Shown here one piece after another: positions 1-64,000 of a DNA stretch of 64,000 nt. How positions within the stretch are numbered: position 1 is the first letter of the stretch; every line of letters starts with the position of its first letter. Source of the stretch: Halobacterium sp. CBA1132 (GTDB lineage: Archaea > Halobacteriota > Halobacteria > Halobacteriales > Halobacteriaceae). The DNA lies in contig NZ_BCMZ01000001.1 in assembly GCF_001485535.1 (NCBI RefSeq), positions 1,798,001-1,862,000 of the forward strand, written 5' to 3'. Made by a program: the position numbers and the translations under genes. The notes under the pieces are model-generated. The model searched no databases. It was given only the letters and a program-made list of their open reading frames with translations, and was not told where the DNA came from.

Positions 1-668
1 ACTTCGTCGCCGTCGTCCTTCCAATGGACGCCCGTGATTTCGAGAGTGGTCGAGCCGTCGAGGGCCAGCGAACCCGGGACGTCGCCGACGGCCAGCGAGT
101 CACCGGTCTCCTCGGCGACGAACGCCCCTCCATGGAGTTCGACCTTCCCGAGTTCCCGGCAGCCGCCGGCGCCGAGCCGGACGCCACCGTCGAACTCGTC
201 GAGGAGCCCGGTCAGCGAGCCCTCGAAGATCGTGGCGCTGGCGTCGCCGCAGGTGGACGCGTATGCGAGCGTAACGTCGACCTCGTCGGCGAGCGCCGAC
301 GCCGGGCCGTCGGCCCGGAGCCAGACGCGACCGGGGTTGTCGCAGACGCGGAACGCGACGGTCGCCGAGCCAGACACCGGCCCGCTCGCCGGATCGACGT
401 CGCGGAACGAGAGCGTGACGTCGGTCTCCTCGGCGAACGACGCGGGGAACGCCGCCGGGTCCTGTCGGGGCGTCGTCGTGACCTCGCCGTTGGACTCGAC
501 CAGCGTCGCGACCTGGAGGTCGAGCGACCCGGACGCCACGTCGTTCCCCGGGAACAGCTGGCCGTCCGTGAGGAACGCGTGCGTCCCGACGCCCGCTGCG
601 CCGCCGACGCTCGCCGCGCCGGCGAGCGTGACACCACGAAGCAGTGCGCGCCGCGAGACGTCAGGCAT
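1..668 (-). CDS. SipW/TasA-type secreted beta-sandwich protein, paralog 1 (3' end outside window)
   Basis: Reading starts at the ATG whose complement is at 666-668 (MPDVSRRALLRG) and stays open to the window edge, so about 222 residues of N-terminal part are visible. The signal is Tat-like (VSRRALL) and merges into a SipW-type cleavage region (VGTHAFLTDGQLF), followed by the family strand motif ASGSLDLQV. Later come FRDVDPASG and VAFRVCDNPGRVWLRADG, the counterpart of the DVKPGD/NPGYVW block in its neighbours. It is the most divergent of the seven paralogs and the last in the array. The 5' spacer (669-779) has a CCCG/CGGG hairpin near the start but no T-arm-like element. Function is inferred: extracellular, possibly a filament or cell-surface subunit. 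Confidence 0.8.
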   Translation of the reverse strand, partial: MPDVSRRALLRGVTLAGAASVGGAAGVGTHAFLTDGQLFPGNDVASGSLDLQVATLVESNGEVTTTPRQDPAAFPASFAEETDVTLSFRDVDPASGPVSGSATVAFRVCDNPGRVWLRADGPASALADEVDVTLAYASTCGDASATIFEGSLTGLLDEFDGGVRLGAGGCRELGKVELHGGAFVAEETGDSLAVGDVPGSLALDGSTTLEITGVHWKDDGDE

Positions 669-779
669 CGCCGGTTCCCCCCGTTCCCGTTCGGGACACG
701 ACTGGAACCACGCCCACGGCAAGCATACTTATTGACGCGCTTAGGCGTTCAAGGACCGCCTTAATCCGGCTTGGAATGG

Positions 780-1463
780 TCACGGTCCATCACACGATTC
801 GACGGTGAACGACAGCGACGTCCCGGCGCTGTCGCCCTGTATTCGGTTGCCAGTCGACGCCGCCAACGACCACGAGAGGCCGACGCAGACCGCGCTGTCC
901 GGGTCGATGCAGTCGCCACCGAGTTGGACGCCCTCGGCGAGCGCGGCGTCGGCTTCGACCAGCGACCCGTTCACCAGCGTCGTCTCCGCGGCGTCGAGGT
1001 CGCCGTCGCAGCCGCCGAACCCCAACAACCCGAGCGTTCCGGTGTCGTACCAGACCGCGACGTCGAGCGCGTCGGCGAGCTCGCCGCGGTCGCCCGTCGT
1101 ATCGCCGGCGGCGCGCTCGGGCTCGTTCCGGCCGTTCTCACTGTTCTCGGTGAGCGCGAGCGAGAACGACACGCGTGCGCTCTGGGTGGTGTCGGGGGTC
1201 ACGCGGAACGCCACCGTCCCCGAGTCGCCCGGCTGGGCGTTCCCGACGCCGAGTACCGGGCCGTCTTGCTCGTCGCCGTCGTCGACGACCGCGCCGTTGT
1301 ACGTCTCTCGCCAGTCCACGCGAACCGACGGGTCGCTGCCGACCGTCGTCGACGACTGGTAGGCGACCGCGTCAGAAGTGAGCGCTGTGAGGCCCACGAA
1401 CGACGCCGCGCCCACGGTGGCGGCGGAACCGAGGAGTCGCCGGCGGCTCAATCCCACAGTCAC
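780..1463 (-). CDS. SipW/TasA-type secreted protein, paralog 2
   Basis: A GTG start at 1461-1463 overlaps the TGA of the upstream paralog (GTGA, 4 bases), so the two are translationally coupled. A longer upstream reading is possible but would run into the preceding gene. The product has 227 residues. It opens with TVGLSRRRLLGSAATVG, a Tat-type signal, and a hydrophobic stretch. The body keeps the family pattern (VGNAQPGDSGTVAFRV, then a VWYDTG strand and VCVGLSWSL.STGNRIQGDSAG), but it lacks the C-terminal AEQxRNN signature of paralogs 3-7 and ends FTVESCDGP. Several Cys residues could form disulfides. Role not known; a minor subunit of the same extracellular structure is an inference. Confidence 0.82.
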   Translation of the reverse strand: MTVGLSRRRLLGSAATVGAASFVGLTALTSDAVAYQSSTTVGSDPSVRVDWRETYNGAVVDDGDEQDGPVLGVGNAQPGDSGTVAFRVTPDTTQSARVSFSLALTENSENGRNEPERAAGDTTGDRGELADALDVAVWYDTGTLGLLGFGGCDGDLDAAETTLVNGSLVEADAALAEGVQLGGDCIDPDSAVCVGLSWSLAASTGNRIQGDSAGTSLSFTVESCDGP

Positions 1464-2452
1464 CCCTCCGTGAACGGGTTCGTCGTCCCGTCGTTGTTCC
1501 GACACTGGACCGCGGCGAACGTGAGGTCGAAGGTCACGCTATCGCCCTGCACGACGTTCCCGACACTCGCGGGGAGTTCCCACTCGAAGCCGACGTACCG
1601 GACCTGCTCGTCGCCTGGCTGGTCCTGCGGGAAACAGTCACGGCCAGCCGTTCCGGGGTCGCCATCCAGCGGTATTCCGTCGTCGACCGTTGCGAGCAGG
1701 CCACCGAGCGTGCCCTCGAAGACGAGCGGGCGCTCGGGCGGCGTCTCGTCGCTCTCGCGGGTCTCGTCGCCGTCGTCGTACCAGAGCGTCACCTCGACGG
1801 CGTCGAGGAGTTCACCCGCGCTGGAGCCGTCGCCAGGGTCGTCCTCGGCCGCGGCGTCGAGCTCCGGCTCCGTGACCGCGCCCTCGCTGTTGTCGTCCAA
1901 CGAGCCGCCGAGCCAGACGTAGCCGGGCTCGTCGAACAGGTGGACGCTGTAGGCGACCGACCCCGAGTCGCCGGGTTTCACGTCGTCGAGGTCGATGACC
2001 GGCCCCTCCACGACAAAATTCGGGGAGTCCGCGAACTGGTCGCGATACCGCTGCTCGACGACGGTGCGGTCGGTTTCGCCGAGGTCGCCGTACGAGGTCT
2101 CGTACGTGCTCGAAGCGACGTCGTCGCGGGTCCGTATCGGGTCCTGGATGCCGTCGGGCTCTTCGACTGGCGAGCTGTTCGTGAGGAGTTGGTCGGGGTC
2201 GTCCGGGTCGTTCTTGTATCGGTCCGGGTACGCGTTGACGTACTCGGTCTCGTTCCCCCGGCGGTAGCGTTGTTGCCAGTCCAGTCTCGCGTCCATCGTC
2301 CCCGCCGTAATCGTGTTGTCCTCGAACGTCTCGGTATCACCGAGCAGGGCAGTTGTGCCGAGGCCGGCGCTCGCCGACGCCAGTCCGACGCTGCCCAGCC
2401 CGGCGAGCACGTTGCGCCGCGAGAGCCGGTAGTGTTGCTCGTCGTCGCTCAT
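1460..2452 (-). CDS. SipW/TasA-type secreted protein, paralog 3
   Basis: 330 residues. The start was placed at MSDDEQHYRLSRRNVLAG (complement 2450-2452) because the Tat/SipW signal begins there; the 15 residues upstream would be part of the structured leader. The signal region ends ASAGLGTTALLGDTETF, followed by NTITAGTMDARLDW, the standard first strand. It has DVKPGDSGSVAYSVHLF, EPGYVWLGG, a VTLWYDDGDE strand, VGFEWELPASVGNVVQGDS and the C-terminal FAAVQCRNNDGT. An acidic 60-residue loop (YVNAYPDRYKNDPDDPD onward) sits between strands 1 and 2. It is coupled to paralog 2 downstream. The 5' side carries folded leader A. Confidence 0.88.
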   Translation of the reverse strand: MSDDEQHYRLSRRNVLAGLGSVGLASASAGLGTTALLGDTETFEDNTITAGTMDARLDWQQRYRRGNETEYVNAYPDRYKNDPDDPDQLLTNSSPVEEPDGIQDPIRTRDDVASSTYETSYGDLGETDRTVVEQRYRDQFADSPNFVVEGPVIDLDDVKPGDSGSVAYSVHLFDEPGYVWLGGSLDDNSEGAVTEPELDAAAEDDPGDGSSAGELLDAVEVTLWYDDGDETRESDETPPERPLVFEGTLGGLLATVDDGIPLDGDPGTAGRDCFPQDQPGDEQVRYVGFEWELPASVGNVVQGDSVTFDLTFAAVQCRNNDGTTNPFTEG

Positions 2453-2458
2453 GATTGG

Positions 2459-2555
2459 TTCCCATCCGGGGAAGGCCCACCGGTGGAGTCGAACCACCGT
2501 CCCGCGGCCGCCGCGGTACGAACCGGGTGCGTCGGGGTCCGTGTTCCAAGTGGGC
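2459..2555 (-). promoter_or_regulatory. Folded 5' leader A with T-arm-like hairpin
   Basis: In transcript sense: outer strand GCCCAC (plus 2550-2555) pairs with GTGGGC (2475-2480). One base inside the outer 3' strand is a 5-bp/7-nt hairpin GGTGG-TTCGACT-CCACC (2482-2498), whose loop is a canonical tRNA T-loop. A second hairpin TTCCC-n5-GGGAA (2459-2473) lies just before the ATG at 2452. The same order is seen in leaders B and C. In the first stem leader A has T:A where B and C have C:G, a compensatory change. No D-arm or anticodon arm can be drawn, so it is not a tRNA gene. Confidence 0.6.
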
Positions 2556-2570
2556 TGGTCGGCTGCACGC

Positions 2571-4331
2571 TCAGCTGGGCGCGGTGTAGCTCCCCGACTC
2601 GTAGAGGGTTCCCTCGTCGGGGTCCGTGATCTGGATATCCACGGAACGACTCGAACCGTCGGTCGCCGGGTCGGTCGTCGTGTACGAGAGCGTGTACGCG
2701 GGTTCGGTAATCGCGCCGACGACGTCGTTCAGAATCGTGTCGAAGTCCGCGTCGAAGATGTCGATCCACGAGCCGTCGTCGACGTTCTCCGCGATGTCGC
2801 GCTTCGAGACGCTCCCAGAGCCGACGCTCGCAGGCGCCACGGCGTAGAACGAAAAGTTCCCGTCGTCGAGGAACGTCTCGATGTCCGACTGGCTGAACCG
2901 CGTGTCGGCGTCGGTCTCGGGCGACGCGCCGACGTCGGTGATGTCGATGACGACGCGCTGGGCGCCCGACCGGAACGCGGACAGCGAGGCGCCGGCGCCG
3001 TCCTGAGCGGCGGCGTTGCCGGTCGCGACCGCCAGTGCGTCGAGATTGTCCTCGGGCGTGTCGCCACCACCGGACGCGCTCAGTCCGTTGACGGCGGTCT
3101 GGAACGTCGACGCGTCGGTGAAGTCCTGGTCCAACTCCTCGAGGTCCTTGAACGAGACGAGCGCGTAGCGGGCGTCGATGCCGGCGTCCTCGATGTCTGT
3201 CGTGAGCGACGTGACCTCGCTCTGCAGGGTGCTAATCTCCCCGCTCATGCTCCCGGTGTCGTCGAACACGACGACGATGTCGACGATGCCGCCGGAGTCG
3301 AACGTGACGTCCAGCGTCTGTGCACAGCCGCCCTCACAGACCGCGAAGTTCGACGCGGTGAGGTCGCCGGCGTTCCCCGCCGGCGTGTCGACCCGAACGC
3401 GCGCGTCGACGGCCGGGAAGCCCGAAGTCGCGTCGGGACCGACCGAGAGCAGGTTCGAAAACGCGTTGTCCGTCGGTCCGGGTTCGAACCCGCAGTCGAC
3501 GCACTCGGCGTCGTCGCCGTCCGCACACGGGTTGTGCGTGCCGTCGTTGTTCCGGCACTGCTCGGCGTGGAACTCCAGGTCGAAGCCCACCGAGTCGGAC
3601 TGAATCTCGTTGCCGACCGTCGTGGGGACCTCCCAGTCGATGCAGAGGCAGGCGTTCTCGGCGTCGGCGCCGCCGGCGTAACACTCCTGGTCGCCGGGCG
3701 CGAGGAAGCCGCTCTCGCCGGCGTCGCTGTTGCCGTCGCCGTCGAGGGGGACGCCGTTCCGGATGGCCGAGAGGAACGCCGCCAGCGACCCCTCCCAGAC
3801 GTCGGCGATTTTCGTCGTGTCGTCGGGGCCGAACTCGCCTTCGGGCTCGGACGCGGCGACGTCGACCGAACAGTAGTCGACGTCGACGGTGACGTGCTGC
3901 GCGAGCTCGCCGTTGCCCGGGCCAGTCGTGTCGTCGACGTCGGTCTCCGGTTCGGGCTGCCCATTCTCGTCGTTCGCCGTGAGCTCGCCACAGACCCACA
4001 GGTACGCGGGGTTCCCGTCGATGCGTGGACAGAACGCCAGCGAACCGCTGTCGCCGGGCTTGACGTCGGAGAGCTCGCCGCTGACCGTGCCGCTCTCGTT
4101 CTGGGTTCCCTGGACCTGTCCGGAACCGGCCATTCCCTGGCTCCAGTGCGAGTAGTAGTCGACGAGCAGGTCGAGTGTCCCTGCGGTGATAGTGCTGTTC
4201 TCGAACGACTCGGTGTCGTTGAGGTACGCGGACGTGCCGAGCCCAGCGCCCGCCGACGCGAGGCCGACACCGCCCAGTCCCGCCAGTACCTTCCGCCGCG
4301 AAAGCCGATAGCGTGGATTGTCGTCGGTCAT
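2571..4331 (-). CDS. SipW/TasA-type secreted protein with C-terminal von Willebrand A domain
   Basis: 586 residues starting at MTDDNPRYRLSRRKVLAG. A Tat/SipW signal (residues 9-40) ends GTSAYLNDTESF, followed by the TITAGTLDL strand. The complete beta-sandwich domain occupies about 40-265, with DVKPGDSGSLAF, NPAYLWVCG, TVGNEIQSDSVG and FHAEQCRNNDGT. A Cys-rich linker follows, then a vWA domain at about 350-520 with the MIDAS motif DDTGSMS near residue 357 and a later GGGDTPEDN. A short beta tail (YTLSYTTTD..DPDEGTLYESG) closes the protein. vWA domains bind metal and protein ligands, so an adhesive or tip role is an inference. Leader B precedes the gene. Confidence 0.88.
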   Translation of the reverse strand: MTDDNPRYRLSRRKVLAGLGGVGLASAGAGLGTSAYLNDTESFENSTITAGTLDLLVDYYSHWSQGMAGSGQVQGTQNESGTVSGELSDVKPGDSGSLAFCPRIDGNPAYLWVCGELTANDENGQPEPETDVDDTTGPGNGELAQHVTVDVDYCSVDVAASEPEGEFGPDDTTKIADVWEGSLAAFLSAIRNGVPLDGDGNSDAGESGFLAPGDQECYAGGADAENACLCIDWEVPTTVGNEIQSDSVGFDLEFHAEQCRNNDGTHNPCADGDDAECVDCGFEPGPTDNAFSNLLSVGPDATSGFPAVDARVRVDTPAGNAGDLTASNFAVCEGGCAQTLDVTFDSGGIVDIVVVFDDTGSMSGEISTLQSEVTSLTTDIEDAGIDARYALVSFKDLEELDQDFTDASTFQTAVNGLSASGGGDTPEDNLDALAVATGNAAAQDGAGASLSAFRSGAQRVVIDITDVGASPETDADTRFSQSDIETFLDDGNFSFYAVAPASVGSGSVSKRDIAENVDDGSWIDIFDADFDTILNDVVGAITEPAYTLSYTTTDPATDGSSRSVDIQITDPDEGTLYESGSYTAPS

Positions 4332-4335
4332 GGTT

Positions 4336-4440
4336 GCTCCCCCCTCGGGGAAGACCCACTGGCGGAATCGAACCGCCGACCATCGGCGACGCGGCGGCCC
4401 CAGAGTGAGCCGCGAGTGCGCCGACGAGTGCCAGCGTGGG
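4336..4440 (-). promoter_or_regulatory. Folded 5' leader B with T-arm-like hairpin
   Basis: Transcript sense: outer strand CCCAC (plus 4436-4440) pairs with GTGGG (4355-4359). The inner hairpin is GGCGG-TTCGATT-CCGCC (4361-4377) with a T-loop sequence, and a C/G-rich hairpin (about 4337-4353) covers the probable ribosome-binding region before the ATG at 4331. The 5' side reads CCCACGCTGGC, as in leader C. It lies in the 124-base spacer after paralog 5. Confidence 0.6.
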
Positions 4441-4455
4441 CTGTGCGCGCCATCG

Positions 4456-5286
4456 CTACGCGCCGCTGAACGGGTCGCCGTTGTTCCGGACCTGCTCGGC
4501 GTCGAACCGGAGCGTGAACGTCACCGAGTCGCCCTGCACGTCGTTGCCGACGCCGGGCGGGAGTTCGAACAGCTGGTAGTAGTGGACATCCGCGCTGTCG
4601 CTCGTACTCCCCACCTCGATTGGCGTGCCGCTCGGGTCGCTGAGCAGTACGCCGTCGCGGTACACGTCGTGGGCCTCGTCGAGGGTCGTGTAGTGCGCCC
4701 CGCTGGCCGTGACGCCGCCGAGGTCTGGTGGCTCGTACCCGGGCAGCCACGTGTCGTTGTGGTCGGTGGTCTCGTCGAGCATCTGGAGCTTCGCGCGGTC
4801 GGATCCGGCCGTCGTGTCCTTGCTGCCCCAGATTGTCGTGAGCAGCGCGGCGCCGAGGTCGCCCGGCGAAGCAGTGTCGGTCTCTGCTTCCGGGTTGTCG
4901 CCCTCGGCGTTGCTGTAGTCCTCGTCGACCGACGTGACCTGCACGTAGCCGGGGTTGCCGTCGATCTCGACGTGCCAGTCGAGGATGAACCAGTCGCCCG
5001 GCTTCATGTCGTCGACAGTGATAGTGACGGTGTTCCCGTCGGCCGTGTCGTCGGCGTCCTCGTCCGTGGAGTCGACGACGGGGTCCGGGAGGTCCGGACT
5101 CTTGTCGTCGACATCCACCGACACCACCATGTTCAGCGCACCTGCGGTCAGGCTGTTGCCCTCGAAGGACTCGGTGTCGTTGAGGTACGCGGTCGTGCCG
5201 AGGCCGGCCCCTGCCGAGGCGAGTCCGACGCCGCCGACGCCGGCGAGCAGCTTCCGCCGTGTGAGTTCGTATCGTTTGTCGGTCAT
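4456..5286 (-). CDS. SipW/TasA-type secreted protein, paralog 5
   Basis: 276 residues from MTDKRYELTRRKLLAGVGG. The open frame extends 10 codons further, but those lie in leader C. The signal ends GAGLGTTAYLNDTESF; the next strand is NSLTAGALNMVVSVDV. It has DDMKPGDWFILDWHVEID and NPGYVQVTS, then a loop with WLPGYEPPDLGG. It ends VGNDVQGDSVTFTLRF and the C-terminal signature FDAEQVRNNGDPFSGA. It closely resembles paralog 7 (KPGDW form, TTIWGS / ATIWDS, HYTTLDEAHDVY / HYTTLREAYDTY), so these two form a subfamily, perhaps the major structural subunits. That last point is inference only. Confidence 0.88.
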   Translation of the reverse strand: MTDKRYELTRRKLLAGVGGVGLASAGAGLGTTAYLNDTESFEGNSLTAGALNMVVSVDVDDKSPDLPDPVVDSTDEDADDTADGNTVTITVDDMKPGDWFILDWHVEIDGNPGYVQVTSVDEDYSNAEGDNPEAETDTASPGDLGAALLTTIWGSKDTTAGSDRAKLQMLDETTDHNDTWLPGYEPPDLGGVTASGAHYTTLDEAHDVYRDGVLLSDPSGTPIEVGSTSDSADVHYYQLFELPPGVGNDVQGDSVTFTLRFDAEQVRNNGDPFSGA

Positions 5287-5294
5287 CTGTGTCG

Positions 5295-5371
5295 CTCCCC
5301 TAGCGGGGAAACCCACCGGCGGAGTCGAACCGCCGAACTGCGGCCCGGTGCCGCGTCACGCCAGCGTGGGT
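5295..5371 (-). promoter_or_regulatory. Folded 5' leader C with T-arm-like hairpin
   Basis: Transcript sense: outer strand ACCCAC (plus 5366-5371) pairs with GTGGGT (5311-5316), a perfect 6 bp. The inner hairpin is GGCGG-TTCGACT-CCGCC (5318-5334). The start-proximal hairpin TCCCC-GCTA-GGGGA (5296-5309) holds the only purine-rich stretch before the ATG at 5286. It is the shortest of the three copies because the region between the outer 5' strand and the T-arm hairpin is reduced. Confidence 0.62.
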
Positions 5372-5391
5372 CGTGGTCTGGTCCTGTGCGT

Positions 5392-6996
5392 CTACGACGG
5401 TGCCGTGGTCGTGCCGTCCGTGGAGCCGCTGCCCGTGCCGTCGTTGTTCCGGCACTGTTCAGCGTAGAATCCGAGGTCGAAACTCACGGTGTCGCCCTGA
5501 ATTTCGTTCTCGACCTCGCCGGGAATCTCCCAAGCGAACCCGAGACAGTGGCCGACGTGCGGGTCGAAGCAGGCGCGTCCCTCGGCCGTCCCGGCGGCGT
5601 CGAGCGGGATGCCGTCACCGTCGGAGAGCGCCGAGAGTGCCTCGTTGAGGGTGCCCTCGAAGAACACGAGCTCCGAGGTGAACAGCCCGGCCAGCCCCTC
5701 GAACGTCCCCGGGAGGTCGCTGGGGTCTTCGACGTCCCGGTAGTACGAGGCGTCGTTCCCCGCCGACCCGTCCTCGCCGGCCATCTCGGTCAGCGTCGCG
5801 TCGTTGGCGTCCGGGCCGATACCGACGGTGTACACGTCGGTCGCGGGCGCGGGCGAGGCCGCGCGGGCGTCGTCTGCCGCACTCGTCGGCGAGATGTACG
5901 TCGTACCGTCAGCGCCCGAGAAGGAGTTCCCGTTCGAGAAGACGAGGTCGACGGCCTCCGCCTGCATGCGGCCGTTGGCCCCGAGTTCGTCCTGAGCCTC
6001 CTGAATGCCCTCACCGATGAACGTGCCTTCCGCGACGTCAACGTCCGCGTACGGGTCCGCCGTGCTCGCACCGACAATGGTCGCGAGCGTCTGCCGGAGC
6101 CCGTCGAGCGCGCCGCCCGATGCGGTCAGCGTCGAGAGGTCGTCCGTCAACGGCGCGGCGAGTTGAACGTGCGGCGACCCGCCCGAGGAGCCGTTGAAGA
6201 ACACGACGCCGACCTGCGAGTCGGCACCCAGGGAGTCGAGTTCGTTCACGAGGTTCTTCGCGCCCTGCTCGACGAGGTCGATTTTCGTCGTCTCGTCGTG
6301 CCCGAGGATGGGGTCGTCCTCGTCGACGACGCCGCCGAACTCGTCGTACAGCATCGAGCCGGAGACGTCGATCGTGAGCATGATGTCCGCGCGGTTTACG
6401 CGGTTGTCACAGTCCTCGTCGTACCACAGCCGGACGTCGATGTTCTCCGCGAGGTCCGCGGAGTTCTCCGAGTCGACTTCCTGCTCGGGTTCCGGGTGCG
6501 CGCCGCCGTCCTCGGAGACGTTACCCGCCTGCATCCAGACGTAGCCGGGGTTGTTACAGAGGTGGAGGCTGAACGTAATTTCGCCCCTGTCTCCGGGTTT
6601 CACGTCGGATAGCGAGACCAGCGAGTCCTGCTCGCCGAAGCTCTCCTCGTAGTTCTGGTCGAAGTTCTCGCAGGTGAGGTGGTCGACGAGGTTCCGGCCC
6701 TCGTCGCTGTACTGGTACACCTCGTCGTCGATGCTGATGGACTGTTCGCCGTCGCCGTCGTGGTCCGGGTGCGCGTTGACGAACTCCCAGGACTCGGTCG
6801 GCCCGTAGTAGGACTGCTGCCAGTCGACTTTCAGGTCGAGCGTGCCCGCGGTGATTGTGTTCCCCTCGAACGACTCGGTGTCGTTGAGGTACGCGGACGT
6901 CCCGAGGCCAGCGCCCGCCGACGCCAGTCCGATGCCGCCCAGTCCCGCCAGCACCTTGCGGCGGGAGAGTTCGAACGAAGTGGATTTGTCACTCAT
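5392..6996 (-). CDS. SipW/TasA-type secreted protein with inserted von Willebrand A domain
   Basis: 534 residues from MSDKSTSFELSRRKVLAG. The signal ends GTSAYLNDTESF; TITAGTLDLKVDW follows. The beta-sandwich begins (DVKPGDRGEITFSLHL, NPGYVWMQAG, VRLWYDEDCDN) and is interrupted by a vWA domain at about 203-435 with MIDAS motif DVSGSM near residue 210. The sandwich then resumes (FFEGTLNEALSAL, LGFAWEIPGEVENEIQGD) and closes with FYAEQCRNNDGTG. Unlike the other vWA paralog, where vWA follows the finished sandwich, here it sits inside it. The gene follows paralog 7 with 6 bases between, so the two are probably cotranscribed. Confidence 0.88.
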   Translation of the reverse strand: MSDKSTSFELSRRKVLAGLGGIGLASAGAGLGTSAYLNDTESFEGNTITAGTLDLKVDWQQSYYGPTESWEFVNAHPDHDGDGEQSISIDDEVYQYSDEGRNLVDHLTCENFDQNYEESFGEQDSLVSLSDVKPGDRGEITFSLHLCNNPGYVWMQAGNVSEDGGAHPEPEQEVDSENSADLAENIDVRLWYDEDCDNRVNRADIMLTIDVSGSMLYDEFGGVVDEDDPILGHDETTKIDLVEQGAKNLVNELDSLGADSQVGVVFFNGSSGGSPHVQLAAPLTDDLSTLTASGGALDGLRQTLATIVGASTADPYADVDVAEGTFIGEGIQEAQDELGANGRMQAEAVDLVFSNGNSFSGADGTTYISPTSAADDARAASPAPATDVYTVGIGPDANDATLTEMAGEDGSAGNDASYYRDVEDPSDLPGTFEGLAGLFTSELVFFEGTLNEALSALSDGDGIPLDAAGTAEGRACFDPHVGHCLGFAWEIPGEVENEIQGDTVSFDLGFYAEQCRNNDGTGSGSTDGTTTAPS

Positions 6997-7002
6997 CGTT
7001 CC

Positions 7003-7821
7003 TCAGGTCCCCGTGGAATTGGTCTCGGTGCCGTTGCCAGCGAACGGGTCGCTGTTGTTCCGGGACTGCTCGGCGTCGAAGACGAGGTCGAAGCTCAGGG
7101 AGTCGCCCTGAATCTCGTTGCCGACCTCCGTCGGGATTTCGAGCAGCAGGCAGAGTTCGGCGGCGTTCGTCGAGGTCGGTTCCTCGCTGCCGCCGAGCGT
7201 GACGCCCGTGCTGTACGTGTCGTAGGCTTCCCGAAGGGTGGTGTAGTGAGTGTCGTCGTCGACAACACCGCCCTCGTCACGCGAGGAATTCCAGCTCTCG
7301 GCCTGACTACCGCCGTCGACGTTCGTCGTCCCGTCCAATCCGGAGAGGCCGCTGCGGTCTCCCGAGTCGTCGTAGCTGTCCCAGATGGTCGCGAGAATCG
7401 CGTCGTCGAGTTCGCCCTCCTCGGCCGATTCGTCGCTGCCCTCGGGCTCCGTGTAGCCGTTCTCGCTGGACGTGAGTTCCGCGGTACTGACCTGGAGGTA
7501 GCCGGGGTTCTCCTCGATGGAGACATCGAAACAGATGATACCCCAGTCGCCGGGCTTGACGTCGTCGATGGTGACGCCGGAGACTGCTTCACCGTCCGCG
7601 GTCGCACTGAGGTCGACGGCGCTCGACCAGTACGAGCTGGCCGCTTCGACGGTCGCGGTGACGCTCATGTCGAGCGTGCCCGCGGTGATTGTGTTGTCTT
7701 CGAACGATTCGGTGTCGTTGAGGTACGCGGATGTCCCGAGCCCGGCGGCGGCACCGGCAACCCCGATGGTGCCGAGACCGGCGAGCACGCGACGGCGCGT
7801 GAGTTTGACTTTCTTCGACAT
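7003..7821 (-). CDS. SipW/TasA-type secreted protein, paralog 7 (first of array)
   Basis: 272 residues from MSKKVKLTRRRVLAGLG (complement 7819-7821); the reading frame upstream to 7860 lacks signal features. The signal ends GLGTSAYLNDTESF, followed by NTITAGTLDMSVTATV. It has DDVKPGDWGIICFDVSIE, NPGYLQVST, DDAILATIWDSYDD, HYTTLREAYDTYSTG, TEVGNEIQGDSLSF and FDAEQSRNNSDPF. It is the first gene of the cluster, and a TATA-like stretch lies upstream in the divergent spacer. Known relatives (Bacillus TasA, archaeal bundling pilins) form donor-strand filaments. No SipW-like peptidase gene is in the window. Confidence 0.88.
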   Translation of the reverse strand: MSKKVKLTRRRVLAGLGTIGVAGAAAGLGTSAYLNDTESFEDNTITAGTLDMSVTATVEAASSYWSSAVDLSATADGEAVSGVTIDDVKPGDWGIICFDVSIEENPGYLQVSTAELTSSENGYTEPEGSDESAEEGELDDAILATIWDSYDDSGDRSGLSGLDGTTNVDGGSQAESWNSSRDEGGVVDDDTHYTTLREAYDTYSTGVTLGGSEEPTSTNAAELCLLLEIPTEVGNEIQGDSLSFDLVFDAEQSRNNSDPFAGNGTETNSTGT

Positions 7822-7932
7822 GGTCTGGTCGGGCCCAGCCACCGTGGCGGGCTCTATCACACCCGTGTCGGGACGACCCCATAGCTAATCGCGCAATTGC
7901 GTCGAAAACGACCGATTTGAGCGCCCTAAGGC

Positions 7933-7950
7933 ACGCATTGATATTTTAAC
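7933..7950 (-). promoter_or_regulatory. Candidate TATA promoter of the secreted-protein array
   Basis: The minus strand reads TTAAAATATCAATGC in the 254-base divergent spacer between paralog 7 and the HTH protein at 8076. A start some 25 bases further on would leave an untranslated leader of 80-90 bases, longer than the leaderless norm of haloarchaea. A plus-strand AT-rich stretch (cgataaataa, about 8040-8049) would serve the divergent gene. Confidence 0.4.
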
Positions 7951-8075
7951 ACGTCGCTTGCCGGCCGCTAAGAGGGTCGCTACGCGCGACCACAAGAAGT
8001 AAGGATTCCAATAAAACTCGGCGTGTACCGGTAAGAGAGCCGATAAATAAGCCGACAGATTGCGCGTGACCGAAC

Positions 8076-8606
8076 ATGGCGCTCACGCGGTCCACGACGC
8101 TCGCCGAGACGGACATCCACGACATCCTCCGGAACGACCGGCGACGCCGCGTCCTCGAACACCTCCAGGAGTCTCTCGGTACCGTCACGCTGCGCGAACT
8201 CGCGGAGACCATCGCCGCCCACGAGTCCGGCGAGCGCCCGCCGCCGCGGCAACTCCGCGAAAGCGTCTACAACTCCCTCCACCAGACCCACCTCCCGAAG
8301 CTCGACCGCGAAGGCGTCGTCGCCTACGACGAACACCGCAAGACCGTGGAACTCCAGGCGGGCGCCCGGGACGTCAACGTCTACATGGAGGTCGTCACGA
8401 AGTACGGCATCACGTGGGCGGACTACTACCGGACGCTGGCGACGGCGTCGCTCGTCGCCGTCGTCGCCGTCGAGCTCGGCGTTCCCGTCGTGGAGGTCAT
8501 TCCGGTGTTACTGGTGGTGAGCACGGCGCTCGCGGTCGTCGCCGCGTCCACCGCCTACCAGCTGTGGACCCGGCGGTGGACGTACCTCCGGGCACTCCTA
8601 GATTGA
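8076..8606 (+). CDS. Winged-helix DNA-binding protein with two membrane segments
   Basis: 176 residues. Residues 10-115 look like the haloarchaeal winged-helix domain often listed as DUF7344 (DIHDILRNDRRRRVLEHL, TLRELAETIA, LHQTHLPKLDREGVVAYD). Two hydrophobic helices follow (TLATASLVAVVAVELGV; VIPVLLVVSTALAVVA), then a short basic end. It would sit in the membrane with the DNA-binding part inside. It is transcribed away from the SipW/TasA-like array and shares its 250-base spacer, so it is a candidate regulator of that array (inference from position only). Confidence 0.8.
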   Translation: MALTRSTTLAETDIHDILRNDRRRRVLEHLQESLGTVTLRELAETIAAHESGERPPPRQLRESVYNSLHQTHLPKLDREGVVAYDEHRKTVELQAGARDVNVYMEVVTKYGITWADYYRTLATASLVAVVAVELGVPVVEVIPVLLVVSTALAVVAASTAYQLWTRRWTYLRALLD

Positions 8607-8626
8607 GCGTGGGGTCGTCGGCGAAG

Positions 8627-9433
8627 TCACTTCTCGGGGAGCGGCGCTTCGAAGATGCGCTCGCCACACGACGTACACGAGGCCGCCACGACCGGAACCG
8701 AGCGACAGCACGACTCGACGGTCTCCTCGCCGAGTTCGACGCGACCGTCGCAGACCGAACAGCGGTCGAGCCACAGGCGCAGGCCAGCGAGGAGCTGAGT
8801 GCGTTCCGCGAAGCCGCGCTCGTCCCACCCCGGGTCGGCGTCCGACAGCGCCACCGCACCGGCGGCGTCCGCGACGAACGCCGCCCGCGACGGCCACTTC
8901 GCGATGGACGTGTTCTCGACCCGCGCGACGACGGTCGCACCCCGGAATTCGACGCTGGCGGAGTCGTCGAACGACGCGGGGAGCATGGAGTCGAGCACGC
9001 CGTCGACGTCGTCGGCGGCCGCCGGCATCGCCGAGCGCCAGCTCCTGCGGAACGCCCGGGCCAGACAGAGGTCCTCACCGTCGGCACACGGCTCCAGTGC
9101 GCCCGCGGTGACGAGCGCGCGCTCCGGGTCGAACTCGGCTCCCGCGTTCGACGCCGTGTCCGCCGGCCCACCGTGCTCGAAGTACGCGAGCACGCGCTCG
9201 GGGAGGTACCGCTTCGTGAGCGTCGGCGTTCCCGGGACGACGTAGCCGCGAGCCCACACTAGCGCCGCGCCGAGAACGACGGCGACGACGCCGACGGCTG
9301 GCGCGACCCGGGCGGCGAGCACGAGCGCGACGACCGCGACCAACGCCAGGTTCAGGAGCGTGCACGGGAGACAGCGGTTCTCGCCCGTGTACTCCGGGCG
9401 ACGGAGTTCGGTGACCACGCGGCGACCCTGCAT
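8627..9433 (-). CDS. Conserved haloarchaeal membrane protein with Cys-rich ends
   Basis: 268 residues, start taken at MQGRRVVTELRRPEYTGE (complement 9431-9433) rather than 28 codons upstream. N-terminal CLPC, then two adjacent membrane helices (about 30-68) and a soluble region of some 190 residues. The C-terminal part has CSVCDG, a CC pair and CTSCGE, a probable zinc site. No enzyme motif was recognised. It converges on the HTH gene with a 20-base gap. Function unknown. Confidence 0.7.
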   Translation of the reverse strand: MQGRRVVTELRRPEYTGENRCLPCTLLNLALVAVVALVLAARVAPAVGVVAVVLGAALVWARGYVVPGTPTLTKRYLPERVLAYFEHGGPADTASNAGAEFDPERALVTAGALEPCADGEDLCLARAFRRSWRSAMPAAADDVDGVLDSMLPASFDDSASVEFRGATVVARVENTSIAKWPSRAAFVADAAGAVALSDADPGWDERGFAERTQLLAGLRLWLDRCSVCDGRVELGEETVESCCRSVPVVAASCTSCGERIFEAPLPEK

Positions 9434-9526
9434 GCACGAGGGTGCGTGGCCGAGTGAGTTAGGTATCAGTGCGCTAATCAATCTGAGCGGCGCGCTAAAC
9501 TGCGTTCGTCGTCCCACGCTGGCAGT

Positions 9527-10234
9527 TCATGCGTGCTCTCGGAGCGCGGCCAGCATCTCGTCGATGTCCATCTCCGTGACCGCCAGCGAGTAGCCGTCGC
9601 GCTGGGCGAGCGCGGGCGCGTGCTCCCAGAGGTCCTCGGTGGAGAGGCCGTGGAGGAGGACGGCGTTCGGCGTGGGCTTGAGCACGCGGAGCGCGATGCC
9701 GGGGCCCTCGCCGCGGGAGACGTTGGTGAATCCGATGACGCGGCTCGTCGACTGGCCGTACAGCCGGTAGAAATCGCCGGCGCGGAGCCGCCGGATGGCC
9801 TCGATGGAGTCGACGACCGTGTGGCCGGTGACGGTGTCGCGGTCGCCCTCGACGACCTCGGTGGCGTCGACGGCGTCGTACAGCTCGTCGGTGGAGAGCG
9901 CAGTGGAGTACTCCTGCAGGTCGAGGACGACTTCGCTGTCGAAGCCCGCGGAGAGTACGCGCCCGTACTGGCGGATGTGGTCGCCGCCGCGACGCTGGTC
10001 GATGTCCAGCAGGGCGTCGACGACGCGCGTGACGAGTGCGATGCCGGGGCTGGAGCGGCGCCCGCTCTCGTAGTCGGAGACGACAGACGACGAAACGTCG
10101 AGTTCGTCGGCGAGGTCGGTCTGGGAGACGTCGAAGTCGGTGCGCCACTTCCGGAGCGTGGCGCCAGGGTCGTCGCTGAGCGTGATGTCGCCGGCGATGC
10201 GCTCCGCGAGGTCCGCGCGCGGGTCGTCAGTCAT
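9527..10234 (-). CDS. XRE-type helix-turn-helix regulator
   Basis: 235 residues from MTDDPRADLAERIAGD; the longer open frame upstream is a shadow of the divergent gene at 10332. A helix-turn-helix of the Cro/C1 kind spans about 28-80 (LRKWRTDFDVSQTDLADELD, VVSDYESGRRSSPGIALV). A C-terminal sensory-like domain of about 130 residues has SRVIGFTNVSRGEGPGIALR and LLHGLSTEDLWEHAPALA. The layout resembles archaeal COG1709-type regulators. The 97-base divergent spacer with the hydrolase gene is a likely site of control. Target and ligand unknown. Confidence 0.75.
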   Translation of the reverse strand: MTDDPRADLAERIAGDITLSDDPGATLRKWRTDFDVSQTDLADELDVSSSVVSDYESGRRSSPGIALVTRVVDALLDIDQRRGGDHIRQYGRVLSAGFDSEVVLDLQEYSTALSTDELYDAVDATEVVEGDRDTVTGHTVVDSIEAIRRLRAGDFYRLYGQSTSRVIGFTNVSRGEGPGIALRVLKPTPNAVLLHGLSTEDLWEHAPALAQRDGYSLAVTEMDIDEMLAALREHA

Positions 10235-10331
10235 GACCGAAAGTCGGGTGTCGCCGGCAAAAAGCCTACCGGAGAACTTCGACACGTGCCGAAGGGAAAG
10301 AGCCATTCTCGTGTGAGTCGTTACCACACTC

Positions 10332-10964
10332 ATGCCTTCGACGGTCGTCCACGTGGCGTTCGGCGCGCTCGTGGCGACGGCGCTGCTCCGAGTGTTCGAC
10401 GCGAAGACGCTCGCCGTGGTCTGCGCGTTTGCCGCGCTCCCGGACGTCGACACCTTCCTCGGCGTCTGGATAGCCGGCGGCCACCGTGCCATTCTGCACA
10501 CGGCGCTGTTGCCCGCCGTCCTCGGCGCGCTGGTCTTCTGGGACACGCGCCGCGCGGAGTCGTGGCTCCACGCGAAGTTCGGCCGCAACGGCCCGCACGT
10601 CGCGGTCGCGGGCGTCGTCGCGTTCCTGTTCGGCGGCATCCTCCCTGATTTGATGACCAACGGCGTGAACCTCCTCTACCCGCTGCACGACCGCTTCTAC
10701 ACGTTCGCGGGGTCGCTGGAACTCTCCAGCACGGAGGGCGTCGTCCAGACGTTCGTCGACTTCGGCGACGACCCCGGAGGCGGCGGTACGGTCGGCGGGA
10801 CGACCGAGAACACGCACTACTACACGGGCGTCGACCTCGAACGCGGCAGCGACCCCGCGAACGCCGAGCGCGTGTTCCCCGTCGTCGCCTCGGGCTTCCA
10901 GTTGGTCGTCGTGCTCACCGCCATCGCGGGCGTCGTCGGGCGGTTCCGGGAAGCCAAACGGTAA
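10332..10964 (+). CDS. Membrane-bound metal-dependent hydrolase (YdjM/DUF457-like)
   Basis: 210 residues beginning MPSTVVHVAFGALVATALL. The early His, the PDVD motif (ALPDVDTFLG), GGHRAILHT and GGILPDLMT with hydrophobic helices between are the pattern of the YdjM/DUF457 family of predicted membrane-bound zinc hydrolases. A short periplasmic-type loop (FGDDPGGGGTVGG) precedes a last helix at 185-203. Substrate unknown. It faces away from the XRE regulator and is followed 24 bases later by the acetyltransferase. Confidence 0.78.
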   Translation: MPSTVVHVAFGALVATALLRVFDAKTLAVVCAFAALPDVDTFLGVWIAGGHRAILHTALLPAVLGALVFWDTRRAESWLHAKFGRNGPHVAVAGVVAFLFGGILPDLMTNGVNLLYPLHDRFYTFAGSLELSSTEGVVQTFVDFGDDPGGGGTVGGTTENTHYYTGVDLERGSDPANAERVFPVVASGFQLVVVLTAIAGVVGRFREAKR

Positions 10965-10988
10965 TGTCGCGCCGAGCGAACGCGCGGT

Positions 10989-11471
10989 ATGGTCAGGCCG
11001 TACGCGGACGCCGACAGCGACGCCCTCTGGGCACTGAAGCGCGGCTTCGAGACGGGACTCGGCGAGGGGACGGGAGACGAGGCCAAGCAGGCCACCTACG
11101 AGGCGAAACTCGACGAGGCGTACCGGAGCGACTGGCTGGACTGGGTCGGCCGCTGTGTCGGCGAGAACGAGCGCTGCATGCAGGTCGCCGAGGGCGAGGA
11201 CGGACTCGCGGGCTACGTCTTCGTACTCCCCGAATCGATGGCGTTCGTCTGGGACGCCGCGGTCCTCAACGAGATTTACGTCACTCCCGAGTTCCGCGGT
11301 ACGGGCGTCGCGGACGACCTGATGGACGCGGCTCTCGACGCCGCCCGCGACCAGTCGCTACCGCTGGACCGACTGGTATTGGACGTGGACCGAGAGAACG
11401 AGCGCGCGAAGGCGTTCTACGAGCGGTACGGCTTCCAGCACTGGGGCGAGATGGTCGCCCGCGACCTCTAA
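10989..11471 (+). CDS. GNAT-family N-acetyltransferase
   Basis: 160 residues. Fold markers run in order: N-terminal VRPYADADSDALWAL, central strand AGYVFVLPES and AAVLNEIYVTPEFRGTGVAD, which contains the R-G-x-G-x-A acetyl-CoA loop, and the C-terminal LVLDVDRENERAKAFYERYG with FYxxxGF. Acceptor substrate cannot be told. It ends overlapping the convergent membrane-protein gene by 4 bases. Confidence 0.88.
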   Translation: MVRPYADADSDALWALKRGFETGLGEGTGDEAKQATYEAKLDEAYRSDWLDWVGRCVGENERCMQVAEGEDGLAGYVFVLPESMAFVWDAAVLNEIYVTPEFRGTGVADDLMDAALDAARDQSLPLDRLVLDVDRENERAKAFYERYGFQHWGEMVARDL

Positions 11472-12043
11472 GTGGACGTGACGGCGCCGAGCACGCCACC
11501 GACGGCGCCGAGGACTGCGGGGTAGACGAGGCCCGCGAGCAGCACGCCGAGCGCGTACTCGGGGTGAATCGCGCTCCCGCCCGCGGCGTACTCGAAGACG
11601 AACAGCCCGACGGCGGCGAGCACGACGTAGCCGGCGAGGACGCTCGCGCCGGCCTGCGCGCCGGCGGCGGCGTCGCTGGCGTTGGCGTAGCGTGCGACGA
11701 CGAAGCCCGCGAGCACGACGGCGACGGCGGGCACGAGGTACAGCAGCATCGACGCGTCGCCGTTCGAAATGAGGTTCTGCGTCGCCTGTCCGCTGCCGAA
11801 CGTCGGGACCGTAAAGGAGACGCCGTGGGCGTTGTAGAACAGCCACCCGACGGCCTTCCACGTCGGAATCGGGTCGCCGCCGAATAGTTCCACGATGGCG
11901 TTGTACCCCTCCAGTTGCTCGCCGACGGTGGAGCCCTGCCAGAGGTAGGTGACGAGGTAGCCGAGGACGTACGCGACGGCGCCCGCGGCGGCACCGACGC
12001 CGACGTTGGCCGCGAGGGAGTTACGTGAGCGGGGTTGGGACAT
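11468..12043 (-). CDS. Haloarchaeal membrane protein of unknown function
   Basis: 191 residues from MSQPRSRNSLAANVGVGAA; the open frame extends upstream but only as a shadow of trkH. Four to five hydrophobic segments (about 10-32, 97-118, 130-155, 165-190) separated by a loop containing YNAIVELFGGDPIPTWKAVG and FYNAHGVSFTVP. No transporter signature was recognised. It overlaps the stop of the GNAT gene and lies 98 bases from trkH. Confidence 0.7.
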   Translation of the reverse strand: MSQPRSRNSLAANVGVGAAAGAVAYVLGYLVTYLWQGSTVGEQLEGYNAIVELFGGDPIPTWKAVGWLFYNAHGVSFTVPTFGSGQATQNLISNGDASMLLYLVPAVAVVLAGFVVARYANASDAAAGAQAGASVLAGYVVLAAVGLFVFEYAAGGSAIHPEYALGVLLAGLVYPAVLGAVGGVLGAVTST

Positions 12044-12141
12044 GGTTGTGATGCTCGCCGTAGAGTAAAAAGGCTTTGTGGCGACTGAGTCCACTGAAAC
12101 GGATTGAGCCCCGCTCGAACGGAAGAGTGGCGGTCCGGCAG

Positions 12142-13836
12142 TCAGGGGTTCAGCCCCGAGAGCGCGGCGCGAGCGAACACGAGCACGGGGATGATTTCGA
12201 GGCGGCCAACCCACATGTTGAGCGTGAACATCGCTTCCGCGAGCGGCGACATCCGCGGGCCCGTGATTCCCGTGGAGAGACCGACGTTGCCCTGCGCGGA
12301 CGCCACCTCGAAGAGCGCGTCGGCGTACCCGAACTCGGGGCCGGCGAGGTTCACGAGGGCGACGCTGGTGGCGGCGAGCACGAGCAGCCACAGCAGGGAG
12401 ACGATGGCCGCCTCGCTGAACTCTCGTTCCATCTCCTCGCGGTCGAGCACGCGGTCGCCGATGCGCGCGGTGACGACGGCGTTCTTCGGCAGGAACACGC
12501 GGGAGAACTGCCAGACGATGCCGCGGGCGATGGTGTACCCGCGGATGATTTTGACGCCGCCGACCGTCGACCCGGCAGCGCCCCCGACGACCATCGCGCC
12601 GACGACCATCACTTTCGCGCCGGCGAGCCAGCGGCCGATGGGCGCCGACTGGAACCCCGTGCAGCTCAGCGCGCTCACCCACTGGAACGTCGAGTCCCGA
12701 ATCGCGTCCAGTTGGGCGGCGTCGAGCGACGGCACCGAGAACGGGAGGAACGACTGCGTCGCGAACGCGCCCGACGTCGAGGGTACGGAGAGCACGTTCT
12801 GCGCGGAGAGGGCGGCGACGCCCACCGCCAGCAGGACGAACAGCCAGCGCGTCTGGAGGTCCGAGACGAGTTCCCCGAACTCCCGGTCGTGGAGCACGAC
12901 GTAGTGGACGGGGAACGCGATTGCGCCGACGACCATGATTGGGAGGAGCGCCGTCTCGACGAGCGGCGAGTTGTAGGTCGCAATCGAGTTGTCCGTGACG
13001 GAGAACCCGCCCGTCGTGAGCGCGGTCATCGCGTGGTTGAGCGCCTGCCACGCGACCTCCCACGTCTCCAACGACTGGGCGTACTCGCTGTCACTGTAGT
13101 GAATCGCGGCGAACAGCAGGGCGACCGACACCACGGTGTACCCGACGACGAGCTTCCAGACGGTGCGAACCGTGGAGACGACGCTCGGGTGAATCTTCTC
13201 CTCGCGGGCCTCGCTCTGGTAGAGCGCGTAGCTCCCGCTGCCGGGCCGGGAGAGAATCGAGACGGTGAGGACGATGACGCCGACGCCGCCGACCCACTGG
13301 ATGAGCGACCGCCACCACTGCAGCGCGCGCGGGAGCGACGGCTCGTGGACGGCCATCGTCAGCCCGCTGCCCGTCCACCCGCTCATGCTCTCGAAGAACG
13401 CGTGCAGGGGGTCGCGAAAGTACGCGAGACTCGACAGCGTCGTCGTGCCGCCGACGCTAATTGGCCGCCACGCGCTCGTGTCCATCGCCGCCGGGACGAA
13501 CGCATCCATAGCCGCGGGCGGTGTCAGCCACGCCGTCGCGAACAGCGGGAGCGCGCCGAACGCCGCGACCATCAGCCACCCACCGGCGGCGATGACCATC
13601 CCGTGTTTCATCTTCGGGTCCGGTGCGTCCGCGAACCCGCGGTTCGCCGCGCCGCCGACGGCGGCCGTCACGCCCGCTGCGAGGAAGATGGCGAGCGCGG
13701 CGTGGAACTCCCGGAACGCGAGCGCGACGAGCGAGGTAATCGCCATCAAGCCCGCCTCCATCAACACCAGGGACCCGACGTCTCGGGCGATGATTCGCAA
13801 GTCCGTCGGGAGCACGCCGCCGTTCTGTCGAGTCAT
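12142..13836 (-). CDS. trkH: TrkH-type potassium uptake channel subunit
   Basis: 564 residues with about ten membrane segments and the four selectivity-filter repeats of TrkH: SGWTGSGLTM, ALTTGGFSVTDN, SCTGFQSAPIG and the AQGNVGLSTG loop. TrkH conducts K+ (with Na+/H+ coupling in some systems) and is gated by a cytoplasmic TrkA ring. Here trkA lies directly upstream, 1 base away in the same transcript. In a salt-in haloarchaeon this uptake keeps molar internal KCl. Length and filters look intact. Confidence 0.93.
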   Translation of the reverse strand: MTRQNGGVLPTDLRIIARDVGSLVLMEAGLMAITSLVALAFREFHAALAIFLAAGVTAAVGGAANRGFADAPDPKMKHGMVIAAGGWLMVAAFGALPLFATAWLTPPAAMDAFVPAAMDTSAWRPISVGGTTTLSSLAYFRDPLHAFFESMSGWTGSGLTMAVHEPSLPRALQWWRSLIQWVGGVGVIVLTVSILSRPGSGSYALYQSEAREEKIHPSVVSTVRTVWKLVVGYTVVSVALLFAAIHYSDSEYAQSLETWEVAWQALNHAMTALTTGGFSVTDNSIATYNSPLVETALLPIMVVGAIAFPVHYVVLHDREFGELVSDLQTRWLFVLLAVGVAALSAQNVLSVPSTSGAFATQSFLPFSVPSLDAAQLDAIRDSTFQWVSALSCTGFQSAPIGRWLAGAKVMVVGAMVVGGAAGSTVGGVKIIRGYTIARGIVWQFSRVFLPKNAVVTARIGDRVLDREEMEREFSEAAIVSLLWLLVLAATSVALVNLAGPEFGYADALFEVASAQGNVGLSTGITGPRMSPLAEAMFTLNMWVGRLEIIPVLVFARAALSGLNP

Positions 13837-13837
13837 G

Positions 13838-14518
13838 CTACGAGCGGTCTTCTGTGTGACCGAAGACGTCAGTTACCTCGGGCGTCGCGCCCTCGCTGGA
13901 GTACACCGTGAGCAGGTCACCGGCCTCGATGCGGGTGTTCCCCCGGGGCGTTATCGGCTCGCCCTCGTCGCGCTCGATGGCGACGACGAGCAACTCGCCT
14001 TCGAGCAGCCCCTCTTCGTCGGCTTCCCGCAGCGTCTTCCCCGTAATCGGAGCGTCGGCTTCGACGGAGATCTCGAACACCTCCGCCTCCTCACCGATGC
14101 GCATGAAATCGACGATGGACGGCCGCTTGACCGCGCGGTAGAGGTACTCCGCGATGAGTCGCTGGGGGTTCTGCATCGTGTTCACGCCGATCTGCCGGAA
14201 CAGGTTCATGTGCTCGGGGTTGTGGACGACCGAGACGACGTCCGGGACCTCCAGTTCCTGCGCGAGCAGACACACCATCACGTTCGTGGCGTCCTGGTCG
14301 GTCGTCGAAATCAGCGCGTCCGCCCGGTCCGCGCCCGCGTCCTCCAGCGTCTCCTTCGACGTCGCGTCGTCGTTGATGACCAGACAGTCGTACTCCCGCG
14401 ACGCCCGCTCTGCGCGCGCCTCGTCGCGCTCGATGACGACGACTTCGTTGCCCCCCTTCGTGGCGATCTCGATGAGGGGAGCGCCGATGTCACCTGCGCC
14501 GACGATGACGATATACAT
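13838..14518 (-). CDS. trkA: TrkA potassium-uptake regulator (NAD-binding)
   Basis: 226 residues. An N-terminal Rossmann RCK domain (1-130) has IVGAGDIGAPLIE and VVVIERDEARAE, which bind NAD(H); a C-terminal TrkA_C domain (about 140-220) has PITGKTLREAD and NTRIEAGDLLTVYS. It is the cytosolic gating partner of the adjoining TrkH and reads into it with a 1-base gap. The promoter must lie in the repeat-rich spacer upstream (14519-14926). Confidence 0.94.
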   Translation of the reverse strand: MYIVIVGAGDIGAPLIEIATKGGNEVVVIERDEARAERASREYDCLVINDDATSKETLEDAGADRADALISTTDQDATNVMVCLLAQELEVPDVVSVVHNPEHMNLFRQIGVNTMQNPQRLIAEYLYRAVKRPSIVDFMRIGEEAEVFEISVEADAPITGKTLREADEEGLLEGELLVVAIERDEGEPITPRGNTRIEAGDLLTVYSSEGATPEVTDVFGHTEDRS

Positions 14519-14926
14519 TAGCGACAGTGTTCAGGGCCGACAAGTGAAAGCCTATCGTTCTGTCCGACTAGGCGAAGGACGCTCCCTGACGGTGGTTACA
14601 GTGCCTCTCGGGCGACACGTCGCGGAAACGGTGGCGTTCGGTCGCGCGGCTCGCGGGTCGCTTCGCTCACGGTTCACTGCGTTCACCGTCTTCTCGCGGG
14701 CTCCGCCCGCTCGAATGGTCCGAGGGACTTCGTCCCTCGCTATTCGCCATTCCGTGCTCTCCCGTCCGGTCGAGCACGCGCTCCCCGCTCGCGGTAACGT
14801 GGGCTCGCTTCGCTCGCCCACGCGGCTCACGGCTCCCGTTGGTCGCCGTTCGCTCTAACGTGGCCTCCCTGCGGTCGGCCACGCTCTCCGCAACCACTAA
14901 ACGCGGCTCGCGCCTTCTTCCAGTTA
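14519..14926. repeat. Palindrome-rich spacer with dispersed repeats
   Basis: 408 bases without a credible gene between divergent trkA and rfcL. Holds stacked hairpins: GCGGGC-tcc-GCCCGC (14696-14710) and CGAGGGAC-ttc-GTCCCTCG (14720-14738), joined by a tcgaatggt linker. The same pair recurs inside trpE (35495-35611). A second part (about 14780-14885), read on the minus strand, matches 20590-20710, sharing modules of the form CCACGTTA followed by a GCGAGCGG-type stretch. The last 40 bases before 14927 should carry the rfcL promoter. Confidence 0.65.
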
Positions 14927-16351
14927 ATGACCGACTGGACGGAGAAGTACCGCCCGTCGTCGCTGTCGGAGGTCCGCGGGAACAACAAGGCCCGCGACGC
15001 GCTCCGGGAGTGGGCGGACACGTGGGAGGACCACCGGGAGGCCGTCATCCTCCACGGGAGTCCGGGCGTCGGGAAGACGTCGGCGGCGCACGCGCTGGCG
15101 GCCGACGAGGGCTGGGACGTCGTGGAGTTGAATGCCTCCGACCAGCGCACGGCGTCGGTCGTCGAGCGCGTCGCCGGCGAAGCCGCCAAGTCCGGGACGC
15201 TGACGGGCGGCGCCGGGGGGCGCAAACTCGTCGTGATGGACGAGGCGGACAACCTCCACGGGAACGTCGACCGCGGCGGCTCCGCGGCCATCACGGACCT
15301 CGTGAAAGGGTCGACGCAGCCAATCGTGCTCATCGCCAACGAGTACTACGACATGAGCAACACGCTCCGGAACGCCTGCCAGGACATCGAGTTCCGGGAC
15401 GTCTCGAAGCGCTCTATCGTCCCCGTGCTGCGAGACATCTGCCGGCGCGAGGGCATCGAGTACGACGACGAGGCGCTGGAGGCAATCGCCGAGCAGAACT
15501 CCGGGGACCTGCGGTCGGCGGTCAACGACCTGCAGGCGCTCGCGGAGGTCGAAGAGACGCTGACCGTCGACGACGTGGTGATGGGCGAGCGCGACCGCAC
15601 CGAGGACATCTTCGACTTCCTCGACGACCTCATCAAGAACTTGGGCGCCCAAGAGGCACTAGAGGCCGCTTACAACGTCGACGAGACGCCCGACGACCTC
15701 ATCAACTGGGTGGAGGACAACGCGCCCAAGGACTACTACGGCGACGAGCTCGCGGACGCCTACGAGTTCCTCTCGAACGCGGACATCTGGCTGGGCCGGG
15801 TGCGCGCGACGCAGAACTACTCGTACTGGCGGTACGCGACGGACAACATCGCGGCGGGCGTAGCGGCCTCCCGCCAGCACGACCACGGCGGGTGGACGCG
15901 CTACGGCCCGCCGTCGTACTGGCGGAAACTCGGGTCATCGCGGGGCACCCGGGAGAAGCGCGACTACGTCGCGCGGAACGTCGCGGAAGTCAGTGGCTGT
16001 AGCATGTCGACGGCGCGGCGGAAGGTCGTGCCGTTCCTCGCGACGATGACCCACCACTGCAAGAACCGCGAGTTGACCGTGGCGATGACGGCGGCGTACG
16101 ACCTCGACGCCGAGCACGTCTCGTTCGTCACGGGCTCCGGGGAGACTACGAACAAAGTGCAGTCTATCGTCGAGGACGCCGAACAGCTGCGCTCGGAGCG
16201 CGCCGTCGAACACTCCGGGGGCGCCTTCGAAGGGAGCGCGAGTTTCGAGGAGGATGTCGACGTAGCAGCCGAGGACGACGAAGACGACGAGGAAGCGGAG
16301 GAGAGCGAGGGCGGGGACGACGACCAAGCGGGCTTGGACGACTTCTTCTGA
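14927..16351 (+). CDS. rfcL: Replication factor C large subunit (clamp loader)
   Basis: 474 residues. Walker A GSPGVGKT at 44-51, Walker B VVMDEADN near 103, and the AAA+ lid and collar regions typical of archaeal RfcL. The C-terminal 45 residues are strongly acidic and end QAGLDDFF, which fits the PCNA-binding PIP box (QxxLxxFF). With RfcS it opens the PCNA ring and loads it at primer ends. The start at MTDWTEKYRPSS is the standard one. It is divergent from trkA and its stop abuts the ABC permease gene. Confidence 0.95.
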   Translation: MTDWTEKYRPSSLSEVRGNNKARDALREWADTWEDHREAVILHGSPGVGKTSAAHALAADEGWDVVELNASDQRTASVVERVAGEAAKSGTLTGGAGGRKLVVMDEADNLHGNVDRGGSAAITDLVKGSTQPIVLIANEYYDMSNTLRNACQDIEFRDVSKRSIVPVLRDICRREGIEYDDEALEAIAEQNSGDLRSAVNDLQALAEVEETLTVDDVVMGERDRTEDIFDFLDDLIKNLGAQEALEAAYNVDETPDDLINWVEDNAPKDYYGDELADAYEFLSNADIWLGRVRATQNYSYWRYATDNIAAGVAASRQHDHGGWTRYGPPSYWRKLGSSRGTREKRDYVARNVAEVSGCSMSTARRKVVPFLATMTHHCKNRELTVAMTAAYDLDAEHVSFVTGSGETTNKVQSIVEDAEQLRSERAVEHSGGAFEGSASFEEDVDVAAEDDEDDEEAEESEGGDDDQAGLDDFF

Positions 16352-17377
16352 CTACTCCGCGGAGGAGCGCCCGCCCGCGGACCCGCCGACGCCGGGAATC
16401 GCGACGCGCTGGCGAACCCACTCCATCGTAGTCGTCGCCGACAGCACGAGCAACACGTAGACGACGGCCGCCAGCACGAACAAGTCGAGGAAGCGGTAGT
16501 TCGCGTAGGCGGCGGACTCGGCGGCGTGGTAGAGTTCCGAGACCGTGATGAACGACGCCAGCGAGGAGTACTTCACGAGGTAAACGAGTTCGTTCGTCCA
16601 CGACGGAATCGCGAACCGCAGCGCCTGCGGCAACACGACGTGGCGAATCCCCTCGAACTGGGTGAGGCCGATTGCGCGCGCGGCCGTCAACTGTCCAGGG
16701 TCGACGCCCTCGATGGACCCCCGGATGTACTCCGCTTGGTAGGCGGCGCTGTTGATGGTGAACCCGACGACAGCGACCCACACCGCTTGCGCGGGGACGA
16801 TGCCGCTGCCGACGAACGGCACGGCGGCGAACCACCGCGACAGCGGGAGCGCGTAGTACAGCACGAACAACTGCGCGAGCAGCGGTGTCCCGCGGATGAG
16901 TTCGATGAACGCGAGCGCGACCCAGTGCGTGATGCGGCCGTAGACGCGCGCCGCAGCCAGCGGCACCGCAATCACGAGGCCGAACGCGATGCCCAGCGTC
17001 GTGAGCACGACCGTGAGCCACGCGCCCGCCGCGAGGTCCGGGAGGTACGTCATCGCGAACGCGACGGAGCCGAGGGCGTCGCCGACGGCTCCGACGAGGC
17101 CGAACACCACGGAGCCGAGTAAGTCCGCGATGTCTCCCGGCCAGCCGAACAGCACGGAATCAAGCAGGTCCGCGACGCCGCCACCGAACAGCGGCCCGCC
17201 GCGCGCCACCTCGCCGAGTGCGGCGCTGGCGTCGGCGACTGGCTGGGGGTCGAAGAAGGGCTGGCCGACGGGGGCGAGCACGCCGCCGAACCAGTCGTTG
17301 AGCAGGCGCACCGACAACCACAGCCAGAAGACGCCGAGGATTGCGTCCCGAACGAGTCGCTGCTTGCTCCGGGTCAT
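16352..17377 (-). CDS. Polar amino-acid ABC transporter permease
   Basis: 341 residues, last of a four-gene unit. An N-terminal extension with one membrane helix precedes a HisM/GlnP-type permease core. The EAA loop reads [20 protein letters not shown], the site that contacts the ATPase. The start ATG overlaps the ATPase stop by 4 bases (ATGA). It should pair with the permease at 18120-18806 to form the membrane channel. The roughly 100-residue N-terminal extension is longer than in most family members. Confidence 0.9.
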
Positions 17378-18120
17378 TGGCCGCCGTGGAGCTGCGTGAG
17401 GCGGCTGAGGAACGCCTCGGTGCGCTCGTTCTCGGGGTTCTCGAAGATTTGTTCGGGCGGCCCCTGCTCGACGAGGTTCCCGTCGTCCAGGAACAAGACG
17501 TCAGTCGCGGCCTGTTTCGCGAACCCCATCTCGTGGGTGACCACGAGCATCGTCATGCCCTCGTCGGCGAGGTCGCGCATCACTTCCAGCACTTCCCCGA
17601 TGAGTTCCGGGTCGAGGGCGGACGTCGGCTCGTCGAACAGCATCAGTTTCGGGTCCATCGCGAGCGCGCGAGCGATGCCGACGCGCTGCTTCTGCCCGCC
17701 CGACAGCTCCGCGGGGTAGGAGTTCGCCTGCTCGCGGAGGCCGACCTGTTCGAGTTGCCACGCGGCCTTCTCGACGGCTTTCCGCGGCCCGTAGTCGAGC
17801 ACGCGTTTGAGGCCGAGCGTGACGTTCTCCAGCGCGGTGAGGTGCGCGAACAGGTTGAAGTCCTGGAACACCATCCCGACCTGCCGGCGGAGGTCGTCGG
17901 CGTCCAAGTCGTAGATGGATTCGCCGTCGAGGCTGATGTCGCCGTCGTCGATGTCGGTGAGGCGGTTGACACAGCGGAGCATCGTCGACTTCCCCGAGCC
18001 CGAGGGACCGACGAGCACCTTGACGTCCTGTCGTTCCATCTCGAAGGAGATGCCTTCGAGAACGCGTTCCTCGCCGTAGCTCTGGTGGACGTCGTCGACG
18101 TCGAGTAGTGGGTCAGACAT
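17374..18120 (-). CDS. Polar amino-acid ABC transporter ATP-binding protein
   Basis: 248 residues, full length for the GlnQ/HisP family. Walker [10 protein letters not shown] (38-46), Q-loop VFQDFNLF, signature LSGGQKQR, Walker [13 protein letters not shown] and H-loop VVTHEM are all present. It powers import through the flanking permeases. The start overlaps the TAA of the upstream permease by one base (TAATG). Confidence 0.94.
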
Positions 18121-18806
18121 TAGTGGTTACCTCCGGGAATGGCGACGTGGCTGTGGAGCCGTTCGATGCCGCGGTTGACGGTGAACGTCAACACGAAGTA
18201 GATGAGCGACGCCGCGAGGAACACTTCCAGCGCGGCGGTCGTCTGGATGGAGAAGAGGTCGTAGCTGCGCTTGAGGAGTTCCGCGACGCCAATCGCGTAC
18301 GCGATACTGGTGTCCTTGAGGACGATGGTGAACTCGTTCTGGAATCCCGGGACCGAGCGCCGCAGCGCCTGCGGCAACACGACGCGGCGGATGGCCTGCA
18401 GTTTCGAGAGGCCGACGGCGCGCGCGGCCTCCATCTGGCCGCCCTCGACGCTCTCGATGGCGCCCCGGAAAATCTGGCTCTGGTAGGCCGCCGACCGCAC
18501 ACCGAGCGCGAGCGTCGCCGCGAGGAACGCCGGCGAGACGCCGAACGCGAAGTACGTCAGCGAGATGATGACGAGGATGGGCGTGCCGCGCACGATGACG
18601 CCCAGCGGCCGCACGACGCCCTTCGAGTACTTGCCGCCGTAGGCTTCGACGACACCCAGCGGCAGGCCGACCGCGAACCCCAGCACCATACTGAAGAACG
18701 TCAGTTTGACGGCGAGCCACGTTCCGTCGAGGAAGAACTGTCGCTGGCGCCAGACGAACTCCCAGTCGCCGGGGCCGGCTTGCAGTACGAGTTGCGTCGG
18801 GTCCAT
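18120..18806 (-). CDS. Polar amino-acid ABC transporter permease
   Basis: 228 residues with five membrane segments; EAA loop [20 protein letters not shown] followed by [14 protein letters not shown]. It is of the usual HisM/GlnP length, so it is the simpler of the two permeases here. It begins 5 bases after the binding-protein stop and ends overlapping the ATPase start. Confidence 0.93.
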
Positions 18807-18811
18807 CGAAG

Positions 18812-19651
18812 TTATTCGCTAGCGAACCACTTCTGCGTGAGGTCGGCGTACGTGCCGTTGTCCTGAACAGCCTGCAGGCCCTCGTTGAGCGCGGTCTGGA
18901 GGTCGCTGGCGTTCTCGCGGACGCCGAAGCCGTACTGTTCGCCGGTCTGGATGGTGAACGAGATGACGACGTTGCGGTTCGCGACGAACGTCTCCGCGAC
19001 CGGCGTGTCGACGATGACGGCGTCGATGTTGCCGTTGGCGAGGTCCTGCACGGCGAGGACGTAGTTCCCGTAGGTGTTGGCCTGCGAGCTGCTGATGGTG
19101 CCGTTCTCGACGAGCGAGTCCATCTGGTCTTTGCCGGTCGTCCCGGACTGGGCGCCGATGGGGCGGTCGGCGAGGTCGGACTTGCTCTCCGGCCGGAAGC
19201 TCCCACCTTCGCGCACGAGGACCGCCTGATTGGCGTCGTAGTAGGGGTTCGTGAAGTCGATGGTCTGGTCGCGTTCGTCGTTGATGGTCATCGCGGCGGC
19301 CGCGACGTCGATGTTGCCGTTGTCGAGCGCGACGATGAGTTGGTTGAACTCGAGGTCCTCCCAGTTGCCGAGTTCGTAGCTGTCGGTCTGGTCGACGACC
19401 GCGGACAGCAGGTCGACGTCGAAGCCGACGAGGTCACCGGACTCGTTGACGAACTCGAACGGCGGGAAGCCGGAGGCCGTCCCGGGCGTGATGGTCGTGA
19501 CGTCTTCGGTGGTGGTGGTGTCGCCGCCACTGGACGTCGTGCCGCTGGTCGTCGAGCCATCTCCGTCGCCGCCGGTACAGCCGGCAACAGTCAGTGCAAC
19601 GCCGGTACCGCCGACGCTCTTGAGGAACGTCCGTCGATCCAAGTTAGACAT
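18812..19651 (-). CDS. Polar amino-acid ABC transporter substrate-binding lipoprotein
   Basis: 279 residues from MSNLDRRTFLKSVGGTG. Tat signal (DRRTFLKS) followed by a lipobox AGCTGG, then a Ser/Thr/Gly-rich linker, as in haloarchaeal lipoproteins. The mature part is a type 3 solute-binding fold: FPPFEFVNESGDLVGFDVDL, INDERDQTIDFTNPYYDANQ, IGAQSGTTGKDQM, GFGVRENASDLQTALNEGL. The match to SBP_bac_3 points to basic or polar amino acids. An alternative GTG five codons upstream is less likely because the TATA at 19676-19683 would place transcription start at this ATG. Confidence 0.92.
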   Translation of the reverse strand: MSNLDRRTFLKSVGGTGVALTVAGCTGGDGDGSTTSGTTSSGGDTTTTEDVTTITPGTASGFPPFEFVNESGDLVGFDVDLLSAVVDQTDSYELGNWEDLEFNQLIVALDNGNIDVAAAAMTINDERDQTIDFTNPYYDANQAVLVREGGSFRPESKSDLADRPIGAQSGTTGKDQMDSLVENGTISSSQANTYGNYVLAVQDLANGNIDAVIVDTPVAETFVANRNVVISFTIQTGEQYGFGVRENASDLQTALNEGLQAVQDNGTYADLTQKWFASE

Positions 19652-19675
19652 ACCAGACAAATTCACCGGGAGGAA

Positions 19676-19683
19676 CTTAAATA
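19676..19683 (-). promoter_or_regulatory. TATA box of the amino-acid transporter operon
   Basis: Minus strand TATTTAAG, centred about 29 bases before the ATG at 19651. This is the spacing of a leaderless haloarchaeal transcript, and it supports the chosen start of the binding protein. Confidence 0.6.
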
Positions 19684-19708
19684 CAACCGAAGCGTCGCGG
19701 TGTCCGCG

Positions 19709-20536
19709 TTACGCTAACGAGTGCTCGCTCGCGTCGGCAGCGCGCGCGGCGAAGACGAACAGCGCGGCGACGACGGCGGTGAGCGCGTAGTAGGTGAGTT
19801 GCACGGTCGCGGAGAACTGCACGACGCCGGTCCCGATGAGAATCTGGACTGTGACGGCGGCGATAGTGGCGACCATCGCCTGCGCGGCGCGCCGGTCGCC
19901 GCGGCGGCGCGCCCACACGAGCGCGGCGAGCGCAGCTGTGAACACGAGGAGTTCGAGCGCGTGGTGAATCAGTTGCACGCGCGTACCGTACACGGCGAAG
20001 ACGGTGTTCCGGGAGAACACCAGCGCGACCGGGAGCACGGCGAGGCCGGCCAGCGAGGCGGTTCGGACGCGTCCGATACCTTCGCCGACGAGTTCGCGCA
20101 TCCGCAGGGTCGTGTAGAGGAGCGTCCCGAAGATGGCGAGCGCGGCGAGGTGGTGGACGGCCTGCGTGATGGGCATGTACCCCCACGGGACGAGGCCGCT
20201 GAACGTGACGGTGGTGCCGCCGAGAATCACCTGGATGGGCAGGAGGACGACGGCGAGCACGCCACCAATTTTGACGTCGCGGGCGTCGAAGCGTCGCCAC
20301 GAGACGGCGCCGGTGCCGAGGATGAAGAAGCCGACGAACATCGCGAACCCGCGGTGGAACTGTTCGATGAAATCGTGGAGCTGGAGGCCCAGCGGGAGTA
20401 GTTGGCCATTGCAGGTGGGCCACTGCAGCCCACAGGTCGCGCCCGACCCGGAGACGGCGGTGTACTCGCCGACGAGGATGAGCGCGAACGTCAGGGCGGT
20501 CGTCACGGCCGCGAGTTGGTAGGAGCGGCGGTCCAT
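19709..20536 (-). CDS. ctaA: COX15/CtaA-family heme A synthase-like membrane protein
   Basis: 275 residues, eight hydrophobic segments. It has the CGLQWPTC motif after the first helix and conserved His in EQFHRGFA, ITQAVHHLAAL and RVQLIHHALELL, the ligands of two b-type hemes in this family. These enzymes convert heme O to heme A for cytochrome oxidase. No oxidase genes are in the window. It is convergent with nothing and has a repeat-rich upstream spacer. Confidence 0.88.
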   Translation of the reverse strand: MDRRSYQLAAVTTALTFALILVGEYTAVSGSGATCGLQWPTCNGQLLPLGLQLHDFIEQFHRGFAMFVGFFILGTGAVSWRRFDARDVKIGGVLAVVLLPIQVILGGTTVTFSGLVPWGYMPITQAVHHLAALAIFGTLLYTTLRMRELVGEGIGRVRTASLAGLAVLPVALVFSRNTVFAVYGTRVQLIHHALELLVFTAALAALVWARRRGDRRAAQAMVATIAAVTVQILIGTGVVQFSATVQLTYYALTAVVAALFVFAARAADASEHSLA

Positions 20537-20838
20537 AGCTCAGATTTTTGGGTCAGTGTACGTAGGCGTGTCGTATTGAGCGTGGTTCGGAGCGAGCGAC
20601 AGCGAGCGAGAACCACGTTAACGCGAGCGGGGAGCGCAGCGACCCGCGAGTGGCGTGCCCGACCGGAGGGAGGCCACGTTACAGCGAGCGGCGAACATCG
20701 TGAGCCGCGGGCAGCGTGGTGCGAAACGCCGTTCCGGGGGAACGTCGCCCCCTCGAACCCGACGCGTTTCGACGTTCGACGTAACAACATTCGACGCGTT
20801 GGGATAGGTTTTTGCCCGTCGCCGCGGCAGACAACGAC
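20537..20838. repeat. Repeat-bearing spacer upstream of maeB
   Basis: 302 bases between divergent ctaA and maeB. Two tandem modules, each a GC hairpin ending CCACGTTA followed by a GCGAGCGG-type stretch (20580-20640 and 20650-20710), match the minus strand of 14780-14885. An AT-richer stretch ggataggtttttgcc (20801-20815) sits 24-38 bases before the maeB ATG and is the likely promoter, again implying a very short leader. Confidence 0.55.
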
Positions 20839-23085
<2,247 letters not shown>

Positions 23086-23160
23086 AACGGAACCGAAACA
23101 CGCCGTCTGAATTTTTCTTCGAGCGAGAACAGGGCTTTTCGACAGCGCAAAAAGTGGGTT

Positions 23161-23781
23161 TCAGTCGCTCGCGCGGCGGTCGCTGCGCGAGGGCGGTGGG
23201 ACCTGCGAGTCGCCGGTGTCGCGTTCGGGGAGCAGACAGCGAGCGGGTTCGTCGTTGACGTGTCCGTACTGTTCGGGCGCGTTCGCGAGCACGTGCGCGG
23301 GGTTGGCGTTGCTCTCCAGTTGCGCCGCGCGAACCTCCTCGAAACCCATGACGCGTGCGCGGATGCCGCGCCAGTGGTGGTCGGCTGTCGCGGGCGGCGA
23401 GAACTCCGTAATCGGGCGGTAGTCGTGGGCGCGGGCGGCAAGCGCCGCGGTATTGACGTCGCCCGCGAGGTCGTTGTGGTCGACGAGCACGCCGACGCGG
23501 GCGTCCCGGGGAGCACGCGACGCGAGCACGTCCAGACCGAGGTGGAGCGCGCGGTACTCGGCGACGTTGTTGTTCGGGGCTTCGTCGGGCACGGCGAAGC
23601 GCGCGACGCGCTCGCCGTCCCGGGTTTCGACGATGACGCCGAGCCCACTGCCGTCGCGCGAGTACGAGCCGTCAGTCGCGACGTAGAAGTCCCGTCGATG
23701 GGACTGTGGGGGGTGTGCGATGTGCGGCGTCGGCGAGTCGTCGAACAGGTCTCGGAGTTTCGACCGGCCCACGATGGCCAT
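23161..23781 (-). CDS. rnhA: Ribonuclease HI (archaeal type 1 RNase H)
   Basis: 206 residues. The first carboxylate is in VATDGSYSRDGSGLGVIVE, the second in NVAEYRALHLGLDVL, the third in VGVLVDHNDLAGDV, matching the D-E-D core of type 1 RNases H that cut RNA in RNA-DNA hybrids. Type 1 RNase H is unusual in archaea and was first described from Halobacterium, which supports the taxonomic guess. The C-terminal 40 residues are polar and probably disordered. It converges with maeB across a 75-base gap. Confidence 0.85.
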   Translation of the reverse strand: MAIVGRSKLRDLFDDSPTPHIAHPPQSHRRDFYVATDGSYSRDGSGLGVIVETRDGERVARFAVPDEAPNNNVAEYRALHLGLDVLASRAPRDARVGVLVDHNDLAGDVNTAALAARAHDYRPITEFSPPATADHHWRGIRARVMGFEEVRAAQLESNANPAHVLANAPEQYGHVNDEPARCLLPERDTGDSQVPPPSRSDRRASD

Positions 23782-23971
23782 ACGCCACGTTACGAGCGCC
23801 GGAACTTAAGCAATCCGCCGGTTGGCGCGGTGAGCCGACGACCTTTCGTGGACGTGAACCGAGAGTCCGGAACCGCGCCAGCAAGTTCAGACAGCTAACA
23901 CGTTTATTCACCGATGCTTCTGTTCGGAATGATACCAAACGCTAATTCGTGTGAACTTAGTAACACTACGT

Positions 23972-24349
23972 ATGGCAGAAGCTAGCACGTCCTTCGCGGG
24001 CGGTGGTCCGGACGACACGTTCCGCCGGGCGACGGAGGCAATCAAGCAGCGGGGTGGTGACGCCCTCCGTATCGTGTTCCAGTACGAGCGCGACGCCGTT
24101 GACGTCCAGTACGTCGAGGACTGCCGGCTCGACGAAGACCTCCTGCCGCGCATCCAGCAACTCCGCGAGCGCGCGCTCGAACTCGGCGACACCACGGCGG
24201 ACACCGAAGTCGACGCCCACGGCGAAGTCGAGACCGTTCTCGCCGTCCACGAGGACGCCGTCGTCCTCTACCTCCTGGTCACTCCGGACGAAGGACTGGT
24301 CGCCGTCCACGACCGCACCGGCGAACCCTTCGACGGCGACCTGCTCTGA
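23972..24349 (+). CDS. Small conserved haloarchaeal protein
   Basis: 125 residues from MAEASTSFAGGGPDDTFRR; the frame is open 7 codons earlier, but those lie in the promoter region. Alpha/beta, acidic, no membrane segment. The pattern DALRIVFQYERDAVDVQYVED, then VLAVHEDAVVLYLLVTPDEG, is shared by a haloarchaeal family (DUF7522-like, from memory). It is followed 49 bases later by the CBS protein. Function unknown. Confidence 0.72.
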   Translation: MAEASTSFAGGGPDDTFRRATEAIKQRGGDALRIVFQYERDAVDVQYVEDCRLDEDLLPRIQQLRERALELGDTTADTEVDAHGEVETVLAVHEDAVVLYLLVTPDEGLVAVHDRTGEPFDGDLL

Positions 24350-24398
24350 GTCGGCCCGCATCCAAAACGATACGTGTCGCGGCCCCGAGGACTCCCGT

Positions 24399-24890
24399 AT
24401 GCAGGCACGCGACCTGATGACCGAAGACGTCGAAACCGTCCACGAGGACGACGAAGTCAGCGACGTCCTCCAGCAGCTCGCCCGGCGTGACTTCACCGGC
24501 TTCCCCGTCGTCGACGACGACGACCGACTCGTCGGCGTGATCACCCAGCGGGACTTCGTAGAGCTGTTCCAGCCCAAAGACCACACCGTCTGGATTCCCA
24601 TCGGACTGCCGCCGTTCCTCGAGACGCTCGACTACGGCATCGACCTCTCGTGGAACGAACTGGAGACCGAACTGGACCTCGCGAAGAGCGCCGGCAAGCC
24701 CGTCTCGAAGATTATGACGCGGGACGTGCTCACGGTCGGCCCGGACGCCAGCGTCGACGACGTGCTCGGCATCCTCGCCGCCGACGAACGCGACGTCAAC
24801 CGTGTCCCCGTCATCGAGGACGACGTCGTCGTCGGCATCGTCACCCGACAGGACGTGCTTCGCGCGCTCCACGACGAACGCACCCGGTAG
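24399..24890 (+). CDS. Two-CBS-domain protein
   Basis: 163 residues from MQARDLMTEDVETVHEDD, chosen because the first CBS motif starts there. CBS1 (about 1-60: TGFPVVDDDDRLVGVITQRD) and CBS2 (about 100-160: VNRVPVIEDDVVVGIVTRQD) are separated by a 40-residue helical linker. Such pairs bind adenine nucleotides and usually act as energy sensors on a partner. No partner domain is fused here. Confidence 0.88.
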   Translation: MQARDLMTEDVETVHEDDEVSDVLQQLARRDFTGFPVVDDDDRLVGVITQRDFVELFQPKDHTVWIPIGLPPFLETLDYGIDLSWNELETELDLAKSAGKPVSKIMTRDVLTVGPDASVDDVLGILAADERDVNRVPVIEDDVVVGIVTRQDVLRALHDERTR

Positions 24891-24953
24891 CCGGCAGCGG
24901 CAAAACGGGTACGGCTCCGAAAGCGTAAACGTCGCCCCACTCGGAGGGTCGGC

Positions 24954-25871
24954 GTGACCAACTACCGGAACGCCGCGCTGTTTCTCGCGCTCGCAGCGGC
25001 ATGGGGGTCGGCGTTCGTCGCCATCAAAGCGGGCCTCGACGCCGGGTTCGAGCCCGTGCTGTTCGCGGCCGTCCGCTACGACGTCGCGGGCGTGCTGATG
25101 CTCGCGTACGCGGCGTACGCCGCCGACAACTGGCTCCCACAGTCGCGTGCGGACTGGACCGTCGTCGCTATCGCCGCCGTCTTCCTCATCGCCGCCTACC
25201 ACGCGCTCCTCTTCGTGGGCGAACAGCAGACGACCAGCGCCGTCGCCGCCGTCGTCGTCAGCCTCAGCCCCGTCCTCACGACCGGATTCGCGCGGGCGTT
25301 CCTCCCCGCCGAACGGCTCTCCGCGGGCGGCATCGCCGGCCTCCTGCTCGGACTCGTCGGCGTCGTCGTGCTCTCGAACCCCGACCCGTCGAACCTCCTC
25401 GGCGGGAACACCGTCGGCGTCCTCCTCGTGTTCGGGGCGTCGTCGTGCTTCGCGCTCGGGAGCGTGCTCACCCAGCGCGTCGACGACGACCTCGACATCG
25501 AGACGATGGAAGCGTGGGCGATGCTGCTCGGCGCGCTCCTCATGCACGCAGCCAGCCTCGCGCGCGGCGAGACGCAGACGATTCCGCGGAACACGGACGC
25601 GCTGTTCGCCATCGGGTACCTCTCGCTGGTCGCCAGCGCCGCCGGCTTCCTCGTCTACTTCGAGCTACTGGACCGACTCGGCCCCATCGAAATCAACCTC
25701 GTGAGCTACGTCGCGCCGGTCTTCGCCGCGGTCGTCGGCCTGCTCGTGCTCGCGGAGCCGATTACCCCGCACACGGTCGCCGGCTTCGCCGTCATCTTCG
25801 CGGGCTTCTGCCTGCTGAAGCGCCGCGCACTCGCCGAGGAACTGGGGAACGTCCGCGCCGCGTGGGGGTAG
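24954..25871 (+). CDS. EamA/DMT-superfamily transporter
   Basis: 305 residues with a GTG start at 24954. Ten membrane segments in two EamA repeats; AAWGSAFVAIKAGLD opens repeat 1 and GPIEINLVSYVAPVFAAVVG closes repeat 2. Probably a drug/metabolite exporter; substrate unknown. It is related to the partial gene at 63204 (same RVD..SMALGALLLH-like stretch), so the window holds two paralogs. The stop codon abuts that of the convergent aldo/keto reductase with no gap. Confidence 0.88.
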   Translation: MTNYRNAALFLALAAAWGSAFVAIKAGLDAGFEPVLFAAVRYDVAGVLMLAYAAYAADNWLPQSRADWTVVAIAAVFLIAAYHALLFVGEQQTTSAVAAVVVSLSPVLTTGFARAFLPAERLSAGGIAGLLLGLVGVVVLSNPDPSNLLGGNTVGVLLVFGASSCFALGSVLTQRVDDDLDIETMEAWAMLLGALLMHAASLARGETQTIPRNTDALFAIGYLSLVASAAGFLVYFELLDRLGPIEINLVSYVAPVFAAVVGLLVLAEPITPHTVAGFAVIFAGFCLLKRRALAEELGNVRAAWG

Positions 25872-26840
25872 CTACTTCGCGCGAGCGATGCGGTCGAACT
25901 GGTCGGCGCTCAGCGTGAGGTCCGCGGCCGCGAGGTTCTCGCGGAGTTGCTCGGGCGTGCGAGCGCCCGTAATCGGTGCGACGACCTGCTCGTGGTGGAG
26001 CAGCCACGAGAGTGACACCTGCGCGGGCGTCGCGCCGACCTCCCCGGCGACGGCTTCGACCTCTTCGAGCGCGTCGAAGTTCTCCGCGGTGAGATACGAG
26101 TCCACGAACTGCTGGTCAGTCGCGCCCCGCGTCCCCGCCGGCGGTGCTTGGCCGCGCGCGTACTTCCCCGTGAGGAAGCCGCCGGCCAGCGGCGACCACG
26201 GCACGACGCCGAGGTCGTAGTCCCGGCACATGTCGAGGTACGTCGCCTCGATTTCCCGGTTGACCGCGTTGTACCGGGGCTGGACGACAGTGAACGGCTC
26301 GTACCCCTCGCGGCGCGCGATCTCGTTGGCCTTCGCGACCTTCCACGCGTTCGGCTCGAACGTCGACGCGCCGAGGTAGTGGACCTTCCCGTCGCGGACG
26401 AACTCGTCGAGCGTGCGCATGAACTCGCGGGCGGGCGTCCGGTCGTCCCAGCGGTGGATGTAGAGTACGTCGAGGTAGTCGGTATCGAGGCGCTCCAGAA
26501 TCGCGTCGACGTTGTTCCGGAGGTGCTTGCGGTTGAGGCCGCGGCCGTTCGGGCCCTCGCGAGTGGGCCAGTAAATTTTGGAGGCGACGACGTACTCGTC
26601 GCGGTCGCGGCCGGCGAGCCACTCGCCGATGTACTGCTCGGCGCGGCCGCTGCCGTACATGTCTGCGGTGTCGACGAAACGGCCGCCGGCGTCGGCGTAC
26701 GCGTCGAGAAGTTCGTGTGCGCGCTCGCGGCCGACTTCGACCTCGCCGGCGTCGTTCTCGCGGCCGAAGCGCCACGTCCCGAAGGCGACTTCGGAGACGC
26801 GGAGCCCGGTGTCGCCGAGCGAAACAGCGTCGAGACCCAT
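25872..26840 (-). CDS. Aldo/keto reductase
   Basis: 322 residues, full length. Catalytic tetrad residues are visible: D in FVDTADMYGSGRAEQ, Y in the same block, K in VVASKIYW and H in LYIHRWDDRTP. NADPH-site residues lie near the C terminus (ITGARTPEQLRENLAA). It reduces aldehydes or ketones in the cytosol; the substrate is not evident. Convergent with the DMT transporter. Confidence 0.92.
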   Translation of the reverse strand: MGLDAVSLGDTGLRVSEVAFGTWRFGRENDAGEVEVGRERAHELLDAYADAGGRFVDTADMYGSGRAEQYIGEWLAGRDRDEYVVASKIYWPTREGPNGRGLNRKHLRNNVDAILERLDTDYLDVLYIHRWDDRTPAREFMRTLDEFVRDGKVHYLGASTFEPNAWKVAKANEIARREGYEPFTVVQPRYNAVNREIEATYLDMCRDYDLGVVPWSPLAGGFLTGKYARGQAPPAGTRGATDQQFVDSYLTAENFDALEEVEAVAGEVGATPAQVSLSWLLHHEQVVAPITGARTPEQLRENLAAADLTLSADQFDRIARAK

Positions 26841-26888
26841 ACGGGGACCGTGATGGGGGGCGGTGTTAAGCGGCGCGTCTTCGAGTCG

Positions 26889-27134
26889 TCAGTTCGACTT
26901 GTGGCGGTGACCGAGCACGAGCGCGACGACGTGGAGGGCGACCATCGCGACGAGTGCGGTCTGTTGGGCCGTCGTGTCGGGGCCCGCGACGACCAGCGGG
27001 GTGTACAGGAACGGGAGCGTGACCGCCGCCCAGAAGCCCGCGACCTCGAAGGGCTTCAGGAGGGTGGCGGACGCGGGGGTGTTCACGGCGTCCGATGCGA
27101 CCTCGGCGATTGCGGAGCGGGAGGGGGCAGACAT
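26889..27134 (-). CDS. Small membrane protein
   Basis: 81 residues with two membrane helices (about 32-52 and 58-76) and a basic end HRHKSN. Start ATG at 27134. A TATA-like CCTATATGG (27171-27183) lies about 40 bases upstream. Codon use agrees with the neighbours. No family was recognised. Confidence 0.68.
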   Translation of the reverse strand: MSAPSRSAIAEVASDAVNTPASATLLKPFEVAGFWAAVTLPFLYTPLVVAGPDTTAQQTALVAMVALHVVALVLGHRHKSN

Positions 27135-27449
27135 TGGGTCTCACCTCGTCTACTCCACCCTACTGGCGCCGACCCCATATAGGGGGTCGACCGTTGCCCG
27201 GATTTCAGTACGTTTCACCGCGAGTAACCCCGATTTCGGGACGTTTTACGACGGCCTAAGAATCGCCGAAACGTTTTACAATCCGTTCTAAGGGCGTTTC
27301 GGGATTTCGGCGATTCGTCCGGCCACAACCGTTATTGGCGGCGATTCGACGGCTCCCGAGTCCTCCCGAGCACTCCGGAGTCGTCACTCGGGATTCGGAG
27401 GGTTCGTCGGGCGTCCAGAGCCGCTACTCGACGGTCGAAGTTGAAGAAG
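27135..27449. other. Non-coding spacer with 30-base direct repeat
   Basis: No credible gene. Two copies of acgttttac lie exactly 30 bases apart (27241 and 27271), each followed after about 8 bases by a CTAAG core (cggcctaagaatcg; cgttctaagggcg). The regular spacing suggests a bound factor or a repeat remnant. The left end holds the promoter of the small membrane protein. Confidence 0.4.
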
Positions 27450-27586
27450 TGCCCGGGGAGGATTTGTGAACCGAGCCGAGACGGTCGCTCGCGGCTTCGC
27501 CGCTCACGCTGCGTCTCGTCGGGTTCAAAACCGCCGCCGTCACTTCACGTGGCTGTCGCTCGCCGTCGTGAGCGACGTAGTGAAAG
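27450..27586 (-). repeat. tRNA-Met tail repeat unit
   Basis: Immediately downstream (in tRNA sense) of tRNA-Met. Order: hairpin GTCGCTC/GAGCGAC (27555-27576), an inverted T-arm copy GGTTTTGAACC (27521-27532), a stem built on CGAGACG/CGTCTCG, then GGTTCACAAATCC plus the acceptor tail TCCCCGGGCA (27450-27472). The final 23 bases restate the 3' end of tRNA-Met, but with CAC in the T-loop. The architecture is the same as the four units after tRNA-Val. Confidence 0.7.
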
Positions 27587-27745
27587 TGCCCGGGGAGGGT
27601 TTTGAACCCTCGATCTCCGCATGTCCCAGGTTCGAGGCTCGGCGGGCCTCGCGGACATGCTGAGCATCCACGTGGCGAGTGGGATGCCGCACCGAAGCTC
27701 GGAACCCTATGAGTGCGGCGCTATGACCAGCTAAGCCACCCGGGC
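27587..27745 (-). tRNA. tRNA-Met (CAT), elongator type, with intron
   Basis: Acceptor GCCCGGG/CCCGGGC, D-arm GCTTAGCTGGTCATAGC, anticodon stem CCGCA/TGCGG with loop CTCATA..A, T-arm GAGGG-TTCAAAA-CCCTC, discriminator A. An intron of about 85 bases (around 27623-27707) interrupts the loop after position 37, the usual haloarchaeal site; the exons sum to 74 bases. The exact bulge-helix-bulge cut sites were not folded and may shift by a base or two. The acceptor side lies next to the tail repeat at 27450. Confidence 0.9.
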
Positions 27746-27838
27746 TCGATTCCGGCTAGGGCGAGGTCGCTCTTGAACCTTCTTATCTCGGTCGACGCAC
27801 CCGCCGGGTTTAAGCCGAGGCGGTTGCTTCGGGCGAAC

Positions 27839-28900
27839 ATGAACGTACCTGCGCTCGTCCAATCCTCGCTCGGGGACGAGGACGTCGCCGCACACGTGCC
27901 GTTGAAGGGGGAGGACGCGGTGTTCGTCACGCCGTCGCGGACGCTCGTCTACACGGCCGATGGCCTGTTGAGCGACGAGAACGTCGAGGAGTTCCCGCAC
28001 GACGCCGAAGGGATCGCGGTCAGCGAGGGTCGACGGAAGGCGAAACTCACGCTGGACTACGGACTGGACGGCGAGGAGTCGTTCTCGGTGCCGTCGGGGA
28101 AACTCGACGACGTGCTCCACCCGATTCTCGCGGGCGTGCTGAACGCTGCCGACGTGACACAGCCCGGAGAGACGGTCAAGCGCACGTACCGGTTCAGCGA
28201 ACTCACGCTCGTGGTGACCAGCGACCGCGTCGTCAAGCACATCGGCTCGGCCGTCTGGGGCACCGACTACGAGGAAATCGGCTACGACTCGGTGACCGGT
28301 ATCGACGTCGAGGACGGCAACGTCTCCAGCCAACTTGTCCTCGAAACGACCACGCGCACCCAGCGCATCAAGGCGCCCAACGAGCAGTTCCGCGACGTCC
28401 GCGAGACCGTCGAGGAAGCCGTCTACGCGTATCACGACGCCTCGGGCGCCGCGGAGTTCGAGCGCATGAACGTCGACGAGGACGCAGGCTCGACGACCGA
28501 GGAAGTGTCGTTCGGCGGCGGCGTCGACCCAATCGACACGAGCGGCGTCGGTGAGGACGACGAAGAGGCGAGCGGCGACGGAGCGAGTGCGGGAGGAGAA
28601 GCGGCGGCTTCGACAGCAGCGGCCGAGACCGGCGAACCGGCAGACGGCGCGGACAGCGACGAGTTCGCGTCCAGCGGCTTCCAGACCGCCGCCGCGAAGG
28701 TCGAACCGCCCGTCGACCCCGAGGAACTGGACGCGGAACTCGACGACCTCGAAGAGACCGTCGAGGAACTCGCGGACGCGCTGGCCGAGCAGCGCGAGCT
28801 CGCGGCGCGCCAGCAGGAAGCCCTCGAAGCCCAAGAAGCCGTCATCGAGGCCCAGCGCGACCGACTCGCTGCGCTGCGCGACCTCGTCGACGAGGAGTAG
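27839..28900 (+). CDS. Conserved haloarchaeal protein with C-terminal coiled coil
   Basis: 353 residues from MNVPALVQSSLGDEDVAAH; the frame is open further upstream but crosses the tRNA. The N-terminal 1-205 repeats a PH-like pattern twice (VFVTPSRTLVYTADGLL; TLVVTSDRVVKHIG). An acidic Ala/Gly/Ser-rich linker (220-295) precedes a 60-residue coiled coil of Glu/Leu/Ala heptads (LEETVEELADALAEQRELA). It resembles DUF7115 proteins, recalled rather than checked. Cytosolic; function unknown. Confidence 0.8.
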   Translation: MNVPALVQSSLGDEDVAAHVPLKGEDAVFVTPSRTLVYTADGLLSDENVEEFPHDAEGIAVSEGRRKAKLTLDYGLDGEESFSVPSGKLDDVLHPILAGVLNAADVTQPGETVKRTYRFSELTLVVTSDRVVKHIGSAVWGTDYEEIGYDSVTGIDVEDGNVSSQLVLETTTRTQRIKAPNEQFRDVRETVEEAVYAYHDASGAAEFERMNVDEDAGSTTEEVSFGGGVDPIDTSGVGEDDEEASGDGASAGGEAAASTAAAETGEPADGADSDEFASSGFQTAAAKVEPPVDPEELDAELDDLEETVEELADALAEQRELAARQQEALEAQEAVIEAQRDRLAALRDLVDEE

Positions 28901-29278
28901 TTACTCGCGGCCCGTGACTTTGCGGATGCACGACGACCCGAACGCGCCCAGTTCGCCGTGCTCGAAGTTGATGAAGTAGCCCGTGTTGATGGACGCGCCA
29001 CAGCGCCGACACGAGAACTCGCCCTCTTTGGTGATGACGTCGGATTGGAAGGAGACGTAGCTGCCGCCCTGCGGTTGGACGTCGCCGCCCTCGCGCTCGA
29101 CGACGCCGCGGCGTTCGGCTTCTTCGAGAATCTCGCGAGTGGTCCGCGGGTGCGTTGTCACGGTTTCGAGGCGGTCGACGGCGTCGGCGACGGGCAGCGA
29201 CTCGAATTCGAGGTTCGCGAGCAACTCCACGCCGAGTTCCACGGGGTCCTCGACGTTCCCGGCGTCGCCGTCGGTCAT
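28901..29278 (-). CDS. DUF5830-like zinc-binding protein
   Basis: 125 residues. A winged-helix-like N-terminal half (THPRTTREILEEAERRGVV) is followed by a CRRCGA knuckle and a later Cys in SSCIRKVTGRE. The DUF5830 assignment is from memory of the haloarchaeal family. The stop codon abuts that of the upstream convergent gene. A nucleic-acid role is possible but not shown. Confidence 0.78.
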   Translation of the reverse strand: MTDGDAGNVEDPVELGVELLANLEFESLPVADAVDRLETVTTHPRTTREILEEAERRGVVEREGGDVQPQGGSYVSFQSDVITKEGEFSCRRCGASINTGYFINFEHGELGAFGSSCIRKVTGRE

Positions 29279-29365
29279 GTGTCGTGGTGGGGCGAGCGCG
29301 CGCTTAACGCTTGCGCGACGCCCGAATGGACAACGCTAAACCCGCTGCTCGGGTAGCACGCGGCG

Positions 29366-29986
29366 ATGAAACGGTACGCGGCCGGCGCCGCGCTCACGGC
29401 GGTGCTCGTGCTCGCCGCCGTGGCGCGGCCGGCCGACGCGCTCGGCGCGCTACAAAGTGCGCTTGCGAGCCCGTGGTTCCCCGTGCTGCTGGTCGGCCTC
29501 TACGCTGTCCGCCCGCTGCTGGGGTGGCCCATCAGCGTGCTGTCCGCGCTCGTCGGCTTCCAGTACGGCCTCGTCGCGGGCGTGCCAATCGCGCTCAGCG
29601 GCGCGGTCGCCACGAGCCTCCCGGCGTACGCCGCGGGCCGGTATGCGCCCGCAGACGGCCGACTTTTCGGGCGCTTCACTGACGGGAGCCGCCGGTTCTT
29701 TGCTGCGACGGGCGACGTACGGGGACTGGTCGCCGCGCGGTTCGCGCCCACGCCAGCGGAGCCGGTTTCGGCCGCAGCGGGCGCCGGCGACGTGACCCCC
29801 CGGTCGTTCGTGGCCGGGACGTTCGTCGGGGAACTCCCGTGGGTCGTCGCGACTGTCGCACTCGGCAGCGGACTCGACGCGTTCACGATGGCTGCGACGG
29901 ACGTGAACCCCATTATCGTCGCGGGCAGCGTACTCGCGGCCGCCGTCCTGTTGAGTCCGGTCGCGTACCGGGCGTGGCATAGTTAA
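29366..29986 (+). CDS. TVP38/TMEM64 (VTT-domain) membrane protein
   Basis: 206 residues with five to six hydrophobic segments. The core LGWPISVLSALVGFQYGLVA followed by AVATSLPAYAAGRY and FVGELPWVVATVALGSGLD is the VTT/SNARE-associated pattern (F/YG..G, small-residue loop) of DedA-related proteins, some of which move lipids between leaflets. Substrate unknown. It ends overlapping the endonuclease gene by 4 bases. Confidence 0.85.
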   Translation: MKRYAAGAALTAVLVLAAVARPADALGALQSALASPWFPVLLVGLYAVRPLLGWPISVLSALVGFQYGLVAGVPIALSGAVATSLPAYAAGRYAPADGRLFGRFTDGSRRFFAATGDVRGLVAARFAPTPAEPVSAAAGAGDVTPRSFVAGTFVGELPWVVATVALGSGLDAFTMAATDVNPIIVAGSVLAAAVLLSPVAYRAWHS

Positions 29987-30819
29987 TCTACCGCATATTT
30001 GACGACAGAAATCGCGGTCTCTCGCTTCCGAGCGAGCGCGGGCCTCGTCCGCTTCCGGTCGGGGTACAGCCAGTGATACAGCGACGGAAGCACGCCCGAA
30101 ACCCGCAGGTACGCCCACGACCGGTGGTCGTACTCCTCCGAAACGATGTCCGAATCGAACGGAATCCATGATTGAAGCGCACGAAGGCGCCTCGGATTGC
30201 CGTCCGTAATCGTCCACTTGTGTTTACCCACGTATCCGTCGGCGTCAGAGAGTCCCCGAAGGAATCCTCGGCGGAGTGACCACGCCCGCAACGCCGGCAG
30301 CGTCCCGTCGAACCCCTTCGTAGTCGTGAAGTTGTGACTCATCAGGTGGGCAACGAACTCCGGGTCACCGATTCGAATGTGGCGCACGTCCCCGTCTTCG
30401 ATAATCGCGTTCTCCGCGCGGATGGTTCGTTTGAACGCCCGCAGTCGTTCCGCGTCCGTAGCGTGTTGAGTTAACTGGACGCGGTGTCCGTGCTCGCGCT
30501 CCACCAGGCTTCCGTCACCGAACAACATCCCAAGCCAGTACGCGGTCGTCGGCGAATCGATTGCTTCGAAGAAGTCGGACCGAACCGGCTTCGGCGGCCG
30601 GCCACCGTCAGTCACCGGAATCCCCGCACTCCGCTTCGCGTCACTCCAACAGCCGAATCGACTCGAAATCACCGAAGCCGATGGCCGGAATCCAGCTTCC
30701 TCGTACGTTCGGCGAGGTGGCGACCGTCCGAACTGTTCAGCCGCCGCGCGCAGCGCGTTCAGACAGTCCTCGTCAGTGTAGGTCTGGTCTGCCACGCCCT
30801 CAGGTGGTCTCGTCCCCAC
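29983..30819 (-). CDS. Free-standing LAGLIDADG homing endonuclease
   Basis: 278 residues; GTG start at 30819, with a second GTG 8 codons on. The N-terminal 15-65 (CLNALRAAAEQFGRSPPRRT, FGCWSDAKRSAGIPV) fits the homing-endonuclease-associated repeat. Two LAGLIDADG helices follow: YWLGMLFGDGSL (about 93-104) and FLRGLSDADGYV (about 188-199), both keeping the catalytic acid. It is a single-chain, two-motif endonuclease, not flanked by intein splicing motifs. Its gene neighbour is nrdJ, a frequent intein host, but NrdJ here has no intein. Codon use is slightly less GC-biased. Confidence 0.85.
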   Translation of the reverse strand: MGTRPPEGVADQTYTDEDCLNALRAAAEQFGRSPPRRTYEEAGFRPSASVISSRFGCWSDAKRSAGIPVTDGGRPPKPVRSDFFEAIDSPTTAYWLGMLFGDGSLVEREHGHRVQLTQHATDAERLRAFKRTIRAENAIIEDGDVRHIRIGDPEFVAHLMSHNFTTTKGFDGTLPALRAWSLRRGFLRGLSDADGYVGKHKWTITDGNPRRLRALQSWIPFDSDIVSEEYDHRSWAYLRVSGVLPSLYHWLYPDRKRTRPALARKRETAISVVKYAVD

Positions 30820-30832
30820 ATTTGAGGGTTCG

Positions 30833-30976
30833 CTACGACACCCAGAAGGTGTCCGAACAATCGTACAGGACGCCGTGCTGCGGGCAGACGTACTTGCAGT
30901 GGCGCTTGAACATCGCCGCGTCGCACATCGGACAGCGGCTGCCGCCGCGTTCCGTGCCCGTCGACTGCTCGCTCAT
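30833..30976 (-). CDS. 47-residue zinc-finger protein (HVO_2523-like)
   Basis: Begins MSEQSTGTERGGSRCPMCDA and ends CSDTFWVS. CPMC, then HCKYVCPQHG and YDC give four or more zinc ligands in two half-knuckles. Small proteins of this kind, with the CKYVCPQHG block, are widespread in haloarchaea. It lies 13 bases before the endonuclease gene in the same direction. Function unknown; RNA or protein binding is usual for the class. Confidence 0.75.
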   Translation of the reverse strand: MSEQSTGTERGGSRCPMCDAAMFKRHCKYVCPQHGVLYDCSDTFWVS

Positions 30977-31062
30977 ACCCGTGGCTGCGTGCGCGACGAG
31001 CATAGGCGTGTCCCTCGCGCGCCGAGAACGGGAAAAGAACGCAGAGCGGTTACTGACTCAGT

Positions 31063-34000
31063 TCAGCACTCGCTCCAGCCACAGGACTCGCAGGTCTTGC
31101 AGCCTTCGCTGTAGTACAGCGTCATCGACCCGCAGTCCGGGCACTCGGGGCTCTCGCCCGCGTCGATGAGCGACTGCGTGGCGTCCTGTTCGGTCTGCTG
31201 TTCCTCGCCGGCGTTCGACGGACCCTGCGGGCCGCCGACAGCGGGGTCGGCCGCGGCGCCGCCGTCAGTCTCGGGCGTCGAAGCGCCGTCGGCCACTTCG
31301 CCGAGACGCTGCTGCTGGGGGTAGGCGGCGCGGTCGACGTCACCGTCGAGGTAGCGCCGCAGCGCGGTACCGAACGCGTCCGGGATGGAGTTGACCTGTT
31401 CGCCCTTGTCCCAGGCGACCTTCGGGGAGCGGATGCCCTGAAGCTTGGCCGCAATCTCTTCGGGGTCGACGCCGGAGCGCAGCGCCACCGAAATGGTCTT
31501 CGCGAGCGCCTCGGTGAACGAGCCGGTGAAGCCACCGCTGTTGCCCGTGTTCGCGAACAGCTCGAACGGCCGCTCGCGCTCGGGGTCCTCGTTGATGGTG
31601 ACGTAGAGCTTCCCGTAGCCCGTGTCGACGCGCTGGGTGACGCCGTGGAGGAGGTCGGGGCGAGCCTGCTTCTCGGCGAACTCGCCGTCGAAGGCGTCCT
31701 CCTCGCCCGCGAAGATGTCGCGGAGGTCCTCGCCGAACGCGGCCTGGACGTCCTCGTTGTCGAGGAAGCCCTCGATGCCGCCGAACGTCTCCTCGATGGT
31801 CTCGACGATGGCTTCGGCGGCCTCGTCCTCGTCCATCTGGGAGAACTCGGTGTTCTCGGCGCGCGTCGTCAGCACCTGCTTGCTGCGGGTGCCGTCGCGG
31901 TAGACGGTGACGCCCTTGCCACCGTTCTCGTAGATGTAGCGGTACACTTCGTCCATGTCCTCGACGGACGCGTCGTTCGGGAAGTTACACGTCTTCGAGA
32001 TGGCGGAGTCGACGCCCTGCTGGCAGGCCGTCTGGACCGCCGCGTGGTCCTTCCCGGAGAGGTCGGAGGTCACGACGAACAGCTCGCCGATGGAGTCCGG
32101 GACGGTCGTCAGCCCGTCGACGCCGTCGAACTCGTTGTTCGACATCTGCGCTTGGGCTTCTTCTTTGACCGCGTCGACGTCGATGTCGTTGGCCTCCAGC
32201 GTGCGGAGGAAGTAGTCGTCGAACTCCACGAGCATCTCGTCGCCCTGCACGTCGTCGCTGACGTTCTTGTAGTAGGCGACGTTGTAGATGGGCTCACAGC
32301 CGCCCGTGGTGTTCCCGACCATCGACGTGGTGCCGGTCGGCGCGATGGTCGTCGTGTTGTGGTTGCGAATCGGGTAGCCGTCCGCCCAGTCGGCCGGGTC
32401 CTCGCCCGTGTGGTGTTCGAACCACTCGGGGTACTCGGTGGGGTCAGCGTACTTGGACTTGTCCCACTCGTCGAAGCTCCCGCGCTCGGTGGCGAGGTCG
32501 TGGCTGGCTTCCTTCGACCCGTGGTTGATGCGGCGCATGACCTGGCGCGCGATCTCGTTGCCCTCCTCGCTGCCGTACTTCACGCCGAGCTGGATGTACA
32601 GCTGCGCGAGGCCCATGACGCCGAGGCCGACCTTCCGCATCTCGGCGACCTTCTCTTCGATCTCCTCGACGGGGAAGTCCGACATCGTGACGACGTTCTC
32701 CAGGAAGCGCGTGCCCTGCTCGATGCGGTGGTCGAACGCCTCGGTGTCGAGAGCGTCTTCGAGGAAGCGGTCGACGCCGTCTTCGAGGCTGTCGAACTCG
32801 TTGTTCTCGCTCCAGACGCGCCAGTCGGGGGCGTTCTGCGCGGCGAGCGTCGAGAGGTTGATGTGGCCGAGGTTACACGCCTCGTACTCTTCGAGGGGCT
32901 GCTCGCCGCAGGGGTTCGTCGCGAGGATGCGGTGGTCGGGGTGTTCTTCGACGTCGAAGGAGTGCTGCTTGTTGACGCGTTCGAGGTAGATGACGCCGGG
33001 TTCGCCGTTCTCGTGGGCGCCTTGGACGATGCGCTCCCAGACCAGTTCCGCGGGGAGCGTGAGTTCCTCGCCGGGCGTGACGTACTCGCCGAGGTCGTAC
33101 CGGGAGTACATCTCCTCGGTCTCCTCGGTGGCGATGTGGGGCTCCTCGGTGCGGGGGTTCGTGAACGTGTACTCCTCGCCGTTCTCGAGGGCCTCCATGA
33201 AGCCGTCCGTGACGCCCACGGAGATGTTGAAGTTCGAGAGGTGGCCCTCGACGGCGTTGCGGAGGTGTTCGGGGACGCGGCCGTCCTCGTCGATGAGTTC
33301 GCGGGCCTCTTCGAGGGCTTCCGAGAACTCCGTGTACGTGTAGTCGTCGGGGTCGTTGAGTTTGAGCGTGTGCGCCAGCGAGACGTCCTTGTTCTTCGCG
33401 TGGATGAACTCGATGACGTCCGGGTGGCTGACTCGCATCACGGCCATCTGCGCGCCGCGGCGTGCGCCGCCTTGCGCGATGGTCTCGCACATCTGGTCGA
33501 ACGTCTCCATGAACGTCAGCGGGCCGGAGGCGATGCCGCCAGTGGAGCCGACGGTGTCGCCGTACGGGCGGAGCTTCCAGAACGCGTACCCCATGCCGCC
33601 GCCGGACTGGAAGACCTCCGCGGCCTCCTTGGCGGTCTGGTGGATGTCGGTGATGTCGTCGTCCGGGGAGTCGACGAAGCACGCCGAGAGCTGCTGGAGC
33701 TCGTCGCCGGCGTTCATCAGCGTCGGGGAGTTCGGCATAAAGGAGAGGTCCTGCATGAGGCTCTGGAACTCCTCGCGCTGGGCTTCGACGTGCTCGCGGA
33801 CGTCGTCGTCGTCGAGTTCGGGGACGACGGTGTCGTAGGCGAACTTGTTGACGTTGCTCTCGGTGAGTTCGACCTCGGCGTCGTCGTCTTGGGAGACGCC
33901 CTCGCCGAACACTTCCTCGGCGAGTTCGTCGCGGCGCGGGTGGTCGGGCTTGAGCTGGTCGGGCGTGACCGTCACCGGCTCGTCGCTCTCGTAGACGACT

Positions 34001-34203
34001 TCCGCCAGCGAGATGTTCTTGGCGACGCGCACGAAGAGGTCCTCCTGCTCCTCGACGAGTTCGCCGTCGGTGTTCTTGCGGAGGTAGCGCGCCGGCAGGA
34101 TGTTGTGGTATGCGTTAGCAGTGAGTCGTTCTTCGAGCGAGTCGCCGGTCGTCCGCTTGATGGGGAGCTGGACTTCGTCCGCGGAGACGTTCGGCGTGCT
34201 CAT
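31063..34203 (-). CDS. nrdJ: Adenosylcobalamin-dependent ribonucleotide reductase
   Basis: 1046 residues. Active-site pieces are LSACFVDSPDDDI (first redox Cys), NPCGEQPLEEYEACN (radical Cys, Glu and second Cys), IAPTGTTSMVGNTTGGCEP, and a C-terminal CPDC...CKTCESCGWSEC tail that relays electrons or binds zinc. Class II enzymes make deoxynucleotides with a B12-derived radical, with or without oxygen. Sites where inteins often sit in halophile NrdJ (around NPCGEQ and TGGCEP) are uninterrupted. The start at MSTPNVSADEVQLPIK follows a 348-base spacer. Confidence 0.95.
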   Translation of the reverse strand: MSTPNVSADEVQLPIKRTTGDSLEERLTANAYHNILPARYLRKNTDGELVEEQEDLFVRVAKNISLAEVVYESDEPVTVTPDQLKPDHPRRDELAEEVFGEGVSQDDDAEVELTESNVNKFAYDTVVPELDDDDVREHVEAQREEFQSLMQDLSFMPNSPTLMNAGDELQQLSACFVDSPDDDITDIHQTAKEAAEVFQSGGGMGYAFWKLRPYGDTVGSTGGIASGPLTFMETFDQMCETIAQGGARRGAQMAVMRVSHPDVIEFIHAKNKDVSLAHTLKLNDPDDYTYTEFSEALEEARELIDEDGRVPEHLRNAVEGHLSNFNISVGVTDGFMEALENGEEYTFTNPRTEEPHIATEETEEMYSRYDLGEYVTPGEELTLPAELVWERIVQGAHENGEPGVIYLERVNKQHSFDVEEHPDHRILATNPCGEQPLEEYEACNLGHINLSTLAAQNAPDWRVWSENNEFDSLEDGVDRFLEDALDTEAFDHRIEQGTRFLENVVTMSDFPVEEIEEKVAEMRKVGLGVMGLAQLYIQLGVKYGSEEGNEIARQVMRRINHGSKEASHDLATERGSFDEWDKSKYADPTEYPEWFEHHTGEDPADWADGYPIRNHNTTTIAPTGTTSMVGNTTGGCEPIYNVAYYKNVSDDVQGDEMLVEFDDYFLRTLEANDIDVDAVKEEAQAQMSNNEFDGVDGLTTVPDSIGELFVVTSDLSGKDHAAVQTACQQGVDSAISKTCNFPNDASVEDMDEVYRYIYENGGKGVTVYRDGTRSKQVLTTRAENTEFSQMDEDEAAEAIVETIEETFGGIEGFLDNEDVQAAFGEDLRDIFAGEEDAFDGEFAEKQARPDLLHGVTQRVDTGYGKLYVTINEDPERERPFELFANTGNSGGFTGSFTEALAKTISVALRSGVDPEEIAAKLQGIRSPKVAWDKGEQVNSIPDAFGTALRRYLDGDVDRAAYPQQQRLGEVADGASTPETDGGAAADPAVGGPQGPSNAGEEQQTEQDATQSLIDAGESPECPDCGSMTLYYSEGCKTCESCGWSEC

Positions 34204-34551
34204 TGACAGTCACTCCTCGGTACAGTCCGTGTAGTGGGTTGTTGGTGTATCATGGATGGTCTAATTCCGGGTGTCGATAGGGACGACAAGGTACCGGGCA
34301 CGGGAGGTTAGTAGTTGCGCTTCCGGCCCCCCGTGCTGACGGTCCACAAATCGCCCTGAATCCGCGTGCTTGAACCGTTAGGCTGGAGCGGATATAACGC
34401 TACTCAAAGCGTGGTGAAAGTGGTCGACTGTGGCCGGCCGAAGCCACCGACGTGGCCCGGGTTTCAGTTCCGGTCGTCCAGTGGAACCGAAGGGGGCACA
34501 CCCCGCCAGCGTGCCACCTCGCTTAAGTCGGTGGTCTGCGTGGACCCGAGC
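34204..34551. other. Divergent spacer between nrdJ and a small membrane protein
   Basis: No convincing gene. A TTAG-containing AT-rich site near 34262 may serve nrdJ. A plus-strand CTTAAGT (34522-34528) lies 27 bases before the ATG at 34552, the leaderless spacing. The middle part contains ggatataac and ggtgaaagtggtcga without a clear partner. No cobalamin-type RNA element was recognised. Confidence 0.45.
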
Positions 34552-34749
34552 ATGCTCGCTGCACTCGCGCTCGCACTCGGCGGCCTGACGTCGTCCCCGC
34601 TGGGCACGCTGTTGGTCGCGCTCGTCGCAATCACCGTCATCGTGCTGGTCGGACGGTTCGTGCTCAGTGTCGCGTGGAAACTGCTCGTCATCGCGACGAT
34701 ACTCGTGGGCGCGGCGTGGGTCGTGATTAACGTCCTCGGCGGTTTCTAG
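34552..34749 (+). CDS. Small two-helix membrane protein
   Basis: 65 residues, MLAALALALGGL onward, almost wholly hydrophobic, with segments about 1-34 and 38-62 around one Arg (LVGRFVLSVAWK). The start is backed by the TATA-like site 27 bases upstream. It ends overlapping trpG by 4 bases in convergent sense. No family recognised. Confidence 0.65.
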   Translation: MLAALALALGGLTSSPLGTLLVALVAITVIVLVGRFVLSVAWKLLVIATILVGAAWVVINVLGGF

Positions 34750-35339
34750 ACGGACGCGAGGAAGTTCTCCACGAGGTCGTGGCCGGCGGCCGTGAGTACG
34801 CTCTCGGGGTGGAACTGCACGCACGCAATCGGGTGTTCGCGGTGGCGGACGGCCATCGCGAGTTCGGTGCCGTCGTGGTCGGTGCGCGCCGACACCTCGA
34901 AGCAGTCCGGAATCGCGCCGCAGGCCAGCGAGTGGTACCGGGCCGCCGGGAACTCCTGCTCGATGCCGTCGAAGAGGCCGCGGCCATCGTGCTCGACGGG
35001 ACTGGTCTTGCCGTGCATCGGGTCGGGCGCGCGGTCGACCGTGCCGCCGTACTCGTACACCGCCGCTTCCATCCCGAGACAGACGCCGAGCGTCGGCGCC
35101 TCCGGACTGACTTCGCGGAGGACGGGCGCGGTGACGCCGACGTCGCGCTCGTTCTTCGGGTGGCCGGGACCGGGACTGACGACGATGGCGTCCGGGTCCA
35201 CGTCGCGCACCTCCTCGATGCTCGCGGTGTTCTTCAGCACGGTCGTCGCCGGGCGCTCGCCGTCGACGCGCTGCTCGGAGACGTACTCCACGAGGTTGTA
35301 CGTGAACGAGTCGAAGTTGTCGACGAACAGGACGTTCAT
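34746..35339 (-). CDS. trpG: Anthranilate synthase component II (glutamine amidotransferase)
   Basis: 197 residues. N-terminal VDNFDSFTYNLVEY, the SPGPGHP motif, nucleophile elbow LGVCLGMEA, and the catalytic His-Glu in QFHPES. It frees ammonia from glutamine for TrpE. It overlaps trpE by 4 bases. Last gene of trpDFEG. Confidence 0.94.
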   Translation of the reverse strand: MNVLFVDNFDSFTYNLVEYVSEQRVDGERPATTVLKNTASIEEVRDVDPDAIVVSPGPGHPKNERDVGVTAPVLREVSPEAPTLGVCLGMEAAVYEYGGTVDRAPDPMHGKTSPVEHDGRGLFDGIEQEFPAARYHSLACGAIPDCFEVSARTDHDGTELAMAVRHREHPIACVQFHPESVLTAAGHDLVENFLASV

Positions 35340-37096
35340 TTCTCTACCTCCGGTGGGGTCGGCTCCTCGCTCTCCTCGCGGATGCGGTCGACGGCCGCGA
35401 GCACGCCGTCCATCTTCGCCTCCGTCTCGTCGTACTCCGCGGCGGGGTCGCTGTCGGCGACGATGCCAGCGCCGGCGCGCACGCGGAGGGTGTCTACTGC
35501 TCGCGGCTCGTCGCCGTCTTCTCGCGGGCTCCGCCCGCTTGAACGGTCCGAGGGACTCCGTCCCTCGCTACTCGCTCGTTCCGCGGACTCGCTCCGCTCG
35601 CCCGCGTGGCTTATCGTCGCGGACCGAATCGTGATGGCGAACTCGGCGTCGCCGTTCCACGAGAAGTAGCCGACGCCGCCGCCGTAGATACCCCGCGGCG
35701 ACGCTTCGAGCGCGTGGATGTGCTCCATCGCACGGACCTTCGGCGCGCCAGAGAGCGTGCCCGCGGGGAACGACGCGCGGGTCGCGTCGAAGGCGTCCCG
35801 GCCGTCCTGGAGCGTGCCCGTCACCGTGGACTCGATGTGCTGGACGTGGCTGTACTTGAGCACGCGCATGAACTCGGGGACGCGCACGCTCCCGGGTTCG
35901 CTGACGCGGCGCACGTCGTTCCGGGAGAGGTCCACGAGCATCGTGTGCTCGGCGCGCTCCTTCTCGTCGGCGAGCATCTCGCCGGCCAGCCGCCGGTCCT
36001 CGACGGGGCTCGAACCACGCGAGCAGGTGCCCGCGATGGGGTTGTTCAGCACGGTGTCGTCGTGGACGGCGACCAGCGTCTCGGGGCTGGCGCCGACGAC
36101 AGTGCGGTCGTCGTGCGACAGCAAGAACATGTACGGCGAAGGGTTGACATCCCGCAGCGCCGCGTAGAGGCCGCGCGGGTCGACGTCGCCGTCGAGTTCG
36201 CGCGTGCGGGAGACGACCGCCTGATAGACTTCGCCGTCGAGCACCGCCTCCTTGGCTTTCTCGACGCTGTCCTCGTAGTCGTCGCGCGGCCCGGCGCGCT
36301 CGTCGGTGACGTCGAACCCGCCGAACTCGGGGCCGGGGGCCGCAGCGAGTTCGCGCTGCACGCGCTCGGCTTCAGCGACGAGGCCGTCGTACACCTCGGC
36401 CGGGTCGTCGTCGGCGCCCACCAGCGGCGTGAACACGAGCGAGACGGTGTCGGTCGCGCGGTCGAAGACGAGCGTGCGCGTCGTGAGCACGAACTCGGCG
36501 TCGGGCAGCGGCGTGTCGGGGCGCTCGACGCCCACCTCGTCGAGCCAGAGGTCGTAGACCGCGTCGTACGCGAGGAAACCGACGAGTCCGCCGTCGAGCA
36601 GTTGGCGGTCCTCGTCGGGGAAGCCGCGGCGCTCGACGTCCGGGAGCGTCCCGCGGAGTTGGTCGAGCACGTCGCCGTCGCCGGCGTCGAGGAACTCCGT
36701 CACGCGGTCGTCGCGCAGCGCCTGCACCTCCGTTCCGTCGGGGTGGGCGGTGACGACGGCAGCGGGGTCGTAGCCGACGAACGAGTAGCGCGCGTGGCGG
36801 TCCTCGTTCGCGTCCGACGGTCGGAACGCACCGTCCGGGTCGCTCGCGGACGTCTTCTCGGCGCTCTCCAGCAGGAATCCATAATTACCGTCACACTCGC
36901 GCTGCTCGTGTGACGAACCTCCGCTCGCGGCGCTCGCGGAGACCCCCTCCGTGAGCGCGGCGTACGCGGTCAGCGGCGACGCGTCGACGTCGAGTTCCGC
37001 GGCGACGCGGACCACGGCGGGACCGTCGGCCGCGAGGTCGGCGAACTCGCTGCGCGTGGTGTCCAGCCCTGCAGCGGCCTCGTCGGCGTCGGTCAC
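35336..37096 (-). CDS. trpE: Anthranilate synthase component I, carrying an in-frame repeat insertion
   Basis: 586 residues. N-terminal regulatory part, then the chorismate-binding core with NPIAGTCSRG, DLSRNDVRRV, FPAGTLSGAPKVRAME and IYGGGVGYFSWNGDAEFAIT. It makes anthranilate from chorismate with TrpG. Residues 496-534 (from SHAGERSES to DEPRAV) have no counterpart in the family and break the strand pair between ITIRSATI and DTLRVRAGAG. They are encoded by a palindromic repeat also present at 14690. Without it the protein would be 547 residues. All listed catalytic motifs remain. Overlaps trpF by 4 bases. Confidence 0.93.
   Translation of the reverse strand: MTDADEAAAGLDTTRSEFADLAADGPAVVRVAAELDVDASPLTAYAALTEGVSASAASGGSSHEQRECDGNYGFLLESAEKTSASDPDGAFRPSDANEDRHARYSFVGYDPAAVVTAHPDGTEVQALRDDRVTEFLDAGDGDVLDQLRGTLPDVERRGFPDEDRQLLDGGLVGFLAYDAVYDLWLDEVGVERPDTPLPDAEFVLTTRTLVFDRATDTVSLVFTPLVGADDDPAEVYDGLVAEAERVQRELAAAPGPEFGGFDVTDERAGPRDDYEDSVEKAKEAVLDGEVYQAVVSRTRELDGDVDPRGLYAALRDVNPSPYMFLLSHDDRTVVGASPETLVAVHDDTVLNNPIAGTCSRGSSPVEDRRLAGEMLADEKERAEHTMLVDLSRNDVRRVSEPGSVRVPEFMRVLKYSHVQHIESTVTGTLQDGRDAFDATRASFPAGTLSGAPKVRAMEHIHALEASPRGIYGGGVGYFSWNGDAEFAITIRSATISHAGERSESAERASSEGRSPSDRSSGRSPREDGDEPRAVDTLRVRAGAGIVADSDPAAEYDETEAKMDGVLAAVDRIREESEEPTPPEVEK
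35495..35611 (-). repeat. Twin-hairpin repeat inserted in frame in trpE
   Basis: 117 bases, a multiple of three. Contains CGAGGGAC-tcc-GTCCCTCG and GCGGGC-tcc-GCCCGC separated by a 10-base linker, nearly identical over some 65 bases to 14683-14751. The encoded stretch includes EGRSPSDRSSGRSPREDG; the spacer copy would read SEGRSPSDHSSGRSPREDG in the same frame. The Ser/Arg/Asp/Gly-rich peptide is likely a surface loop. Confidence 0.75.
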
Positions 37097-37737
37097 GCTT
37101 CCACCTCGCGCTGCCCGGTCGCGTTCGCGACGAACCGCCGAACTGCGTCGTGGTCCTTCTCGCCGCCCGTGCGCTCGACACCCGAGGCCACGTCAACCGC
37201 GAACGGGTCGACGGTCGCGACGGCCTCGGCGACGTTCTCGGGGGTGAGTCCCCCCGCGAGCACGATCGGCGAGTCCACCGAATCGGCGAACTCGCGGGTG
37301 GCGTCCCAGTCGTGCGTGCGGCCCGTGCCGCCGGCGCCCTCTGCGTCCACGGAGTCGACGAGTAGCGCGTCGGCGGCGTCGTCGTAGCGCGCGCCGTCGG
37401 GGTCGGCGGCGTCGACAGTCTTCAGGACTGCCGCCGACGTGTTCGCCGCGACGTGTTCGACGTCAGTGACGGAGACGTCACTGTGGAGTTGAACGGCGTC
37501 CGGGTTCACGCGGTCGACCAGTTCGACCGCGCGCTCTGGTGTGTCGGGCATCGTGACGAGCACCGTGGTGACGAACGGTGGCGCGCCCGCGACGAGGTCG
37601 GCGGCGCGCTCGACGCTCACCTCGCGGGGCGTGTCCACGGGGACATCGACGATGAACCCGAGCGCGTCCGCGCCGGCGTCGACAGCCACGCGGCGGTCGG
37701 CCTCCTTCGTCAGCCCGCAGATTTTCGCGCGCGTCAT
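37093..37737 (-). CDS. trpF: Phosphoribosylanthranilate isomerase
   Basis: 214 residues. It opens ARAKICGLTKEADRRVAV-like (ICGLT carries the catalytic Cys), has GFIVDVPVDTPREVS, VQLHSDVSV, and closes with VLAGGLTPENVAEAV and VASGVERTGGEKD. TIM-barrel enzyme of the third step of tryptophan synthesis. Coupled to trpD and trpE by 4-base overlaps at both ends. Confidence 0.94.
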   Translation of the reverse strand: MTRAKICGLTKEADRRVAVDAGADALGFIVDVPVDTPREVSVERAADLVAGAPPFVTTVLVTMPDTPERAVELVDRVNPDAVQLHSDVSVTDVEHVAANTSAAVLKTVDAADPDGARYDDAADALLVDSVDAEGAGGTGRTHDWDATREFADSVDSPIVLAGGLTPENVAEAVATVDPFAVDVASGVERTGGEKDHDAVRRFVANATGQREVEA

Positions 37738-38744
37738 CGCGTCGCCGTCGCGGGGTCGCGAAGCGTCTCCAGCGTCTCGCCGGCGGCGCCCGAGTCGATG
37801 GCTTCCGCCGCGCGCTCGGCCCCCTCCTTCAGCGAATCGGCCTCGCCGGCGACGTAGATTGCGGCGCCCGCGTTCGCGAGGATGATGTCGCGCTTCGGGC
37901 CAGTGACGTCGCCGGTGACGATGCCACGGAGGTCCCGGGCGTTCTCCTCGGGTGTTCCTCCCGAAACGTCCTCGATAGGTGCCTCGTCGAGGCCGAAGTC
38001 CGCGGGCGTGACGGTGTACTCCTCGACGTCGCCGCCGTCGAGTTCCGCGACGACGGACTCGCCGTGGAGTGCGAACTCGTCGAGCCCGTCGCCGTGGACG
38101 ACGAGCGCGCGGTCGACGCCCATGTGCGAGAGCGAGCGCGCGATGACGGGCACGAGGTCGGGGTCGTAGACGCCGACGACTTGGGCGTCCGCGCCCGCGG
38201 GGTTCGTGAGCGGGCCGAGCACGTTGAAGATGGTCCGGATGCCGAGTTCGCGGCGCGGCCCGATGACCGCCTTCATCGCGGGGTGGAACGCGGGCGCGTG
38301 CATGTAGCCGATGCCGTGCTCCTCGATGGTCTCCTCGACCGCTTCGGGGCTGGCGTCGAGGTCGACGCCGACTTCTTCGAGTACGTCGGAACTCCCCGAC
38401 GACGAGGAGACCGAGTAGTTGCCGTGTTTCGCGACGGGGACGCCGGCACCCGCGACGACCATCGTCGACGTCGTGGAGACGTTGATGGTGTCGTAGTCGT
38501 CGCCGCCCGTGCCGCAGGTGTCGACGAGCGGGTCGCGGTCCGGGTCGATGGTGTGGGCGGCGTCGCGCATCCCCTGCGCGAACCCCGCGATTTCGGGTTC
38601 GGTCTCGCCTTTCGCGCGGAGCGCGGCGAGCAGCGCGCCGATTTCAGCGTCTGTCGCGTCCTCGAACAGCCGTGTGACGGCGTCACGCGCTTCGTCGAGG
38701 GTGAGGTCCTCGCCGGCGGTGACGCGCTCGATGTATTCCTGCAT
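37734..38744 (-). CDS. trpD: Anthranilate phosphoribosyltransferase
   Basis: 336 residues from MQEYIERVTAGEDLTLDEA; 27 further codons upstream lie in the promoter. PRPP and anthranilate sites: VDTCGTGGDDYDTINVSTT, AKHGNYSVSSSSGSSDVLE, FHPAMKAVIGPRRELGIRT, FNVLGPLTNPAG. First gene of trpDFEG, so the promoter upstream controls the operon. Confidence 0.95.
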   Translation of the reverse strand: MQEYIERVTAGEDLTLDEARDAVTRLFEDATDAEIGALLAALRAKGETEPEIAGFAQGMRDAAHTIDPDRDPLVDTCGTGGDDYDTINVSTTSTMVVAGAGVPVAKHGNYSVSSSSGSSDVLEEVGVDLDASPEAVEETIEEHGIGYMHAPAFHPAMKAVIGPRRELGIRTIFNVLGPLTNPAGADAQVVGVYDPDLVPVIARSLSHMGVDRALVVHGDGLDEFALHGESVVAELDGGDVEEYTVTPADFGLDEAPIEDVSGGTPEENARDLRGIVTGDVTGPKRDIILANAGAAIYVAGEADSLKEGAERAAEAIDSGAAGETLETLRDPATATR

Positions 38745-38777
38745 TGTGGACACCAATGTACTGTTTCGCGTTGTAGT

Positions 38778-38791
38778 GTACAAGTCTGTAC
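38778..38791 (-). promoter_or_regulatory. Candidate trp operon operator
   Basis: A perfect inverted repeat GTACA-agtc-TGTAC lies just downstream of a TATA-like GAGTTAAGTC (38796-38803 region) and 34 bases upstream of the trpD ATG. A repressor bound here would block transcription start, as is common in archaea. The binding protein is unknown; an Lrp-type factor is possible. Confidence 0.45.
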
Positions 38792-38893
38792 GGTGACTTA
38801 ACTCTGCCGGGGGACTCACCCCCACGCGTACGGCGATTCGAAACCTTCAACTGTACCCCCGGACTACGCTGGAATGCGTTCGAAGACCGCCGC

Positions 38894-38968
38894 GGGTTGG
38901 TGGTCTAGTCAGGCTATGACACCTCCTTGACATGGAGGAGGTCGGCGGTTCAAATCCGCCCCAACCCA
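38894..38968 (+). tRNA. tRNA-Val (GAC)
   Basis: 75 bases, no intron. Acceptor GGGTTGG/CCAACCC, anticodon stem CCTCC/GGAGG with loop TTGACAT, T-arm GGCGG-TTCAAAT-CCGCC, discriminator A. Divergent from trpD. Its 3' tail is repeated four times downstream. Confidence 0.95.
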
Positions 38969-39119
38969 CTTCTACCGACGCAACGACCGCGAGAGACCTC
39001 CGTGTCTCTCGCGTCGTCTCGGTTGTGTGGCGTTCGGCGGATTTGAACCAGACGAGTCGCAGCGTCCGAGCGGAGCGAGGACGAACGTCTCGGCGAGGTT
39101 CACAATCCGCCCCAACCCA
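38969..39119 (+). repeat. tRNA-Val tail repeat, unit 1
   Basis: Order: hairpin CGCGAGAGAC/GTCTCTCGCG, an inverted T-arm copy GGCGGATTTGAACC, a stem on AGACG/CGTCT, then GGTTCACAATCCGCC plus CCAACCCA (39097-39119). The last 23 bases copy the 3' end of tRNA-Val except for a CAC in the T-loop. Confidence 0.75.
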
Positions 39120-39249
39120 TACTTCTCGCGTCGCTCGCCTCCGAGCGACGCGTGTGGCGCGGTTGGAAGGATTTGAACCACGGAAGTCGCGCGCAGCGAA
39201 CGCGGTGAGCGAGCACGTCTTCCGGAGGTTCACAATCCGCCCCCACCCA
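39120..39249 (+). repeat. tRNA-Val tail repeat, unit 2
   Basis: 130 bases. Hairpin CGCGTCGCTCG/CGAGCGACGCG, inverted T-arm copy AGGATTTGAACC, stem CGGAAG/CTTCCG, then GGTTCACAATCCGCC with tail CCCACCCA (one change in the acceptor copy). Confidence 0.75.
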
Positions 39250-39398
39250 CTTCTACTGACGCAACGACCGCGAGAGACCTCTGTGTCTCTCGCGTCGTCT
39301 CGGTTGTGTGGTGTTCGGGCGGACTTGAACTCTGCAAGACGCAGCGCGAGTGATAGCGAGCGACCGTCTTGCTCCAGTTCACAATCCGCTCCAACCCA
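39250..39398 (+). repeat. tRNA-Val tail repeat, unit 3
   Basis: 149 bases. The first hairpin is nearly identical to unit 1; the inverted copy is GGCGGACTTGAACT; the stem GCAAGACG/CGTCTTGC differs from units 1 and 2 on both arms, so pairing is kept. It ends GTTCACAATCCGCTCCAACCCA. Confidence 0.75.
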
Positions 39399-39551
39399 TT
39401 CTCTGAAACCTTCACCGCGAAGCGACTGCTCTGTCGCTTCGCGTGAAGTACTCGTGTGAATGGCGTTCGGCGGATTCGAACCACGGAAGTCGCGCGCAGC
39501 GAACGCAGTGAGCGAGCACGTCTTCCGGAGGTTCACAATCCGCCCAACCCG
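39399..39551 (+). repeat. tRNA-Val tail repeat, unit 4
   Basis: 153 bases. A longer first hairpin (CCGCGAAGCGAC/GTCGCTTCGCG within ttcac/gtgaa), inverted copy GGCGGATTCGAACC, stem CGGAAG/CTTCCG as in unit 2, end GGTTCACAATCCGCC and AACCCG. No gene lies in the rest of the spacer up to 39659. Confidence 0.75.
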
Positions 39552-39658
39552 CTTCTACTGAACTTACGCCGATGAGTACCGCGTATCGTGTGCGAGTTCG
39601 GTCAGATGAGACATTCGGGGAAGGCTCTTGTCTCCCGCAGGCGATTGGAGAGGTATCG

Positions 39659-39979
39659 ATGTACCTCGTTACCTTCCGCCTCGACCCCGGGGAGTACGAC
39701 GACGAGTTCCACGAGCTCGACGACCGAATACAGGCAGCCGCCGAAGACACGGACGGGTATCGGGGCAAGCGCACGTGGAACGACCCGGAGAGCGACGAGG
39801 TGCTCGTCGTCTACTACTGGGAGTCGCTGGACGCGCTCGACGAGTTCGGCGCCGTCGACGCCCACGAACGAGCGAAACGACGGTGGACGGAGTGGTACGA
39901 CGCCTACGAAGTCACCGTCACGGAAGTGCTCGATAGGTACGGGAGTGGGTTCGGTGACGACGCGGACCCGCCCGAGTAA
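39659..39979 (+). CDS. Antibiotic-biosynthesis-monooxygenase-like small protein
   Basis: 106 residues from MYLVTFRLDPGEYDDEF; a purine-rich GGAGAGG lies 9 bases upstream, and the open frame before it belongs to the repeat region. The alpha/beta length, the start MYLVTFR and the centre VLVVYYWESLDALDEF..DAHERAKRRW match dimeric ferredoxin-like ABM proteins, many of which act on quinones or heme. It precedes the TetR gene by 61 bases in the same direction, so it may belong to the same stress unit. Confidence 0.68.
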   Translation: MYLVTFRLDPGEYDDEFHELDDRIQAAAEDTDGYRGKRTWNDPESDEVLVVYYWESLDALDEFGAVDAHERAKRRWTEWYDAYEVTVTEVLDRYGSGFGDDADPPE

Positions 39980-40040
39980 CACTGTCGCCGGCAGGGCGAC
40001 GAAGAAACCGATATGAGTCTACCGCCCCAACAGAACAGTA

Positions 40041-40655
40041 ATGAGCGAGGCAGACGGGATAGTCGGCGCAAACGACACCCGCGAGGAGATTATGGAGGCG
40101 ACGTTCCGGGCGCTCAGCGAGCACGGGTACAAGGACGTCCGGGTCCGGGACATCGGCGCGGAGATGGAGCTGTCGCGGCAGGTCATCCACTACCACTTCG
40201 ACGGGAAGTACGACTTGCTGTCGTCGTTCCTGAAGTACGTCATCGACCAGTACGAGGGCAGCGTCGAGGTTGCCGAGGACATGGACCCGCGGTCGGAGTT
40301 GGACGCGCGCATCGACCAGTGTCTGTTCGGGCCGGAGTTCGAGGAGTTCACGCACTGGGACCGCATGAAGGTGTACCACGAGCTGTACGCACACGCGCGA
40401 AACGACGACGAGCACCGCGAGCTCTTCGAGGAGCACTACGCGCGGCTCCGCGGCAGCATCGTCGCCGTCATCGAGGACGGCATCAAGCAGGGCGTCTTCC
40501 GTGAGGTGAACGCCGAACGGATGGGGCAGCTAATCACGGACGTCATTCACGCGGCCCGCGAGCGCCGCATCTCCCTCGGGCACGAGGACGCGCCCGCGGA
40601 AGCCCGCGCGGCAATCGACGAGTTCGTGCTGGACTCGCTGGAGCGCGACGACTAG
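40041..40655 (+). CDS. TetR/AcrR-family regulator
   Basis: 204 residues. The N-terminal helix-turn-helix (residues 12-60: TREEIMEATFRALSEHGYKD, SRQVIHYHFDGKYDLLSSF) is typical; the C-terminal all-helical part is the ligand and dimer domain. Half-sites TCTACC (40018-40023) and CAGTAA (40036-40041) just before its ATG resemble the palindromes in front of the next three transcripts. It is therefore the best candidate to control the flavoprotein, pirin and aldehyde dehydrogenase. Confidence 0.85.
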   Translation: MSEADGIVGANDTREEIMEATFRALSEHGYKDVRVRDIGAEMELSRQVIHYHFDGKYDLLSSFLKYVIDQYEGSVEVAEDMDPRSELDARIDQCLFGPEFEEFTHWDRMKVYHELYAHARNDDEHRELFEEHYARLRGSIVAVIEDGIKQGVFREVNAERMGQLITDVIHAARERRISLGHEDAPAEARAAIDEFVLDSLERDD

Positions 40656-40745
40656 CCCGCTCTGTTTCTGCTGCGTTCACTGCGTCCAGCGGGTGCGCTG
40701 TCGCTGGGCAGTCACGCGAAAAATATCGGGTGAGAAGCGGCCGCG

Positions 40746-41309
40746 TTACAGTTCGGGGACGTCCGACGGCATGTCGAAGTCGTGGTAGTACTCGCCCTTC
40801 TCCTTCGAGAGGATGTCGAGAACTGCGGCGGCGCCGTCGCCGACAGCGATGGCGGCCTGCCACTTCTCGGCGCGACCCATCGCGCCGGTCGCGTAGACGC
40901 CCTCGACGCTGGTCTCCATGTCGAGGTTGACGTCGACGACGTCCTCGTCGGTGAACTCGCAGCCGAGGTCTTCGGCGAGGTCGCGGTTACCGCCGGTCGC
41001 GAGCACGACGTAGTCGGCCTCGTAGTCGCCGTCGGCGGTCGTGAGCGAGAAGCCGTCACCGGACTGCTCGACGGCGGTGACTTCCTCGTCCTCGTGGAGG
41101 TCGGCGCCGCGGGCCTTCGCTTGCTTCTGCGCGATGTCGACGAAGGTCATCCCGTCCATGGAGCGGACGCCCGGGTAGTTGAAGAGGTGGGCCTTGTGCA
41201 TCCACGTCTCGTCGGTGTCGAAGACGACTGTTTCGAGGTCGTTTTTGGCTGCGAACTGTGCTGCGGACAGGCCGGCGGGACCGCCGCCGACGACTGCTAC
41301 GTCTACCAT
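40746..41309 (-). CDS. Thioredoxin-reductase-like FAD/NAD(P) oxidoreductase
   Basis: 187 residues from MVDVAVVGGGPAGLSAAQFA. FAD-binding GGGPAG at the start, ATGGNRDLAEDLG in the middle, and the C-terminal FAD block VEGVYATGAMGRAEKW. It is much shorter than thioredoxin reductase (about 310) and lacks the CxxC active site and an evident separate NADPH domain. It belongs to the compact haloarchaeal flavoproteins of this fold. The palindrome at 41341 overlaps its promoter. Confidence 0.85.
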   Translation of the reverse strand: MVDVAVVGGGPAGLSAAQFAAKNDLETVVFDTDETWMHKAHLFNYPGVRSMDGMTFVDIAQKQAKARGADLHEDEEVTAVEQSGDGFSLTTADGDYEADYVVLATGGNRDLAEDLGCEFTDEDVVDVNLDMETSVEGVYATGAMGRAEKWQAAIAVGDGAAAVLDILSKEKGEYYHDFDMPSDVPEL

Positions 41310-41340
41310 AGTCGTGTGTCCGTGCTCCCCGAGGAAGTAA

Positions 41341-41356
41341 TTTACCATCAGGTAAA
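41341..41356. promoter_or_regulatory. Operator O1, TTTACC-n4-GGTAAA
   Basis: Perfect 6-4-6 palindrome TTTACC-atca-GGTAAA, 32 bases upstream of the flavoprotein ATG and overlapping its TATA-like TAAATTA on the minus strand. Matching sites lie at 42176 and 42288. Confidence 0.65.
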
Positions 41357-41416
41357 AGCCGGCAGCGACTGCCGAATCGGGGAACAGAGAACTGTCAGCG
41401 GCGACGGGACGACCGT

Positions 41417-42163
41417 TCAGAGGACGAACGGGCCGCGCTGCTGAATCGGCTCGTCGTGGGGCTGACCGGCGACGGCGACCACGCGGAGGGCGGAGTCGGT
41501 GCGGAGTTCGACCGCGGTCTCGTCCGTGACTGTGAAGACGTCGCCCTCGCCGAACTCGCTGCCGTCGACGGTTCCGTCGCCGGAGACGCCGTAGACGAAG
41601 CCCGTCCAGTCCTCGGGAATCGTCCACTCCCAAGCGTCCGAGACGCGGACGTCGAGGTACTCCATGGGCGTGTGGAGGTCCAGCGGCGACTCGTCGCCGA
41701 CGACCGTCGTCACCGTCGCGTCCTCGTACTCCGTCGTGGGGAGGTCCGCGCTGGTGGCGTCGACGTAGTCGGGGTCGGCGTCTTTCTTGTCGCGCGGGAG
41801 GTTCACCCACAACTGGAGGCCGTTACAGCCCCGATTTCCGGCGGGGAACTCGGAGTGGCGGATGCCGCTGCCGGTCGTGATGCGCATGGCGTCGCCCTCC
41901 TCGGCGACGTTGCTGACGCCCAGCGAGTCCTCGTGTTCCATCCCGCCGTCGATCATGTAGGAGACGATTTCGAACCCGCGGTGGGGGTGCATCGGGAACC
42001 CCTGTTCGGGGTCGATGTAGAACCGCTCGAAGAGCACGAACGGGTCGAGGTTCTGCGGGTGGTTGTTCGTCGGGAACGCGCGATTCGAGTTGACGCCCGT
42101 CCCGTGACGGACTCGCTCGCCGGGGACGGGGCCGTGGTCGGTGGATGCGTCGTTGCGGCTCAT
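41417..42163 (-). CDS. Pirin-family protein
   Basis: 248 residues from MSRNDASTDHGPVPGERV. A cupin pair. The metal-site His/Glu cluster is HPHRGFEIVSYMIDGGMEHE plus GSGIRHSEF; the C-terminal cupin has lost its ligands, as usual. Some pirins act as quercetinases, others as redox-sensitive cofactors. Divergent from the aldehyde dehydrogenase with operators between. Confidence 0.9.
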   Translation of the reverse strand: MSRNDASTDHGPVPGERVRHGTGVNSNRAFPTNNHPQNLDPFVLFERFYIDPEQGFPMHPHRGFEIVSYMIDGGMEHEDSLGVSNVAEEGDAMRITTGSGIRHSEFPAGNRGCNGLQLWVNLPRDKKDADPDYVDATSADLPTTEYEDATVTTVVGDESPLDLHTPMEYLDVRVSDAWEWTIPEDWTGFVYGVSGDGTVDGSEFGEGDVFTVTDETAVELRTDSALRVVAVAGQPHDEPIQQRGPFVL

Positions 42164-42175
42164 GGTTCTCCTTTG

Positions 42176-42191
42176 TTTACCAGACAGTAAA
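42176..42191. promoter_or_regulatory. Operator O2, TTTACC-n4-AGTAAA
   Basis: TTTACC-agac-AGTAAA, one mismatch from a perfect palindrome, 13 bases upstream of the pirin ATG. Confidence 0.6.
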
Positions 42192-42277
42192 ACACGTCGG
42201 ATGGGAGCGGCGCTCTCCCAAACTCCCGACCTGTTCGCCGGTTGTGAATCGGCGGATGTCACTCCATTCCACCCGCT

Positions 42278-42303
42278 TTTACCGCCTTCTACCGTTTGGT
42301 AAA
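42278..42303. promoter_or_regulatory. Operator O3 with extra half-site
   Basis: TCTACC-gttt-GGTAAA at 42288-42303, 6 bases before the aldehyde dehydrogenase ATG. A further TTTACC half-site at 42278 lies exactly one helical turn (10 bases) upstream, which would allow two dimers on one DNA face. Confidence 0.62.
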
Positions 42304-42309
42304 ACGTAG

Positions 42310-43800
42310 ATGACTACCGACCTGTCCATCGACGCCGACTGGAGCGAGCAGTACATCGACGGCGAGTGGGTCGCCGCCGACAGCGGGGAGACCATCGCCG
42401 TCGAGGACCCCTCGACGCGCGAAGTCGTCGCAGAAGTCCCCGCTGGGACCGAGAGCGACGTGAACGCCGCCTACGAGGCCGCCGCCGAAGCCCAGACCGA
42501 GTGGGCGCAGACGCCCCCCGCGCAGCGCTCGGCTGTCGTCCAGCAGTTCCTGCAGGCACTCCAAGAACACGACGAGGGCGTTGTCGACCTGCTGGCCCAC
42601 GAGGTCGGTGGCTCCCGGATTATGGGCGAGACGTCCATCCAAATCGCCTCCGACCACGCCGGCGAGGCGGCGACGCTCCCGCGACGCATGAAAGGCGAAC
42701 ACGCCGACTCCAACATCCCCGGTAAGGAGAACATCGTCGAGCGAGGCCCGAAGGGCGTCGTCACCGTCATCTCTCCTTGGAACTTCCCCCTGAATCTGAG
42801 CGCGCGGGCGGTCCTCCCGGCTATCGCGGCGGGCAACAGCGTCGTCCTCAAGCCGTCGACGAACTCCCCGATTACGGGCGGCCTGCTGTTCGCGAAGCTC
42901 TTCGAAGAGACCGACCTCCCCGAGGGCGTCGTGAACGTGGTCACCGGTCGTGGCTCTGAAATCGGTGACCGCGTCGCCAGCCATCCCGAGAGCGACGTCG
43001 TCTCGTTCACCGGCTCCACGGAAGTCGGCCAACACGTCGCCGGTCTCGCCGGCGAGAACCTCGCAATCCCGGCGATGGAACTCGGCGGCAACAACGCCCA
43101 CGTCGTCACGGACGACGCCGACGTGGACCGCGCCGTCGACGGCGCGACGTTCGGGTCGTTCGTCCACCAGGGCCAGGTCTGCATCTCCATCAACCGCCAC
43201 ATCGTCCACGAGGACGTCTACGACGAGTACGTCCGGAAGCTCACCGAGCGCGCCGAAGAACTCGCCGTCGGCAGCGCCCACGAGCCCGACACCGTGGTCG
43301 GGCCCATCATCGACGAGTCCCAGCGCGACGAGATGCTCGAATACGTCGAGGAAACCATCGACGCGGGCGCGACCCTCGAAACCGGCGGCGAAACCGCCGA
43401 CATCGACGGCGTCGACGACTCCCTCGTCGTCAAGCCGACCGTTCTCTCCGGCGTCACGAACGACATGGCGGCCGCGGACAACGAGCACTTCGGGCCGATT
43501 GCGCCCGTCATCCCGTTCTCGGACGTCGACGAGGCTGTCGAAATTGCCAACGACACCGAGTACGGGCTCTCCGGCAGCGTCCACGCCGGCGACCTCTCGG
43601 TCGCGAAAGACATCGCCGAGCGCATGGAGACCGGCAACGTCCACATCAACGACCAGCCCATCAACGACGAAGCCCACGTCCCGTTCAGCGGCATCGGCGC
43701 GTCCGGCATGGGGACGTACAACAGCGACGCCTTCCTCCACGAGGTCACGGAGACGAAGTGGATTTCCGTCCAGCACGAACCGCGCGACTACCCGCTGTGA
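42310..43800 (+). CDS. NAD(P)-dependent aldehyde dehydrogenase
   Basis: 496 residues. ISPWNFPLNL, the NAD site FTGSTEVGQHVA, catalytic Glu in MELGGNNAHVV, catalytic Cys in HQGQVCISINR, and ENEHFGPI-like NEHFGPIAPV. It oxidises an aldehyde to its acid; the sequence is nearest to the benzaldehyde/vanillin dehydrogenase style (QGQVCI rather than GQ.C.A). Likely derepressed with the pirin and flavoprotein through the shared operator. Confidence 0.92.
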   Translation: MTTDLSIDADWSEQYIDGEWVAADSGETIAVEDPSTREVVAEVPAGTESDVNAAYEAAAEAQTEWAQTPPAQRSAVVQQFLQALQEHDEGVVDLLAHEVGGSRIMGETSIQIASDHAGEAATLPRRMKGEHADSNIPGKENIVERGPKGVVTVISPWNFPLNLSARAVLPAIAAGNSVVLKPSTNSPITGGLLFAKLFEETDLPEGVVNVVTGRGSEIGDRVASHPESDVVSFTGSTEVGQHVAGLAGENLAIPAMELGGNNAHVVTDDADVDRAVDGATFGSFVHQGQVCISINRHIVHEDVYDEYVRKLTERAEELAVGSAHEPDTVVGPIIDESQRDEMLEYVEETIDAGATLETGGETADIDGVDDSLVVKPTVLSGVTNDMAAADNEHFGPIAPVIPFSDVDEAVEIANDTEYGLSGSVHAGDLSVAKDIAERMETGNVHINDQPINDEAHVPFSGIGASGMGTYNSDAFLHEVTETKWISVQHEPRDYPL

Positions 43801-43836
43801 GGCGGTAGCGAGCGGTAATCGCGATTCGTCTCTCGG

Positions 43837-45270
43837 TCACTCCCACCAGCGGCCGTCGCGGTCGTCGTTCTCGCCGTCCAGCGGCTCGGGGAACTCTCCG
43901 TCCTGCGCGCCGAACGAGTACGCGAGCCAGTAGCCGACATGCCACGCGACGCTGTCCTCGTCGGCGTTCGCTGTCGTAATCGTCGCGTCGGTATAGTATT
44001 CGAGGGCGTCGTCGGCGTCCGTGCTGTAGCCAAAGACGTTCCCGCAGGACCCGCCGCCGTAGCCGTCGCCGCACGCCGAACGGTCGTCGGACACGGTAAT
44101 CACGATGTCCGCCGCCGACGTGTTCTGCGTGCGCGTGAACGACGGCTTTTCCGCCTCGAAGAACCCCTGGGCGCCCGACTCGAAGTATCCCAGCGCCGCG
44201 TCGACTTGTTCCTGCTCGAACGCCGTGGTGTCGCCCTCGACCGCCACAGAGATGTTCGTCGTTCGCCACGGATACGCGACCGTTTTCGCATCGGGAATCG
44301 GAAGCCGGTCGGCATCAGAGGTCGCACTCATCAGCGGCATCGGCGCCTGCCCATGGAGCCGACCGTGCAAGTGACCGAACTCGTGTTTCAGTGTTTCGAG
44401 CGTGCTCTCGTCGGTGTAGCCGGTCTGGATTTCGATTGTTTCCAGTTCGTACGTGCGGTCGTCGGCACCAAGGACGGGCGCACAGCCGAGAATACTCGTT
44501 CCGGACTCGACGCCGCACGTGGTGACGTTCGGAACGAACTGGACGAGTACGTCGGGGTCCGACACGTTCGCATCGACGCGGAAGTCGGCCGTGTAGTTTT
44601 TCGCGGTGTCGTTGACGCTCTCCCAGTAGGCGACGGTCTGCTCGACCAGCGGTGTCACGTTCCGCGAGGCCGCCGTCTGGTCGACGCCGACAACGACGGG
44701 ACCCGGTTCGGGCCACGGGTCGCGGTTCGACGGCGAAGCCAGCTCCGGGAAATCAGCCGTCTCGGCGCCGTCGGGAACCGAGAGTAGTGCCGCGAACGCG
44801 CGCGTCGCGATGCGTTCAGTGGCGTTTGCCGTATAGCCGCCGGCCAACTGGACGGTCGACGTCCCCGACGCTCGCTCGCCGCTGGCGTACGTGTCCACAC
44901 ATGAGTAGAACGTTCCGTCGCTCGTCTCGCCGCCGCAGAACGAGATACGCGGCTCGTACGTGACGAGTACATCGGGGTTCGACGCGTTCCGCTCGAAGGA
45001 GAGTTCGACGTCGTACTCGCTTGCCGCACGGTGGTCGTTCCAGTACGCCGTCGCGCGCCGAACTGCCGACACGTATCCCGGGGCCGTGTACGCGCCAGTC
45101 TGGACGGCGACGGTCAGCCGCTCTGTCCCCCACGGGTTCATCGGTTCGGTCGCCGTCTGCGTCGTCGCGTCAGTCGGTCCGCTCGCGCCCGCCGTGGCGT
45201 TCGGATTTGTCTGTCCGCCACACCCCGCGATGAGTACCAGCGCCACGACGAGGAGGACACGCGCTCGCAT
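43837..45270 (-). CDS. Lipoprotein with three metalloprotease-like repeats
   Basis: 477 residues from MRARVLLVVALVLIAGCGG (lipobox IAGC); the nine codons before are unlikely. Three similar units follow a Thr/Ser linker: 1 (about 45-185: NPWGTERLTVAVQTG, SNPDVLVTYEPRISFCGG), 2 (about 190-335: DPDVLVQFVPNVTTCG, with the zinc signature HEFGHLHGRLHG) and 3 (about 340-465: TNISVAVEGD, ADIVITVSDDRSACG). Unit 2 fits HExxHxxGxxH of metzincin-like proteases. The matching place in unit 3 reads AWHVGYWLAYSFG, and in unit 1 the motif is gone. Extracellular; substrate unknown. Confidence 0.75.
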   Translation of the reverse strand: MRARVLLVVALVLIAGCGGQTNPNATAGASGPTDATTQTATEPMNPWGTERLTVAVQTGAYTAPGYVSAVRRATAYWNDHRAASEYDVELSFERNASNPDVLVTYEPRISFCGGETSDGTFYSCVDTYASGERASGTSTVQLAGGYTANATERIATRAFAALLSVPDGAETADFPELASPSNRDPWPEPGPVVVGVDQTAASRNVTPLVEQTVAYWESVNDTAKNYTADFRVDANVSDPDVLVQFVPNVTTCGVESGTSILGCAPVLGADDRTYELETIEIQTGYTDESTLETLKHEFGHLHGRLHGQAPMPLMSATSDADRLPIPDAKTVAYPWRTTNISVAVEGDTTAFEQEQVDAALGYFESGAQGFFEAEKPSFTRTQNTSAADIVITVSDDRSACGDGYGGGSCGNVFGYSTDADDALEYYTDATITTANADEDSVAWHVGYWLAYSFGAQDGEFPEPLDGENDDRDGRWWE

Positions 45271-45318
45271 ATGCCTCACGCGTTCGCGCGACCGCATAGT
45301 TGCTCTGGTAGCCCGGAG

Positions 45319-46686
45319 TCACGCGACCACGGCGGCTTCGAGCAGTTCCAGCGGGTGACGGACGTCGTAGCCCGTGCCGTGTTCCATCTGCATCGCGCAC
45401 GTCGGGCACTCCGTCATCCCGGTCTCGCCGTCGGCGGCCTCCATGTGGTCGAACATCTCGTCGCCGATTTTCATCGACGTCTCGTACTTCTCGGCCTTCC
45501 AGCCGTACGTCCCGGAGATGCCCGAGCAGGAGTCCCCGACGTCCTCGACGCCGACGCCGTCGAGGTCGCCGAACAGTTCGACGGCCTGCCGGTCCAGTCC
45601 CTGATTGCGGGCGTGACACGGCGCGTGGTACGCGAACTCCGCGGCGAGGTCGTCGCCGACATCGGCGTCCGCGAGTTCGCCCTCGAGGTCCTCGTGGATG
45701 CGGAGGTACTCCACGGATTCGAAGGTGTTCGCAGCGACGTCGTCGATGCCGTCGATATCGAACAGCTCGGGGTACTCCTGTCGAATCGCCATCGAGCACG
45801 ACGTGCAGGAGGCGATGGCGTCGTAGCCCTCGTCGACGAGGTCCGCGAACGAGGAGACGTTCAGTTCGGCGTCGCGGCGCGCGTCGTCGAGCATTCCGTT
45901 GGCGAACATCGGGGTGCCCGAGCAGCCCTGCTCCGGGACGACGATTTCGTAGCCGAAGTGCTCGTAGACGCGGACGAGCGCCTTCGCGACCTCGGGCGTG
46001 TTGTACTCCGCGTAGCAGCCGTGGAAGTACGCGACCCGCTTGTCGGCGTCCAGCGGTTCGCCGCGGCGCTCGCGGGCCTCGCGGGCGCGCTCCTTCGAGC
46101 CGGCGGCGCCGCCCTGCGCGGCCCACCACTCCGTGAACGTCTCCGTCGCGAAGTCGGGGAACTCGCGCTCGCCGGTGACGCCGAGCAGTTTCTCGCCGAG
46201 CCAGCGCGCCGGCCCGAAGTTCGCCGCGGCGTTCGCGAGCCGCGGCACCTTGCTCGCCAGCCACGCCGACTTGCGGTAGTTCGCGAGCAGGCGGTTGCGC
46301 ACGTACTCCACGGAGAGCTTGCTCAGCTCCTCGCTGACGTACTCGCCGCGGGCGGTGTTGTGCATCTGGGAGAGGTTCACGCCCGACGGGCACGCGTTGT
46401 CGCAGCGCATGCAGTTCGAGCAGTCCATCACCGAGTCGTCGACGCTGTGGTCGTCGTCGCGGCGCTTGAGGCGCCACTGCTCCGGGCCTTGGAACTTCGG
46501 CCCGGGGAAGTCGTCGTCGACCTCCGCGACCGGGCAGTTGGTGTCGCACGTCGAGCACTTGTAACAGGAGTCGGCGCCCGGGCGCAGGTCGAAGTCGTCG
46601 CTGTCGTCGAAGACGTCGACGGGCTCGAAGTCCTCTCCGGTGTTCGGTGCCACTGGGTCGAAGTCGGTGGATTGGCTGTCACTCAT
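45319..46686 (-). CDS. glpC: Anaerobic glycerol-3-phosphate dehydrogenase subunit C
   Basis: 455 residues. Two ferredoxin clusters near the start (CYKCSTCDTNCP and CSNCMRCDNACP) and two Cys-rich CCG domains (SCTSCSMAIR, APCHARNQGL, CSGISGTYG, CPTCAMQMEHG) that hold further Fe-S sites. It anchors GlpAB to the membrane and passes electrons to the quinone. Overlaps glpB by 4 bases. Confidence 0.93.
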   Translation of the reverse strand: MSDSQSTDFDPVAPNTGEDFEPVDVFDDSDDFDLRPGADSCYKCSTCDTNCPVAEVDDDFPGPKFQGPEQWRLKRRDDDHSVDDSVMDCSNCMRCDNACPSGVNLSQMHNTARGEYVSEELSKLSVEYVRNRLLANYRKSAWLASKVPRLANAAANFGPARWLGEKLLGVTGEREFPDFATETFTEWWAAQGGAAGSKERAREARERRGEPLDADKRVAYFHGCYAEYNTPEVAKALVRVYEHFGYEIVVPEQGCSGTPMFANGMLDDARRDAELNVSSFADLVDEGYDAIASCTSCSMAIRQEYPELFDIDGIDDVAANTFESVEYLRIHEDLEGELADADVGDDLAAEFAYHAPCHARNQGLDRQAVELFGDLDGVGVEDVGDSCSGISGTYGWKAEKYETSMKIGDEMFDHMEAADGETGMTECPTCAMQMEHGTGYDVRHPLELLEAAVVA

Positions 46687-47957
46687 CGTGTCTCCTCGGC
46701 CGCCGCGCGGCCGGCGGCGTACCCCGTCGCGAGCGAGACGCCGCCGCCGGACTTCTCGGCGGCGAAGTCGTAGCCGCCGAGCACGCTCCCCGCGGCCCGC
46801 AAGTTCGGGAACTCGGTGCTGCCGTCCGCTTCCTCGGGCCGCAGGCTGTCGTCGGTGGCGACGCCGAACTGGGGGAAGGCGTGGTCGCCGAACGCGTCGT
46901 CCTCGAACCAGTCGTAGCGGTCGCCGGCGTGCGCGACGTGGCAGTCGAAGATTGGTTCGTAGACGGCGTCGCGGTCGGACTCCACACCCTTCCCGACGAG
47001 GCCGCCGGTCGCGAGCACGTACTGGTCGGCGGCGTACGGGATGCGCGCGCCGTTCTTCTCGACGGACACGCGCTCGATTCGGTCGCCGCCGTCGTAGTCG
47101 ACGACGGGGTTCCCCGTCTCGATGCTGGCACCCGCCGAGTCGAGCGCGTCGAAGAGCGCATCTTCGAGGCGGAGGCCGGGCAGCGACGGCGGCCCCATCG
47201 GAACCTCGAAGACGGCCGCGCCGAGGGCGTCGGCGAGCGCCTCGCGGACGCCGGCGGCATCGTCGTCGCCGAGAATCGCCGGGAAGCCGACGCGCTCCTC
47301 GCCGTCGAGTTCCGCCCGCACGCGCTCGGCGAGCGCCGCCCTGACTGATTGGTCGCGGCCGTCGACGGGCACCCGGCTGTCGGCGTCGAGCAGTTTCGCG
47401 TACCGCGTGATTTTGGCGTCCGCGCGGAGGTCGCCTGGGAACCGAATCGTCGCGCCGCGCACGTCGAAGGGGACGCCGGCGGCGTCGAGGTGTGCAGCGG
47501 CCTGCGGCGCGTCGAAGTCGGCCAGCGCCTCGAACCCCACGAGGAGCGCGTCGCGGTCGTCGCTGGCGACGCCGGCGCTGGCGCCCACCGGGTAGCGCGC
47601 GGTCGGCTTTACGGTCCCGCCGTGGGTCGGCACCAGCGCGTTCGCGTCCGTGTGCGACCCCCGGTAGTGGGGGACTGCGTCGTCGAACAGCGCCAGCGCC
47701 TCGCGGACCATCTCCGTGCCGACGGTCCGGTAGGGGTGAGCTTCGGGGAGGTCGGGAATCGCGTCGAACGGGTCGACGAGCGGGCCGTCGCCGTCGGGCG
47801 TGTAGCCGAGCACGTCCACGAGACCGGAGGCGTGCCGGAGCGTGCTCTGCTTGTAGGAGACCAGTCGGGTGTCCGCGCCCGCTCGCGCCGCGGCGAGCGC
47901 GCTCGTCAGTCCCGCCAGTCCCCCGCCAATCACGAGGACGTCCGAGTCAATCGCCAC
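46683..47957 (-). CDS. glpB: Anaerobic glycerol-3-phosphate dehydrogenase subunit B
   Basis: 424 residues with a GTG start at 47957 ([13 protein letters not shown]); an ATG 9 codons upstream is possible but lies deeper in glpA. FAD/FMN-binding [18 protein letters not shown] at the start and [20 protein letters not shown] near the end. Pairs with GlpA. Overlaps the end of glpA by 11 bases. Confidence 0.92.
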
Positions 47958-49656
47958 GGTTCCCTCCGTCCGTGCGGGCCGCATCTGGACCGCTGTCGAA
48001 GGCGGTGAAGTCCACGTCGCCGCCGTCGGCGGGGTCCGCGTCGCGGTTCTGCGTGGTGGCGTGCAGCGCGTAGTTCAGCATCGCTTGGGAGAGCTGTTCG
48101 CCCCAGAGCGCGTGGCGCTGGCCCTTCCAGCGCTCCTGTAGGAGGTCGTCCAACGCGCGGCGCGCGGTCGGCTCGTCGTAGCCGCCGTCGCCGTGGAGTT
48201 CACTCGCCATGCGGTGCGCGCAGAACCCGCCCTGACAGTTCCCCATCGACGCGCGGGTGCGGATGCGGACGGCGTTGAGGTCCGACCCGGACTGCTCGAC
48301 TGCGTCCCGGATTTCGGCGCGCGTGACGCCCTCGCACTCGCAGACGACCGGGTTCGGCTCGTCGGTGTCGAGCACGTCGTCGGCGCGCGACCCGAGACGT
48401 TCGACGCTACGCCGGCCGACCGGCGAGCGCAGGCCGAACTCGTCCATGTAGTCCCGGAGCACGGAGAACTCCTCGCTGCCGGGCAGCGGGACGTCCGCCG
48501 TCCGGCAGTCGGCGTCGACGCCGAAGCGCTCGCAGACGTGGTCGGCGACCGACTCGGCCATCATCCGATAGGTCGTGAGTTTCCCGCCGACGACGGTCGT
48601 CAGCCCGGGCACGTCGTCGCGGTCGGCGTGGTCGAGCAGGAAGAAGTCCCGCGTGATGTCCGTCGGGTCGTCGCTGGCGACGTCCGGCGGCTCGTACAGC
48701 GGCCGGACGCCCCAGAACGACCGCACCGTCCGCGCCTCCGCGAGCATCGGCACCAGCTCCGAGAGCGTGTCTATCATCTCGTCGACCTCCCACTGCTCCT
48801 CGGGGTAGTCCTCGGGGTCGTCGACCTCCACGTCGGTCGTGCCGAGGATGGCCGTCGTCTCGTGGGGGACGACGATGTCGGCGTCGCCCTTCGGCCGGCA
48901 GCGGTTGACCACGGTGTCGACCTGCCGGACGTTCATCACAGTCATCACGCCCTTCGACGGGCGGACCGCCACGTCCACGCCCGCCATGTCGCCGATGCGG
49001 CCCGCCCACGCGCCCGTCGCGTTGACGACGTGGTCGGCCCGAATCTCCTCGGTGCCGCCTTCCTTGCCGTGGACGTGCTTGCCCGGGCCGGAGTCGTGTT
49101 CGACTTCGAGGCCGACGACTTCGCCGTCCTCGACGAGCAAGTCCGTGACTGTGGAGTGTGTCTCGACGCGCGCGCCGTGTTCCTGCGCGCTGGCGGCGTT
49201 GGCGACCACCAGCCGGAACGGGTCGATAGCGGCGTCGGGCACGGCAATCGCCTTCTCGACGTCGGGCGCGAGGTGGGGTTCCATCTCGCGGGCCTCCGCG
49301 CCCGAAACCACGTCGACGGGGATGTCGCAGGCCTCGCAGCCCCGGAGTTTCTCCTGAAAGTACTCTTCGGAGTCCTCGGGGCGCTTGACGAACAGGCCGC
49401 CGGTCTCCTCGACGCAGTGGCTCGCGATGTCGCGGAGCACGCGGTTCTCCTCGATGCACTCGCGCGCGCTCGCTTGGTCGGCGACGGCGTACCGACCGCC
49501 GCTGTGGAGGAGCCCGTGCATTCGGCCGGTCGTGCCGTGCGTGAGGTTGCCCTGTTCGACGAGCGTCACGTCGAAGCCCCGCATCGCGAGGTCGCGGGCG
49601 ACGCCAGCCCCCGTCGAACCGCCGCCGACGACGGCGATGTGTGGTACCGATGCCAT
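47947..49656 (-). CDS. glpA: Anaerobic glycerol-3-phosphate dehydrogenase subunit A
   Basis: 569 residues from [21 protein letters not shown] site [17 protein letters not shown], substrate region [26 protein letters not shown] and [16 protein letters not shown]-terminal BFD-like [2Fe-2S] domain is seen in [13 protein letters not shown] and [12 protein letters not shown]. It oxidises glycerol-3-phosphate to dihydroxyacetone phosphate. First gene of glpABC; divergent from glpK. Confidence 0.94.
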
Positions 49657-49954
49657 CTGTGCTGGGGTTCGGAGCCCACACACTTTATTTTATCGTAGAA
49701 TCCACTCTCGCAGTAAATTTAGGCGTATCCGCGCCCTTTGCCGCTCCCGTCGCTGTCGTCGCCGACACGCGCCGACGAGCCAGTAACGCGCACGAAACAG
49801 GGCTTGTAGTGGGCGAATAGGCCGTACACTCGCGTTCGATGGAATCACGACGAGCGTGAGACTGACAGTAACATTTATTATAATCCATTCTTATTTACTG
49901 GCAAAGCGGCGATGCTGGTAAACTAATCGGCCGCCGCACGGAGCACACCAACCA
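49657..49954. promoter_or_regulatory. Divergent glpA/glpK control region
   Basis: 298 AT-richer bases between the two glycerol transcripts. An imperfect inverted repeat TTTACTGGCA...TGCTGGTAAA spans 49894-49922, about 30 bases before the glpK ATG. A TATA-like tttattataat (49873-49883) precedes it, and a minus-strand ATAAAATAAAG (about 49685-49695) is right for glpA. The site resembles half-sites of the 41-42 kb operators but has a 9-base centre, so it need not share a regulator. Confidence 0.5.
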
Positions 49955-51487
49955 ATGCCAGACACCTACGTCGGCTCGATAGACCAAGGGACGACCGGAA
50001 CCCGGTTCATGGTCTTCGACCACAGCGGGCAGGTCGTCGCGAACGCGTACGAACAACACGAACAGCTCTACCCCGAACCCGGCTGGGTCGAACACGACCC
50101 CGTCGAAATCTGGGAGAACACGAAGACTGCCGTGACCGAGGGGCTGGACGCCGCCGGTCTCGACGCCACGCAGTTGGAGGCGCTCGGCATCACGAACCAG
50201 CGCGAGACCACCGTCGTGTGGGACGCCGCCAGCGGCAAACCCGTCCACAACGCGCTCGTCTGGCAGGACCGCCGCACCACCGACCGCGTCGAGGAACTGG
50301 AAGCCGACGACTCCATCGAGGAGATTCGGGACAAGACCGGCCTCGAAGCCGACGCGTACTTCTCCGCGACGAAGACCGAGTGGATTCTGGACAACGCCGA
50401 ACCGCTGAAACTCCAGACCTCCCGCACGCAGGACCTCCGCGACCGCGCGCGCGACGGCGAACTCCTGATGGGCACCATCGACGCGTGGCTCATCTACAAC
50501 CTCACCGGCAACCACATCACGGACGTCTCGAACGCCTCCCGGACGATGCTGTACAACATCCGGGACCTAGAGTGGGACGACGACCTGCTCGACGAGTTCG
50601 ACGTCCCCGCCGAGATGCTGCCGGAAGTCCGGCCGTCCTCCGACGAGGAGTTCTACGGCCACACTGACCCGGACGGCTTCCTCGGCGCCGAAGTCCCCGT
50701 CGCGGGCGCGCTCGGCGACCAGCAGGCCGCGCTGTTCGGGCAGACCTGTTTCGACGAGGGCGACGCCAAGAACACCTACGGCACCGGCTCGTTCTACCTC
50801 ATGAACACCGGCAACGAGGCCGTCGAGTCCGACCACGGCCTCCTCACCACCATCGGCTTCCAGCGCTCGGGCGAACCCGTCCAGTACGCGCTGGAGGGGT
50901 CCATCTTCGTCACGGGCGCCGCCATCGAGTGGCTCGAAGACGTCGACCTCATCAACAACGCCGCCCAGACCGCCGAACTCGCGCGCTCCGCCGAGTCCAC
51001 CGACGGCGTCTACATGGTGCCGGCGTTCACGGGACTCGGTGCGCCCCACTGGGACGGCCGCGCTCGCGGCACCATCGTCGGGATGACCCGCGGCACCGAG
51101 AAGAAACACATCGTCCGCGCGACCCTCGAATCCATCGCGTACCAGACGCGGGACATCGCGGAAGCGATGGAGGCCGACTCCGGCGTCGAGACCACGTCGC
51201 TGCGCGTGGACGGCGGCGCGGTGAAGAACAACTTCCTCTGCCAGCTCCAGTCCGACATCATCCAGACCAACATCGCGCGCCCCGAGGTCGACGAGACCAC
51301 GGCGCTCGGGTCGGCGTACGCCGCCGGCCTCGCGGTCGGCTACTGGGACGACGTCGACGAGCTGCGCTCGAACTGGCAGGTCGACCGCCAGTTCGAGCCC
51401 GACATGGACGAGTCGAAAGCCGACAAGATGTACGGCCGGTGGGACGACGCCGTCGAACGCTCGCTGGACTGGGCGCAGGAGGACTAA
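49955..51487 (+). CDS. glpK: Glycerol kinase
   Basis: 510 residues. SIDQGTTGTRFMVFDHSG at the start, WQDRRT, GTGSFYLMNTGN, LEGSIFVTGAAIEWL, and the ATP-site DGGAVKNNFLCQLQSD. It phosphorylates glycerol, the substrate fed on to GlpABC; halophilic archaea use glycerol leaked by Dunaliella. The frame flows into the membrane protein 3 bases later. Confidence 0.95.
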   Translation: MPDTYVGSIDQGTTGTRFMVFDHSGQVVANAYEQHEQLYPEPGWVEHDPVEIWENTKTAVTEGLDAAGLDATQLEALGITNQRETTVVWDAASGKPVHNALVWQDRRTTDRVEELEADDSIEEIRDKTGLEADAYFSATKTEWILDNAEPLKLQTSRTQDLRDRARDGELLMGTIDAWLIYNLTGNHITDVSNASRTMLYNIRDLEWDDDLLDEFDVPAEMLPEVRPSSDEEFYGHTDPDGFLGAEVPVAGALGDQQAALFGQTCFDEGDAKNTYGTGSFYLMNTGNEAVESDHGLLTTIGFQRSGEPVQYALEGSIFVTGAAIEWLEDVDLINNAAQTAELARSAESTDGVYMVPAFTGLGAPHWDGRARGTIVGMTRGTEKKHIVRATLESIAYQTRDIAEAMEADSGVETTSLRVDGGAVKNNFLCQLQSDIIQTNIARPEVDETTALGSAYAAGLAVGYWDDVDELRSNWQVDRQFEPDMDESKADKMYGRWDDAVERSLDWAQED

Positions 51488-51490
51488 CCC

Positions 51491-52561
51491 ATGTACGGGA
51501 TTCTCCAGATTCCGGTCATCGGGATGGAGGTCGAGCCGTTCGCCGTCCTCCTGATTACGGCGCTCGCGGGCGGCGCGTTCGGCGCCGCGCTCGGCGCGCT
51601 GCCGTCGTTCATCCTCACGGGATTCGTCGTCTTCCTCGGGGAGGGGCTCGCGATTCTCGAACGCCAGTTCGGCGCCATCGACGCCGTCCCGAAGGGCGAA
51701 ATCGCCACGGGACTGACCGGCGTCATCGGGTTCGGCGCCATCACCGGCCCGCACATCGCGTTCGCGGGCGGTGTCGCCGCGTCCGCGTACGCGGGCAAGA
51801 AGTACCCCGAGATGGCCCCCGACGGCGCGGACTACCACTTCGGGAAGGACATCGCGTACGCGTTCGGCACGAAGCCGGACATCCTCGCGGTCGGCGCGGT
51901 GTTCGGTGCGCTCGGGATGCTCGTCAGCCGCGTCTCCAGCGGGCTCGGCGTCCCCACGGACGGCATCGCGCTCTCCGTGGTGCTGACGGCGCTGCTCGCG
52001 CGCGTCGCCTTCGGCTACCCGCTGGTCGGCAGCCCCGCCGGCTCCGGGCTCCTCGACATGACGCCGTTCGAGCGCGGCGAGGAGCGCGTCGCCACGGACG
52101 GCGGGACCGCCACCGGGCGGCTGGCGACCCAGCCGTGGCTCCCCCACCAGTACCGCTGGTCGGGCGTCACCGCAATCGGGCTGGTCGGCGGCGTGCTCGC
52201 GGGCTACATCTGGCTCCAGACCGGGAGCATCTTCCTCGGGTACGGCATCTCCGCGATGAGCCTGCTGTTCCTCCAGTTGGGCGTCGAGAAGATTCCGGTC
52301 ACGCACCACATCACGCTGATGGGCGCGGTCGGCGCCGTCCTCGCGCTGCCGGTGTTCGGCAGCGAGGCCGCCGCGTTGCTCGCCGCGGGCGCGGTCGGCG
52401 GCGCCAGCGGACTGGTCGGCGAGGTCTCCCAGCGCGTGTTCTACTCGCACTCGGGGACGCACGTCGACCCGCCCGCGATGGCCATCGCAGTCGTGATGTT
52501 CGCGGTCGGCGTCCTCTACCTGCTCGGCGTCGTCCCGAACGCGGGCTACCTCGGGCTCTGA
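51491..52561 (+). CDS. Polytopic membrane protein coupled to glpK
   Basis: 356 residues with eight to ten hydrophobic segments, beginning MYGILQIPVIGMEVEPFAVL. Conserved-looking loops are GPHIAFAGGVAASAYAGKKY, HFGKDIAYAFGTKPD and HSGTHVDPPA. There is no NPA motif, so it is not an aquaporin-type glycerol facilitator, and no ABC or PTS signature either. Three bases separate it from glpK, which makes a glycerol-uptake or glycerol-linked role likely by association only. A protein in this position also follows glpK in Haloferax, as far as I recall. Confidence 0.7.
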   Translation: MYGILQIPVIGMEVEPFAVLLITALAGGAFGAALGALPSFILTGFVVFLGEGLAILERQFGAIDAVPKGEIATGLTGVIGFGAITGPHIAFAGGVAASAYAGKKYPEMAPDGADYHFGKDIAYAFGTKPDILAVGAVFGALGMLVSRVSSGLGVPTDGIALSVVLTALLARVAFGYPLVGSPAGSGLLDMTPFERGEERVATDGGTATGRLATQPWLPHQYRWSGVTAIGLVGGVLAGYIWLQTGSIFLGYGISAMSLLFLQLGVEKIPVTHHITLMGAVGAVLALPVFGSEAAALLAAGAVGGASGLVGEVSQRVFYSHSGTHVDPPAMAIAVVMFAVGVLYLLGVVPNAGYLGL

Positions 52562-52628
52562 ACCGCACCAACCCCGGTCCTTTTTACTACGTGGTTGGTA
52601 CCGTGGATAACGAACTCTCCCCCACCTC

Positions 52629-53798
52629 ATGGACATCGACGCGCGAATAAAACGCCGACAGCGACGGGACGCGGCCCCACGGCTCGTGCAGGACTACGAG
52701 GCGCTGGCGCCGGTGACGCACCTCGACGAGCCGTCGGACCGCGGCCCCGTCCTCGAACGGCTGCTGGACCACCTCGAACCAGTGTTCGACAGTCGGCTGC
52801 CGCCGAACGCGTACGTCCACGGCCCCCGCGGCTCCGGGAAGACCGCGGTGGTGACGGCGCTGTTCGGCCACCTCGAACGGCTGTCCACGCAGACGCAGTC
52901 GGTCATCTACACGAGCACGCGCGCCGGGTCGCCGAGCGCTCCGGGGTTCGTCTACGTCGACGCCCGCGAGACGAACAGCGAGTTCGCGTTCTACCACCAC
53001 GTGCTGGACGCGCTCGTCGACGAGCGCGTGCCCGAGCACGGAATCGGCACCGCCGAGATTCGCGACCGCCTCCACGAGCGCGTCGGGCAGTCGCGGGGCG
53101 GCGTCGTCGTCGGCGTCGACCACGTGGGCGCGCCCGACGACGTGGACGCCGACCGCCTCGTCGAACTGTTCGCGGGACTGCCGAGTAACGCGAGTTGGCT
53201 CGCGATTGGCCGGGAGCCGCCCGAGGAGACCGAACTCACGGAGTACACCGCGACGACGATTCGCGTCGAACCCTACCGCCGCCAAGTGCTGGTCGACGTG
53301 TTGATGGCACGCGCGTCTGCGGGACTGGCCCAGCAGGCGCTCACGCACGAACTCGCGCGCCGCATCGCGGACTGGGCCGACGGGAACGCCCACGACGCGC
53401 TCGCGGCGCTGTTCGTCGCGACCGACCGCGCGAACCGCGACGGCCGCGACCGCCTCGCGCCCGCGGACGTCGACGAAGCGATAGCCGAAGTGCCCGAGCC
53501 GTCGGTCTCGCTGGGGCGCGTGCTCGCGCTCCCGGAGAACAAGCAACTCGTGCTCCGGGAACTGGTCGACCTCGCGCCCGACGACCGAGCGTCGGTGACG
53601 GCGACGACAGAGGCCATCAGCGCGGGGGTCGACCTCTCGGCGGGGACGGTCAAACGCTACCTCTACGAACTCGCGGAGAGCGGCGTCGTCGAGCGCGTGC
53701 AAGCCGAGGAGCGCGCCGGCAAGGGCCGGCCGCCGAGCCGCTTGGAGTTGCGGTTCCCGCCGACCGCGTTCCGCCGGCTGTACGACCTCCGACAGTAG
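52629..53798 (+). CDS. Orc1/Cdc6-family AAA ATPase
   Basis: 389 residues. Walker A GPRGSGKT near residue 63, a central AAA+ core and a C-terminal winged-helix (GVDLSAGTVKRYLYELAESG). The Walker B place reads GVVVGVDHVG, with His where origin-binding Orc1 proteins have Glu or Asp, so ATP hydrolysis may be weak. It is shorter in spirit than true initiators and groups with the accessory Cdc6/Cdc18-like haloarchaeal proteins. The 67-base spacer upstream has an ACCAAC...GTTGGT inverted repeat but no recognisable origin box. Confidence 0.78.
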   Translation: MDIDARIKRRQRRDAAPRLVQDYEALAPVTHLDEPSDRGPVLERLLDHLEPVFDSRLPPNAYVHGPRGSGKTAVVTALFGHLERLSTQTQSVIYTSTRAGSPSAPGFVYVDARETNSEFAFYHHVLDALVDERVPEHGIGTAEIRDRLHERVGQSRGGVVVGVDHVGAPDDVDADRLVELFAGLPSNASWLAIGREPPEETELTEYTATTIRVEPYRRQVLVDVLMARASAGLAQQALTHELARRIADWADGNAHDALAALFVATDRANRDGRDRLAPADVDEAIAEVPEPSVSLGRVLALPENKQLVLRELVDLAPDDRASVTATTEAISAGVDLSAGTVKRYLYELAESGVVERVQAEERAGKGRPPSRLELRFPPTAFRRLYDLRQ

Positions 53799-53809
53799 TC
53801 CGAACACCG

Positions 53810-54289
53810 ATGACAGACACTATCGAGTCAGGCGACCGCGTGCGCCTCGCGTACGTCGGTCGCTTCGAGAACGGGAGCGTGTTCGCGACGTCGGACCCCG
53901 ACGTCGCCGCCGAACACGACCTCCTCGAAGCACAGGGCAAGGAACGCGAAGAATTCGAGCCGCTGACGTTCACCGTCGGCCGCGAGGACGTCATCGAGGG
54001 GCTCGACGACGCCGTGGTCGGGATGGCCGTCGACGAGGAAGCCGAAGTGACGGTCCCCCCGGAGGCGGCGTACGGCGACCACGACCCCGACCGGGTGCGC
54101 GAGTACGACCCCGAGACGTTCGAGGGGATGGTCGGGGAGACCCCGGAGGTCGGTCTCCACGTCGAAGCCGAGAACGGCCTCCACGGGGACGTGACTGCCG
54201 TCACCGACGAGCACGTCGCGGTGGACTTCAACCACGAACTCGCGGGGAAGACGCTCGTCTTCGACGTGCGCGTGCTGGCCGTCGAGTAG
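53810..54289 (+). CDS. FKBP-type (SlyD-like) peptidyl-prolyl isomerase
   Basis: 159 residues from MTDTIESGDRVRLAYVGRF; the longer open frame is a shadow of the upstream gene. FKBP core strands YVGRFENGSVFATSD, FTVGREDVIEGLDDAVVGM, AAYGDHDPDRV, then an insert-in-flap domain (VGLHVEAENGLHGDVTAV) of the SlyD type, ending LVFDVRVLAVE. Cytosolic folding helper. Starts 12 bases after the Cdc6-like stop. Confidence 0.9.
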   Translation: MTDTIESGDRVRLAYVGRFENGSVFATSDPDVAAEHDLLEAQGKEREEFEPLTFTVGREDVIEGLDDAVVGMAVDEEAEVTVPPEAAYGDHDPDRVREYDPETFEGMVGETPEVGLHVEAENGLHGDVTAVTDEHVAVDFNHELAGKTLVFDVRVLAVE

Positions 54290-54504
54290 TCAGGCGACCG
54301 CGCGGCGCTGGATTTCCGCGTCCAGCGCGCGCCCCACGCGGCCGCCGTCGCGACGGCGAACACGACCGGCGTCACCGGTTCGCGGAAGGTGTAGACGACC
54401 AGTAGCGGCAACACCATGACGCCGCCGAGTCGGTAGCCGCTGGACTGGGAGACGGCAGCAGTCACGCAAATACCGAGGACCATGATGGCGGTTGCGGCGA
54501 GCAC
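54290..54504 (-). pseudogene. Truncated PgsC/CapC-like membrane protein fragment
   Basis: Minus-strand reading from GTG at 54504 gives MLAATAIMVLGICVTAAVSQ, then YRLGGVMVLPLLVVYTFREP, which resembles the N-terminus of the PgsC/CapC poly-gamma-glutamate family. After VFAVATAAAWGA the frame runs antisense into the FKBP gene, and the stop at 54290 is in another frame. So only about 55 residues of a longer gene appear to remain. It could also be a short live membrane protein with a frameshift in its tail. Confidence 0.4.
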
Positions 54505-54629
54505 GAGTGGCGGGTCTACTACGCGGATTGCCGCTTTCGCACGTCAATCTACCGGATACCCGGCGCGGCGTCGGTCGAGCGCGCGACACACGGCGCATCG
54601 CTTATCGGGCTCGCGGCCGCGCTCCCGGT

Positions 54630-54965
54630 ATGGGCATCGAGGCCGACGGAACCGTCCTGCGAGTCAGCCACCACGCGGGGACGGACACGACGAGCGCGTT
54701 CGACGTGGAGGCGCTCCCCGGGACGGACGCGCCCGCGTACGGCGCGGTCTACGAGTCCCGGAGTCTCGACCACGACGCGCCGCCGGCGGACGCGGACGCG
54801 ACGGTGACGGTGTTCGGCGACGCCGAGACGTACTCCGCGCCGGCCCGCGTCGTCCGGGAGCTGCGCCGCGTCAACCCGTGGGACCGCGAGGTCTGCCTGC
54901 GCGTCCCCCGGGTTGACGCGGCGTTCGACGACGCGCGGTTCCGCGCGGCCCTCGGGGCGGACTGA
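54630..54965 (+). CDS. Small conserved haloarchaeal protein
   Basis: 111 residues from MGIEADGTVLRVSHHAGTD; the frame is open earlier but only over the CapC-like fragment. Acidic, with VTVFGDAETYSAPARVVREL followed by WDREVCLRVPRVDAAFDD. No known domain recognised. It converges on the zinc-ribbon gene 7 bases away. Confidence 0.62.
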   Translation: MGIEADGTVLRVSHHAGTDTTSAFDVEALPGTDAPAYGAVYESRSLDHDAPPADADATVTVFGDAETYSAPARVVRELRRVNPWDREVCLRVPRVDAAFDDARFRAALGAD

Positions 54966-54972
54966 CGGTCGG

Positions 54973-55074
54973 TCAGTCCAGCGCCGCCCCGCAGTCCGGA
55001 CACTCCTCGTCGACGACGGTCACCTGCGCGTCGCAGTCCGGACAGAACGCCAGCCAGCAGGCTCGGTCTCCCAT
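54973..55074 (-). CDS. 33-residue double zinc-knuckle protein
   Basis: Begins MGDRACWLAFCPDCDAQV; the two CPDC knuckles (FCPDCDA, ECPDCGAAL) form one zinc ribbon. Very short but in the right style for haloarchaeal micro zinc proteins (DUF7837-like, from memory). It follows the lycopene-cyclase-domain gene by 26 bases in the same direction. Confidence 0.6.
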   Translation of the reverse strand: MGDRACWLAFCPDCDAQVTVVDEECPDCGAALD

Positions 55075-55100
55075 GAGGTGTCGTACCACGGCCACGGCCT

Positions 55101-55451
55101 TCAGTCCTGTCCGTGGATGGTCTCGTGGAACGCGACGACGAGCGCGGGCACGACGACCATGAAGACGTGTTCCTCCGCAGGGATGCCGAGGAAGTCGACG
55201 CCGGTCCGGAGTTGGATGGCGAACACGCCGATAGTGAGCGTGTACCAGTCCCAGACGTACGCGATGGGGTAGAGCACGGCGACGGTGACGCCGGCCCGGC
55301 GGAGCGCGTCCGCGCGGTAGAGGAGTGCGAACGCGAGCGCGCCGAACGCCACCTCCGACGCGAAGTACGTGTACGGGCCGAAGATTGCGCCGATGTCTGG
55401 GACGCCCACAGGTAACACGGGCCACGTTACGGGCGCCAGCACCAAAACCAT
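55101..55451 (-). CDS. Single lycopene-cyclase-type domain membrane protein
   Basis: 116 residues with three membrane segments. YPIAYVWDWYTLTIGVFA, FLGIPAEEHVFMVVVPALVV is the repeat unit of archaeal/fungal-type lycopene cyclase (CrtY_cd), with the PAEEHVF motif. The complete haloarchaeal enzyme has two such units in about 250 residues; here there is one. It may pair with a partner, or be a relative with another substrate. No carotenoid genes are nearby. Confidence 0.72.
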   Translation of the reverse strand: MVLVLAPVTWPVLPVGVPDIGAIFGPYTYFASEVAFGALAFALLYRADALRRAGVTVAVLYPIAYVWDWYTLTIGVFAIQLRTGVDFLGIPAEEHVFMVVVPALVVAFHETIHGQD

Positions 55452-55525
55452 AGGAGGGAGTCCGGGATTCTGCGGGCCGCAACAAAGTTGAAGGCGCTGG
55501 TCCGCGACGTTCCAACTGAAGGCCC

Positions 55526-56668
55526 ATGGATATCTCTGACATCGCGACCAACGACTACATCGAGGTCGAATCTGAACAACGACTGGGGAAGGCTCGTTCT
55601 ATCTTCGAGGAGGAGAACCCGAAAGGCATCATCGTCACCGAAGCCGGCCAGTACGAGGGCGTCCTCACGGAACGCCAACTGCTCGGCTCGCACATCGAAG
55701 ACGACACGCGCATCGGCGCGCTCACGATTTCCGCACCGAAAGTAGACCGCACCGAGGACGTCCGCGACACCGCCCGCATGCTCGTCGAGGGCGGGACGAA
55801 AATCGCGCCCGTCTTCGAAGCCGGCGAACTCTGGGGCGTCGTCACCGAGGACGCCATCCTCGAAGCTGTCATCGACAGCCTCGACGCGCTCACCGTCGGC
55901 CAGATCTTCAGCGAGAACGTCATCACCGTCACCGAGGATGACAACATGGGCGTCGTCATCAACCGCCTCCGCAAGCACGGCATCTCGCGGCTGCCCGTCC
56001 TCGACGAGGACGGCTCCCTCACGGGCGTCGTCACCGTCCACGACGTCGTCGACTTCGTCGTGCGCGACATCTCGAAGACGACGCGGGGCGACCGCAGCGG
56101 CGAGGTCGAACGCATGCTCGACCTCCCGGTGTACGACGTGATGACCAGCCCCGTCGAGACGGTGACCGTCGACGACTCCGTGCAGGACGCCGTCCAGACG
56201 ATGCTGGACAACGACTTCTCGGGGCTCGTCGTCACGCCCGCCGACGACGACCGCGTCGTGGGCGGCGTCGTCACCAAGACGGACGTGCTGCGCGCGCTCT
56301 CCTACACCGAGGAGGAGCACATGGACGTCCAGATTACGAACATCGAACTGCTGGACGCGCTCTCCCGCGAAGAAGTCCAAGAGCGCATCGAGGACGTCGC
56401 GAACAAGTACAGCGAGATGAACGTCCACCACGCGCACGTCCGCCTCCACAAGCACAAGGAGAAGCTCCGCGGCACCCCGCTCATCCAGACCCAGATTCGA
56501 CTCCGCACCAACAAGGGCCAGATGGCCGGCAGCGGCGAGGGCTACGGCGCCGACAACTCCTTCCACATGGCGCTGGACACCCTCGAACGCAACGTCCTCG
56601 AACAGAAGGGCGTCGAACGCGACGAGGAGTACAAGGGCCAGCTCCTCCGGAAACTGAACGAACTGTGA
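55526..56668 (+). CDS. CBS-domain protein with ribosome-hibernation-like C-terminus
   Basis: 380 residues. Four CBS units fill 1-275 (GIIVTEAGQYEGVLTERQLL; KIAPVFEAGELWGVVTEDAI; ISRLPVLDEDGSLTGVVTVHD; GLVVTPADDDRVVGGVVTKTD). The last 105 residues (VQITNIELLDALSREEVQER, then HHAHVRLHKHKEKLRG, then FHMALDTLERNVLEQKG) look like the S30AE/HPF domain that blocks ribosomes. The fusion would tie ribosome hibernation to adenine-nucleotide level. It ends just where the IS605 element begins. Confidence 0.82.
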   Translation: MDISDIATNDYIEVESEQRLGKARSIFEEENPKGIIVTEAGQYEGVLTERQLLGSHIEDDTRIGALTISAPKVDRTEDVRDTARMLVEGGTKIAPVFEAGELWGVVTEDAILEAVIDSLDALTVGQIFSENVITVTEDDNMGVVINRLRKHGISRLPVLDEDGSLTGVVTVHDVVDFVVRDISKTTRGDRSGEVERMLDLPVYDVMTSPVETVTVDDSVQDAVQTMLDNDFSGLVVTPADDDRVVGGVVTKTDVLRALSYTEEEHMDVQITNIELLDALSREEVQERIEDVANKYSEMNVHHAHVRLHKHKEKLRGTPLIQTQIRLRTNKGQMAGSGEGYGADNSFHMALDTLERNVLEQKGVERDEEYKGQLLRKLNEL

Positions 56669-56679
56669 ACTACCCTACC

Positions 56680-57981
56680 CTACTCGCTCACGGCTGACGT
56701 CGTTCGCTCCTTGAGGGGAGGGCTTCCTGCTTCCACGACGCGCTTTGCAGATACGGATGTATCCACAGGGAGCGCAGTCTCCACAGGCGTTGATTCGGAG
56801 TGTCCCACTCCTACGTCTTCGAGGCCGCGAGAAAGGATGTTCCACGCCGCGTTCGCGTCCCTGTCCGCCTCAAACCCGCAGGCAGGACAGGAGTGTTCAC
56901 GGACCCACAACGGCTTGTCGGTCGAAACGCCACACGACGCGCACTCTTTGGTCGTCCCGCTCGGGTTGACCGCGACGAAGTGCGTTCCTTCCCGTTCGCA
57001 CTTGTATTCGAGGAACGAGAGGAACGTCCGCCACGCGGCAGACGCCGTGTTGCGACTGTTCGACGGCGACTCCATCATCTCCTTCACGTTCAGGTCTTCG
57101 ACCGCTACGAGGTCGTACTCCCGAGCGTAGTAGTTCGAGAGTTTGTGCAAGAAGTCGCGGCGCTTCCGTCGGAGGTCGGCGTGACACTCCGCGACCCGCC
57201 GCCGTTGCTTCTCGTAGTTGTTTGACCCGTGTTCTTTCCGTGAGAGAGACCGCTGTTCGCGTTCCAGTCGTTCCCGTTCGGCGGAGAGGTCGAGCGACCC
57301 GACGGCGGTCCCGTCGGTATCGTGGGCGTACGTGAGTATCCCCACGTCAATGCCGACGCACCGCTCGGGATTCTCAGGCGGTTCGGGCGGTTCACGGTCC
57401 ATTTCGACGTCCTCAGAAGCCTTCGGCTTCTGATGGGCTGCAGAAACCGTCATCGACGGTTTCTGAACGCCGAACGTGGCGAACCACTCGCCCGTCGGTT
57501 CCTTCTTGACCGTGACCTGTTTCACGGTGGCGTCGTCGGGGATGGCGCGATGGAGCCGTATCGGTATGTCCGCGAGTTTCGAGAGTGACAGGACAGTCTG
57601 ACCGCCCTTCTTGTCGAGCTTGAAGCCAGACTGACTGTACGTGAAACTGCGGAACTCCCGTGGCGGCTTCCACTTGAGTTGACCGACGCCGTAGCCGTTC
57701 TTCTTGAGTTTGGAGAGTCCTTTGAGATTGTCGAAGAGGCGTTCCACGACGGTTTGGAGAACCTTCGAGTACACGTCCGAGAGGCCGTCCCACCACGTCT
57801 TGAGGTCGGGTAGCTCCGACCGCAGGGTGGTCATCGACGGCAGTTCGCCGTGTTCGTCTTGGTACTCGTTGAGGCGGTAGAGCGTGTGGTTGTACAGTTG
57901 CCGACAAATATCGCGGTGGCGGTCCAACTCCTCGCGGTGGGCATTGGACGGCTTGAGACGGTACTTGTAGGCGTAGTACAT
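56680..57981 (-). CDS. tnpB: TnpB RNA-guided nuclease of IS605 element
   Basis: 433 residues. N-terminal MYYAYKYRLKPSNAHREELD; RuvC-like acids in VGIDVGILTYA, VAVEDLNVKEM and DRDANAAWNIL; zinc finger CASC..CPAC. All three catalytic residues are present, so it could be active. Residues about 171-191 (around QKPSMTVSAAHQKPKASED) correspond to a twin-hairpin repeat inserted in frame. Ends TSAVSE, a few bases from the element's right end. Confidence 0.92.
   Translation of the reverse strand: MYYAYKYRLKPSNAHREELDRHRDICRQLYNHTLYRLNEYQDEHGELPSMTTLRSELPDLKTWWDGLSDVYSKVLQTVVERLFDNLKGLSKLKKNGYGVGQLKWKPPREFRSFTYSQSGFKLDKKGGQTVLSLSKLADIPIRLHRAIPDDATVKQVTVKKEPTGEWFATFGVQKPSMTVSAAHQKPKASEDVEMDREPPEPPENPERCVGIDVGILTYAHDTDGTAVGSLDLSAERERLEREQRSLSRKEHGSNNYEKQRRRVAECHADLRRKRRDFLHKLSNYYAREYDLVAVEDLNVKEMMESPSNSRNTASAAWRTFLSFLEYKCEREGTHFVAVNPSGTTKECASCGVSTDKPLWVREHSCPACGFEADRDANAAWNILSRGLEDVGVGHSESTPVETALPVDTSVSAKRVVEAGSPPLKERTTSAVSE
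57408..57470. repeat. Twin-hairpin repeat inside tnpB
   Basis: CAGAAGCC-ttc-GGCTTCTG (57414-57432), linker atgggctg, CAGAAACCGTC-atc-GACGGTTTCTG (57441-57465), then aacgc. Same order, linker and flanks as the spacer copy at 58805-58866, with changed but still paired stems. It is read through in frame as KPSMTVSAAHQKPKASED. Confidence 0.75.
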
Positions 57982-57982
57982 T

Positions 57983-58387
57983 CTACTCGCGTTGGTCCTC
58001 TACGTACTGTTTCAGCACATCCAGCGACACCTGCCCGGTCGAGATGAGGCAGTACGAGTCGTTCCAGAACGAGTCTCCCCACAGTTCGGTCTTCAGTTCG
58101 TCCGCGTACTCGTTGCGGATACGGCGGGCGGTCGCGCCCTTGACCGTGTTGATGAACTTCACGAGGTCCGTGGTGGGTTTCGCTCGGAACAGGATGTGGA
58201 CGTGGTCGTCCTCGCCGTCGAGGTTCGTCAGTTCGACGCCGTAGTTGTCCGTGAACCCGCTGATGACCCCGCGAATGAATTGGGTTCGCTCCTCGGTGAG
58301 CACTCCGCGCCGATACTTCGTGGTGAGTATCAGGTGGTAGTGCAGGGAATACGTCGAATGCGCTCCCGAATCGAGGCCGTACTCCAT
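57983..58387 (-). CDS. tnpA: TnpA HUH transposase (IS200/IS605)
   Basis: 134 residues, full length for the family. HYHLILTTKYRRGVL at the start, HUH motif in EDDHVHILFRAK, and the nucleophile Tyr in LDVLKQYVEDQ. It moves the element as single-stranded DNA. It ends one base before tnpB. Confidence 0.93.
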   Translation of the reverse strand: MEYGLDSGAHSTYSLHYHLILTTKYRRGVLTEERTQFIRGVISGFTDNYGVELTNLDGEDDHVHILFRAKPTTDLVKFINTVKGATARRIRNEYADELKTELWGDSFWNDSYCLISTGQVSLDVLKQYVEDQRE

Positions 58388-58436
58388 TGGGTTCGGTCAA
58401 TATTATACTATCCTACTGTAAGAACGTTGTGACTAC

Positions 58437-58978
58437 GTGGGCCTATGGGTCTGCTACCGAACCGTGTAGGAGAACTGTGCGGCGCTGTATCCCCTCCTGC
58501 TCGCGCCTCCCGTTCGGTCGGCGCTCGCTGAGGAAGGGGGCTTAGCGCCTACTTTCAGCTAAAACGCACTTTTTGCTGTGCGAGCGGTGCAGAGCACCGC
58601 TCGGCTGGCAAAAACTTGCGGAAAAAGCACTCCTCGTCGTTCGAAAGACGGCTTCACCGTCTTTCGTGATGACGAAAGGCGCGACGCGCCTTTCGAACCA
58701 CTCCCTCCGGGCGCGGTGGTCGCTCGTCGGCCTCGCGGCGAAGCCGCGAGTGAACCGCTCGCGCCGCTCACGGGTCACTCCGTGCCCCGTTCGCACAAAC
58801 GAGGCGTCCTCAGAACCGCAACGCGGTTCTGATGGGCTGCGAAAATCGCTCTGCGATTTTCGAACGCTTCGCGCCTCGTGCCGCTCGCGGATGCTCGGTT
58901 CGGCCGATTCCCCAGCCGGTTTCGGCGGCGGTCGCGGACTCGCGAACCTATTTGTCGGCCGCGTCACAACGCAGTCGT
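58437..58978. repeat. Palindrome array downstream of the IS element
   Basis: About 540 bases without a credible gene, packed with perfect hairpins: GAGCGGTGC/GCACCGCTC (58578 region), CGAAAGACGG/CCGTCTTTCG (58642-58666), CGAAAGGCGC/GCGCCTTTCG (58673-58695), CTCGCGGC/GCCGCGAG (58732 region), CAGAACCGC/GCGGTTCTG and CGAAAATCGC/GCGATTTTCG (58811-58862). An AT-rich cctattt (58948-58954) about 30 bases before the next ATG is a likely promoter. Confidence 0.7.
58805..58866. repeat. Twin-hairpin repeat, spacer copy
   Basis: cgtcct-CAGAACCGC-aac-GCGGTTCTG-atgggctg-CGAAAATCGC-tct-GCGATTTTCG-aacgc. The flanks, the 8-base linker and the 3-base loops match the copy inside tnpB, while the stems differ with both arms changed together. 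A looser relative at 58642-58697 has linker tgatga. Confidence 0.7.
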
Positions 58979-59170
58979 ATGGAGTTCGACTTCCCCCGAG
59001 CGGTCGGTATCTTGGTAGCAATTGTCGCGGTGGGCGTCACCGGACTGGCCGCGATGGACGTGATGGGGATGGACACCGTCTTCATGATGGTGCTGCCGTC
59101 GATGATTGTGTTCGCGGCGGTGTCGTTCCTCCTCGGGATGAAACACGGCGAGTACCGGGCGTCTCAGTAG
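58979..59170 (+). CDS. Small two-helix membrane protein
   Basis: 63 residues from MEFDFPRAVGILVAIVAVG; the earlier open frame is repeat DNA. Two membrane helices (about 8-28 and 34-53) and a short polar end GMKHGEYRASQ. The cctattt box 25-31 bases upstream suggests a leaderless message. DUF7333-like from memory. It overlaps radB by 7 bases at its end. Confidence 0.65.
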   Translation: MEFDFPRAVGILVAIVAVGVTGLAAMDVMGMDTVFMMVLPSMIVFAAVSFLLGMKHGEYRASQ

Positions 59171-59868
59171 TCGTCGCCGTCGGCGCCCTCGATACCCGTG
59201 TCGGTGATTTTGAAGCGAGCGTGTTCGCCCTCGGGCTTCGAACGGTGTTTTTCGAGGGTGGCGCGGCGGTTGCCGCCGCGGAAGCGGTCGACGCGCATCA
59301 CGACGCCCGTCCAGTGGTTGAGCGTGTGGCCGCCGAGCGGGCGGACGCGGTCGCTGCCGCTTTCGACGTCCGTGAACACTTGGTTGGTGACGACGACAGC
59401 GAGGTCGTGTTTGCGCGCCAGCGAGAGGAGATGCGTGATTTGGTCGGCGACCCGGCGGAGGGCGTCGCCGCCGTCGTTGTCGTCGCGTTCGAGCCGGTAG
59501 AAGCCCGTGGCGGAGTCGAGGACGACGAGGTCCGCGCGCTCCGCGAAGTCCGCGGCGTCGCGGACGGCCTCGGCCTGCTCCTCGAAGTCGTGGGCGTCGG
59601 AGATGACGATGCGACTGGAGGCGTCCTCCGGGTCGTCGGCGCGCGCGGACAGCACCTGCTCGAAGCGCTCCACGGACAGCCCCTCGGTGTCGATGTAGAC
59701 CGCGGTCCCGCCGTCGGCGGCGACCTCCACGGCCGTCGAGAGCGCGACGTTCGTCTTGCCGGCGCCCGGCGGCCCGTAGACCTGCGTGACCGTGCCGCGT
59801 TCGACGCCCCCGCCGAGCAGGTCGTCGAGGACGGCACAGCCAGTCGAGATGTGGGTGTCGTCGCTCAC
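59164..59868 (-). CDS. radB: DNA repair and recombination protein RadB
   Basis: 234 residues from GTG at 59868 (VSDDTHISTGCAVLDD); the frame is open 22 codons more, but relatives start here. RecA core with Walker A YGPPGAGKTN and Walker B DLVVLDSATGFY, and no N-terminal DNA-binding domain, the hallmark of RadB against RadA. It acts as a mediator for RadA in recombination. Confidence 0.92.
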   Translation of the reverse strand: MSDDTHISTGCAVLDDLLGGGVERGTVTQVYGPPGAGKTNVALSTAVEVAADGGTAVYIDTEGLSVERFEQVLSARADDPEDASSRIVISDAHDFEEQAEAVRDAADFAERADLVVLDSATGFYRLERDDNDGGDALRRVADQITHLLSLARKHDLAVVVTNQVFTDVESGSDRVRPLGGHTLNHWTGVVMRVDRFRGGNRRATLEKHRSKPEGEHARFKITDTGIEGADGDDY

Positions 59869-59966
59869 TACTGCGGGATTGGTCGCTCCCGGGCAAAAGA
59901 CCCCCGGTGTGCCGGGGGCGCGTCCCGCGGGCAAGCGTTTTGCTGTCGGCGGCCGGACGTGCGGTC

Positions 59967-60689
59967 GTGATAGTCGTCGCGACCGAGGATTTCGAAGTCT
60001 ACCACGAGGTCGTCGAGGAGCTGCGGGACCGCGACGTGACGTTCACGACGGTCGAACCGGGCGAGCCGCTGCCGGAGACGACGGGCGTCGTCATCACGGC
60101 GGGCGAGGACATCGACGCGGACGCGCCAGTCGTGGTCGCCGACCCCGATCACGCCCGTCAGACCGTCGAGGAGGCGCTCGTCTACCTGCGGGGCGGCGAG
60201 GGGCGGACCGTCGTCGGCGTCGACCCGGGGACCCGGCCCGGCATCGCGGTGCTGCGCGGTGGGATGGTCGTCTCGGCGTTCCAAGTGCCGGTCGAGCGGG
60301 CCGCCGAAGTGGTGAGCGAGGAGGTCGCGGGCGAGGACGACGCCGTGGTGCGCGTGGGTGACGGCGCACGGCTGGAAGGCGCGCGCATCATCGACGGCCT
60401 CGACGACGTGCGCGTGGAGTTAGTCGACGAGACGGGGACGACGCCGTTCCTCGGGCCGGGCGCGCGAGGGATGGGCGACGTGCTCGCGGCAGCGAACATC
60501 GCGTTGATGACCGGCGAGGAAGTCGAGGGCCGGAGCATCGAACCCACGGAGGGCGAGATTCAGGTCATCAAGAGCCGGTCGCGGGAGGCCAGCGACCAGA
60601 ATCGGACCATCACCGAGGCGCTCGCGCGGCAGGTCGCGCGCGGCGAACTCACGCTCGACGAGGCGCTGGAGAGGCACCGCGAGGAGTGA
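59967..60689 (+). CDS. RNase H-fold protein of unknown role
   Basis: 240 residues; GTG start at 59967 (VIVVATEDFEVYHEVVEEL). An N-terminal 75-residue receiver-like or Rossmann part is followed by VVGVDPGTRPGIAVLRGG, which has the look of the first strand and acid of RuvC/YqgF-type RNase H folds. Then come VVRVGDGARLEGARIIDGL and FLGPGARGMGDVLAAANIA, and a helical tail. Position next to RadB and its fold suggest nucleic-acid work; a resolvase-like activity is only a guess. Confidence 0.7.
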   Translation: MIVVATEDFEVYHEVVEELRDRDVTFTTVEPGEPLPETTGVVITAGEDIDADAPVVVADPDHARQTVEEALVYLRGGEGRTVVGVDPGTRPGIAVLRGGMVVSAFQVPVERAAEVVSEEVAGEDDAVVRVGDGARLEGARIIDGLDDVRVELVDETGTTPFLGPGARGMGDVLAAANIALMTGEEVEGRSIEPTEGEIQVIKSRSREASDQNRTITEALARQVARGELTLDEALERHREE

Positions 60690-60833
60690 CCGGCTCCGGT
60701 CCCGGCAGAACGAACGGGAGACGGCACGCCTTTCTGCCTTCGTGTGTTAGTCGTTGACAGCCACGGTGGGGTGTGGCGGAAAGTACTTCCGTTACGACGC
60801 CGGAATCGCACACATCCGCCGTAGCCTCCAATC

Positions 60834-63059
60834 ATGAACGAAGTCCAACTTGAGGTGGCGAAAGCCTACCCGAACGACTCGGGCAGGGGCATCGCTCGCC
60901 TCGACCCCGACACGCTCCTGCATCTGAAGCTCAGCCCGGGAGACATCATCGAAATCGAGGGTGCCGAGACGACCGCCGCGAAGGTCTGGCGCGCCGACCG
61001 GCAGGACTGGAACACCGACACCATCCGCATCGACGGGTTCACCCGGCAGAACGCCGACGTCGGCATCGGCGAACGCGTCAAGATTCGGAAGGCCGACGCC
61101 CAGAAGGCCGACCGGCTCGTGCTCGCGCCGCCGGAGGACGCCAGCGTCCAGTTCGGCAGCGACGCCGCCGGCATGGTCAAACGACAGATTCTCAAGCGCC
61201 CCGTTGTCTCGCGGGACATCGTGCCCGTGATGAGCAGCACGAACCACCCGTTCATGCGCTCGCCGGGGCAGGCCATCCCGCTCATCGCCGTCGAGACCGA
61301 ACCGGAGGGCGTCTGTCTCATCACGGAGGACACGGACGTCGAACTCCGCGAGGAGCCGATCAGCGGCTTCGAGCGCACGGGCGGCGGCATCACCTACGAG
61401 GACATCGGCGGCCTCGAGAGCGAGATTCAGCGCGTCCGGGAGATGGTCGAACTCCCGATGAAACACCCCCAAATCTTCCAGAAGCTCGGCATCGAACCGC
61501 CGCAGGGGGTGTTGCTGCACGGCCCGCCGGGCACCGGGAAGACGCTGCTGGCGAAAGCCGTCGCTAACGAGACGTCGGCGAGTTTCTTCTCCATTGCCGG
61601 CCCCGAGATTATCTCCAAGTACTACGGCGAGTCCGAACAGCAGTTACGCGAAATCTTCGAGGACGCCAAAGACGACTCCCCCTCGATCATCTTCATCGAC
61701 GAGTTGGACTCTATCGCGCCCAAGCGCGAGGACGTCACGGGCGAGGTCGAGCGCCGCGTCGTCGCCCAGCTGCTGACGATGATGGACGGCCTCGAAGGCC
61801 GCGGCCAAGTCATCGTCATCGCGGCGACGAACCGCGTCGACGCCGTCGACCCGGCGCTCCGTCGCCCCGGTCGCTTCGACCGCGAGATCGAAATCGGCGT
61901 CCCCGACGAGGTGGGCCGCGAGGAGATTCTGAAGATTCACACCCGCGGCATGCCGCTGAGCGACGACGTGAACCTCTCGTCGCTGGCCGACGACACCCAC
62001 GGCTTCGTCGGCGCCGACATCGAGAGCCTCACGAAGGAAGCCGCGATGCGCGCGCTCCGGCGCTACCTCCCCGAAATCGACCTCGACGAGGAGGACATCC
62101 CGCCGAGCCTCATCGACCGGATGATTGTCAAGCGCGACGACTTCAAGGGCGCGCTCAACGAGGTCGAACCCTCCGCGATGCGGGAAGTCCTCGTCGAACT
62201 CCCCAAACTGTCGTGGGACGACGTCGGCGGTCTCGACGACGCGAAAAACGACATCAAGGAGGCCGTCGAGTGGCCGCTCAATCAGCCCGAGAAGTTCACC
62301 CGCATGGGCATCGACCCGCCCGCGGGCGTGCTGCTGTACGGGCCGCCGGGCACCGGGAAGACGCTGATGGCGAAAGCGGTCGCCAACGAGACCAACGCCA
62401 ACTTCATCAGCGTCCGCGGCCCGCAGCTGCTCTCGAAGTGGGTGGGTGAATCCGAGAAGGCCATCCGGCAGACGTTCCGGAAAGCCCGGCAAGTCTCCCC
62501 GACGGTCATCTTCTTCGACGAACTCGACAGCCTCGCGCCCGGCCGCGGGCAAGAAGTCGGGAACAACGTCTCCGAGCGCGTCGTCAACCAGCTCCTCACG
62601 GAGCTGGACGGCCTCGAAGAGATGGAGGAAGTGATGGTCATCGCGGCGACGAACCGCCCCGACATCATCGACCCGGCGCTCATCCGCTCGGGGCGCTTCG
62701 ACCGCCTCGTCCAGGTCGGCCAGCCCGACGTCGAGGGCCGCGAGCAGATTCTGAAGATTCACACCCAGGACATCCCGCTCGCGCCCGACGTCAGCCTCCG
62801 CGAACTCGCGGAAGTGACCGACGGCTACGTCGGCAGCGACCTCGCGAACATCACCCGCGAAGCCGCCATCGAAGCGCTCCGCGAGGACGAGGACGCCGAA
62901 GAAGTCGAGATGCGCCACTTCCGCCGCGGCATGGAGGACGTCCGCCCCACCGTCACGGAAGACCTCATGGACTACTACGACCGCGTCGAAGAACAGTTCA
63001 AAGGCAGTCAGAACCCCGAAACCCGCCGCGAGCAGGGCGGCCACATCGGGTTCCAATAG
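60834..63059 (+). CDS. cdc48: CDC48/VAT-type AAA+ ATPase
   Basis: 741 residues. N-domain (1 to about 185: [17 protein letters not shown] onward), D1 with [13 protein letters not shown] near 230 and [17 protein letters not shown]2 with [13 protein letters not shown] near 503 and [15 protein letters not shown], arginine-finger stretches in both ([22 protein letters not shown]). Hexameric unfoldase feeding the proteasome and remodelling complexes. Complete and typical. Confidence 0.95.
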
Positions 63060-63203
63060 TACCTTTTTACTGCGGGGGGTGCGCCGGAGGCGCACCCCCG
63101 CTTGCAAAAAGCTACGCTAAAAACGTCCCGCGACTCGCTACGCTCGTCGCGGCGGAAACGCGCGGCTTCGCCGCGCGTATGCTTCACAGCAGCTACGGCA
63201 CAG
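63060..63203. repeat. Hairpin-rich convergent spacer
   Basis: Directly after the cdc48 stop lies a T-run (tacctttttact), then GGGGTGCGCC-gga-GGCGCACCCC (63077-63104 region), CCGCGACTCGC/GCTCGTCGCGG and ACGCGCGG-cttc-CCGCGCGT. Such stacked stems may end both convergent transcripts; they are of the same style as the 58.6 kb array. Confidence 0.5.
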
Positions 63204-64000
63204 CTACGCCGTCGGGCTGACTCGCTGGTAGACGCGGCCGAGTTCCTCCCGGACGACCTGTCGTTCGAGGAGCGCGACGCCCGCGACGACGACGAGGAAG
63301 CCGACTGCCGTCGATTGCGTGACGCTCTCGCCGAACAGCAGCCACGACGTGATGGCGGCGAAGATGGGGACGGCGTACGCCACGAGGTTCGTGCGGACGG
63401 GGCCGATTTTCCGGATGAGCGTGAAGAAGATGGGGTACGCGACGGCCGTCGAGAGCACACCCAAGACCAGCACCGCGTAGACGACGGGCATCGTGACGGT
63501 GGCGCCGGCTGCCGATTCGCCGATGGCGACGCTCACCACGTGGAGGAGCAGGGCGCCGAGCGCCATCGCCCACGCAGTCAGCGGAATGCTGTCGAGGGTG
63601 GCGTCCACGCGCTGCAGAAGGACGCTGCCGAGCGCCACCGACATCGCCGCAGCGAGTACGAGCAGTTGGCCTACCGTCGACCCGGACGTGAGCGTCTCGG
63701 GGGACGGCTGGACGATGATGGCGACGCCGAGTAGTCCGACGGCGATGCCGACGAGGCCGACCGCGTCGAGGCGCTGGTCGAGCAGCACGAACGCGAGCGC
63801 GGGCGCGAGAATCGGGTTCAGGCCGTACATCACGGACGCGGCGGCCGGCGTTATCGCCTGCTGCCCGAGGAAGAGGAAGCCGTTGTTCCCCGCGATGAGC
63901 GCGGCCGCGCCGACCACGACGCCGGCGTAGTCCGCGCGGTTCTGGGGCAGCCACGTGTCGTAGCGCCACGCGACGAACACCAGCAGGAACGGGACGGCGA
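63204..64000 (-). CDS. EamA/DMT-superfamily transporter (5' end outside window)
   Basis: The frame is open from 63204 to the window edge, about 265 residues, with the N-terminus missing. Nine membrane segments are visible; GLNPILAPALAFVLLDQRLD and GPVRTNLVAYAVPIFAAITS are EamA repeat ends. It is paralogous to the transporter at 24954-25871. Substrate unknown. Confidence 0.85.
   Translation of the reverse strand, partial: AVPFLLVFVAWRYDTWLPQNRADYAGVVVGAAALIAGNNGFLFLGQQAITPAAASVMYGLNPILAPALAFVLLDQRLDAVGLVGIAVGLLGVAIIVQPSPETLTSGSTVGQLLVLAAAMSVALGSVLLQRVDATLDSIPLTAWAMALGALLLHVVSVAIGESAAGATVTMPVVYAVLVLGVLSTAVAYPIFFTLIRKIGPVRTNLVAYAVPIFAAITSWLLFGESVTQSTAVGFLVVVAGVALLERQVVREELGRVYQRVSPTA

Follow-up and report, generated by a model that had tools for sequence, protein, structure and literature searches.

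The stretch of DNA analyzed here, which we refer to as the window, comprises 64,000 nt of the Halobacterium sp. CBA1132 genome (NZ_BCMZ01000001.1, positions 1,798,001 to 1,862,000). Within its first 8 kb lies an array of genes on the minus strand, all of the SipW type (NCBIfam TIGR04088); two of them code for proteins with VWA domains. In three intergenic gaps of this array we find copies of a structured element, all on the minus strand, each followed by a short hairpin. The features are given below in 5' to 3' order of the coding strand, with scores from the covariance model R1 described in the next section and with the cuts predicted for tRNase Z:

7003..7821, minus strand: first gene of the array (SipW-type), lacking an upstream element
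5392..6996, minus strand: second SipW-type gene, with a VWA domain, 6 nt after the first gene and without an element
5312..5370, minus strand: t-element copy 3, 21 nt beyond the 5392-6996 stop codon; CCCAC - GCTGG...(30-nt insert) - CGGCGG TTCGACT CCGCCG - GTGGG; R1 46.2 bits
5296..5309, minus strand: predicted 5'-terminal hairpin after copy 3, TCCCC-GCTA-GGGGA, predicted fold -9.3 kcal/mol, starting at nt 1 after the predicted cut (5310/5309)
4456..5286, minus strand: SipW-type gene downstream of copy 3, ATG at 5286
4355..4440, minus strand: t-element copy 2, 15 nt beyond the 4456-5286 stop codon; CCCAC - GCTGG...(57-nt insert) - CGGCGG TTCGATT CCGCCA - GTGGG; R1 24.1 bits
4337..4352, minus strand: predicted 5'-terminal hairpin after copy 2, TTCCCC-GAGG-GGGGAG; predicted cut 4353/4352
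2571..4331, minus strand: SipW-type gene with a VWA domain, downstream of copy 2, ATG at 4331
2476..2554, minus strand: t-element copy 1, 16 nt past the stop codon of the 2571-4331 gene; CCCAC - TTGG...(50-nt insert) - CGGTGG TTCGACT CCACCG - GTGGG; R1 33.1 bits
2459..2473, minus strand: predicted 5'-terminal hairpin after copy 1, TTCCC-CGGAT-GGGAA; predicted cut 2474/2473
1460..2452, minus strand: SipW-type gene downstream of copy 1, ATG at 2452

Read 5' to 3', the element consists of a 5-bp outer stem, a one-sided insert, a 6-bp inner stem capped by a TTCGAYT T-loop, and the 3' strand of the outer stem, the outer strands being CCCAC and GTGGG in the window copies. The original prediction had rightly recognized this outer stem and the TTCGAYT loops in all three copies, the compensating GGTGG/CCACC and GGCGG/CCGCC stem pairs, and the TGG that follows the 5' outer strand in each. 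The inner stem, for which it gave 5 bp, has 6, with the sixth pair being C-G, or C-A in copy 2, and covarying elsewhere to G-C and U-A. It had further placed a hairpin over the start region; one is indeed present before each ATG, but its first nucleotide coincides with the site where tRNase Z is predicted to cut, and it does not reach the ATG. Between the arms, the spacer varies and, in the window copies, forms a fold of its own; the low R1 score of copy 2 is probably a consequence of its long insert. The bare T-arm motif GGNGGTTCGAYTCCNCC occurs three times in the window and not once in 100 dinucleotide shuffles. Searching window positions 1-9000 with Rfam 15 families gave no match at the elements and only chance-level matches elsewhere, and ARAGORN calls copy 1 alone (2474-2555) as a false tRNA with a two-base anticodon. 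Genome annotations may hold spurious tRNAs of this kind.

The same genome carries a further copy at C1:2324771-2324814 and another at C1:972454-972491 (minus strand, positions 2001-2038 of the fetched locus L058), which has a CCCGC/GCGGG outer stem and a hairpin after it. The latter copy precedes a gene for a 189-aa protein that is not of the SipW type and is apparently a first gene. The 5S rRNA gene of this genome has its own copy directly upstream, and a tRNase Z gene is present.

Covariation and identity with the 5S rRNA t-element

A pattern search detected the element in 71 of the 293 genomes of the order, with a few of the matches being chance ones in which the inner stem is unpaired; the reversed-pattern control gave no match in any genome listed for the same order. 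The covariance model R1, built only from mRNA copies, 26 of those recovered by the pattern, found matches with E of 0.01 or better in 157 of the 293 genomes, a total that includes 5S copies. Among the matches listed in a scan of the wider phylum, all belonged to the same order, though the filters used may drop weaker matches. When 127 distinct sequences were pooled and their alignment fitted to R1, 99.2% of the cells were paired; two-sided changes are seen at 8 of the 11 pairs, and double-change cells number 113 against 18.8 in shuffles, with the stems covarying across haloarchaeal families. The covariance search proposed in the original prediction, for which a lack of further covarying copies was named as one refuting outcome, returned well over 100 covarying copies.

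For the analysis of elements in mRNAs we used a set of 82 structure-only matches with a start codon within 60 nt. In 78 of these a GG lies near the start of the insert, 1-4 nt past the outer 5' strand. Most copies are 37-44 nt long, and outer-stem variants include CCGAC/GTCGG, CCCGC/GCGGG, CTCAC/GTGAG and CCCGG/CCGGG. The outer stem and the T-arm together resemble the acceptor/T-arm stack of a tRNA that has neither D arm nor anticodon arm. The 12th acceptor pair known from tRNA can be formed in 58 of the 82 mRNA copies but only in 3 of 24 copies upstream of 5S genes, and is therefore not a general feature.

Of 20 loci fetched as possible rRNA neighbors, 13 had a 5S gene, with the R1 match lying 3-4 nt upstream, and in tandem arrangements (L063, L064, L065, L068 and L069) each 5S copy is preceded by a t-element of its own. 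To avoid circularity, we assembled an independent set of 5S genes chosen by Rfam alone, and analyzed their upstream sequences with a script that required pairing and the T-loop consensus, dispensing with the GG, any fixed outer sequence and the covariance model. The structure was recovered in 24 of the 26 sequences, and the GG was found in all 24; in the ungapped alignment anchored on the 5S genes, 96.7% of the inner-stem cells are paired, and there are 23 double-change cells against 5.8 in shuffles. The T-loop is separated by 13 nt from UUAAGG, which we take to be the mature 5' end of haloarchaeal 5S rRNA (the Rfam start lies 1 nt further in). This spacing equals that from the T-loop of a tRNA to the point just after the discriminator base (the tRNA position 73 rule).

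A t-element upstream of haloarchaeal 5S rRNA was described previously (Hölzle et al. 2008 RNA 14:928; 2012 Biochimie 94:940), and according to the passages on it in PMC4326828 and PMC3296008 it is processed by tRNase Z at the 5' end of the 5S rRNA. The same sources describe t-elements in general as substrates of RNase P and tRNase Z, and report that a crRNA flanked by t-elements in Haloferax yields crRNA of natural size in vivo. Hence, a haloarchaeal relative has been described, where the original prediction knew of none. The mRNA elements belong to the same structural class as the 5S t-element: a single covariance model captures both, and they share the 6-bp T-stem, the TTCGA loop, the GG two to four nt after the outer 5' strand and a 13-nt spacing, predicted in the case of the mRNAs, from the T-loop to the downstream RNA. 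They differ from it in preceding a protein-coding cistron, in the stem-loop that follows the predicted cut, and in the outer stem, which is mostly CCCAC/GTGGG in mRNA copies and CCGAY/RTCGG in 5S copies. The window copies are thus t-elements by structure and not 5S t-elements, since protein genes lie downstream of them and the 5S gene has a copy of its own. The third outer pair, C-G in mRNA copies and G-C in 5S copies, is divided in this way across families; structure alone gives no account of the difference, which hints that recognition might involve sequence beyond the structure.

Intercistronic placement and the downstream hairpin

Among 80 proteins encoded downstream of the elements, 46 match the model of the SipW-dependent signal peptide, with others matching the fimbrial proteins TafA, TafC, TafE and TafF or DUF1102. 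These matches place the elements mainly in operons for TasA/Taf-like secreted fibers, with a few outside them, such as the L058 copy. Within the set of 82, the next start codon mostly follows after 20-30 nt, and 62 copies have the end of a same-strand gene within 100 nt upstream, to which about 10 more can be added where the upstream gene was missed by the caller; as a rule, no more than about 60 nt separate the upstream stop codon from the start of the element. Using gene calls from a home-made script, we surveyed 142 SipW/DUF1102-type genes in loci selected for the element, with internal genes defined as those whose upstream cistron is at least 60 nt away. The element precedes 75 of 82 internal genes as against 7 of 44 first genes (p=8e-18). 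As selection of the loci by the element could bias this count, we repeated it on 20 arrays chosen by protein family, where 11 of 25 internal genes but none of 17 first genes have the element (p=0.001). The internal count rises to 15 of 25 if four cases with only a T-arm are included, and over half of these internal gaps of at least 60 nt lack a strict match. Some internal gaps of SipW arrays (L288, L292, L294, L295 and L307) contain a T-arm-like hairpin with a degenerate loop, e.g. GCGG-TTCGCGA-CCGC, and in such gaps the usual CCC/GGG hairpin comes next. Approximately 7-9 fetched copies precede apparent first genes, some with a TATA-like sequence upstream. At such positions there are no cistrons to be separated, which speaks against the processing reading, but these copies can be read as the same cassette trimming a leader to a defined 5' end. 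A search for A/T-run promoters between the upstream gene and the element was uninformative, as first genes gave none either.

On the 3' side, we set the predicted cut at the 13-nt point, 2 nt past the outer stem. The next stem-loop starts 1, 2 or 3 nt after this point in 78 of the 82 leaders (41, 24 and 13, respectively). The leader hairpins have a mean MFE of -9.3 kcal/mol, whereas the 22 nt that precede element-free first genes average -2.5, in a comparison that is not length-matched, and the median z of the leader fold against its own shuffles is only -1.4. Accordingly, the register of the hairpin is stronger evidence than its energy.

The original prediction had left the choice between a translational switch and a processing signal. 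Processing is strongly supported by membership in the 5S t-element class and by the intercistronic placement, while the switch finds little support. In a cis-regulatory leader of the latter kind, the T-loop fold would alternate with the start-region hairpin, thereby exposing or hiding the downstream RBS. The 3' strand of the second hairpin does lie close to the start codon, mostly at a distance of 4-15 nt, and is overlapped by an SD-like 4-mer in 35 of 75 element leaders; a few copies also stand before apparent first genes. However, SD-like 4-mers at usable spacing are hardly commoner in element leaders (42 of 75) than in those without an element (16 of 37), which amounts to no clear enrichment. 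A leader switch should also be present irrespective of operon position, but the counts given above have the element nearly always absent before first genes. Moreover, the same structure is used by 5S rRNA, which is untranslated, and the insert varies in both length and sequence, unlike a ligand-binding core. We therefore consider a switch unlikely. An alternative with rather poor prospects is that the element is a protein-binding or stabilizing hairpin for the 3' end of the upstream mRNA, and that no endonuclease acts on it. This would agree with its usual start about 60 nt or less past the upstream stop codon, but does not explain why the downstream hairpin is aligned with the predicted site of tRNase Z cutting or why the spacing to the following start codon is so narrow; both imply that the downstream side is under selection too, and the 5S relatives are reported as cut. 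Finally, an origin from decayed tRNA genes or mobile-element attachment sites, which might be suggested by the ARAGORN call on copy 1, is hardly credible, as no copy in the window matches the Rfam tRNA family (RF00005), most copies are too short for the missing D and anticodon arms, and the covariation of the stems across haloarchaeal families refutes it, for decay would not keep such pairing.

Probable processing of fimbrial mRNAs by tRNA enzymes

Given that the elements match the known cutting signal of the 5S t-element, the mRNAs are probably cut into single-gene pieces, and we regard it as quite likely that the elements are mRNA t-elements and that a polycistronic transcript is split at them by tRNase Z, together with RNase P. 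In the course of events that we infer, the SipW-type fimbria-like array would be transcribed as one polycistronic RNA, in which the 11-bp stack of the outer stem and T-arm would mimic the acceptor/T-arm half of a tRNA, while the insert's GG would take the place of G18-G19 of tRNA and dock into the T-loop. tRNase Z would then cleave where the 3' end of a tRNA would lie, 13 nt 3' of the T-loop, with RNase P possibly acting on the 5' side of the element. The downstream cistron would be freed as an mRNA of its own, beginning at its very 5' end with a short stem-loop, followed by mostly 4-15 unpaired nt and the ATG, and the 5' hairpin would shield it from a 5'-3' exonuclease. Such cutting would allow the mRNAs of the fiber subunits to differ in stability and might thereby affect their stoichiometry.

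Tracing the element further, we observed a 41-nt version, CCCACTCYGGYGAC..CGGTTCGATTCCG..GTGGG, in Lactobacillaceae genomes (L192 1164-1204; L195 5155-5195 and 3807-3847; L202; L216 3612-3652; L228; L241) and in viral contigs that are apparently temperate phages (L245-L250, L252 and L253). It scores 40-54 bits with R1 and lies directly past a stop codon, and the next start often follows 29-45 nt further on; some of the genes upstream resemble superinfection-exclusion proteins. Another viral contig, L251 (57% GC), has an element of the same kind at 6255-6295 (40 bits). When phage collections were queried with the Lactobacillaceae element, most matches were short and many fell in phage tRNAs. 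The Lactobacillaceae version looks like an independent use of the mini-tRNA device.

Comparable tRNA mimics that define ends within longer transcripts are the plant mitochondrial t-element and the 3' ends of MALAT1 and MENbeta, the last two being cut by RNase P and RNase Z (review PMC4919922). These are organellar or eukaryotic RNAs, whereas here a conserved cassette lies between the cistrons of archaeal operons, and no common descent is implied. RNase P also cleaves bacterial polycistronic mRNAs of E. coli operons (work cited in PMC4919922). The E. coli sites are likewise a case of intercistronic processing by a tRNA enzyme. To our knowledge, those sites do not mimic a T-arm with covarying stems, nor do they go with a single gene family. 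The structural kind is already known from 5S rRNA; a literature search whose reach did not extend to Hölzle 2012 found no report of the t-element as a conserved intercistronic mRNA element, and its conserved use as mRNA punctuation appears to be new, although priority is not certain.

On balance, we favor the view that covarying mini-tRNAs serve haloarchaea as punctuation in protein-coding operons, so that a polycistronic fimbrial transcript yields monocistronic mRNAs that carry 5'-terminal hairpins, as a prokaryotic counterpart of the mitochondrial tRNA-punctuation model, with the same device used in some temperate phages of Lactobacillaceae. With these elements, mRNAs that are candidate targets of archaeal tRNase Z can be predicted and, as t-elements are already a working tool in Haloferax, tested at once. 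The covariance model describes a structured RNA class that is absent from Rfam. If the proposal is true, cleavage of archaeal mRNAs at dedicated, conserved sites would be a routine activity of tRNA-processing enzymes, providing a mechanism for uncoupling subunit levels within secreted-fiber operons.

Follow-up and report, generated by a model that had tools for sequence, protein, structure and literature searches.

A conserved palindromic operator at flavoprotein, pirin and aldehyde dehydrogenase promoters and its probable TetR-family repressor in haloarchaea

Genes and palindromes of the locus

The window, that is, the whole 64,000-nucleotide stretch that was analysed, is part of the 3.01-Mb genome (G000) of a haloarchaeon. 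Four genes in it were studied. The first, on the plus strand (40041-40655), encodes a TetR-family regulator of 204 aa with TetR_N and TetR_C_6 domains, the predicted repressor of the regulon described here, for which orthologues were found in 56 loci. When this protein was scanned against genome contigs, its closest named relative was that of Halobacterium sp. KA-4, with 92% identity. Next to it on the minus strand lie the genes for a thioredoxin-reductase-like FAD protein of 187 aa (40746-41309; hereafter, the flavoprotein) and for a pirin of 248 aa (41417-42163; Pfam Pirin 82.3 bits, cut-off 26.1; Pirin_C 50.9 bits, cut-off 27). The fourth gene, on the plus strand (42310-43800), encodes an aldehyde dehydrogenase (ALDH) of 496 aa, which matched Pfam Aldedh with 539.4 bits and reached the cut-off of none of the NCBIfam models listed (25 of 44). 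The flavoprotein, which matched Pyr_redox_2 in two stretches, is a stand-alone FAD domain of the thioredoxin reductase type that lacks both the central NADPH domain and a CxxC motif. It was matched over its full length by PDB chain 2cvj (180 aa), the nearest full-length solved chain, and members of its family were found in 51 of 59 related genomes.

Upstream of these genes, a tRNA-Val (gac) gene at 38894-38969 is followed by repeated blocks, the whole region covering 38894-39559 of the window. A segment of 85 nt occurs twice at 95% identity, its first copy overlapping the end of the tRNA, and a 42-nt motif occurs four times in copies 130-154 nt apart. These repeats may have been left behind by integration events that recurred at the tRNA.

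Three palindromes of the 6-4-6 type had been claimed in an earlier note on this DNA, at 41341, 42176 and 42288, and all three are present in the letters, with zero, one and one mismatches, respectively, to the candidate operator motif, the 16-bp palindrome TTTACC-n4-GGTAAA. Operator 1 (TTTACCATCAGGTAAA, 41341-41356) is an exact palindrome located 31 bp 5' of the flavoprotein ATG. Operator 2 (TTTACCAGACAGTAAA, 42176-42191) lies 12 bp 5' of the pirin ATG, and operator 3 (TCTACCGTTTGGTAAA, 42288-42303) lies 6 bp 5' of the ALDH ATG.

With up to three mismatches, six matches to the motif were found in the window versus 3.19 expected, which is near chance. The genome-wide scan that had been suggested in the earlier note was also run. 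With at most one mismatch, it returned four sites in the 3.01 Mb, and three of these were the sites of this locus, while the reversed control pattern returned none. With at most two mismatches, 19 sites were found versus 17 for the control. Because this is the level of chance, the two-mismatch sites were rejected as additional members, and further members of the regulon were not visible in the window genome. The fourth one-mismatch site (C2:213800) was rejected too, since it resembles another motif, TTTACTC-n2-GGGTAAA, seen in several relatives. The latter is a distinct conserved palindrome (C2:213800-213815 of G000, L145:5801-5816; similar sites in G001, G005, G009, G041 and G052), which in the window genome lies upstream of a 137-aa ORF and probably serves another regulator. 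Two related sites ending in GGTAAC were observed 30 bp apart at C1:832940 and C1:832970 of the same genome (L146:4941 and 4971), upstream of a 94-aa ORF resembling a helix-turn-helix protein.

Two further proposals of the earlier note, both concerning half-sites, did not survive. The first was that TTTACC at 42278-42283, ten bp before operator 3, is an extra part of that operator. This hexamer was kept in only two of seven distinct ALDH promoters, the others having TTTACG, TTTACT, TTATCC, TTTAGT or TTTTCC, and a T-rich box was always present approximately 27-33 bp before the ATG, a position that fits the TATA box of a leaderless transcript. In the five promoters with a 6-bp operator spacing, the consensus was CCCgCTTTTAC. 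The sequence TTTTACC (42277-42283, plus strand, 27-33 bp 5' of the ATG) is, to judge from this comparison, probably the TATA box of the ALDH promoter rather than an operator half-site.

The second proposal was autoregulation of the TetR gene through half-sites at its start. The hexamers TCTACC (40018-40023) and CAGTAA (40036-40041) are separated by 12 bp, not 4 bp, and are missing in L017, L018 and L022. What does recur upstream of the gene is a likely TATA box, GATATGAG (40010-40017, plus strand, 24-31 bp 5' of the ATG), with GAAAC just before it; a similar element was found in L016, L017, L018 and L022. The position of this element suggests a promoter role and a leaderless TetR transcript. 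No palindrome was seen in the listed TetR promoters of the clade to which the window belongs, and thus autoregulation, which is common though not universal among TetR repressors, was not seen here.

Conservation of the motif and its link to the TetR gene

A scan with the TetR protein against genome contigs, in which each of 84,980 species is represented by one genome, gave the 56 loci (675 kb). The exact motif occurred in 53 copies in 40 of them; with at most one mismatch, it was found in 52 loci, and with at most two, in 54. Controls were run on these TetR-bearing loci only. There was not a single exact copy of 59 other half-sites of the same letter composition, nor of TTTACC/GGTAAA at spacers of 0-3 and 5-12 bp.

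The motif was checked in the same promoters of relatives and was present there, as expected if flavoprotein, pirin and ALDH form the small regulon under common operators that had been proposed earlier. Among 26 non-duplicate flavoprotein promoters (copies with at least 75% identity), the distance from site to ATG was 31 bp in 25 and 32 bp in the remaining one. A pirin site at 11-13 bp before the ATG was found in 19 of 27 pirin promoters. For ALDH, the spacing was 6 bp (five promoters) or 4 bp (one promoter) in six of seven distinct promoters, the seventh having no site. L126, L127 and L133 duplicate the contigs of L016, L017 and L052 and were left out of these spacing counts, though not out of the promoter listing. 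No site was found in the flavoprotein promoters of L020 and L070, in the pirin promoter of L041, or anywhere within the 12.6 kb of L040, where TetR is intact. In L071 (Halorubrum ezzemoulense DSM 17463; 6001-6302), the TetR match was broken into two fragments (residues 10-63 and 156-202), and no operator site was present at the locus. This is in line with joint decay of TetR and site, and the locus may be counted in favour of the link between them.

Since the sites lie within core promoters and TTTTAC is TATA-like, it was considered whether the palindromes might be BRE/TATA sequence that is symmetric by chance. The probability of this is practically negligible: conservation extends to both arms and to the 4-bp spacer, the counts at other spacings were zero, and paralogous flavoprotein promoters, which need core promoters too, had a site in none of 17 cases, the best match having at least four mismatches. 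Close flavoproteins (at least 76% identity) had a site at -31 in 13 of 13 cases, with at most one mismatch in 12 and two in one. These flavoprotein figures come from 30 loci out of a longer match list.

The link to TetR was then followed in the 59 related genomes, of which 19, including the window genome, had a TetR orthologue at an E value of at most 1e-50. It was demonstrated that all 19 carried a site with at most one mismatch in the neighbourhood of TetR. Counted over whole genomes, the TetR-positive ones had 71 sites versus 15 for the reversed control, and the 40 TetR-negative ones had 45 versus 71. Pirins with a site were found in 11 of 14 cases in TetR-positive genomes (the pirins of G017, G021 and G029 had none) and in 0 of 4 cases in TetR-negative genomes; 18 of 19 matches entered this comparison, the pirin of G009, cut by a contig end, being left out. 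Site presence therefore appeared to track the copy of the regulon and not the enzyme family.

In two relatives, sites were found at targets that are unlinked to TetR. The genome G005 has a flavoprotein-pirin-ALDH cluster with sites approximately 1 Mb from its TetR gene, and G017 has the second enzyme set (set B, described below) with three sites on a contig other than that of TetR. Control of these clusters would act in trans. An exact operator of G005 was observed approximately 215 bp past the 3' end of TetR (L128:5654-5669). In G002, G004 and G011, which belong to the genus Halobacterium, a DoxX gene not linked to TetR carries a site, 89-102 bp upstream of its start. The DoxX orthologue of the window genome (L200) had no site, the best match having six mismatches, and was rejected as a member there.

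The earlier note had named the neighbouring TetR protein as the regulator, and the distribution of the motif, which followed TetR in 52 of 56 loci and in 19 of 19 TetR-positive relatives, agrees with this. One might suppose instead that the palindrome is bound by some other, unlinked regulator and that the TetR gene is a mere neighbour, because the TetR promoter of the window clade lacks an operator and binding by TetR is predicted from sequence. Such an arrangement would have to coexist with sites that follow TetR across the 59 genomes, with the sites of G005 and G017 that are found both beside TetR and at unlinked targets, and with an operator placed at the divergent TetR/amidohydrolase promoter in a second clade. 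In 33 of the 56 orthologue loci, TetR had a site no more than 250 bp upstream, and in that clade this site is common to TetR and the divergent amidohydrolase gene; the comparison of these two promoters rests on the rows listed, spacing totals and direct reads. The action of another regulator is thus very improbable, and the pairing of TetR (40041-40655) with the palindrome as repressor and operator is put forward with high confidence.

A second enzyme set under the same operator

A different enzyme set (set B) accompanies this TetR and operator in Halorubrum and Natrialbaceae. It consists of an amidohydrolase, an FAA hydrolase, a TatD-like protein, a beta-propeller protein, DoxX, a CoA-transferase and a thiolase. 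Sites were located before the amidohydrolase gene in 35 of 37 cases, before the CoA-transferase gene in 8 of 9, and before the TatD-like gene and the BNR beta-propeller gene in 26 of 26 each; a further three TatD-like genes were too close to the end of a contig to be scored. DoxX is a recurrent neighbour of this set and of the flavoprotein-pirin-ALDH set alike.

When 71 orthologues were placed on a tree, 26 had set A (flavoprotein/pirin), 40 had set B, two had both and three had neither. Set B was scored by the amidohydrolase and/or the FAA hydrolase, and genes that would lie past the contig end or the flank were counted as absent. The four set labels required seven changes versus the least possible three on this tree, which was built quickly and has many weakly supported forks. 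Because of this excess, exchange of the enzyme sets probably took place on more than one occasion. The regulon offers a clear case in which one operator was kept while the controlled enzymes changed.

A second, weaker palindrome with two to three mismatches adjoined the first in 25 of the 56 loci, at an offset of 19 bp in 24 and of 18 bp in one. In its double form, the operator reads TTGACC-n4-GGTTAA, 3 bp, TTTACC-n4-GGTAAA (for example, in L024, L051, L056 and L060) and lies 5' of the amidohydrolase/TetR pair. The 19-bp distance suggests cooperative dimers, and these double operators of the other clade provide a natural system for the study of cooperative binding in an archaeon.

Proposed mechanism, its signal and known systems

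The TetR protein itself has the features of its family. Its N-terminal helix-turn-helix matched TetR_N with 39.9 bits (cut-off 24), its C-terminal domain matched TetR_C_6 with 31.7 bits (cut-off 27), and its structure model contained nine helices with a mean pLDDT of 81.5. The best NCBIfam match was BetI, at 48.7 bits, far below the equivalog cut-off of 201.3. Palindromic operators in or next to target promoters, a trait of TetR-family regulators, were found at the level of sequence. The recognition helix RQVIHYH (R46-H52) is invariant in 32 aligned orthologues. Orthologues with 54-64% identity have close variants of it, and it differs in the four TetR paralogues of the window genome.

The mechanism would be as follows. 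A TetR dimer binds the 16-bp palindrome, with one operator at each of the three core promoters. The flavoprotein operator would lie just upstream of the BRE/TATA region and touch it, the pirin operator would lie on a TATA-like stretch, and the ALDH operator would lie between the TATA box and the transcription start. At all three promoters, access of TBP/TFB or RNA polymerase would be blocked by the dimer. An inducer, either a ligand of the pocket or an electrophile or oxidant reacting with C94, would weaken DNA binding, and the three enzymes would be produced together. The operators stand at differing distances from their genes, yet all of them touch or overlap the predicted core promoter. This arrangement speaks for repression by steric block.

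Most members of the TetR family are repressors. Activation by TetR, at least at the flavoprotein promoter, was nevertheless weighed, since the site there (-32 to -47, next to the BRE) has a fixed 31-bp spacing and lies upstream of BRE/TATA, and since, according to PMC9426492, the haloarchaeal regulator OxsR activates from a motif so placed. At pirin and ALDH, the sites lie over the TATA box or between it and the start codon, where activation is implausible. An activator role is therefore improbable, and repression by TetR can be assumed with considerable confidence. The likely overall reading of the locus is that this repressor blocks core promoters until a small molecule, which may be electrophilic, releases it.

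The nature of the signal is a more tentative matter. The earlier note had suggested, from the enzymes, a response to aldehydes, quinones or other electrophiles. Pirin, ALDH, DoxX and the flavoprotein, together with a usually sole invariant cysteine, would fit such a signal and suggest electrophiles or oxidants of a reactive kind, as in the case of NemR. This cysteine, C94, was present in 55 of 55 readable orthologue loci (L071, with its two fragments, could not be read) and in 19 of 19 TetR-positive relatives, the window genome included; three of these 19 repeat contigs of the 56-locus set. It is the only cysteine of the window TetR and usually the only one in the orthologues, and none of the four TetR paralogues of the window genome has a cysteine at this position. 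In the predicted structure, it lies near the end of helix 83-96; in TetR proteins, the corresponding helix borders the ligand pocket. Nevertheless, C94 is a doubtful candidate for the switch, and induction of the electrophile type has a chance somewhat below even. A broader version, according to which a thiol switch at C94 releases TetR and, in the course of haloarchaeal evolution, this one sensor with its operator came to govern two unrelated enzyme sets for the same class of reactive compounds, with DoxX as the common partner, must be regarded as speculative. A TetR protein with a single cysteine makes the thiol-switch hypothesis testable by one substitution.

Alternatively, TetR could sense a nutrient or an intermediate, perhaps an acyl-CoA, a cyclic amide or a lactone, and the enzymes would then be steps of its use and not of defence. 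This alternative is about the signal, and the repressor-operator mechanism could hold under it as well. Ligands of the acyl-CoA, cyclic amide or lactone-like kinds are sensed by some TetR proteins, and the targets in the other clade include an amidohydrolase of the PRK08204 subfamily, an FAA hydrolase, a family III CoA-transferase and a thiolase. Set B may argue equally for a catabolic signal, and it gives no hint of electrophile defence. DoxX, however, stands beside both sets, and pirin, ALDH and the flavoprotein with DoxX would fit detoxification better; a usually sole invariant cysteine also suits a thiol sensor. A catabolic signal is accordingly a serious possibility, if not a probable one.

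Among known systems, the regulon proposed here, with TetR as repressor, resembles that of NemR, which represses nemRA-gloA in E. coli, in the TetR family of the regulator and in having a flavoenzyme and an aldehyde-detoxifying enzyme as targets. Cysteine-based sensing of electrophiles and hypochlorite by NemR is described in PMC5297802 and PMC7464077. The differences are considerable. NemR has six cysteines, as stated in PMC7464077, while the window TetR has one (C94), so the multi-cysteine switch with C106/K175 has no counterpart here. The targets of NemR, old yellow enzyme (nemA) and glyoxalase (gloA), are not homologous to the thioredoxin-reductase-like FAD protein, pirin and ALDH. The analogy with NemR is thus limited to the proposed function.

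OxsR of Haloferax volcanii is likewise haloarchaeal and has a single conserved sensing cysteine; it differs in being a thiol-based regulator of the TrmB family, not TetR, that has a CG-rich motif and acts as both activator and repressor of a large network (PMC9426492). FadR of Sulfolobus acidocaldarius is an archaeal TetR-family regulator, but it controls fatty-acid metabolism in a crenarchaeon, and the likeness drawn here is one of family (PMC6449355). The closest solved structure is PDB 3crj, a TetR protein of Haloarcula marismortui (TM 0.83; 114 bits by profile), which at 32% identity is a distant paralogue and not an orthologue and is listed only as a transcription regulator.

A literature search that reached few subscription papers found none on this regulon, on the motif or on haloarchaeal pirin/TetR regulons. 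The well-conserved regulon is real and appears to be of a known kind, a TetR repressor with palindromic operators, and it supplies a testable regulator-operator pair for haloarchaea. New beyond the earlier note are the second enzyme set under the same TetR and operator, the double operators, and the invariant and usually sole C94.
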